32,998 nucleotides of DNA. Origin: Frankia sp. R82. GTDB taxonomy: Bacteria; Actinomycetota; Actinomycetes; Frankiales; Frankiaceae. A program made the translations under genes and the position numbers. Shown here in pieces: positions 1 to 32,998 of the stretch. Where the stretch lies: assembly GCF_023716925.1 (NCBI RefSeq), contig NZ_JAMQQG010000213.1, positions 31,203 through 64,200 of the forward strand, given 5' to 3'. The notes below the pieces were generated by a model. That model was given only the letters and a program-made list of their open reading frames with translations, ran no database searches and was not told where the DNA came from. Numbering within the stretch: the stretch's first letter is position 1; each line of letters opens with the position of its first letter.

Positions 1-241
1 GTACATATTAAAAAAACCCTATGGGACATATGCTACGCCACAGCCCATAAATTTGGGAGTGGCCTGGGGCGGGGGCCCCCGCCCCCCCGGGCCCCCACGG
101 CAACCGCGATCAGAAAGGGCAACACAGACAGCTGTGCACACGACACCAGCTCTGCACAGGAGACAGATCGACCACACGACGTCGCACAAGCTGCAGGAAA
201 GACATGGCTCGTGTCACGCTAGCAGTGGACACCGGGCCGCG
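1..241. other. Intergenic stretch with GC palindrome
   Basis: No gene is supported here. The first 60 bases are unusually AT-rich for this genome. Positions 66-85 form a perfect 20-base palindrome (ten bases and their complement with no loop) made only of G and C, followed by more C/G runs. It lies beyond the stop codon of the thioredoxin-like gene, so it could help end that transcript, but the absent loop makes this uncertain. Confidence 0.4.
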
Positions 242-859
242 CTAAGACATGGGCGATGATTCCGAAGAATCGTCATCCGACCGTTTTGCCCCGTCCATCG
301 GCATGATCTCCGCAAGGGTCGCGAACACCGCGGCCCGCGTGGGTGGGGCGCCGCTGGCCCGGCGGACCTCCCGGCCGCCCGCGTCGAGGACGAGCACCGT
401 CGGGGTGCGTCGTACTCCGAGGGCACGGACCAGCTCGAGATGCGCCTCCGCGTCCACCTCCAGATGCCGGACGCCGGGCACGACCTCGGCGACCCCGGCC
501 AGCACGCGCCGCGTCACGCGGCAGGGTGCGCAGAACGCGGTGGAGAACTGCAACAGGGTCGCCCGCTCGCCCAGCGTCTCGCCCAGCGCGGCGATCTCGG
601 CGCCCCGCGCGGGAGCGAGCCCCTCCTGCCCGGGTGCGGCTCCCGCTGCGGGCGCGGACGGCACCGACATGTCCACCGCAGTCTCCTTCTGCTCGCCGGA
701 CCCGACACCGAGCCGCCCGTCGGAGGGCACGCCGAACCCACTGGACCGCCGCGACCGAGCCGACCGGGCCACGCGGAACCGGCCGTCCCGAACGCGGGTC
801 GTGACACCCAGCGCGGTCGCCAGCGCGACCGCGCTCAGCAGCACCCACAGACCCGTCAC
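242..859 (-). CDS. Membrane-anchored thioredoxin-like protein
   Basis: This 205-residue protein starts with GTG and opens with a hydrophobic segment (about residues 3-18) that looks like a membrane anchor or signal. A Pro/Ala/Gly-rich linker follows, then a thioredoxin fold over about residues 95-190. The redox motif is FCAPC, a CxxC variant of the usual WCGPC, and the cis-proline motif is visible as RRTPTVLVLD. A role in extracytoplasmic thiol-disulfide exchange is inferred from the anchor and the CxxC pair; the substrate is unknown. It is the last gene of the minus-strand operon that begins at 3821, 55 bases after the DUF2993 gene. The start is uncertain because the Shine-Dalgarno sequence is weak. 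Confidence 0.8.
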   Translation of the reverse strand: MTGLWVLLSAVALATALGVTTRVRDGRFRVARSARSRRSSGFGVPSDGRLGVGSGEQKETAVDMSVPSAPAAGAAPGQEGLAPARGAEIAALGETLGERATLLQFSTAFCAPCRVTRRVLAGVAEVVPGVRHLEVDAEAHLELVRALGVRRTPTVLVLDAGGREVRRASGAPPTRAAVFATLAEIMPMDGAKRSDDDSSESSPMS

Positions 860-914
860 GGTTCGTCCAAGCGTCGCGGGTCGGCCGGTGTTCCCGCGGT
901 GGTTCTGGAACGGC

Positions 915-1694
915 TCACACCTGTTCGAACGGTCGGGCCCGCACCGATGACTCGGCGCCGGTGACCCGGCCGACGACGTTGGGATCCAGGACGACGTTCT
1001 GACCGGCGGCGCCGAAGACGATCCGATCGGACCGGACGGTCGCGGAGGTGAGTCGGAGGTTGAACGGCAGACCCACCACCGGCACCCGCACGGTCAACAG
1101 CTGGCTGATCGCCGGACTCAGCGACGCGCCCACCGGAGCCGTCAGCTCACGAGGGGTGAACGTGATCTCCGTCGGGGCAACACTGATGTCGGCCGTGCCG
1201 ACCGCGTCGACGGTGGCGCCCAGGACGTCCAGCGAACCGGAGACGCGGATGCCCGTCCCCGCCGACCCGACCTCGACGGCCGATCCCTGGCTGCGCAGAT
1301 AGGCGTTGAGATCGGTGAAGGTCAGTTCCACCTGGGCGGTGAGGCGGTCGACCGGGATCCGCCGCACATCGCCGTGCACCACGTCCCCGGGCGGCACGTG
1401 CGCACCGACGAGCTCGGCATGCACCCGATCCACCCGCAGGCCCTGCTCGACCTGGCCACGTACGTCCACCCGCACGTCCCGGTAGTTGCCACGCCACACC
1501 TGGGTGAGGAACGGGAATCCCCCCAGCGACACGTCCGGCCTCGCGGCCAGGCCCTCACTGCGCTGTGCCTGGGCGGCGATCAGGCCGGCAACCACCCGCG
1601 GGGTGATCCGGTCGATGGCGAGCAGCAGCGCGAGCAGCACCACCACGAGGACGGCGACCACCCGCACTCCCCGGCCGGGTCGGCTGGCGCTCAT
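915..1694 (-). CDS. DUF2993 / LmeA-like phospholipid-binding protein
   Basis: The protein has 259 residues with one N-terminal hydrophobic helix (about residues 10-27), then the pattern of the DUF2993 family: 'TPRVVAGLIAAQAQRSEGL' after the helix, a 'GGFPFLTQVWRG' segment, and alternating beta strands carrying 'DVLGATVDAVGTADI'. Family members, such as mycobacterial LmeA, bind phospholipid at the cell envelope; that is family knowledge, not seen here. Its ATG overlaps the stop of the upstream membrane-protein gene (ATGA at 1691-1694), so the two are probably translationally coupled. It most likely acts outside the membrane while remaining anchored. Confidence 0.82.
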   Translation of the reverse strand: MSASRPGRGVRVVAVLVVVLLALLLAIDRITPRVVAGLIAAQAQRSEGLAARPDVSLGGFPFLTQVWRGNYRDVRVDVRGQVEQGLRVDRVHAELVGAHVPPGDVVHGDVRRIPVDRLTAQVELTFTDLNAYLRSQGSAVEVGSAGTGIRVSGSLDVLGATVDAVGTADISVAPTEITFTPRELTAPVGASLSPAISQLLTVRVPVVGLPFNLRLTSATVRSDRIVFGAAGQNVVLDPNVVGRVTGAESSVRARPFEQV

Positions 1695-2650
1695 CCGGGC
1701 AGATGCCGCCCGACGAGATACACCAGCGGAGCGGCGCAGGCCAGCGGCACCACCGCGCCCAGCAGAGCACCGGTCACCACCGTGCCGCTCGGTCGGCTCG
1801 TCCCAGCAGCACCCTCGACCTGGATGACACCGCCGGGATGGACCGCACCGACCGACCGGCCGTCGCGGGAGCGGATGAGGACCAGATCCACCAACCCGGC
1901 CGTGACCGCGCCCGCGGCGGCGGCGGCGAGGCCGGCAACGGTGGACAGGCCACTCGGGTTGAGGGCGCCAAAGCCCGCGCCGGCGGCACCCGCGACGAGT
2001 GCACCGATCGGGCCGGCCACCGGCGGCGGCAGCCCCGCCCAGCCGCCCAACCGCCCCACCGCGACCACCACGGCGACGCCGAGCAGGCCGGCGATGACCA
2101 CCATGTCCGCCGGCTGGTCCCCGCTGTGCCCGGCGCGCAGCGCGAGATACCCGGTCAGCAACAGGCCGAGAACGATCCCGCTCAATCCCGTGACCAGTTC
2201 GGCGCTGACCCGGGCAGACGACGGAACACCCGCGGCAGCGGGCACTGGCGGGGCGGGAGCGGACGGCGCGGGGGCGGACGGAGCGCGCAGTGTCACGGCC
2301 CGGCGCAGTCCGAGCTGGTAGAGGATGACGGCGGCGACGCCGGTGCCGCCGACCCCGACGATCGCGTGGTACGGGTGGCCATGCGTCAGCGACAGGCTGA
2401 GGTCACCCAGCAGGGCCCAGCCGGCGATGAGCACGGTGGTGCCCGGTGAAGCACGCAGCGTGCGCGACCAGGCCCAGGCGAGCGCGAGCTGCAGGACGGC
2501 GACAACCACGGCAAGCGCCCAGGTGGCCAATGCCGCGGCGGTGATCGCGAGGCCGGCGACGAACACCACGGCACCGGGCACCGCCAGCGAGCCCGCTCCG
2601 TTCGGCCGTGCCGGGGTGACCACACCGGATCCGAGATCGCCAGCACTCAC
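1691..2650 (-). CDS. Polytopic membrane protein of unknown function
   Basis: This 319-residue protein consists largely of hydrophobic helices: about four in residues 20-120, then an Ala/Pro-rich linker, and four or more further helices to the C-terminus. I do not recognise the family, and no catalytic motif stands out. The start is GTG at 2650, 44 bases from the end of the MoaD-like gene. The stop overlaps the start of the DUF2993 gene by four bases, which ties it to the operon. The composition is strongly Ala/Gly/Val and fits the genome. A lipid- or envelope-related role alongside the DUF2993 protein is only a guess from position. Confidence 0.75.
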   Translation of the reverse strand: MSAGDLGSGVVTPARPNGAGSLAVPGAVVFVAGLAITAAALATWALAVVVAVLQLALAWAWSRTLRASPGTTVLIAGWALLGDLSLSLTHGHPYHAIVGVGGTGVAAVILYQLGLRRAVTLRAPSAPAPSAPAPPVPAAAGVPSSARVSAELVTGLSGIVLGLLLTGYLALRAGHSGDQPADMVVIAGLLGVAVVVAVGRLGGWAGLPPPVAGPIGALVAGAAGAGFGALNPSGLSTVAGLAAAAAGAVTAGLVDLVLIRSRDGRSVGAVHPGGVIQVEGAAGTSRPSGTVVTGALLGAVVPLACAAPLVYLVGRHLPG

Positions 2651-2694
2651 GCCGCCATGCTGTCACGTCCGGGCCGGCACCGTGGTGGCGGACC

Positions 2695-2973
2695 TCAGCC
2701 GCCGGCGAAGGGCGGCAGGACCTCGACGACGGCCCCGGCGGGCAGGATCAGGGTAGCCGGGTCGCGTTGCCCGACGGGCTGCTCGTCCACCAGATAGGAG
2801 CAGCGCCGCAGCAGTCCGGGCAGGATTCCGCCGTACCGGGCCGCGATCGCACCCTGTACGTCCGCGAGAGTGATCGCGGCAAGCGTCTCCTCGCTGATGC
2901 CGGCCGCCTCCCGCGCCGCCGCCCAGTAGCGGACCGTGACCAGTTCTCGGGTCGAACCCGGTCCGTCCGTCAT
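2695..2973 (-). CDS. MoaD/ThiS-family ubiquitin-like sulfur carrier
   Basis: A 92-residue small beta-grasp protein ending in the diagnostic Gly-Gly (…VEVLPPFAGG). Its first strand reads 'VTVRYWAAAREAAGI', typical of MoaD-like proteins. In this family the terminal glycine is activated by an E1-like enzyme and becomes a thiocarboxylate that donates sulfur, for example to molybdopterin or thiamine precursors. No other molybdopterin or thiamine gene is nearby, so the pathway cannot be assigned. I chose ATG at 2973 over the in-frame GTG at 2979 because it overlaps the stop of the upstream hydrolase as ATGA, the same coupling used elsewhere in this operon. Confidence 0.85.
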   Translation of the reverse strand: MTDGPGSTRELVTVRYWAAAREAAGISEETLAAITLADVQGAIAARYGGILPGLLRRCSYLVDEQPVGQRDPATLILPAGAVVEVLPPFAGG

Positions 2974-3821
2974 GACCACCGTCCATCACGGGCGGTAGCG
3001 AATCTGGCCGGGCTGCCAGCGAGGTCGACCAGCCGGGCCCCGATGCGGTCCAGCAGGCCAGGCGACAGTCCCGCCTCGGCATGCCCGAACTCGGGCTCGA
3101 TCCAGACCTGCGCATGACCCCCGGCCGCCACGCCGAGAGCGTACGGATGCGCCAGGGTGAAATACCGGTCCCGGCATCCGTGCACGATCAACAATGGGGT
3201 CGGCGCAATGGCACCAACCAGCTCCAACGGGGACAGCGGGAGCGGCACAAAAGCGCCCGAATCGATACGCACCCGTAACGCCGCTCGCGCCACCATCCGG
3301 CCGGTGGGAGACTCGGCGAACCAATGGATTCGCCGCATCGGCGCGGTATCCCGAACGAACCAGCGACTTCCCGCACTCACGCTGACCACAGCATCGGGCG
3401 GATGCCTGAGACGGCGTCCGTGACAGAGCGTACCAGTTTTTGCCAATCCGGCATGACGCAGGACCGCCATCCCGCCCATCGACCAGCCGACGGTGACAAC
3501 GCGCAGGTAGCCGAGGGTGCGGGCCGCTCCGACCGCAGCATCGACATCGAACACCTCGCGATCGCCGAACGTGCACAGACCAGTTGATCGTCCGTGACCG
3601 CGCAGGTCCATGACCTGCACTCCTACATATTTTCGCAAACCTTCCGACACACGGCGTAACAAGGGGTGAGTCATCGAGCCAGCGAAGCCGTGGACCACCA
3701 CGGCCGCCAGGTCACGTGACTCTCCGTGCTGGTCCGGAATTTTTGGATCATGCCTGGTGGCAAGGATCTCAGAATCTGCGGTGGGTAGTGGCCGGTAGAC
3801 GGTAGGAGCGCAGTAGGGCAC
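2970..3821 (-). CDS. Alpha/beta hydrolase
   Basis: A 283-residue alpha/beta-fold hydrolase. Visible elements in order are the oxyanion-loop strand VVVHGFAGS, the nucleophile elbow GWSMGG with its serine, an acid-loop Asp in VHGCRDRYF, and the catalytic His in EFGHAE. Length is normal for the family and the substrate is unknown. The GTG start at 3821 is preceded by a strong Shine-Dalgarno (GGGGAGG, eight bases upstream). The frame stays open much further upstream, but that part is antisense to glnR and has no coding character. This gene leads the five-gene minus-strand operon and is divergent from glnR. Confidence 0.8.
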
Positions 3822-3948
3822 TCGGCTATCCTCCCCACATACCGGCCTTCGTTTCATGCCCATGACGGTCGTGCGACGCCCAGCGCCGGACATAGAGTTG
3901 CTCATCGGGTCGACGCTGCCCCAACCACACACCACTGGAGGAGTCGTC
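3822..3948. promoter_or_regulatory. Divergent promoter region, hydrolase operon / glnR
   Basis: These 127 bases separate the GTG of the hydrolase operon from the TTG of glnR and must hold both promoters. The glnR Shine-Dalgarno (GGAGGA, 3937-3942) and the hydrolase Shine-Dalgarno (minus strand, 3830-3836) are clear. I could not fix -10 and -35 hexamers confidently. Confidence 0.5.
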
Positions 3949-4695
3949 TTGAGCGTCGTCCTTTTGCTCACCAACGCCCCCGGTCCCTCCGCCGAGTCGT
4001 TTCCGTCACTTGGGTTGCTCACCCACACGGTGCGGGTCGCTCCCCTGGAGGCCAGCGCCCTGCTGGATGCGCCTCCCGTCGACGTGATCGTGGTGGACGG
4101 GCGCCGCGAACTGGTCATCGCCCGGGGCCTGTGCCGGCTGTTGCGCACCACCGGGCTGACCACTCCGCTACTCGCGCTGGTCACCGAAGGTGGACTTGCC
4201 GCGGTGTCGGCCGACTGGGGTGTCGACGACGTCGTGCTTGACTCCGCCGGTCCCGCCGAGGTCGAGGCCCGGTTGCGACTGGCCATCGGTCGGGTCGCTG
4301 CCGCCGGCGGCACCGCCGAGGCCGGTGTCATCCGGTCCGGCGACCTCTCCGTGGATGAGACCACCTACTCGGCGAAGCTGCGGGGTCGTCCACTCGAGCT
4401 CACGTTCAAGGAGTTCGAGCTGCTCAAGTACCTGGCGCAGCACCCCGGCCGGGTCTTCACCCGGGCGCAGCTGCTGCAGGAGGTCTGGGGCTACGACTAC
4501 TACGGCGGTACCCGCACGGTGGACGTGCACGTCCGCCGGCTGCGGGCGAAGCTCGGCCCCGAGCACGAGGCCATGATCGGCACAGTTCGTCACGTCGGTT
4601 ACAAGTTCGTGGCACCGTCGATCACTCCCCTTGCGGACGGGCCCGCCGGCGGCCGGGTCGACCGCGACGACGCCCGCACTCCCGAACGGGTCTAG
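3949..4695 (+). CDS. glnR: GlnR, OmpR-type global nitrogen regulator
   Basis: The protein has 248 residues. The N-terminal receiver-like domain (about 1-115) carries '[12 protein letters not shown]', where the single Asp sits in the atypical pocket of GlnR, and '[32 protein letters not shown]' follows, close to Streptomyces GlnR. The C-terminal winged helix (about 135-235) has '[26 protein letters not shown]' and '[18 protein letters not shown]'. GlnR is an orphan regulator that dimerises without phosphorylation and activates ammonium-assimilation genes such as amtB and glnK (family knowledge). I chose the TTG at 3949 because GGAGGA lies seven bases upstream and the product then aligns with GlnR from residue 1; the frame is open further upstream without GlnR-like sequence. 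No sensor kinase is adjacent, as expected. Confidence 0.95.
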
Positions 4696-4703
4696 GCCCT
4701 CGG

Positions 4704-4747
4704 GCCGACCCGGCCGGTCAGGCAGCCCGCTGCCGACCCGGCCGGTC
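4704..4747. repeat. Direct repeat of 16 bases between glnR and mshD
   Basis: Two exact copies of GCCGACCCGGCCGGTC lie at 4704-4719 and 4732-4747. Each copy is itself nearly palindromic, so the segment could fold as hairpins and end glnR transcription, but there is no T run. Confidence 0.45.
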
Positions 4748-4870
4748 GGGCTGCGCACAGCACCGGCCCGGGCGGGGACACCGCCCGCCGCCCCGCCCGT
4801 CGCGGGCGCGGCTCGCCACACCGGATCCACGGATCATGCGACATCCGGCCCGGGCACCTCGTACGGTCGG

Positions 4871-5986
4871 GTGGTGACCTCCCCGACCCCGCAACCGTCG
4901 GCAGCTACGCCGGTGAACGCACAGCAGGACGGTCTGTGGCCGGGTAGCCGGCAGCCGGACTGGCATCCCACCCTCAGCGGCGCGGACGTCGACGACATCG
5001 AGAGCCTGCTCGCCGCGGCGGAGCGAGCCGACGGAAGCGGGCCGATATCCGAGGATGTCCGGTTGACGTTGCGCCCGGGTCTTGCGGTGGGCGGGGGCCA
5101 TCACCTGCTCGCCCGGCTGCCAGCCGCGTCGGTGGACGACCTCTCACCGCCCGGTCCACTCGGTGCGGTTGCCCCGGCCGACCCGGACGAATCGATGATC
5201 ATCGGCTACGCACACCTGGGTGGGTCGCCGGCCAGCCGGCAGGCCGAGGCCGTGGTCCATCCCGCGCACCGCCGCCAAGGTGTGGGCCGGGCGCTGGTCA
5301 CGGCTCTGCGGGACGCCTGCGCCGCCTCGTCCGCGGAGCTCGACATCTGGGCGCACGGAGATCTTCCCGGTGCGGCGGCCCTCGCCGGCCCGCTCGGCTT
5401 CGTCCGCACCCGGGTGCTGTTCCAACTGCGTCGCCCGCTGGGTGAGCCGTTGCCGCCACCGGTGCTGCCCGCCGGGATCACCGTGCGGCCCTTCGAGCCC
5501 GGTCGGGACGACCAGGCGTGGCTCACGGTCAACGCCGCCGCCTTCGCCGACCACCCCGAACAGGGCCGCTGGACGGCGGACGACCTGGCCAGACGCCAGC
5601 AGGAACCGTGGTTCGACCCACGTGGCTTCTTTGTCGCCGAGCGGGACCGACAGCTGATCGGCTTTCACTGGACGAAAGTCCATGCGCTCGACCCGACACC
5701 CCCGCCGGATGTCCCGCCCGCCCAGGTCGGCCCGGTCGGCGAGGTCTACGTCGTCGGCGTACTGCCCGGTTCCGGCGGGGCGGGCCTCGGTCGGGCACTC
5801 ACCCTGATCGGCCTGCACCATCTGCGGGCGCAGGGCCTGCCCACCGTCGCGCTGTACGTCGACGAGGACAACGATCGCGCGGTGCGAATGTACACCGGGC
5901 TCGGTTTCACCGAGCATGCGCGGGACGTGTCCTATCACTGGGACGGCCAGGTTCACCCGGGCGGCCAGGTTCACCGGAGCGGCTAG
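4871..5986 (+). CDS. mshD: Mycothiol synthase (MshD)
   Basis: MshD transfers acetyl from acetyl-CoA to Cys-GlcN-inositol, the last step of mycothiol biosynthesis in the actinobacterial cytoplasm. The 371-residue protein shows the expected tandem GNAT domains: the first carries the acetyl-CoA loop 'HPAHRRQGVGRALV' (about residues 132-145), the second 'VGEVYVVGVLPGSGGAGLGRAL' with 'TVALYVDEDNDRAVRMYTGLGF' (about 290-350). The N-terminal GNAT domain is degenerate in this family. The start is one of two adjacent GTG codons (4871 or 4874); upstream in-frame sequence is Pro-rich and not MshD-like. The last residues contain a short duplicated GGQVH unit, a recent-looking C-terminal extension. Confidence 0.92.
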   Translation: MVTSPTPQPSAATPVNAQQDGLWPGSRQPDWHPTLSGADVDDIESLLAAAERADGSGPISEDVRLTLRPGLAVGGGHHLLARLPAASVDDLSPPGPLGAVAPADPDESMIIGYAHLGGSPASRQAEAVVHPAHRRQGVGRALVTALRDACAASSAELDIWAHGDLPGAAALAGPLGFVRTRVLFQLRRPLGEPLPPPVLPAGITVRPFEPGRDDQAWLTVNAAAFADHPEQGRWTADDLARRQQEPWFDPRGFFVAERDRQLIGFHWTKVHALDPTPPPDVPPAQVGPVGEVYVVGVLPGSGGAGLGRALTLIGLHHLRAQGLPTVALYVDEDNDRAVRMYTGLGFTEHARDVSYHWDGQVHPGGQVHRSG

Positions 5987-6073
5987 GTCCACCAGAAGGG
6001 CTCTGGTCGCTGGGCGGAGTCCGGTTGCCTGGCGGACTCGGGTTGCTGCGGGTGGTCGGGGTCACAGGGCTGG

Positions 6074-6436
6074 TCAGGAGCTGCGGCGCCCCGTCAGCCC
6101 CGGCGCGACGGCCGCCGGGTTGCCATCGTCAACATCGATGACCGTGCTCAGGTTGGTGATGTGCAGCAGCCGGTGGGTGTCCTCGTTGAGATGACGCAGC
6201 GCCAGCCGGCCACCGGCCGAACGCTGACGCTGATGGGCGAACAGGATCACCGCGAGGCCCTGCGAATCCAGGAAGCTGACCTCGGCCAGGTCGACAACGA
6301 TGTCCCTGACTCCAGCGACCCGGGCATCGAGCAGGGACTCCCGCAGCGGATCCAACGAGGAATAGTCGATGTCGCCCACAGGGTGCACGACAATCGTGTC
6401 ACTTCCGGTCACCTCGACCCGCACACGTGGTTCCAT
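6074..6436 (-). CDS. STAS-domain anti-sigma factor antagonist
   Basis: The single-domain protein of 120 residues matches the SpoIIAA/RsbV class: 'VVHPVGDIDYSSLDPLRESL' near the N-terminus and the signature 'VDLAEVSFLDSQGLAVILFAHQ', whose Ser is the residue phosphorylated by a partner kinase in this family. Unphosphorylated antagonists of this type bind an anti-sigma kinase and release the sigma factor. No such kinase or sigma factor is encoded in the window, so the partner is unknown. I chose the ATG at 6436 because the longer in-frame upstream part lacks family similarity. It is convergent with mshD. Confidence 0.85.
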   Translation of the reverse strand: MEPRVRVEVTGSDTIVVHPVGDIDYSSLDPLRESLLDARVAGVRDIVVDLAEVSFLDSQGLAVILFAHQRQRSAGGRLALRHLNEDTHRLLHITNLSTVIDVDDGNPAAVAPGLTGRRSS

Positions 6437-6680
6437 GGCTCCGCCCGACCGGATGGCATGGGCACTGCGGGAAACAGGCCGGACCGTTCCCACTGCGCGT
6501 CGCGCTCTTGTCAAGCGCGATGGAGCCGACGTACCCCGACCGCTCCACTCCCACACCCGCCAGATTCACACCGGAGCGCGGCCTGTCTCACATCACCGCT
6601 CCTGCGCGCCCATCCCCGCCTCCCGCTTCTCCCCGCCCGGCGGGATGGGATGACATGTTGCCCGATGAGAACGTCCTCGT

Positions 6681-7211
6681 ATGGACATCAACCCGCCCTG
6701 GTCCCGCGGTGGCGCTGCTTCCGCTGACGTCGTCACGTTCCTGTGCCGCTCGGACGGTGCTGCCGTCTCGGTCGGCCCGCTGCCCGGTGGTCCGCCGGGA
6801 TCCGGCGCCGTGCTGGTCGGCCTCGGCGTCCGGCTGCCCGGTGCATCGCCCGCCCGGCTGCGGCTCACGCCCGACGAGGCCGGGCGCCTCGCCGGTCTGC
6901 TCACTGACGTGGTCGAAGGCGGCGCCAGTGCCGCCCCAGATCACGTGCCGGACGGCGCCTGGCCCGAGCCGGCGGCCGGCGCCCGCAGTGATGCGGTCGC
7001 GGGCTCGCGGTACGTGGTCGTGGCGCCGGAGGGAGCCGCGGTGACCGAGTTGTGGCCGGCGCTGGCAGCGGTGCCGCCGGGCGCCCGGCTCGTCGATTTC
7101 TCCTCGGATGCCGACGTCGTGCTCGTCTTCGCTCTGGACGATCCGCGTTGGCCAGTCCGGCCAGTCGAAGCCGACTCGGCGTCGGATCGGGAGGAGACAC
7201 CGGGCAGGTGA
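6681..7211 (+). CDS. Hypothetical protein
   Basis: A 176-residue soluble protein that I do not recognise. It has a mixed alpha/beta look, with hydrophobic strands such as 'RYVVVAPEGAAV' and 'DADVVLVFALDD' and a helix 'TPDEAGRLAGLLTDVVEG'. No signal peptide or catalytic motif is visible. Codon use matches the neighbouring genes, with G/C at third positions, which supports a real gene. The ATG at 6681 has only a weak Shine-Dalgarno. It runs convergently into the transporter gene, 33 bases apart. Confidence 0.65.
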   Translation: MDINPPWSRGGAASADVVTFLCRSDGAAVSVGPLPGGPPGSGAVLVGLGVRLPGASPARLRLTPDEAGRLAGLLTDVVEGGASAAPDHVPDGAWPEPAAGARSDAVAGSRYVVVAPEGAAVTELWPALAAVPPGARLVDFSSDADVVLVFALDDPRWPVRPVEADSASDREETPGR

Positions 7212-7244
7212 GCCCGGCGGCGGTGCCACCGACCACCCGGCCGG

Positions 7245-7511
7245 CTAGCCGCGCAGCACCTCGATTCCCGAGATCACTGCCAGCACCAGGAACGCCGCTG
7301 CGGCGATCCGGGTGATCACGGAGATCGGCAGGATCCGCAGCAGTCCGCGCCCGCCAGCGATGCCGAGCGCGGCGACCGTCCACAGGCCCAGCAGAGCTCC
7401 CAGCCAGACGCTCACCGGCGAGTCGAAACGGGCGGCGAGGTTGGCCGTGGTGATCTGGGTGAGGTCGCCGAGTTCGGCAAGGAACACAACGCCGAACGCG
7501 GTGACCGCCAC
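7245..7511 (-). CDS. GDT1/TMEM165-family transporter, C-terminal half
   Basis: The 88-residue segment holds three predicted membrane helices and the second family motif, ELGDLTQ, in place of the usual E-x-G-D-K/R-T/S, so a Leu replaces the basic residue. It ends 'AAAFLVLAVISGIEVLRG', a normal family C-terminus. It is in a different frame from the N-terminal half at 7412-7870 and continuous with it only after a -1 shift. In-frame codons upstream of the GTG at 7511 read ATFRR, a natural linker continuation, and no good Shine-Dalgarno precedes that GTG. I therefore read this as the second half of one broken or frameshifted gene, although separate single-domain GDT1 genes that pair up are known. 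Confidence 0.75.
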   Translation of the reverse strand: MAVTAFGVVFLAELGDLTQITTANLAARFDSPVSVWLGALLGLWTVAALGIAGGRGLLRILPISVITRIAAAAFLVLAVISGIEVLRG

Positions 7512-7870
7512 CCGTCGGAAGGTGGCCGTGCGCCGTCGCCGGCTGGCGTGCCATCGGCGCGAGCCTGACCCGCGGCACTGCCGTCCTCGTGCTGCCCGTC
7601 CTCGTCGCGGCCCTCCCGGAGCACCAGCACGGCACCCAGCAGGAACAGCACCATCGTGATCGCATCGACAAGGCGGCCTGGCAGGTGGGAGAAGGCACTA
7701 CCGGCCGCGACGGCCACCGTGACATGCACAAGGAAGGCGGAGGCCACCCCGATCCACACATAGATCGGCCGGAATCGGCTGCCCAGGACCAGGCTCGCGA
7801 CCATCGTCTTGTCAGGAAGTTCGGCGAGGAAGATGACGCCGAAAGTGACCAGAACCACGGTGATACTCAC
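7412..7870 (-). CDS. GDT1/TMEM165-family transporter, N-terminal half
   Basis: The open frame begins with GTG at 7870, preceded by an AGAGG Shine-Dalgarno nine bases upstream. It encodes three membrane helices, with the first family motif ELPDKT at about residues 16-21. An acidic linker (REGRDEDGQHEDG) follows. From about residue 110 the frame leaves the family sequence and runs on as Arg/Ser/Pro-rich nonsense to 7412, while the true continuation lies in the -1 frame (7245-7511). A single missing base somewhere in about 7515-7600 explains this. Family members export Mn2+ (or Ca2+) from the cytoplasm, and the upstream yybP-ykoY element supports a manganese role here. Confidence 0.75.
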   Translation of the reverse strand: MSITVVLVTFGVIFLAELPDKTMVASLVLGSRFRPIYVWIGVASAFLVHVTVAVAAGSAFSHLPGRLVDAITMVLFLLGAVLVLREGRDEDGQHEDGSAAGQARADGTPAGDGARPPSDGWRSPRSALCSLPNSATSPRSPRPTSPPVSTRR

Positions 7871-7911
7871 GCCGGAACCTCTCGTAAGGCCGGGTCGTGA
7901 GCGGGGGCACG

Positions 7912-7943
7912 CCTTCGACCCGGCATGACTGCCGTGTCGAAGG
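7912..7943 (-). promoter_or_regulatory. Alternative hairpin (expression platform) of the Mn riboswitch
   Basis: On the minus strand CCTTCGAC (7943-7936) is perfectly complementary to GTCGAAGG (7919-7912), and CGGCA/TGCCG forms an inner stem (7934-7930 with 7925-7921). CCTTC is also the 3' strand of aptamer stem P1, so P1 and this hairpin exclude each other. That predicts an ON switch: Mn2+ stabilises P1 and prevents the hairpin. GGGC/GCCC can extend the stem. No T run follows, so the mode (termination without a U-tract, or translation) is undecided. Confidence 0.65.
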
Positions 7944-8128
7944 TCTCGCCCACCCGGCCGCGAAGCGGCCGGGCCCGGGCGCCGGGAACCCGTGAGCCAG
8001 CCCTTGGTGGGCTGGCAACGGGCGCCAGTATGTCGACGCACGGGCCGATGTGCGCTCCGCCGGCCAGGCGGACCATCGCGGTCTCGCGGCCGTCAGAGGC
8101 AGGCACTCGACGGGGCTACTCCCCTTCA
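7938..8128 (-). promoter_or_regulatory. yybP-ykoY (manganese) riboswitch aptamer
   Basis: Read on the minus strand, the RNA starts with GAAGGGGAGTAGCC (8127 down to 8114), the conserved 5' part of the yybP-ykoY motif. It ends with GGGCGAGACCTTCGA (7952 to 7938), the conserved 3' part with the GAGACC loop. GAAGG at 8127-8123 pairs with CCTTC at 7943-7939 to close stem P1. Between them are GC hairpins, including GCCAGCCC/GGGCTGGC and GGCCGCTTCGCGGCC. This class senses Mn2+ and commonly sits before GDT1-family and other Mn exporters, exactly the gene found 67 bases downstream. The interior is longer than a minimal member. Confidence 0.8.
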
Positions 8129-8275
8129 GGGATGAAGGCTACCCGCTCGACGGATGTGGTGCATCACCTCACGTTCCCGCCACCTGGTCATTCAGACGGC
8201 ACACGGAAGGACACGCCACCACACCGGCCATGCGCGTGGACATCACGCATTGCAGCACTAAATTTACGTGAAGTG

Positions 8276-9901
8276 ATGGACGATCTGGTCTCTTCCGAGT
8301 TCGGCGCGGCCGGTGATCCGGCCCCGGCGCCGATGGCGCTCGCCCGCGAGGCCACCGATCTCCGTCCGGTGATCAACGCCACGGGGGTGCTGCTGCACGG
8401 GGCCCTCGGCCGCGCGCCCCTGTCGGCAGCGGCCCGCGCCGCTGTCGACCTGGCCGCCGGCACGATCGACCTGGAGTTCGACCTGACCACCGGCCGGCGG
8501 CACCGCCGCGGTCACAGCGTGCTCGCTGCCCTGGCTACCGCGGTGCCGGCCGCGGCGGCGGTGCACATCGTCAACAACGAGGCGGCGGGGCTCGTCCTCG
8601 CGGTGTCGGCGCTGGCAGCGGGGCGGGAAGTGATCGTCAGCCGCGGTGAGCTCGGCGAGACCACCGACGGTCTGCGCCTGCCGGACCTGCTGGCAGCCAC
8701 CGGCGCCCGGCTTCGTGAGGTCGGCACCACCAACCGCACCACCCTCGGTGACTACGCGCGGGCGATTGGCCCGCAGACCGGTGTCGTGCTGCGGATTCAC
8801 AGCGCCGGCTATCAGGTGGTCGGGTTCACCGATCGGCCCGCCCTGAGCGATCTCGCCGAACTGTGCGCCGATCTCGGGGTCGCGCTGCTCGGCGACAGCG
8901 GGTCCGGGCTGCTGCACCCCGAGCCCCGCCTGCCCGACGAACCGGATGTCACCACCTGGCTGGACCAGGGCGTGACCGTGGTGCTCGCCGGCGGCGACCG
9001 GCTGCTCGGCGGCCCGCAGTGCGGCCTGCTGTTCGGCCACACCGGTCTGATCGACCGGATTCGGCGCCATCCGTCGTCCCCCGCCTATCAGGCCGGCAAG
9101 CTCACCCTCGCCGCGCTGGAAGCAACGCTGCGCCATGATCCGCCGGTGCGTCAGGCGCTGCGAGCCCGCCCCGAACACCTCGTGACCCGGGCCGAACGGC
9201 TAGCCCGGTGGCTGCGCCATGCCGGGGTTGCCGCGTCCGCCGTGGCCAGCCGTGCGTACATCGACGAAACCGTCGGTGCCCATGGTCTGCGCGGCGGCGA
9301 GCTGCCGAGCGCCGCGGTGGCCGTTGACTCGATCATCGCGATTCCGTTGCGCGACGGTGAGCCCGCCGTCCTCGGCCAGGTCGAGCAGGGCTGCTGTCTG
9401 CTGGATCTGCGCGCCGTGCCGGCCGAACTCGATCCGGTGCTCGGCGCCGCCGTGCTCGCGGCGGCCACGGCGATCGGGGCCACGGCGCTCACCGATCCAC
9501 CAACCGCCCCCCAGGCCCTGGCACCGCTTCTCTCGGGGAGCGCACCGGCCGGCCCGGGGCCGGTTCAGCTCGACCGTCCGATCCACAGGGAAGCCGCCGT
9601 CGCCGTCGCGCCACCGGTGAACGATCTGGCCGTGGGCCCCACCCGGTTGCTGACCCGGCTGCCGACCGAACCGGAACGGACGTTCGAGACTGACCCGCTC
9701 GGTGCCGAGCTTCCGGCCCGCATGGTGGAGACAGCCGACATGGACACGGTCGAGTCCGCGACGATCCCGCGCGTCCCCGGCCCGGCCCGGGCCGGCCCGG
9801 CCCATCCGGCACCCCACGAACGACTCTCCCACCAGCAGGCACCACACCACTACGCGTCGAGTTCGCCACACCCGCCGGCACCGGACCGGCAGGCGCCATG
9901 A
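8276..9901 (+). CDS. SelA-like protein lacking the PLP lysine
   Basis: The 541-residue product follows bacterial selenocysteine synthase SelA through its catalytic core: 'LRPVINATGVLLHGALGRA', 'VSRGELGETTDGLRLPDLL', 'LREVGTTNRTTLGDY', 'GDSGSGLL', 'LLGGPQCGLLFG', 'KLTLAALEATLR' and a C-terminal 'CCLLDLRAVPAE'. The PLP-binding lysine, expected before LLGGPQ (GDKLLGGPQ in E. coli), is Arg242 here (codon CGG, 8999-9001). Only about 33 residues precede the core, where E. coli SelA has over 80, so the N-terminal tRNA-binding part is missing. Roughly 130 Pro/Ala-rich residues extend the C-terminus. True Ser-to-Sec conversion therefore looks unlikely. The start is ATG 8276 or GTG 8273. No selB, selD or Sec tRNA is in the window. 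Confidence 0.82.
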   Translation: MDDLVSSEFGAAGDPAPAPMALAREATDLRPVINATGVLLHGALGRAPLSAAARAAVDLAAGTIDLEFDLTTGRRHRRGHSVLAALATAVPAAAAVHIVNNEAAGLVLAVSALAAGREVIVSRGELGETTDGLRLPDLLAATGARLREVGTTNRTTLGDYARAIGPQTGVVLRIHSAGYQVVGFTDRPALSDLAELCADLGVALLGDSGSGLLHPEPRLPDEPDVTTWLDQGVTVVLAGGDRLLGGPQCGLLFGHTGLIDRIRRHPSSPAYQAGKLTLAALEATLRHDPPVRQALRARPEHLVTRAERLARWLRHAGVAASAVASRAYIDETVGAHGLRGGELPSAAVAVDSIIAIPLRDGEPAVLGQVEQGCCLLDLRAVPAELDPVLGAAVLAAATAIGATALTDPPTAPQALAPLLSGSAPAGPGPVQLDRPIHREAAVAVAPPVNDLAVGPTRLLTRLPTEPERTFETDPLGAELPARMVETADMDTVESATIPRVPGPARAGPAHPAPHERLSHQQAPHHYASSSPHPPAPDRQAP

Positions 9902-10548
9902 GGCCGATCCGGCTGCTGGACCAGCCCGTCGTCCTGGATTTGCTACGCCGACTGTCCGCCGTCGGTGGCGGGGCCGTGCTGCTGTGTTACGGGCTGGTTC
10001 ATCTACTGGTCTGGCCGGGTGCGCCGACCGGCACGCCGGGCGAACGCTACCGCTGGAACGGTGACACCCATCTGCTCAGCTGGCTACCCACGGCCGTCGG
10101 GTGGTCGGTCGCCGCGATCCTGCTCTCGGCGACCGTACTGGGGTACACCGCCGCCGCCGCCGGGCTCGTCGGCCTGCCGGGGCTGCGCGGGCATCATCTC
10201 GGCGCCACGGCGGCAGCCTGTGCCACCTCTCTCGGGCTGTACGCGGTGACCTGGCCCGGCCTGGAACCAACCCCCACCGATTTCAGCGCCGGCCCGGTGA
10301 TCAGCGGACTGCTGCTGGCCTGCGTCCTTGCGACCGCCTGGGCGCGGCACTACCCGCCGTCGGTCGGCGGACCGTCCGGCCGTTCGGACGGCCGGGGCGC
10401 CGACCGGACGGGATCGGCCGCCGCGCCCTGGACGATCCCCGAGCGGCGCACGGGGTCCGAGCCGCGGGTCGTCAGGCCGTCCAGTTCGCGGACCAGGTTG
10501 AGTCGGGCTGACGGTTCCCACCGGCGCCGCGCCCACCCCGTGGAGTAG
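9898..10548 (+). CDS. Small membrane protein coupled to the SelA-like gene
   Basis: A 216-residue protein with about four hydrophobic helices (near residues 20-38, 60-80, 82-100 and 120-145) and a basic, Arg/Ser-rich tail. I do not recognise the family. Its ATG overlaps the stop of the SelA-like gene as ATGA, so the two are almost certainly co-translated and may act together. The last 200 bases overlap the end of the convergent HD-domain gene. The tail encoded there has low complexity, so the functional part probably ends near residue 150. Confidence 0.65.
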   Translation: MRPIRLLDQPVVLDLLRRLSAVGGGAVLLCYGLVHLLVWPGAPTGTPGERYRWNGDTHLLSWLPTAVGWSVAAILLSATVLGYTAAAAGLVGLPGLRGHHLGATAAACATSLGLYAVTWPGLEPTPTDFSAGPVISGLLLACVLATAWARHYPPSVGGPSGRSDGRGADRTGSAAAPWTIPERRTGSEPRVVRPSSSRTRLSRADGSHRRRAHPVE

Positions 10549-11156
10549 AGCGGCCCGTCGAGCAGGTGCCGCAGCGCCGCGGCCCGGCCCCGGCGCCACT
10601 GCCCGTCGTCAAGTCCGCCGTACTCCCGGCGCACCCGGCGGACGTACAGGTCGTAGCCGGCCGGCCCCCGCGCGAGGACGCGCAGATCCGCGTCGTTGAC
10701 CAGGGCCTCGTCCCGGCTGCGCGACCCATGGGACGCAGTGGCGAGCACCAGGCGGGCCACCGCGGCGCCGACCACCCGGGGGCAGCCCAGCTCAGCCAGG
10801 ATCCGGCTGGCGAGGTCCGCTGAGCGCCGCTCGTTGTCGGTGAGCTCGGGGTCGTACACCGCGTCGTGGAAGTACACCGCGAGGGTGCAGGCGGGAGCCA
10901 GCTCCTTGTCGCTGGCCTGCTGCTCGGCCGTCAGAAGCACCCGGAGCGCGGCCGTCGTCTCCGCGATGTGACGCAGGGTGTGATAGTGACGACCGGGTTG
11001 CTGGTAGCAGCGGGCGAGATCGACGAAGGCCCGCACCCGTTCGCCGACATCGGCCGCGACACCCGCGCCGACCAGCGCATCATCGAAAAGCCGAGCCAGC
11101 GGAGTACGCGGCCCGGCCAGGGCAGCCTCCCGGACGATGTTCACATTCCCTCCCAT
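10350..11156 (-). CDS. Predicted HD-type metal-dependent phosphohydrolase
   Basis: A 268-residue helical protein with the pattern of the uncharacterised HD-like phosphohydrolase family: 'RHYHTLRHIAETTAAL' (His residues), 'AVYFHDAVYDPELTDNERRSADLA' (HD pair followed by NE and S), and a later 'DADLRVLA' Asp. Such proteins bind metal through these His/Asp residues; the substrate is unknown. The ATG at 11156 and the in-frame GTG at 11144 are both possible starts; the GTG has GGGAGGG just upstream. The C-terminal 40 residues are Arg/Pro/Gly-rich and overlap the coding end of the convergent membrane-protein gene. Confidence 0.78.
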   Translation of the reverse strand: MGGNVNIVREAALAGPRTPLARLFDDALVGAGVAADVGERVRAFVDLARCYQQPGRHYHTLRHIAETTAALRVLLTAEQQASDKELAPACTLAVYFHDAVYDPELTDNERRSADLASRILAELGCPRVVGAAVARLVLATASHGSRSRDEALVNDADLRVLARGPAGYDLYVRRVRREYGGLDDGQWRRGRAAALRHLLDGPLYSTGWARRRWEPSARLNLVRELDGLTTRGSDPVRRSGIVQGAAADPVRSAPRPSERPDGPPTDGG

Positions 11157-11274
11157 CCACCCTCGCCTTCCCGGCCTCGCGCCGGTCCAAGCACCCTCGC
11201 ATGCCCGACCCGGCCCGGCCAGACCCGACGCCACCGGAACAACCCGGACCGACCAGGTCCGATCCGGCGCAAGC

Positions 11275-11304
11275 CGATCCGATCCATCCGATCCATCCGA
11301 TCCG
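11275..11304. repeat. Short tandem repeat (9-base unit)
   Basis: Slightly diverged copies of GATCCATCC run in tandem between the HD-domain gene and the small gene at 11367. It is probably simple-sequence DNA in a promoter region. Confidence 0.5.
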
Positions 11305-11366
11305 CCCGACCCGATCAGGCCACCCCGACATTTGCCATTGTCGAACACATGTGCGATTTTTGGGCG

Positions 11367-11576
11367 ATGGAAGTGCAGATCATGATCGATGGACAGCCCT
11401 TCCCGCTACCCCCGGGCACCGAGCCGGACGAACTTCGCCGCCGGATCGCCCAGGCGGTCTTTCGCTGCGAGGTCGAGCAGCTTCACCTGGCCGACGGCCG
11501 CACGCTGCTGGTCAACTGGCGCTCCATCCGCCTCATCGAGGTCCGGGTCGTCCGACCGGAACCACCATCCACCTAA
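11367..11576 (+). CDS. Small hypothetical protein (69 residues)
   Basis: A compact 69-residue product beginning MEVQIMIDGQPF with the regular pattern of a small folded domain: a beta hairpin, a helix (DELRRRIAQAVFRCEVEQ), and two strands (TLLVNWRSIRLIEVRVV). It resembles small hypothetical proteins of actinomycetes, but I cannot name the family. An in-frame ATG at 11349 would add six residues. Neither start has a convincing Shine-Dalgarno. The frame is open far upstream, but that part is antisense to the HD-domain gene and not coding. Downstream DNA becomes AT-rich at once. Confidence 0.6.
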   Translation: MEVQIMIDGQPFPLPPGTEPDELRRRIAQAVFRCEVEQLHLADGRTLLVNWRSIRLIEVRVVRPEPPST

Positions 11577-11783
11577 TGGAACAAAAACCAAAAAAACGTT
11601 CAAACTTCACCAAAGGTTCATATCGGTGCAGCCGCTGACCGATAGGCGTTGCTCTCCCGTTCGCCGTAATCGCCACCCATAGAGATGATTAGGTGCCAGT
11701 TGTGCACCAGGTGGAATTATTGTGATCTTTGTGGGATGGATGGTGCGCCCGGCCCACTTCCTGCAGCATTCAGGGAGCCTCTC
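11577..11783 (+). promoter_or_regulatory. AT-rich upstream region of the halogenase-like gene with inverted repeats
   Basis: This 207-base region is the most AT-rich in the window outside the left end. TATCGGT (11621-11627) and ACCGATA (11638-11644) form an inverted repeat whose centre (CAG/CTG) also pairs, giving a hairpin with one bulged G. A second inverted repeat, GGTGC (11691-11695) with GCACC (11703-11707), lies closer to the gene. Either could be an operator or a terminator of the small upstream gene. The gene's Shine-Dalgarno is AGGGAG at 11772-11777. Confidence 0.5.
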
Positions 11784-13433
11784 ATGATCGGGTACGACTA
11801 TTCGGTCGCAATCCTCGGCAGCGGCATCGCTGGATCGGCGCTGGCGAACATCCTCGCCCGCCATGGCCACAGCGTGGTGCTGGTCGACAGCGGCAGCCAC
11901 CCCCGCTTCGCCCTGGGGGAATCAACGATCGGCGAAACGACCTATCTTCTCAAACTTCTGGCCGAGCGCTTCGACGTACCCGAACTCGCCCACGTCAGCA
12001 GCTTCGAAGCAGTACGCTCGAGCGTCACCTCGGCCTGCGGCGTCAAGCGCAACTTCGGTTTTGTCTACCACCGCGACGGGTGCGTCCAGGACCCCGCGGA
12101 GGTGACCCAGTGCAGCGTCGCGGAGTTTCCGAACGGCCCGGAGATGCACATGCATCGCCAGGACATCGACTCCTATCTCTTCTATACCGCCGTTCGCTAC
12201 GGGGCGGTACCCCGCCAACGGACGACGGTCGAACGGGTGGAGTTCACCGCTGACGCGGCGACCCTCACCACCCGTTCCGGGGAGACGCTTCGCGTGCGGT
12301 ATGTCGTCGACGCATCGGGCCGTAATTCCGTGCTGGCGAACACGTTCGGCCTGCGGGAGGATCCGTGCCGGTTCCGCACGAACTCCCGTACGCTGTTCAC
12401 CCACATGGTCGGGGTGACGCCGTTCGACGACGTCACCACGCCCAGCGGCCAGCCCACCCGCTGGCACCAGGGCACTCTGCACCACATCTTCGACGGTGGT
12501 TGGCTGTGGGTGATCCCGTTCGACAACCACCGCTGCGCCACCAATCCGCTGTGCAGCGTCGGGCTCAACCTCGACGACCAGCGCTTCCCCCGTGAGCCGG
12601 GCCGCACCGCGGATGACGAATGGGCCGCCTTCCTCGATCGTTTTCCGAGCGTGGCGCGGCAGTTCGCCGCCGCCCGCCCGGCCTGGAACTGGGTGTCCAC
12701 CGGGCGCACCCAGTACTCCACCAGCCGCACCGTCGGCGACCGGTGGGCGATGATGAGTCACGCCGCCGGCGCGATCGACGCATTGTTCTCCCGGGGTATG
12801 GCCAACACGATGCAGGTGATCTACGCCTTCGTTCCGACCCTGCTGGCCGCGCTCGAGGACGGCGACCTGTCCGCCGAGCGCTTCGCCTATCTCGACACGC
12901 TCAACCAGACCATCCTCGACGTCAACGACCAGCTCGTCCACGGTTCGTATGTGTCGTTTCGGGATTTCGACCTGTGGCGGGCCTGGTCGAAGGTCTGGTT
13001 CATGGCCTGGAACATGGGCATCGCCCGGATCACCGGCACCTACTTCGGCTATCTGGAAAAGGGCGACCGCGCGCTGTTCGACAACCTGCTCGACGCCCCG
13101 CATCCGGGCACCTTCTGCCCGGACCTCCCGGAGTTCCAGCCACTGTTCGCCGCGCTGTCCGCCGTGATGGTCGACGTCGAACAGGAACGCCTGACCCCGT
13201 CGGCGGCGGTCAAGCGCCTGGCCGGGCTGCTCGGCGGGGCGGCGTTCCTACCGACACCGTTGCGACTCGGCGACGTGCTGCGCCGCTGGCACGACGGTTC
13301 CTTCGAAGCCCAGCGCCAGATGTACGAATGGGGTCGCAGCAGCTCGCCGGCCTCGATGCGGCGCTGGTACGACTATGACCTCGACACGCTGCTGGCCCGC
13401 ACCGGCGGGACGCCGACGTCGGTGAGCTACTGA
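11784..13433 (+). CDS. FAD-dependent halogenase-like enzyme
   Basis: A 549-residue flavoprotein. The N-terminal Rossmann motif is GSGIAGSALANILARHGH (about residues 12-29), followed by RFALGESTIGET, where halogenases have GESxxP-like sequence, and VKRNFGF with Lys88, near where the catalytic lysine lies. The halogenase signature WxWxIP is complete as WLWVIP at residues 240-245. FADH2-dependent halogenases with these motifs make hypohalous acid and chlorinate aromatic or carrier-bound substrates (family knowledge). The substrate cannot be read from sequence, and a non-halogenating monooxygenase remains possible. The ATG has AGGGAG seven bases upstream. It lies 2.3 kb before the AHBA cassette; no flavin reductase is adjacent. 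Confidence 0.8.
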   Translation: MIGYDYSVAILGSGIAGSALANILARHGHSVVLVDSGSHPRFALGESTIGETTYLLKLLAERFDVPELAHVSSFEAVRSSVTSACGVKRNFGFVYHRDGCVQDPAEVTQCSVAEFPNGPEMHMHRQDIDSYLFYTAVRYGAVPRQRTTVERVEFTADAATLTTRSGETLRVRYVVDASGRNSVLANTFGLREDPCRFRTNSRTLFTHMVGVTPFDDVTTPSGQPTRWHQGTLHHIFDGGWLWVIPFDNHRCATNPLCSVGLNLDDQRFPREPGRTADDEWAAFLDRFPSVARQFAAARPAWNWVSTGRTQYSTSRTVGDRWAMMSHAAGAIDALFSRGMANTMQVIYAFVPTLLAALEDGDLSAERFAYLDTLNQTILDVNDQLVHGSYVSFRDFDLWRAWSKVWFMAWNMGIARITGTYFGYLEKGDRALFDNLLDAPHPGTFCPDLPEFQPLFAALSAVMVDVEQERLTPSAAVKRLAGLLGGAAFLPTPLRLGDVLRRWHDGSFEAQRQMYEWGRSSSPASMRRWYDYDLDTLLARTGGTPTSVSY

Positions 13434-13471
13434 CGTCGATGGGCCGCTGAGGCGGACGAACTCCTGACGCC

Positions 13472-13506
13472 GGGGTCTGCGCCGGTGGGTAGCCGGCGCA
13501 GACCCC
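13472..13506 (+). terminator. Strong hairpin after the halogenase-like gene
   Basis: A perfect 14-base inverted repeat (13472-13485 with 13493-13506) with a 7-base loop begins 39 bases after the stop. There is no T run, as is common in this high-GC group. It probably separates this gene from the peroxiredoxin gene. Confidence 0.75.
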
Positions 13507-13596
13507 GTGCTGGCGCGCCAATTCCAGCACCGGTACTGTTGCGGAAATAGATGCCCGCTCGGCCGCAGGGCAGAGCGGTGGAGGGAGCTCCTCACC

Positions 13597-14070
13597 ATGG
13601 CCACGCCCGATGTCGGTAAGCCGGCACCCGAGATCACCCTGCCCGGCCTCGTCGTCTCCGACGGCGAACGCCGCGACGAGCAGTACTCCCTGACGGCCCA
13701 GCGTGGCCATCCGGTCGTGCTCGCCTTCTACCCCGGCGACAACACCGCCGTCTGCACCAAGCAGATGTGCTCCTACGCCGCCGGCATCGAGCTGTTCCGC
13801 AGCCTCGGCGCGCCGGTGTGGGGCATCAGCCCGCAGGGCCTGGACAGCCACGAGTCCTTCGCCCGCGACCACGGGCTCAGCTTTCCCCTGCTGGCCGACA
13901 CGTCCCGTGAGGCCGCGAAGACGTACGGCATCGCCATCGCCGGTCTCGGGCTGCGCCGTTCGGTCTTCCTGATCGACGCCGACGGAGTCCTGCGCTGGAA
14001 GCAGGTCGGTCTGGTCGGGCTGACCTATGCGGACGTCGACACGATCACCGAGCAGATCCGCAAACTCTGA
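13597..14070 (+). CDS. Peroxiredoxin (BCP/PrxQ type)
   Basis: A 157-residue AhpC/TSA-fold protein that reduces peroxides with thiols. The active-site region is FYPGDNTAVCTKQMCSY: the first Cys is peroxidatic, and the second, five residues on, is the resolving Cys characteristic of atypical 2-Cys PrxQ/BCP enzymes. The Pro of the P-x-x-x-T/S-x-x-C pattern is present with Thr in 'NTAVC'. 'SVFLIDADGVLRW' marks the C-terminal strand. The ATG at 13597 follows GGAGGGAG by about nine bases. It stands alone after a terminator hairpin, so a functional link to the halogenase-like gene is only positional. Confidence 0.92.
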   Translation: MATPDVGKPAPEITLPGLVVSDGERRDEQYSLTAQRGHPVVLAFYPGDNTAVCTKQMCSYAAGIELFRSLGAPVWGISPQGLDSHESFARDHGLSFPLLADTSREAAKTYGIAIAGLGLRRSVFLIDADGVLRWKQVGLVGLTYADVDTITEQIRKL

Positions 14071-14197
14071 CGGCCCGAACCGGCCCGCGGGCGTCGGCGC
14101 TACCATCTGTTTTGCTTCCCCGATAGCACTGGGGCGCAATACCGGTAGGACGCGATACCGCCCATACGCGGTACCGGTGGGACCCGGAGGGGACTTC

Positions 14198-14782
14198 GTG
14201 AAAACCCGCTCGGCCTTCACCTCCCACGCCTGCGTGCCCCGCGGCGGTCCACCGGCCGAGGTTCCATCGGGTCCGCCACGGGTTTTCGGGCCGCCCGTCC
14301 CGATCCCCGTCGGCGCGGGGCGGGCCGCCATGGATGCGCTGCTGGCCGGGCTGACGTTTCACCGCTTCGATATCGCCGTCGCCGACCTCGAGGCGGCCCG
14401 GGAGTTCTACACCGTCGCTCTCGGCGTCGAGGTGTGGCAGTCCCGGGCGTTGGCTGGCACCGTGTGGCGGCGGGGGCAGGCCGTCCCCTTGGCGGGCACG
14501 CTGGTGGCCGAGGGCACGCTCGGCTCGGGGTTCGTCCGACTGGTCGAGCCGGCCGCCGGCCACACGGTGGCCCGTGAGGCGCTCGAGCGGCGCGGCGAGG
14601 GGCTGTTCGCCATCGGTTACCAGGTGGACGACCCGGTAACCGCCCTGGGCGCCGCCCTGGCTGCGGGGACGGCCGTCGAGCAGCTCGGGCCCGACCCGGT
14701 CCACCCGGCGGAGATCTACCTCGACGGTGGCTCCGGTCTGCTCTTCGGTCTGCTGCACCGGGATGCATCGGCCCTGGTCTGA
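14198..14782 (+). CDS. VOC-family (glyoxalase-like) protein
   Basis: The core (about residues 48-190) begins 'LTFHRFDIAVADLEAAREFYTVALGVEVW', the standard first strand and helix of a vicinal-oxygen-chelate domain, and contains the second half 'GEGLFAIGYQVDDPVTAL' and 'YLDGGSGLLFGLLHRD'. Metal ligands are plausible at His and Glu positions, but substrate and activity cannot be assigned. I chose the GTG at 14198 because GGAGGGG lies seven bases upstream. That adds a 44-residue Pro-rich leader to the domain, which otherwise starts at ATG 14330. The stop lies inside an 18-base tandem duplication. Confidence 0.75.
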   Translation: MKTRSAFTSHACVPRGGPPAEVPSGPPRVFGPPVPIPVGAGRAAMDALLAGLTFHRFDIAVADLEAAREFYTVALGVEVWQSRALAGTVWRRGQAVPLAGTLVAEGTLGSGFVRLVEPAAGHTVAREALERRGEGLFAIGYQVDDPVTALGAALAAGTAVEQLGPDPVHPAEIYLDGGSGLLFGLLHRDASALV

Positions 14783-14811
14783 CCACGAATCGCGGTCTGA
14801 CCACGAATCGC
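14776..14811. repeat. 18-base tandem duplication spanning a stop codon
   Basis: Two exact copies of GGTCTGACCACGAATCGC lie at 14776-14793 and 14794-14811. The first copy contains the stop of the VOC gene, so the duplication does not change the protein. It looks recent. Confidence 0.85.
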
Positions 14812-14858
14812 GCCGGTGGACTTGTGCCGGGCGCCCGAAAAATGTCATCATCAATACA

Positions 14859-14889
14859 GGCCGCCCGGCACCCCCCGAGCTGGGCGGCC
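14859..14889 (+). terminator. Rho-independent-type terminator after the VOC gene
   Basis: GGCCGCCC (14859-14866) pairs with GGGCGGCC (14882-14889) and is followed by TCTTTGC. It lies between the VOC gene and the convergent membrane-protein gene. Confidence 0.65.
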
Positions 14890-14943
14890 TCTTTGCTGTC
14901 CGCAGCCTCGTCCGGTGCCCGCAGCCGCCCGTTGGCCGCAAGC

Positions 14944-15327
14944 TCAGCGCAGCAGCACGACCACCGTCAGCAGAATGCCGACCAGGGTCGTCCCAATGGC
15001 TACGAAGGTCGCGATCCGGCCGCGGCCGCTGCCCCGGCGCCAGGCCAACGCGCCGCATCCGACCGCGATCAGCCCGGCCAGCGGAAAGAACAGGCCAAGC
15101 ACCGCAAAGGTGAAGGCAATGATCCACAATGCGCGCGCATCCGGTAGTTCGTCATCCGGTTCGAGCGACACGTCGTCCTGCCAGTCGCCGTCACCATCCG
15201 TGTACGGATCATCGTGGGCGGTCGCGGCTTCCTCGACCACGGGCGGGCTCGGGTCGGGTCCGTCTCCCGCCGGCTGCGAAACCGTTGCCCCGGAATCGGC
15301 ATGGGTCTCGGCGGTGGCCTTGGTCAT
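14944..15327 (-). CDS. Small membrane protein (DUF4190-like)
   Basis: A 127-residue protein with an acidic, Pro/Asp-rich cytoplasmic-looking N-terminus (about residues 1-65) and two C-terminal membrane helices (about 68-90 and 103-125) separated by the basic turn AWRRGSGRGR. This arrangement is typical of the small DUF4190-like proteins of actinomycetes, whose function is unknown. ATG 15327 is preceded by GGAGGAG. The in-frame extension further upstream is not needed. Confidence 0.75.
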   Translation of the reverse strand: MTKATAETHADSGATVSQPAGDGPDPSPPVVEEAATAHDDPYTDGDGDWQDDVSLEPDDELPDARALWIIAFTFAVLGLFFPLAGLIAVGCGALAWRRGSGRGRIATFVAIGTTLVGILLTVVVLLR

Positions 15328-15746
15328 CGCACACTCCTCCTGGACGCCATGTCGGCGATCTCCGCGACGGCGCTCGCACCGCACGTAGGTGGTATTTCCC
15401 GGTCCCGGTTCCGGGGCTTACTCAGAGCCTGACGTAGTTTGTGCCCGCTGTCGCGGTTCCACGCGAGAAGCGGATCGAGCAGGGGCCACGATCACCCGAA
15501 GGCGCTATCGCATGTGAACCCGGTCGCGTCCCCGCGGCCACGGCCCGCCCGCCGGGCCGGCCCCGACGAGGTGGGCCCGGCGGGAGCGCCCCCGCCGCAC
15601 CGCGCCCGGACCGTTGCGGGCAGACTGGGATCACGGCGTCGCAGCGGACTAGCCGACAGATCTCGGGACACGTCCGCTCCCGAGCGGCCCGACGGCGGGT
15701 CCGGCAGATGCGGCACCCCGAGACCTCGCGAACCCGGAGGCCAGAT
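15328..15746. other. Intergenic region before the AHBA cassette
   Basis: This 419-base non-coding stretch holds the promoter of the plus-strand AHBA genes and that of the divergent membrane-protein gene. Apart from the GGAGG Shine-Dalgarno at 15736-15740 and GC-rich hairpin potential around 15540-15600, I see no clear promoter hexamers or conserved element. Confidence 0.4.
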
Positions 15747-16826
15747 GTGACCGGCAGGCCAGCCAGCGGGCGGCTCAGCCCGATCGAACAGCTCGGGCCC
15801 GACCATCGTCGGGTGCTCGTCAACCTGCCTGAGCGGACCTACCCGATCGACATCGGGGCAGGGATCCGCCGGACGCTGCCCGCCGTCGTCGCCCGTCTCG
15901 GCGCGCGCCGCGCCGTCATCGTCTCCGCCCGCCCGACCGAGGTCGTCCCCGATCCCGGCGTACCCGCGCTGCGGCTGCCCGCCCGCGACGGCGAGGTCGA
16001 CAAGACCCTCGCGAACGTCGATGCGCTGTGCAGTCAGTTCGCCGCGTTCGGCCTCACCCGCTCGGACGTGGTCATCTCCTGTGGTGGCGGGACGACCACC
16101 GATGTCGTCGGGCTCGCCGCCGCGCTGTACCACCGTGGCACCGCTGTCGTGCACCTGCCCACGTCCCTGCTGGCCCAGGTCGACGCGAGCGTGGGTGGCA
16201 AGACGGCGGTCAACCTGCCCGCCGGCAAGAACCTCGTCGGCGCCTACTGGCAGCCCAGCGCTGTCCTGTGTGACACCGAGCTGCTGGCCAGCCTGCCCCG
16301 GCGGGAATGGATCAACGGCTACGGCGAGATCGCGCGGGCCCACTTCATCGGCGCGCCGGATCTGATCGGCCGGCCCGTCGCCGAGCAGATCGCGGCGAGC
16401 GTGGCGCTCAAGGCCGCCATCGTCGCCCAGGACGAACGGGACACGAGCCTGCGGCACATCCTCAACTACGGGCACACCCTCGGCCATGCCCTGGAGCGCG
16501 TCACCGACTACACGATGCGCCACGGGGAGGCCGTGGCGGTGGGCACCGTGTTCGCCGGCCGTCTCGCCGGCGCACTCGGCCGGATCGACGCGGCGCGGGT
16601 CGCGGAGCACCTGGACGTGGTCCGCGGCTACGGGCTGCCCTGGGCGCTGCCCGCCGGGATCGACCTGGCCGCGCTTGTCGACGTCATGCGGCTGGACAAG
16701 AAGTCCACGGGCACCGGGCTCACGTTTGTACTGTCCGGGCCGGACGGCCCCGAACTGGTCCGTGACATCGACGCGGCGCTGGTGGTCGCCACCCTGGCCG
16801 ACATGCCCCGGTCGACGCCGGCGTGA
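15747..16826 (+). CDS. rifG: AminoDHQ synthase (RifG-type, DHQ-synthase family)
   Basis: A 359-residue member of the dehydroquinate synthase family. It shows the NAD loop 'ISCGGGTTTDVVGLAAAL', 'LPTSLLAQVDASVGGKTAVN', 'GKNLVGAYWQP', and all three metal ligands: Glu in INGYGEIARAHF, His in ILNYGHTLGHALE and His in MRHGEAVAVG. The usual AEVIKY-type segment with Lys is GEIARA here, so this is not an ordinary AroB. Next to AHBA synthase and the rest of the cassette it most likely cyclises aminoDAHP to 5-deoxy-5-amino-3-dehydroquinate. The GTG at 15747 has GGAGG six bases upstream. It is the first gene of a plus-strand operon and overlaps the next by four bases. Confidence 0.88.
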   Translation: MTGRPASGRLSPIEQLGPDHRRVLVNLPERTYPIDIGAGIRRTLPAVVARLGARRAVIVSARPTEVVPDPGVPALRLPARDGEVDKTLANVDALCSQFAAFGLTRSDVVISCGGGTTTDVVGLAAALYHRGTAVVHLPTSLLAQVDASVGGKTAVNLPAGKNLVGAYWQPSAVLCDTELLASLPRREWINGYGEIARAHFIGAPDLIGRPVAEQIAASVALKAAIVAQDERDTSLRHILNYGHTLGHALERVTDYTMRHGEAVAVGTVFAGRLAGALGRIDAARVAEHLDVVRGYGLPWALPAGIDLAALVDVMRLDKKSTGTGLTFVLSGPDGPELVRDIDAALVVATLADMPRSTPA

Positions 16827-17701
16827 TCAGACCCCTGGCCGGCGTGCCCCGGCAGGCCACCGAACCCGGCGCGGCCGCGATGCCGGTCGTCAGCGGCACC
16901 ACGCGGCTGTATGCCGTCATCGGCGACCCGATCACCCAGGTGCGGGCGCCGTCCCTGCTCAATCCCCTGTTCGCGCGGCTGGCCGTCGACGCCGTGCTCG
17001 TCCCGATGCAGGCCCGGCCGGAGGCGTTCCCAACCGTGCTGGCCGGGCTCGCCGCCGCCGGCAACGTGGACGGGGTGTTCGTCACCATTCCGCACAAGGT
17101 CGCGGCCTGCGAGCTCGCCACCCGACGCAGCACCGCGGTCCGGATCAGCGGCAGCGCCAACGTGCTGCGGCGGGCGCCCGGCGGCGGCTGGGAGGCCGAC
17201 AACTTCGATGGCGCCGGCTTCGTGCGTGGCCTCACCCGGGCCGGGCACCCGGTGCACGGGGCGCGGGTCGCGCTGATGGGAGCCGGTGGCGCCGGCAGCG
17301 CGATCGCGGTGGCCCTGCTCGACGCCGGCTGTCGCCACCTGGCGATCCACGACCCCGACCAGGCGAAATGCGCGGACCTGGTGGCCCGTCTCGACCCGCA
17401 CTGGCCGGGACGGGTCGAGCGCGCCATCGAGGCGGCGCTACACGACGCGGACCTCGCGGTGAACGCGACCCCGCTCGGTCTGCGTCCCGACGACCCGCTG
17501 CCGTTCCCCCCGCAGGCACTGCCCGCCGGCTGCCTGGTGGCGGACATCATCATGAAGCCCGCCCGGACCAGACTGCTCGACACCGCCGACGCGCTCGGGC
17601 TCGGTACCCACCCCGGCATCCACATGCTGGCCGAGCAGGTGGACCTCTACCGGGAGTTCTTCGGCTTCGCCGCCGCCGGCCAGGCGGCCGGGTCGGGCTG
17701 A
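16823..17701 (+). CDS. rifI: Shikimate-dehydrogenase-like enzyme (RifI-type)
   Basis: A 292-residue AroE-family oxidoreductase. It has the catalytic lysine in GVFVTIPHK, the substrate-binding Asp in DNFDGAGF (Phe replaces the Thr of the usual NTDGxGF), and the NAD(P) loop GAGGAGSAIAVAL. The C-terminal 'GIHMLAEQVDLYREFFG' corresponds to the GxxML..Q region. RifI homologues are aminoquinate/aminoshikimate dehydrogenases and not essential to make AHBA (family knowledge). Start GTG at 16823 overlaps the previous stop as GTGA, so the two are translationally coupled. The first 20 residues precede the fold and may be an extension; an internal ATG at 16880 would trim it. Confidence 0.87.
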   Translation: MIRPLAGVPRQATEPGAAAMPVVSGTTRLYAVIGDPITQVRAPSLLNPLFARLAVDAVLVPMQARPEAFPTVLAGLAAAGNVDGVFVTIPHKVAACELATRRSTAVRISGSANVLRRAPGGGWEADNFDGAGFVRGLTRAGHPVHGARVALMGAGGAGSAIAVALLDAGCRHLAIHDPDQAKCADLVARLDPHWPGRVERAIEAALHDADLAVNATPLGLRPDDPLPFPPQALPAGCLVADIIMKPARTRLLDTADALGLGTHPGIHMLAEQVDLYREFFGFAAAGQAAGSG

Positions 17702-17760
17702 TCCGGCCCGGGTCCCCACCCGTCACCAAGCCCGACCCACCGCTGCGAAAGGCACGCCCC

Positions 17761-18783
17761 ATGCCCACGTCCGCACCCGCGCCGACGCCCGGCGTTCTCG
17801 GGATCGACGTCGGAGGAACGAAGGTCGCACTGCGGATCGAACCCGCAGATGCGGAGGGCACCGCGAAAACGGCGCGGACGGTGGAGGCCGACGGCGCCGG
17901 GGCGGTGGAGTCGTCGTTTCCCTGGACGCCGTCCACCAGCGCCGCCGCGGACCTGGCCGAGCTCTCCCGCCAGGTGACGGCGCTGCGGGCCCGGTGGGGC
18001 GCCCCGGTCATCGCGGTTGGCGTGGCGGTGCCCGCCACCGTGGACCGGGCCGGCCGGGTGACGACCTGGCCGGGCCGGCCGAGCTGGACGGGCCTCGCGT
18101 TCACGGACGCGCTGCGCACGCTGGTGCCGGGCGCGCACGTGGCCCATGGCGACGACGGTGACCTGGCCGCCCTCGCAGAGGCGGTCGCCGCCGGCTGCCC
18201 CGATCTGATCTACCTGGGCATCGGTACCGGGGTGGGTGGCGGCATCGTGCTGGCGGGCCAGCCCTGCCCGCGGCCGGGCCACGGCTCGGCGGAGATCGGG
18301 CACATGATGATCTCCACGACCGGCGCGGTGTGTACCTGCGGGCGCCGCGGTTGCGTCCAGGCGATCGCCAGCGGCCCCGCGACCCTACGCCGCGCCGCGC
18401 GGTATCGCGCCGGCCCCGTCCCGCGGCCAGGCGGTGCCCCGAACGGCGGTGCCCCGAACGGCGGTGGTGACGTGGACAGCGTCCCGTTCCCGCAGCTGCG
18501 GGCGGCCTGGCTGGCCGGAACCGACTGGGCGGTCCGCGCGGTGCGCGACAGCGCGCTGGCGGCGGCCGTGGCTGTGGTCAGCCTGACCGAGGTCCTGCGC
18601 CCGGAGCTGGCGGTGGTTGGCGGTGGGTTCGCCGACGGACTGCCCGGCTTCGCCGCCGCCGTGGACGAGCAGGCCCGGGCACTCGGGCGGCCGGGGCATC
18701 CACCGGCACCGGTCCGAGCCGCCGTACTCGGCGGACTGTCGTCCCTGTCCGGTGCGCTGCTGCTGGCCCGCCAGACCAGCTGA
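17761..18783 (+). CDS. rifN: ROK-family kanosamine kinase (RifN-type)
   Basis: A 340-residue ROK-fold sugar kinase with the phosphate-binding loop LGIDVGGTKVALRI at the N-terminus, a catalytic-type Asp in AHGDDGDLAALAEAV, GIGTGVGGGIV, the zinc-binding CxCGxxGC motif as CTCGRRGC, and GHMMIS before it. The usual Glu after GCx is Gln. In AHBA biosynthesis RifN phosphorylates kanosamine at C6; the assignment here follows from the cassette. ATG 17761 follows GAAAGG, 59 bases after the RifI-like gene. A 15-base in-frame duplication encodes GGAPNGGAPNGG between the halves of the protein. Confidence 0.88.
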   Translation: MPTSAPAPTPGVLGIDVGGTKVALRIEPADAEGTAKTARTVEADGAGAVESSFPWTPSTSAAADLAELSRQVTALRARWGAPVIAVGVAVPATVDRAGRVTTWPGRPSWTGLAFTDALRTLVPGAHVAHGDDGDLAALAEAVAAGCPDLIYLGIGTGVGGGIVLAGQPCPRPGHGSAEIGHMMISTTGAVCTCGRRGCVQAIASGPATLRRAARYRAGPVPRPGGAPNGGAPNGGGDVDSVPFPQLRAAWLAGTDWAVRAVRDSALAAAVAVVSLTEVLRPELAVVGGGFADGLPGFAAAVDEQARALGRPGHPPAPVRAAVLGGLSSLSGALLLARQTS

Positions 18784-18853
18784 CCACCGGCCCTCGTCGC
18801 AGGTCGCCGGCTCCAGTCGCCGGCTCCCGGTGGCCGACCCGTCCGTCGCGCCG

Positions 18854-18868
18854 CCCCGGCTGCCGGGG
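18854..18868. terminator. Bidirectional hairpin between rifN and rifM
   Basis: CCCCGG (18854-18859) pairs with CCGGGG (18863-18868) around a 3-base loop in the 158-base convergent gap. It could end both operons. A nearby direct repeat, GTCGCCGGCTCC, is present twice around 18806-18830. Confidence 0.5.
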
Positions 18869-18941
18869 ACCCGCCCGTCGACGGATCCCCCGGAGTGATC
18901 TTCCCTGCCGGCGGACGGACTGTCCAAGGGCGTGCTGATCC

Positions 18942-19724
18942 CTAGTCGGTGGCGAGAATCCGACCGGCTGCCGGAACCGACGCCGCGCCCGGCGGGAGGG
19001 CAGCGCCGTCCGTACGAGCCGCGGGCACCTCCGCCACGATCACCGCGGCCGGAGCCGTCTCGCCGAGCAGCGCCAGCAGGTCCGCCGGTCGGTGCAGCAC
19101 GGCATCCGGCGCGGCCGCGATCAGCTCCACCCCGTCGGTCTCACCCCACAGGGCTGCCGCGGCCATCACTCCCGCGCCGCGGGCGCTGTCGAGGTCGGCC
19201 ACCGCGTCGCCGATCATCACTGTCGTGCTCGCGTCCGCGCCAAGCAGAGCCAGCGCGTGCAGCACGATGTCCGGCGCGGGCTTGGGTCGGGCGATCTCGT
19301 CCGACCCGATGACATGGTCGAACAGGTCGAGCACGCCCAGCACACCCAGCAGGTGGCGGGCCCGCGGCCCGGCCTTGCCGGTCGCGACGGCCAGACCGTA
19401 CCCGCGTTCCCGCAGGGTGCGCAGCATGTCCGCGACGCCGTCGAAGAGCACCACCTCACGGGCGAGCCGGTAGCTCTCCCGGACGAAGGGCTCCTCCATC
19501 TCCAGCGGCAGATTCATGATCCGCATGATGTCGGGGAAGTACCGGCCCAGGTGGCGCTCGTATTCCTCGAAGGGGGGCTCGCCGTCTCCGACGACCTCCG
19601 CATAGGCGATCGTGAACGCCTGGCGCATCACGCCGAAGCTGTCCACGAGGACGCCGTCGAGATCGAAGATCACCGCCTGGCGCCGGACAACGATCGCCGA
19701 TCCGTTCTCACGTTCCGTTCCCAC
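18942..19724 (-). CDS. rifM: HAD phosphatase (RifM-type)
   Basis: A HAD-superfamily hydrolase of about 260 residues with all four motifs: I, FDLDGVLVDS; II, VATGKAG; III, RPKPAPD; IV, MIGDAVADLDSAR. The cap between motifs I and II is all-helical, as in phosphoglycolate-phosphatase-like enzymes. RifM in AHBA biosynthesis acts on UDP-kanosamine to release kanosamine (pathway knowledge). The GTG at 19724 has GAGGGGGG just upstream; a GTG at 19742 is an alternative but lacks a Shine-Dalgarno. It is the last gene of the minus-strand operon rifK-rifL-rifM. The Ala/Pro-rich C-terminus of some 40 residues exceeds the fold. Confidence 0.88.
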   Translation of the reverse strand: MGTERENGSAIVVRRQAVIFDLDGVLVDSFGVMRQAFTIAYAEVVGDGEPPFEEYERHLGRYFPDIMRIMNLPLEMEEPFVRESYRLAREVVLFDGVADMLRTLRERGYGLAVATGKAGPRARHLLGVLGVLDLFDHVIGSDEIARPKPAPDIVLHALALLGADASTTVMIGDAVADLDSARGAGVMAAAALWGETDGVELIAAAPDAVLHRPADLLALLGETAPAAVIVAEVPAARTDGAALPPGAASVPAAGRILATD

Positions 19725-19770
19725 ATGCCCCCCTCGGCTCACTGGACATCGGTGGTGGTCGGGCAGACCG

Positions 19771-21045
19771 TCATCGGCCCGCGGGGACGAGATCCGGCGC
19801 CCGTCGAGACGAGCGGGCCGAGTCGTAGAACCGTTCGATCGCGGCGATCGTCGGCCGGACCTCGGCTATCGCCCGTCCGCGGGAAGCCGGGTCGGCCAGC
19901 ATCGCTGGAAGTTCGTCGAGCTGACGGCGGTACTCGGTGCCGATCGGTTCGTCCGGCAGCGTCACCGGACTGGTTTGACCGGTGCGGGTAAGCGTGAGCA
20001 CCGATCGGTCCTGCCGGTTGGGACCGAACCCGAAGGTGCAGCGCAGCGAGGTCGTGCCGGCCGCCCCCTCGACGGTGATCGCGGTCAGGTCCCGGGCCTC
20101 GTGCGAGGCCCAGCTGGCCCGCAGGGCCACCGACGTTCCGTGTTCGGTGACCAGAAAGCCCCGCGCGGTGTCCTCCACGTCGCCACCGGCCCGGCCGGGC
20201 AGCCGGCCGTCGCTGTCTGACGTGGCCTGTGGCTCGTCCTCATGACGCCAGGACGCCGCCCATGCGCCGTCGTTGACGAAGTCGTCGGAGGTCGTTCCGA
20301 TCACCTCACGGAACCGGACGGCGCCGAGCAGCGGGGTAAGGGTGTCGAGCAGGTGCCAGCCGAGGTCGACCAGCGCACCGCCGCCGGACTGCTCCCGGCG
20401 GGTGAACCAGCCGCCCGCGTCGGGAATGCCCCGGGCCCGCACCCAGGCCAGATCAACATGTCGGATCGCGCCGAGCCCCGCGGCCACCTCGTAGAGGCGG
20501 CTCACGTCCGCCCGGTAGCGTGCGGCGCTGCCGGCCAGCAGGGTGGCGTCACCGGCCTGCTCGGCCGCGGCCAGCCGGTCGGCCTCGGCCGAACTCAGGC
20601 AGACCGGCTTCTCCAGGAACACCGGGATGCCCGCGGCCAGGAGCCGTTCGGCGATGTCGGCATGGCGGTTGTTGGGCACGGCCACAACGGCGAGGTCGGG
20701 CCGCGCCCGGCCGGCCGCGGCCAGTTCGTTGACGTCGGCGAACACCGTGGGCTCCGGTTGACCAGAGCCCGTTCCCGCGGGGCCGTGACCAGCACCGCCA
20801 GCACCGTCCGGAACGGTGGCAAGGTCCTGGGTGGCAGCGGTGCGCGCCGCCGGGTCGGGATCGACGATGGCGGTCACCACGAACCGCGGATGCTCGCGCA
20901 ACCGGGGCAGCCAGATCGAGCGACCCGCCCACCCCAACCCGACGACGGCGACCCGCAACGGCGCCGTGACCGGATCCGTCACGGGGCTTCGGGACGCCAC
21001 GGAGGTCACCGAAGCTGCTGGGGGCACCGGAGCTGCTGAGATCAC
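19771..21045 (-). CDS. rifL: Gfo/Idh/MocA oxidoreductase (RifL-type)
   Basis: A 424-residue NAD-dependent sugar oxidoreductase with the Rossmann motif VAVVGLGWAGRS (about residues 32-43), the catalytic lysine in VFLEKPVCLS, and 'GGALVDLGWHLLDTL' with its His in the C-terminal sheet domain. In the rifamycin pathway RifL oxidises UDP-glucose to the 3-keto sugar, which RifK then aminates. Two low-complexity Gly/Pro insertions (about residues 78-97 and 285-296) make it longer than usual. Its GTG overlaps the stop of the AHBA synthase gene as GTGA (21042-21045), so the pair that works together is translationally coupled. Confidence 0.88.
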   Translation of the reverse strand: MISAAPVPPAASVTSVASRSPVTDPVTAPLRVAVVGLGWAGRSIWLPRLREHPRFVVTAIVDPDPAARTAATQDLATVPDGAGGAGHGPAGTGSGQPEPTVFADVNELAAAGRARPDLAVVAVPNNRHADIAERLLAAGIPVFLEKPVCLSSAEADRLAAAEQAGDATLLAGSAARYRADVSRLYEVAAGLGAIRHVDLAWVRARGIPDAGGWFTRREQSGGGALVDLGWHLLDTLTPLLGAVRFREVIGTTSDDFVNDGAWAASWRHEDEPQATSDSDGRLPGRAGGDVEDTARGFLVTEHGTSVALRASWASHEARDLTAITVEGAAGTTSLRCTFGFGPNRQDRSVLTLTRTGQTSPVTLPDEPIGTEYRRQLDELPAMLADPASRGRAIAEVRPTIAAIERFYDSARSSRRAPDLVPAGR

Positions 21046-22208
21046 TGGGCCGCCATCACGTCGGCCACGACGGCCGCCACCTGGTGCATCTGCTCCTCGG
21101 TGCCCAGCAGCGTGCGGTGGTGCAGCCAGATGCCGTCGGCGCTGAGGGCCTCGGTGTTGGGGCAGCGAGCGGCCAGCTCGTCGACCGTGGTGTCCGGCGC
21201 TCCGGTCTCCCAGAAGCCGTTGGAACGGTAGATCGACCGGAAGGCCGCGAAGGCCGGTAGGCCACGCTCGATGAGCGCGTCGACGAGGGCGTTACGGCGG
21301 TCCTCGCCGAGGCCCGGCACCCGGAACATCGCCATGTAGTGGGAGTTGCGGTCGCACCGCTCGTCGCGGCCCTGCGGGACCACACCGGGGATGGCCGCCA
21401 GTGCCTCGGCGAGCACCGGCCAGCGCTGCTCGCGAGTGTCGATCTGGCCGGCCAGCCGGCCGAGCTGGGCCCGCAGGACCGACGCGGAGAACTCGTTGAG
21501 CCGGAAGTTCGAGCCGGAGGTCTGGTGGAAGTAGCGGCGGTCGGTCCGCGGCCGGCCACAGCTGTGCCGCAGAAAGGCCAGTTCGAACAGCTCCGCGTCC
21601 GGGAAGGTCACCGCGCCGCCTTCACCAGCGGTCATGAGCTTGCCGTTCTGGAAGCTGAACGCGGCCACCGAGCCGAGTTCGCCGACCTTGCGGCCCTGCC
21701 ACTGAGTGCCGTGCGCGTGCGCCGCGTCCTGCAGAAGCGGAACACCGGTATCTGCCGACACCTTGGCCAACGCGTCCATGTCGGCGAGCTGGCCGGCCAT
21801 GTGCACCGGCATGATCGCTCTGGTGCGGGCCGTGACGGCCGCGGCAGCCGCCTGCGGATCGATGCAGTAGGTGTCCAGATCGACGTCCACCGGCACCGCC
21901 ACCGCGCCGAGACGCTGCGCGGCCTGCGAGGACGAGATGAACGTGAACGCCGGGACGATGACCTCCGTGCCCGGACCGACTCCCAGGACCTGAAGGGCCA
22001 GCTCGAGGGCGTGGGTGCCATTGGTGACGGCCAGCGCGTAGTCGGCGCCGTGATAGGCGGCGAATTCACGCTCGAAGCTGTCGACCTCGCTGCCACCCAT
22101 GCGCCACCACTGCCCCTGTTCCAGGGCGCGGATCAGACCCTCACGCTCCTCGTCAGAGTACTGCGGCCAAGCCGGCAGCTCCGGTGCGCGTAGCACTCCA
22201 CCGCTCAT
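21042..22208 (-). CDS. rifK: AHBA synthase (RifK-type)
   Basis: The enzyme is a PLP-dependent DegT/DnrJ/EryC1-fold protein that aromatises aminodehydroshikimate to 3-amino-5-hydroxybenzoate and, with RifL, also aminates UDP-3-ketoglucose. It has 388 residues, the same length as RifK, and the blocks I recall from RifK are nearly unchanged: 'LEQGQWWRMGG', 'VTNGTHALELALQV', 'VPAFTFISSSQAAQRLGAV', 'VPLLQDAAHAHG', 'FSFQNGKLMTAGEGG' with PLP lysine Lys190, 'FLRHSCGRP' and 'RNSHYMAMFR'. This is the firmest assignment of the cassette. ATG 22208 follows AAGGGTGGGG. It leads the minus-strand operon and is divergent from the dehydratase gene. Confidence 0.95.
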   Translation of the reverse strand: MSGGVLRAPELPAWPQYSDEEREGLIRALEQGQWWRMGGSEVDSFEREFAAYHGADYALAVTNGTHALELALQVLGVGPGTEVIVPAFTFISSSQAAQRLGAVAVPVDVDLDTYCIDPQAAAAAVTARTRAIMPVHMAGQLADMDALAKVSADTGVPLLQDAAHAHGTQWQGRKVGELGSVAAFSFQNGKLMTAGEGGAVTFPDAELFELAFLRHSCGRPRTDRRYFHQTSGSNFRLNEFSASVLRAQLGRLAGQIDTREQRWPVLAEALAAIPGVVPQGRDERCDRNSHYMAMFRVPGLGEDRRNALVDALIERGLPAFAAFRSIYRSNGFWETGAPDTTVDELAARCPNTEALSADGIWLHHRTLLGTEEQMHQVAAVVADVMAAQ

Positions 22209-22373
22209 GGTCCCCACCCTTTTCTTACGTGACGATAAGGTACGCGCAAGGATCCCGGCCGTCGACGGTTCATTACCGTGGGTTGTCCGCAGAATCCGCA
22301 CGAGTGGTGCGCGACGGACGGTACCCCACTCCCCCGACAAGCCCCGGCAGGCCCCACTCCCCATCACGCGGGA

Positions 22374-22392
22374 ACCAATAATCGACCAATAA
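22374..22392. promoter_or_regulatory. Direct repeat with 11-base period in the rifK/rifJ divergent region
   Basis: ACCAATAA occurs at 22374-22381 and 22385-22392, one helical turn apart, in an AT-rich island of the 346-base divergent region (22209-22554). A -10-like TACGAT lies at 22399-22404, so the repeats would cover the -35 region of a promoter reading toward rifJ. This spacing suits an activator or repressor binding on one DNA face. The rest of the region shows no gene. Confidence 0.45.
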
Positions 22393-22554
22393 ATGCGCTA
22401 CGATCCACCGACCGTGGGCAACGGGACCACCATCTCGGTGACCCTGCGTCGACAGGCCTTCGCTGCGGGCCCCAAGGCCACAGCGTAGCTGCGATAGCCT
22501 CCGGCCGGCGCCCGGTCATCCCGGCCGGTCGGGTCGGCAATGTGATGAGGAAAT

Positions 22555-22998
22555 GTGAGCACGCTGCTACTTCTGAACGGCCCCAATCTCGGCATACTCG
22601 GCCGGCGGCAACCTGAAGTGTACGGAACCGCCACCCTCGCCGACATCGAATCCGCCATCGCGGCCCGGGTCGCCGACCGCGGATGGAAAGTTCTCTCGGT
22701 ACAACGTGAATCCGAGGGCGAGCTCATCCATGCGATTCAGGACAACTACGAATCGGTGGGTGCTATCGTCAATCCCGGCGCACTCATGATGTATGGCTGG
22801 AGCCTGCGGGACGCGCTGGCGAACTATCCCGCGCCGTGGATCGAGGTTCATCTTTCCAACGTCTGGGCGCGCGAATCCTTCCGGCACGAGTCGATCCTTT
22901 CCGCACTGGCCAGCGGAGTCGTCGTCGGCCTGGGGGCCCTGGGCTACGAACTCGCCGCGTCCGCTCTGCTCGACCTGGTGCCGCCAACCGGCCCCTGA
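22555..22998 (+). CDS. rifJ: AminoDHQ dehydratase (RifJ-type, type II DHQase)
   Basis: A 147-residue protein with the type II dehydroquinase fold. It has 'LLNGPNLGILGRRQPEVYG' with the essential Arg and Tyr, 'EGELIHAIQDN', and 'IVNPGALMMYGWSLRDAL', where ordinary enzymes have NPGAYTHTSVALRDAL. 'WIEVHLSN' and a downstream catalytic-type 'FRHES' are kept. It probably dehydrates aminoDHQ to aminodehydroshikimate in AHBA synthesis. The altered THTS segment argues against a housekeeping AroQ. The GTG at 22555 follows GAGGAAAT closely. It is the only cassette gene transcribed rightward from the divergent region, and a strong hairpin follows. Confidence 0.88.
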   Translation: MSTLLLLNGPNLGILGRRQPEVYGTATLADIESAIAARVADRGWKVLSVQRESEGELIHAIQDNYESVGAIVNPGALMMYGWSLRDALANYPAPWIEVHLSNVWARESFRHESILSALASGVVVGLGALGYELAASALLDLVPPTGP

Positions 22999-23022
22999 CC
23001 TACGCTGTCCCGTCCGCCCCGC

Positions 23023-23047
23023 CCCGAGGGCCGCTGCGGCCCTCGGG
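23023..23047 (+). terminator. Strong hairpin after rifJ
   Basis: A perfect 12-base inverted repeat (23023-23034 with 23036-23047) with one central base begins 25 bases after the rifJ stop. No T run follows. Confidence 0.75.
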
Positions 23048-23831
23048 CGACACCGTGCTGGTCCGCAGGCCTCGGGTGGCGCCCCTTGGTCTGCGATCGC
23101 CGGGATCCGATCATCCCGGCACGAGTCCGCGACCGGCCCCCAGCCAGGCGACGACCCGTATCTCCATCGCCTTTTCATGCTATTCAGCAGGCGCTTCTCT
23201 CCAGGCCACGAGGCCGCCATCCCGACGACATCTGCCGGCCAGGTCCGTACGAATTCACAGCAGACGCCGTGCTCTTACGAGCCAGCTACTGTCGTATGCT
23301 CTCGCCCACGGCGCGCCATAACCACGGCGTCCGGCGCCGGAGCGTCCCGCGGCAAGCTCACATATGGTGACGTCTGCCACCAGGATGGCGCCGAGCCCCA
23401 CTTGTTCATCGGCCGCTTACGGCGCGTTCCGGTCAGCCTGATTGCGAAATCCAAATTCGCCGGTCCGGACCCGCCGACTTCTGGGCAGCAGTACCGAACA
23501 GCGGTCGCCACTCGTCCACCAGGCCGGCAGCCCGGCCACATCAGCAGTCCGCCCGACCCGCGGTCCGCCCAGCCGGCGGGCCCGCGAATCCTGCCCCCTA
23601 TGCCAACCTGTCCTGGTCTCCACCAGGACCCGCCGCGCTCACGACGGGGGAGCTCGCCACCCGCCGCCAACCCGCTGGTTCCCGCCAGGCGAACCACGAC
23701 ACCATCCCCGACGGCACGTCCAGACGGGTCGGTGGCTCGTGGGCGGCCACTCGGAGCGGTGGCTCGATTGCGGGGTGCTGCACCGACCGCGCCGGGACCT
23801 CGCCGAGACATCTCTGCACGGCAGGCGAAAG
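23048..23831. other. Long non-coding stretch between the AHBA cassette and tRNA-Arg
   Basis: About 780 bases carry no gene I can support. Open frames on both strands are Pro/Arg/Ser-rich, lack a Shine-Dalgarno and resemble no family. Base composition is slightly more AT-rich than in neighbouring genes. The stretch lies directly beyond the 3' end of the tRNA-Arg gene, a favoured insertion point of mobile elements, so decayed element DNA is possible but not shown. Confidence 0.4.
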
Positions 23832-23904
23832 TGCCCCAGGTAGGAATCGGACCTACGGCCTACCGCTTAGGAGGCGGTCGCTCTATCCACTGAGCTACTG
23901 GGGC
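23832..23904 (-). tRNA. tRNA-Arg (CCT anticodon)
   Basis: The minus strand folds as a full cloverleaf. Acceptor GCCCCAG pairs with CTGGGGC, the D arm has GCTC/GAGC, the anticodon arm has ACCGC/GCGGT around the loop CTCCTAA (anticodon CCT), and the T arm has GTAGG/CCTAC with TCCGATT in the loop. The discriminator base is A, and CCA is not encoded. Its 3' end faces the AHBA side. Confidence 0.93.
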
Positions 23905-23978
23905 GAGTGCGTGGCGGGTGGATGCGGCTCGGGGCCGGGCCGCCGGGCGATGCCGATCGTACGACCACAGGCCGCCGG

Positions 23979-24203
23979 TCACCCGAACTGCTGGGCCATC
24001 TCGACGAGCTCCTTGCACTTCGGGCAGATGGGGAACCGGGAAGGGTCCCGCACCGGCTCGAACTTGTAGCCGCACAGCGCCGTGACTCGCCCGCCCTCGA
24101 TGGAGGCACGGACGATCTCCTCCCGCCGGGCGTAGTGGGAGTGGTCGTCGCCCTCGTCCGTCCTGGTGTCGGACGTCTCGGGTGCGATCTGAGTCGTGCT
24201 CAT
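23979..24203 (-). CDS. DUF3039 family protein
   Basis: A 74-residue actinobacterial protein of unknown function. The DUF3039 pattern is clear: 'HYARREEIVRASIEGGRVTALCGYKF' followed by 'FPICPKCKELVEM', with Cys residues in CGYKF and CPKC that probably bind zinc like a short ribbon. The N-terminal 25 residues are polar and acidic. The ATG at 24203 gives the usual family length; the upstream in-frame extension lacks similarity. It lies between tRNA-Arg and the divergent ideR gene. Confidence 0.85.
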   Translation of the reverse strand: MSTTQIAPETSDTRTDEGDDHSHYARREEIVRASIEGGRVTALCGYKFEPVRDPSRFPICPKCKELVEMAQQFG

Positions 24204-24359
24204 GGGGCGATTGTAGTGCCGGGCCCTGATGCCGTTGCCACCACCGGCCGGCCGCTGGCCAGGTTGCGGACCTGGGGCCCACAGACACGGCACACGCGGG
24301 ACACCTGGCCCTTGCGTCCTGCGGGCGCGGCGTACTCTGGACGACGACGAAGGAGAGCG

Positions 24360-25049
24360 GTGACTGGACTCATCGACAGTACCGAGATGTACCTCCGCAC
24401 CCTGTACGAGCTGAGGGAAGAGGGCATCCCCCCGCTACGCGCACGCCTGGTGGAGCGGCTGCACGTCAGCGCGCCTGCCGCCAGCGAGTCGACCGCTCGC
24501 ATGGCCAATGAGGGACTGGTGTCCCTCGCCGACGATCGTACGGTCCAGTTCACCGAAAAGGGATTGCAGCGAGCGACCGCGGTCATGCGCAAGCACCGCC
24601 TGGCGGAGCTCCTGCTGACCAAGGTCATCGGTCTGGACTGGGCACTGGTGCACAACGAGGCCTGTCGCTGGGAGCATGTGATCTCCGACGAGGTCGAGGC
24701 ACGGCTCACCGTGCTGCTCGGCGACCCGAAGCGCTGCCCGTTCGGCAACGAGATCCCGCCCGCGGCGCACCCCGAGGCGGTGGTTCCGGGCCTGGCTCCG
24801 ATCAGCCTGCTGACCACGGCCGACCGGGCGCCCGCCGACGGTGGCCCACCGGTCACGGTGAGCTGGATCTCCGAGCGGCTGCAGACCGACGAGTCCGCCA
24901 TGCGCCGGCTGCAGGACGCGGCCATTGTGCCGGGCGCCCAGGTCATGCCGGGCTCCCGCGGTGATCTCATCCGGATCGTCAACCCGAACGGCCAGGCCGA
25001 CGCGGAGATCAGCCGCAGCACCGCCGCCCTGGTGTACGTCGACCGCTGA
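24360..25049 (+). CDS. ideR: DtxR/IdeR-type metal-dependent repressor
   Basis: The 229-residue protein has an N-terminal winged helix (LIDSTEMYLRTLYELREEG…VSAPAASESTARMANEGLV), a dimerisation and metal domain, and a C-terminal SH3-like domain. With the GTG at 24360 (AAGGAGAG just upstream) the metal ligands fall exactly on DtxR numbering: Met10, His79, Glu83, His98, Cys102, Glu105 and His106. 'DPKRCPFGNEIP' matches the DtxR linker DxxRSPFGNPIP. Such proteins bind Fe2+ (some Mn2+) and repress iron-uptake genes. The full set with Cys102 favours the iron-type IdeR/DtxR over MntR. No target operon is obvious nearby. Confidence 0.92.
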   Translation: MTGLIDSTEMYLRTLYELREEGIPPLRARLVERLHVSAPAASESTARMANEGLVSLADDRTVQFTEKGLQRATAVMRKHRLAELLLTKVIGLDWALVHNEACRWEHVISDEVEARLTVLLGDPKRCPFGNEIPPAAHPEAVVPGLAPISLLTTADRAPADGGPPVTVSWISERLQTDESAMRRLQDAAIVPGAQVMPGSRGDLIRIVNPNGQADAEISRSTAALVYVDR

Positions 25050-25073
25050 ACCGGCTCGACCGGTAGCCCACAC

Positions 25074-25099
25074 CGACCGCCGACCGCCGACCGCCGACC
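25074..25099. repeat. 7-base tandem repeat
   Basis: CGACCGC is repeated about 3.7 times in the gap between ideR and the convergent NlpC/P60 gene. This is simple-sequence DNA in a 136-base gap with no other feature. Confidence 0.7.
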
Positions 25100-25185
25100 T
25101 CGGCACCGCGGCCTGTCGGCCGCCCATCTCCCTGGGGAGAAGCGGATCCGACAGCCCGGTGTCCGGTGTCGGTGCGCCGGCACCG

Positions 25186-26436
25186 TCATGCTCCGGGGCG
25201 CACGCCGCCCTGGAAGCTCGGCCAGATGTTCTCCACCCGGACCACCTCTCCGGTGTGTGGTGCGTCGATCATCTGGTCGCCCCCGACGTAGATCCCCACA
25301 TGGTCCAGGTCAGGGTTGAAGAAGACCAGATCGCCGGGTATCAGCTCGGCCCGACTCACGCGCTTTCCCTCGTTCCACTGCGAACCGGTGTAGTGACTCA
25401 ACGCCACTCCGGCCTTGCGCCACACCCACTGGGAGAGCCCGGAGCAGTCGAACGTTCCGGGGCCGTCCGCACCCCACACGTAGGGCTTGCCGAGCTGGGC
25501 ATAGGCCTCCTGGACGGCGACCGGCGCGCCGCCACTGCCCAGCGCGGGCTGGGCGGGTGCCGCCGCGATCGGCGTGGCCGCGAAGGCCTGTCCGGCGGTC
25601 GTCGCGATTCCCACGGCCTTCTGGTAACGACTCTGGGCCTCCTGCGCCTGCCGGGCGAGGGCTGCCGCGGCGGCCGCAGCGGCCGCCTGACGGGCTCGGC
25701 GGGCGGCTTCGGCCTGGGCCAGGGCCTGTCGCTTCAACTCGGCGTACCGAGCCTGTAGGCGGTCCAGCAGGCGACGCTGGGTGTCGGCCGACGCCTCGAG
25801 TTCCTGTTTGCGACGACCGAGGTCGGCAACGATTTCCTTTTTGTCGGCCAGGGCCGCATCCGCGTCCTGCCGAGCCTCGGTGAGGTCACGCCGCGCCAGG
25901 CGCAGGACGGTGTCGGAGTTGCGCTGCCGGGTGGCCAGCGCGTTGACGGCGCCGACCCGGTCGAGCGCGTGCTGGAGATCGCCGCTGAACAGCAGAGACA
26001 GCTCGTTGAAGCCCCCGGCCCGGCCGGCCGAGACCGCCAGGCCCCGATGCCGGTCCGCGGCGGTCCGCACCACCCGATCCGCGCGGACGACCCGGCCGGC
26101 CGCCGCCGCAGCCGCCTGTTCGGCAGCGGCCAGTCTGATCCGCTCGGCGTTGAACTGCTCGGCGGTCTGTGCCGCCTGCCGGGCCTGGGTGTCCAGCTCC
26201 GCGCTCGCCTGATCGATCTCGGCCTGCACCCCGTCCAGGCTCGTCGAGGACGATCCGGCCGGACTCGCCCAGGCGGTGCCGATCGAGCCCGCCAGCATCG
26301 TCGGGCCGGCCAGCAGCAATCCGGTCAGCCCCAGCGCCACCGGCCAGGCACCCCCGGTACCGGAAAGGCCTGGGACGCCATTGCGCTTACCGCGGCCCGA
26401 CCGGCCGCGCACACCTGTTGGTGGAGGTGTGACCAT
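25186..26436 (-). CDS. Secreted NlpC/P60 peptidoglycan hydrolase (RipA-like)
   Basis: A protein of about 416 residues with a basic n-region and hydrophobic signal segment (about 30-56, ending near AWASPAG). A long coiled coil (about 65-260, rich in Ala, Gln, Arg and Glu) follows, then a C-terminal NlpC/P60 domain. The domain shows 'QLGKPYVWGADGPGTFDCSGLSQW' with the catalytic Cys, and 'LDHVGIYVGGDQMIDAPHTG' with His residues. Such enzymes cut D-Glu/mDAP-type stem-peptide bonds during cell separation; the coiled coil usually autoinhibits or anchors them. The start is uncertain: the frame is open to 26640 with a Pro-rich extension, and ATG 26436 lacks a strong Shine-Dalgarno. It is divergent from amtB. 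Confidence 0.88.
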   Translation of the reverse strand: MVTPPPTGVRGRSGRGKRNGVPGLSGTGGAWPVALGLTGLLLAGPTMLAGSIGTAWASPAGSSSTSLDGVQAEIDQASAELDTQARQAAQTAEQFNAERIRLAAAEQAAAAAAGRVVRADRVVRTAADRHRGLAVSAGRAGGFNELSLLFSGDLQHALDRVGAVNALATRQRNSDTVLRLARRDLTEARQDADAALADKKEIVADLGRRKQELEASADTQRRLLDRLQARYAELKRQALAQAEAARRARQAAAAAAAAALARQAQEAQSRYQKAVGIATTAGQAFAATPIAAAPAQPALGSGGAPVAVQEAYAQLGKPYVWGADGPGTFDCSGLSQWVWRKAGVALSHYTGSQWNEGKRVSRAELIPGDLVFFNPDLDHVGIYVGGDQMIDAPHTGEVVRVENIWPSFQGGVRPGA

Positions 26437-26762
26437 TCTTGACCCAGCCGGTTTTGCCGGCGCTCGTTTCGGCGGGCCCACTTTGGTGGGCTCCGGGTCA
26501 GCCGGGAGTGGGACAGGCGGTGGGATGCCACGCCGTCCACCACGGGAGTCGCCTGCGCGCCGAGTGGCGGCGTGAGGAGTGCGGGCCTTGGGAAACGGTT
26601 CGCCAGCGGTATGCCAGCCCTCCGTAGGGACGCTGCTCACACCGCGGGACCGTAACTGTGGGCAGTTGTACAGTCACGGAAGCACGCCGATCCGGGCGGA
26701 GAGTCTCCGCACCCCCACTGCAAGGCGGCCAAAATGGACCACAGGGCGCCCAATTCAGCGAT

Positions 26763-26800
26763 TTCACACGTCAGAAACAGCGGAGACACAGATCCGGAAC
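26763..26800 (+). promoter_or_regulatory. Candidate GlnR box upstream of amtB
   Basis: Four pentamers, each separated by exactly six bases, occur at 26763-26767 (TTCAC), 26774-26778 (GAAAC), 26785-26789 (GACAC) and 26796-26800 (GGAAC). The known GlnR site is gTnAC-n6-GaAAC repeated, and all four pentamers keep the AC end. It lies about 105 bases before the amtB start. The rest of the 26437-26905 gap shows no gene. Confidence 0.7.
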
Positions 26801-26905
26801 AGATCTTGCCGACTCTTCGGTCCCGAGGATCCGGGACAAGCGCAGCGTGGCCGGGGACCGGGTGAGCGCAAGCCGCGCGACGCGCGGGGGGACGACAGGA
26901 GAGAC

Positions 26906-28527
<1,622 letters not shown>

Positions 28528-28562
28528 CCCGCGTCCGCGCTCAACCAGCACCAGCAGAACCA

Positions 28563-28606
28563 CATGGTGCGGCACCGCGTGAGATCTGACGCGGTGCCGC
28601 ACCATG
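28563..28606 (+). terminator. Long perfect hairpin between glnK and glnD
   Basis: An 18-base inverted repeat (28563-28580 with 28589-28606) with an 8-base loop starts 36 bases after the glnK stop. No T run follows. It probably lowers read-through into glnD, keeping GlnD less abundant than AmtB and GlnK. Confidence 0.8.
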
Positions 28607-28670
28607 CGTCCGGCGTCGCCCGGAACCTCCGTCGGCCGAACGCACCGCGCAGGTGCGGAGGGGGACAGCC

Positions 28671-31028
28671 ATGCGGGACAGCCTGGACATTCTGCGGGGT
28701 CGCCATGACCCACTGCCCGAGCAGACCGGCGCCGCACTACGCGGCCTGCTCACCGAACTGGCGGACGGTGCGCTCGTGGACCTGCTCGGCGACCCAGGGC
28801 CCGGCATCGCCCTGGTCGCCGTCGGTGGCTATGGGCGCGCCCAGCCGGCCTTCGGTAGCGACCTCGACCTCGTGCTCCTGCATGACGGCAGCCGCCCGGA
28901 TGTCAGCACCGTCGCCGACACCGTCTGGTATCCGCTCTGGGACGCCGGTGTCGGGCTCGATCACAGTGTGCGCACCATCGACGAGGCGATCGGGGTGGCC
29001 GACGACGACCTCAGGGCGGCGCTTGGCCTGCTCGACGTCCGCCACATCGCCGGAGACGCCGATCTGGTCCGCACCCTGACCCGCCGGGCCCGCGACCGGT
29101 GGCGCACCCGGGCCCCCAAACGGCTGCCGGAGCTGGCCGCCGCCGTCGCCGAGCGGGCGGAACGCCTCGGTGAGGTGGCCTTCCTGCTCGAGCCCGACAT
29201 CAAGGAGTCCCGCGGCGGTCTGCGCGACCTCGCCGCGCTGCACGCGCTCGCCGCCGCCTGGGTCGCCGAGGTCCCCTCCGCCCGGGTGCTCGCCGCCGCG
29301 GAGGTACTGCTCGACGTCCGCGGGGAGATCCGCCGGATCCATGCCGGCCGAGCCGAGGACCGGCTGCTGCTGCAGGACGGCAGCGGGGTCGCCGTGGCGC
29401 TGGGTTATCCGGACTCGATGGCGCTGGCCCATGCGGTCGCCGACGCCGGACGGACCATCTCCTGGGCCTGGGATGCCACCTGGTACCGCACCGCGGCCGG
29501 CCTGCGCAGCACGTCCCGCTGGCGCAGCCGCCGGCCGGTCCGCCGCCCCCTCGACGAGGGCGTGGTGGAACAGGACGGGGAGATCCAGCTCGCCCTGGAC
29601 GTCGACCCGGGGCAGGATCCGGCGCTGGTGCTGCGGGTGGCTGCCGCGGCCGCCCGCACCGGACTGCCGCTGGGCCGCTTTGCCGTCGACCGGTTGGCCC
29701 GTGAGGCACCGGCGATGCCGGATCCCTGGCCGCCGGCCGCGCTGGACACACTCGTCGCGCTGCTGGCCACCGGGCCGGCCGCGATCGGCATCCTGGAGAC
29801 CCTCGACCAGGTCGGCCTGCTGGTGCGCCTGCTGCCCGAGTGGGCCGCCGTACGCAGCCGCCCGCAGCGCAACCCCTACCACCGGTTCACCGTCGACCGG
29901 CATCTGATCGAGACGGCCGCCCGCGCCGCCGCCTTCACCCGGGACGTGGACCGACCCGACCTGTTGCTGATCGGCGCGTTGCTGCACGACATCGGCAAGG
30001 GCTACCCCGGCGATCACACTGAGGCGGGCATCGAACAGGTCCGCCGGATCGGACCGCGCCTCGGCCTGCCCGCGGCGGACGTCGACGTCCTCATCGCCAT
30101 GATCCGCCACCATCTGCTGCTCGGCGAGTCGGCGACCCGACGTGACATCGACGACCTGGCCACGATCCAGGCTGTGGCCACCGCAGCCGACAACGATCGC
30201 ACCCTCACCCTGCTGCACCTGTTGACCGAGGCGGACTCCCGCGCCACCGGCCCCACCGCCTGGAACGCCTGGAAGGCGAGGCTGATCGGGGATCTGGTGA
30301 CCCGGGCCAGGGCTCTGCTCGGCGGGGAGGGCGTCCCCTGCCCGCCCCGTCTCGACGAGCGCCAGCGCGCCCTGCTCGCGCTGACCCCGGAGCATGTCGT
30401 CCAGGTCAATCCCCTGCCCGACGAGGGCATGTTCGAGATCGTGGTGGTCACCGACGACCAGGTCGGCCTGCTGGCCATCACCGCCGGGATCCTGGCACTC
30501 AACCGGCTCGACATCCGCCGGGCCTCGGCGCGCAGCGCGCACGGACGTGCCCTGTTGCAGGCCGCCGTCGCCACGCAGCATGGCCATCTACCCGAACGCG
30601 ATCGGCTGCTCGCCGATCTGCGGGCCGCTCTCGCCGGCTCTCTGGACATCGCCCGCCGGCTGGCCGACCGGGAACGCGACTACGCCGGTGTGCGGCAGTG
30701 GACCACGCCCGGGCCACCGCAGGTGAGCTTCGATGACCTAGGCAGCGCCACGGTCGCGGAGGTGCGGGCCCCGGACCGGGCCGGGGTGCTGTTCCGCATC
30801 GTGCAGGCGTTGTCCGCGCTGCGCCTCGATGTCGGCACCGCCATCGTCGCCACCCTCGGTCTCGACGTCGTCGATGCCTTCTACCTGCGGGAAGCCGATG
30901 GCAGCCCGGTCACCGATCCGGCCCGTCAGGCCGAGATCGCCCGTACTGTGCTGCGCGCGCTCGGCACCGAGGTTGCCGTGGACGACGGCGAGGTCGCGCA
31001 CCCCGCGAGCGCCGTTTCGGGGCTGTGA
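28671..31028 (+). CDS. glnD: GlnD, PII nucleotidyltransferase
   Basis: The 785-residue enzyme modifies and demodifies PII in response to glutamine. It has a nucleotidyltransferase domain with 'VGGYGRAQPAFGSDLDLVLLHD' (about residues 50-72, the GG and DxD metal site). The HD domain has 'LLIGALLHDIGKGYPGDHTEAG' (about residues 428-450). Two ACT domains follow: 'FEIVVVTDDQVGLLAI' (about 587) and 'EVRAPDRAGVLFRIVQAL' (about 695). In actinobacteria it is an adenylyltransferase (family knowledge). ATG 28671 follows GGAGGGGG; an upstream GTG at 28653 is less likely. It is third in amtB-glnK-glnD, after a strong hairpin. Confidence 0.95.
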   Translation: MRDSLDILRGRHDPLPEQTGAALRGLLTELADGALVDLLGDPGPGIALVAVGGYGRAQPAFGSDLDLVLLHDGSRPDVSTVADTVWYPLWDAGVGLDHSVRTIDEAIGVADDDLRAALGLLDVRHIAGDADLVRTLTRRARDRWRTRAPKRLPELAAAVAERAERLGEVAFLLEPDIKESRGGLRDLAALHALAAAWVAEVPSARVLAAAEVLLDVRGEIRRIHAGRAEDRLLLQDGSGVAVALGYPDSMALAHAVADAGRTISWAWDATWYRTAAGLRSTSRWRSRRPVRRPLDEGVVEQDGEIQLALDVDPGQDPALVLRVAAAAARTGLPLGRFAVDRLAREAPAMPDPWPPAALDTLVALLATGPAAIGILETLDQVGLLVRLLPEWAAVRSRPQRNPYHRFTVDRHLIETAARAAAFTRDVDRPDLLLIGALLHDIGKGYPGDHTEAGIEQVRRIGPRLGLPAADVDVLIAMIRHHLLLGESATRRDIDDLATIQAVATAADNDRTLTLLHLLTEADSRATGPTAWNAWKARLIGDLVTRARALLGGEGVPCPPRLDERQRALLALTPEHVVQVNPLPDEGMFEIVVVTDDQVGLLAITAGILALNRLDIRRASARSAHGRALLQAAVATQHGHLPERDRLLADLRAALAGSLDIARRLADRERDYAGVRQWTTPGPPQVSFDDLGSATVAEVRAPDRAGVLFRIVQALSALRLDVGTAIVATLGLDVVDAFYLREADGSPVTDPARQAEIARTVLRALGTEVAVDDGEVAHPASAVSGL

Positions 31029-31085
31029 TCCATCCCGCGTCCAACACCCGACACCCCGCCCTGCCGGCACCCCCACGCGGGACGC

Positions 31086-31091
31086 TATGAT
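31086..31091 (+). promoter_or_regulatory. -10 element of the tRNA-Ser promoter
   Basis: TATGAT lies 14 bases before the tRNA start; a weak -35-like CTGCCG (31061-31066) is 19 bases upstream of it. The spacing is not ideal. Confidence 0.4.
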
Positions 31092-31105
31092 GAGCACGCA
31101 CGTTG

Positions 31106-31196
31106 GGAGGCTTCGCCTAGTCCGGTCTATGGCGCCGCACTGCTAATGCGGTTGGGGGCTTCAACCCCCTCCCGGGTTCAAATCCCGGAGCCTCCG
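31106..31196 (+). tRNA. tRNA-Ser (GCT anticodon)
   Basis: A class II tRNA of 91 bases. Acceptor GGAGGCT pairs with AGCCTCC, the anticodon arm CCGCA/TGCGG encloses CTGCTAA (anticodon GCT at 31142-31144), the long variable arm is GGGGG/CCCCC, and the T arm is CCGGG/CCCGG with TTCAAAT. Discriminator G is present and CCA is not encoded. Its 3' end is 71 bases from the stop of an integrase gene that reads toward it, so it is a likely attachment site. Confidence 0.95.
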
Positions 31197-31267
31197 CCCT
31201 TCGCTCCCGGGGCCAGCCTCGTCGGCTGGTCCCTGTGAGCAGCGGAAACACCTTCGCCCCACGTCAT

Positions 31268-32754
31268 CTAGGGTCCCTCGACCGTCCTGGTACCCACATG
31301 GTCCCCACGCCGCGCGGCGCGCGGTATCGCTGCCGCCACTGTCTCGGCCGCCGTCTGCCCGGACGAACGCAGCAGATGGACGTACAGCGCCCCGGTGATT
31401 GATGGCGTGGAGTGACCGAGCCGCTTGGACACCAGCGCGATGTCGACCCCCTCGGCGAGCTGAATACTCGCGCTGGAATGCCGCAGGTCGTGAAGGCGGC
31501 GCGGCGACAGGAGCGACCTGCCCAGCTCGCACCCGATGCCCACGTCGACCGGCAGCGTCAGCCTCGCCCGCTTCCCGGGCATCCCGACGACCGACACCAC
31601 GGTGACGTCCCCGACGGGCTCCCGGTCGACATAAAGCGTCCAACGGCCGACTGGCTGCCGGTACCGCTCCCCCACGACCACTTCGTCGCCACCCGCGGAC
31701 GCCGACGCCCGGATGGCCGCACACAGTCCCGCTCGTCGGGCGATCTGCTGCATCCTCCGGGTGACGTACTGCGGGTCGAGGTGCCGTCCGGACGGGTGAA
31801 CATCAGGTTCCGGAGCTGAACCGGCTGCCCGTGCTCGTCGGGAAGTACTCCGTTGTCCCAGCCGGGGCCGACTGCGTCGCGCTCGTCGTCCTGGACGAGT
31901 CGGTGCCCGAGCAAGGCGCCGAGCGTCGTCGAGTCCAGGTCGACCTTCCGGCGCCCGCTGCGGGTCTTCGGTGCCCAGACGCCGTACTCGGTGTCGTTCT
32001 TCACGATCTGCTTCGTGATCGTCAAGACGGAGCGCTCCTCGTCGAGGCCCGTCCAGGCCGCGCCGCATGCTTCCCCGCGGCGCAGGCCGTGCAGGGCGAT
32101 CAGCTCGTACATGGCTGCGAGCCGGTCGCTGGCCGCCTCGTCGAGGAACGCGCCGACCTCGTCGGCCTCCCACGGTTCGACCTCCCGCGCCGTGTAGGCG
32201 GGCAGCTCGACCCCGATCGCCGGATTAAAATCGACCATCCGCTGCTTGAGCGCGTCGTTCAAAGCGGTCTTGAGCATCTCGAAGACGTCCGCCACCGTCG
32301 CCGGACCGATCGGCCGACCACGACCCGCCGCCTTCTTCAGGGCTGTGTCGATGTGGTCGGCCCGCAGCGCGCTCAGCGGCATCTCGCCGAGCGTCGGCAC
32401 CAGATGCAGCCGAATAAACTGCTCGTACCGGTTCGATGTTGTCGGGCGCAGCGCGTTTTTCCGGCTGTGCCAGTCCCGCAGGTAAGCGCCGACGGTCAGA
32501 TTGCCGATGTGCTGCCGACCCGACCGAACCCTGGCCATCGCCTTTTCGCCGTCGACCTCGGCCTGCTTCTTCGTCGCGAACCCCGAGTCGCTTATCTCGG
32601 CCTTCCCAACGAGCGGGACCAGCTCCTTCGGCACTCGGAAACGGTAGCCCCAGGCCCCATGGCTGCGCTTCTCAAGTTCGGGGCACTTCCCGCGGCCATA
32701 CTTCTGGCCGGCCGCGTCTCGGCACCCACAGAGCTTCTCAGCTTTGACCTTCAT
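31268..32754 (-). pseudogene. Tyrosine recombinase (integrase), frameshifted
   Basis: Phage-type integrase with its start at ATG 32754. The first frame (to about 31780) carries the SAM-like core-binding domain ('LTVGAYLRDWHSRKNALRPTTSNRYEQFIRLHL') and the first catalytic Arg in LIALHGLRRGEACG. It breaks near 31779-31783, where one missing C shifts RPDGT into a nonsense tail. The other frame continues correctly ('LDPQYVTRRMQQIARRAGL') to HDLRHSSAS, LGHSTPSITGALYVHL (with the nucleophile Tyr) and the stop at 31268. About 68 extra residues lie before the HxLRH box. All catalytic residues survive, so this is a recent frameshift or a sequencing error. It would have inserted the element at tRNA-Ser. 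Confidence 0.85.
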
Positions 32755-32998
32755 AGCTGCATGTGTTCCTTCCTCCGTGGTGACGATCTACGGTGCAACC
32801 TCCGGAGTCACCCAAGGCGGGATGTCGTGGTGTATCGGCCGTCCGCCAGGCAACGGTTCCCTTTTGGCGGCAGCCTCATCACAGTCTGCAAGGTACAGAG
32901 CTTGAATGGTCGGGGTCTGTTTGATCACATCCGGTCTGTCCGGGTATGGCCGGACCGTGCTCGGGGCTTGCCGCTGGTATGAGGTATGCGGATGGTGG
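32755..32998. other. Sequence upstream of the integrase, inside the putative element
   Basis: No gene is supported in these 244 bases. A GGAGGAAGGAA stretch about 12 bases before the integrase ATG is its likely ribosome-binding site. The rightward open frame here is a shadow of the integrase. Any excisionase gene would be beyond the window. Confidence 0.4.

Follow-up and report, generated by a model that had tools for sequence, protein, structure and literature searches.

The SelA-like gene of Frankia sp. R82 can be read as encoding a protein that is derived from SelA and that, within a clade of three species, has turned pseudoenzyme in the absence of the selenocysteine (Sec) pathway, a reading to which we give a probability of roughly 0.5. 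The evolutionary part of this reading is well supported, while how the protein works is something that we infer. Particularly, as judged from sequence, the protein of this clade is probably non-catalytic, given loss of the catalytic lysine along with other active-site residues. The DNA analysed, here termed the window, is a stretch of 32,998 nucleotides, and ‘window’ is used as well to label the species, genome, clade, and protein to which that stretch belongs. Features are collected in Table 1.

That the ORF at 8276-9901 (+) is of the SelA family, as the first-pass annotation proposed, is agreed upon by Pfam SelA (253.5 bits), by TIGR00474 (316.2 bits, cut-off 267.9), and by PDB SelA chains (E ~1e-54 to 1e-50). 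The window protein, that is, has the same family and PLP domain as bacterial SelA (TIGR00474; PDB 3w1h, 8uzw). A structural model of it has a mean pLDDT of 32. The TIGR00474 match begins at profile position 68, and the tRNASec-binding N-terminal domain therefore is missing. The reading frame does stay open 5' of the gene as far as 7925, and a hidden N-terminal domain was sought there, but 12 aligned Frankia differ in this stretch by indels of lengths not divisible by three, so that the candidate was rejected. The suggestion that this domain is nearly absent consequently stands on two grounds, i.e., where the profile begins and the non-coding nature, by comparison, of the 5' stretch. In the same alignment the GTG start at 8273 is kept in 12/12 Frankia, with the ATG at 8276 replaced by ATT in 2/12. 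The A+T-rich CTAAATTTACGT immediately preceding the start may represent a -10-like element of a short-leader or leaderless mRNA.

Table 1. Features of the SelA-like gene and its neighbour in window coordinates (residues numbered from ATG 8276; ‘role’ refers to the portion of PMC4607533 drawn upon here)
Feature	Position	Strand	Remarks
A+T-rich CTAAATTTACGT	8258..8269	+	immediately 5' of SelA-like start; conserved in part
SelA-like CDS	8273..9901	+	conserved start GTG 8273; ATG 8276 is the next codon; stop TGA 9899-9901
SelA / PLP fold domain	8363..9418	+	approximately residues 30-381
Gly239 at Ser282	8990..8992	+	PLP phosphate contact; by alignment; role from PMC4607533
Arg242, codon CGG	8999..9001	+	Schiff-base lysine position, Aquifex Lys285 (GDK>GDR LLGGPQ)
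Pro269 at Arg312	9080..9082	+	selenophosphate binding; by alignment; role from PMC4607533
Gln272 at Arg315	9089..9091	+	selenophosphate binding; by alignment; role from PMC4607533
Lys275	9098..9100	+	sole lysine of window protein; Lys in 44/44 aligned SelA proteins
Low-complexity linker of tail	9515..9733	+	start approximate; length varies between species
Tail motif ADMDTVESATIP	9734..9769	+	form conserved in Frankia
MemP, small hydrophobic, probably membrane protein	9898..10548	+	ATG overlaps SelA-like stop (ATGA)

Alignment on Lys285 of Aquifex SelA confirms that the PLP (Schiff-base) lysine of the window protein is replaced, by Arg242. The first-pass annotation held as well that every core motif except this lysine is present, and here the alignment says otherwise, with several more gone relative to 26 other SelA sequences of the actinobacterial class. 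This canonical reference set consists of 24 class loci and two records from the plasmid collection; of 30 class loci, six (L066, L070, L072, L073, L078, and L089) were left out, SelA not having been extracted from them. In the window protein HTNLGR is without its T-N, EIGDGFR without its I-G, LKVHPSN without its K and S-N, and VDK without its D; the GGGGAP loop is missing, as are the residues equivalent to Ser282, Arg312, and Arg315. Several of these losses are shared among relatives, while others are confined to the Arg clade or to the window species. In 18/18 Frankiaceae proteins HTNLGR has lost T-N, EIGDGFR has lost I-G, and LKVHPSN has lost K and N; the GGGGAP loop is gone in the 17 that are readable there, and VDK is without its D in 16/18. 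Across all the Frankiaceae proteins, 94 of 141 near-invariant SelA columns are retained.

Roles for Lys285, Arg86, Arg119, Arg312, Arg315, and Ser282 are as given in the part of PMC4607533 upon which we draw. Of the selenophosphate-binding residues Arg86, Arg312, and Arg315, just the first is found in the window protein (as Arg46), the other two being Pro and Gln; retained also, by alignment, are the arginine at Arg119 and Asp241 (Asp284). The losses are unevenly distributed. At Ser282 the window species has Gly, the other 11 Frankia aligned have Ser, and the six members of a second genus (g5) have Cys. At Arg312 the window species alone has Pro, the 17 remaining Frankiaceae proteins keeping Arg, while at Arg315 there is Gln in the three species having arginine at the PLP position (‘Arg species’) and also in G006 and G007, with Arg in the other 13. 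Residue 102, in turn, is Asn in those Frankia with the PLP lysine (‘Lys Frankia’) and Glu in the Arg clade. An earlier thought was that the protein may be an enzyme using another lysine. There is indeed one candidate, Lys275, but that lysine is present in all 44 aligned proteins. Since every aligned SelA has it beside the lysine at position 242, nothing marks Lys275 as a new Schiff-base residue.

Within Frankiaceae, truncated SelA of this kind was found in two genera. An N-truncated SelA scoring over the cut-off was found in 18 of 35 Frankiaceae genomes, i.e., in 12 of 13 Frankia and in 6/6 of g5, and in 0/16 genomes from five other genera of the family, where two weak matches of ~20 bits (G023, G026) were excluded from the SelA count. 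The thirteenth Frankia genome, G009, has solely the C-terminal SelA part, the gene being cut by the contig start, and was kept out of the 18 as a fragment. In all 18 the N-terminal domain is absent, with profile starts of 66-74. For a control, 393 Actinomycetes genomes were sampled, among which 102 outside of Frankiaceae have a non-fragment SelA match; profile starts there are 2-4 in 99 and 33-53 in the other three. A plasmid collection holds SelA in 150 records, the best 2 of which both have the N-terminal domain.

As to the PLP position, there is lysine in 15 of the 18 Frankiaceae proteins and arginine in the window species, G012, and G008. Relatives with lysine had been named in advance as a result that would count against a conserved Arg subfamily, and such relatives are in the majority: With Lys in 15/18 proteins, arginine is no family-wide trait. 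What survives of the suggestion is a single clade of three species. When the active-site columns are excluded, the tree unites the 18 Frankiaceae proteins in one group (support 100/99), within which the Arg species form one clade (100/100). That Frankiaceae group joins Nonomuraea plus two sequences of family f17 (99/96), although the closest sister is weakly determined (90/65). The Arg codons in the three Arg species are CGG, CGA, and AGG. These would fit a single AAG-to-AGG change followed by synonymous changes, with the arginine then having arisen late. Sequencing error, or a single-genome oddity, was rejected as an explanation of Arg242, as three species have arginine and do so using three different codons.

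A search of the window genome (95% complete, 370 contigs) for selB, selD, and tRNA-Sec, as earlier advised, returned none of the three: no selB or selD over cut-off and no true tRNA-Sec. Four tRNA-Sec matches were seen, one of them over cut-off, and all are tRNA-Ser or tRNA-Cys according to ARAGORN; the one at C44 (48.8 bits, cut-off 47), for example, is given as tRNA-Ser(TGA). A SelB match of 204 bits was rejected as well, being EF-Tu by its translation, and the best SelD match resembles ThiL by eye. SelB and SelD are over cut-off in 0/35 Frankiaceae genomes, five of which are single-contig, with SelB matches in the other genomes assessed by score and frame length alone. Among the 102 SelA genomes of the control (SelA fragments G225 and G363 having been removed prior to the co-occurrence count), SelD is over cut-off in 101, the one exception giving a SelB match, while SelB at E<=1e-70 is found in 73. 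SelB consequently is a weak yardstick, and it is SelD that carries the argument. The window genome, moreover, has a single SelA match, so that the gene is no decaying copy next to a genuine SelA, that being the other finding which, it had been said, would undo the proposal.

The gene which follows, memP, encodes a product with no Pfam or NCBIfam match at E<=0.01, for which four long helices are predicted (by a low-confidence model, pLDDT 48). A MemP profile built from 14 proteins finds it in 19 of the 35 Frankiaceae genomes, i.e., in 13/13 Frankia, 6/6 g5, and 0/16 others; these are the same 19 genomes that have SelA, if the G009 fragment is counted, and MemP so far has been found in those two genera only, the 35 genomes being what was searched. 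As noted at first pass, the SelA-like stop overlaps the MemP start. With starts chosen mechanically, this 4-base overlap is present in 10 of the 11 Frankia for which it was measured and in 1/6 of g5, where the other loci have the MemP start at +13 to +496 from the SelA-like gene (G006 was left out of this count, as its gene runs off the contig, and in G009 the overlap was read by eye). To the earlier question of whether the membrane protein always follows, the answer is that in Frankia it mostly does so with an overlap, but that it does not always follow closely in g5 and is a remnant in G003. Of the closed Frankia genomes compared, that of G003 is the smallest; its MemP is reduced to 59 aa (L052:8363-8539), and its SelA-like gene, of the Lys type, is intact. 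With its dN/dS of 0.27-0.60, MemP is less constrained and evolves faster than SelA. The neighbourhood of the pair has largely the same gene order in the two genera, with G003 lacking two neighbours. Given one clade and conserved gene order, common descent alone could explain the co-occurrence of SelA and MemP.

An antisense gene (10350-11348, -), HD-domain-like by eye, overlaps the 3' end of memP, and within this overlap the MemP C-terminus is nearly identical among the three Arg species. Further on, at 11685-13433 (+), a gene encodes an FAD-dependent protein with relatives among the tryptophan halogenases (a match over the Pfam cut-off) and among QhpG/GoxB/LodB-type proteins (matches that stay under the NCBIfam cut-offs), and this gene adjoins the locus in 12/12 of the longer relatives' loci (L050-L061). 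On the other side lies a divergent gene for a GDT1-type transporter (7245-7861, -). In the window it is split over two reading frames, which is due to a frameshift or to sequencing error, the halves being in one frame in G012, G008, G001, and G018, going by tblastn starts. Its leader (~7930-8150, -) has blocks GGGGAGTAGCC, GACATACTGGCG, and GGGCGAGACC, conserved in most of 12 Frankia, which we take to resemble the yybP-ykoY manganese riboswitch; in the window Rfam scores this leader at 9.3 bits, where the cut-off is 45, and it has none over cut-off in the loci of 7 relatives. Toward the window's end (31106-32754) a tRNA-Ser gene is followed by an ORF (31558-32754, -) that by eye resembles a phage-type integrase, together possibly the boundary of an integrated element.

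Beyond the SelA core the protein is extended by a tail that is 52% Pro/Ala/Gly/Ser/Thr, in keeping with the long Pro/Ala-rich tail first described. The low-complexity stretch following the core ranges from 22 to 191 residues among 11 Frankia. A motif of ADMDTVESATIP form is found in 11/11 of the Frankia read, this being a pattern that was defined after viewing those same sequences. The six g5 proteins terminate in D[EA][VA]TL[QH], an ending which may be related to the Frankia motif. The tail motif varies at synonymous sites, and with a pN/pS of 0.48, versus 0.28 for the core, it is the less constrained of the two.

Selection on the core was estimated from 12 chosen pairs, G006 having been left out (gene runs off contig). 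The three Arg-clade pairs give a core dN/dS of 0.19-0.23 and the nine Lys pairs one of 0.13-0.24, and the Arg-clade values imply something other than a simple pseudogene. Changes on the window tip, in addition, avoid SelA-invariant columns (3/123 vs 17/169, p 0.01). Two of the three changes that do fall at SelA-invariant sites on the window branch are at active-site residues, which also fits with early decay.

That fit with early decay introduces what we view as an unlikely, but not negligible, account of these observations, namely that the protein is a dying relic, one which in most Frankia kept a minor role after loss of the Sec pathway and which now is decaying in the window clade, with the Lys-to-Arg change an early sign of that decay. 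Stepwise loss of the active site, greatest in the window species, would be expected of such a relic, MemP already is broken in G003, and the tail varies and is of low complexity. None of the three Arg species has a broken frame, however, their arginine is maintained with three different codons, and both the avoidance of SelA-invariant columns and a dN/dS near that of Lys pairs speak against decay. Less probable still is that the protein is an enzyme even now, with PLP held non-covalently or via Lys275, and with Arg242 giving rise to slow or different chemistry. Lys275, Arg46 (Arg86), the arginine at Arg119, and Asp241 (Asp284) are all in place. Lys275, as noted, is nonetheless present in every aligned SelA, and loss in the window protein of the equivalents of Arg312, Arg315, and Ser282, together with the shift of residue 102 from Asn in Lys Frankia to Glu in the Arg clade, makes continued catalysis improbable.

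Strongly disfavoured, to the point of being scarcely credible, is a true selenocysteine synthase for which the remaining pathway was missed in a draft genome. The score is over the NCBI equivalog cut-off for SelA, and the assembly is a draft of 370 contigs at 95% completeness, but SelB and SelD are lacking over cut-off from single-contig Frankiaceae genomes as well, the window genome has no true tRNA-Sec, and the protein has neither N-terminal domain nor Schiff-base lysine.

The pseudoenzyme reading may be set out as follows. The SelA core has lost several invariant motifs, with most members retaining Lys285 and the selenophosphate arginines, and in most Frankia the protein may be a PLP enzyme whose substrate is not Ser-tRNA but an amino compound that is small and perhaps phosphorylated. 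In the window clade Lys285 is replaced by Arg and Arg315 by Gln, with the window species additionally lacking Arg312 and Ser282. No Schiff base would form there, although PLP can still be bound by a protein with arginine in that place, and the pseudoenzyme would serve instead as a structural subunit or as one that binds a ligand, with MemP keeping it close to the membrane, perhaps by way of the SelA-like tail. More tentatively, the result could be a membrane-linked ligand sensor or scaffold, kept by selection and joined to MemP through the linker and C-terminal motif. The first-pass annotation's idea of a repurposed, non-catalytic SelA fold within a membrane module is upheld to the extent that Sec machinery is lacking, the two genes co-occur, they mostly overlap in Frankia, and dN/dS is well below 1; it is corrected in that the arginine is not family-wide.

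There is precedent for SelA that has outlived its pathway. Cravedi et al. 2015 (PMC4607533), in the portion of that report drawn upon here, describe an H. pylori SelA lacking the N-terminal domain and the Sec pathway in which PLP binding and the phosphate-binding arginines are kept (i.e., Lys285, Arg86, Arg312, and Arg315) and for which dN/dS is well below 1. The same portion reports an independent loss of the N-terminal domain in some Frankia (F. alni, CcI3), with other Sec genes absent, and on that account a truncated SelA standing alone in Frankia is nothing new. Like those of H. pylori, F. alni, and CcI3, the window protein is a core without the tRNASec-binding N-terminal domain, in a genome where other Sec genes were not found, and its clade too displays purifying selection. 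Unlike the H. pylori protein as there described, it is without Lys285, Arg312, and Arg315, and from bacterial SelA generally it differs in lacking as well the N-terminal domain, several invariant motifs, and any Sec pathway that could be found. The PLP lysine is retained by most Frankiaceae proteins but not by those of the window clade.

A SelA-like PLP fold is shared also with TIGR03576 (MJ0158 type) and TIGR01437 (DgaE-type ammonia lyase), but at 21.6 of 304.45 and 30.8 of 385.3 bits, respectively, the window protein is far under both cut-offs and is a member of neither family. MJ0158-type proteins, going by the above-noted part of PMC4607533, are without affinity for tRNASec. The Frankia proteins fall instead among actinobacterial SelA, as placed by a tree that held no TIGR03576 or TIGR01437 member. 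What apparently is new, relative to that same part of the literature, is the Arg clade with its stepwise loss of the active site, along with the membrane partner and the tail motif.

Many proteins annotated as selenocysteine synthase have been argued, in the part of PMC4607533 considered here, to have another role, and the window protein illustrates that exceeding the equivalog cut-off for SelA is no proof of selenocysteine synthesis. Frankia provides, within one gene order, a graded series that runs from an intact active site through partial loss to a lysine-less clade, and it is this series, in combination with MemP, that makes the hidden function of these proteins testable.
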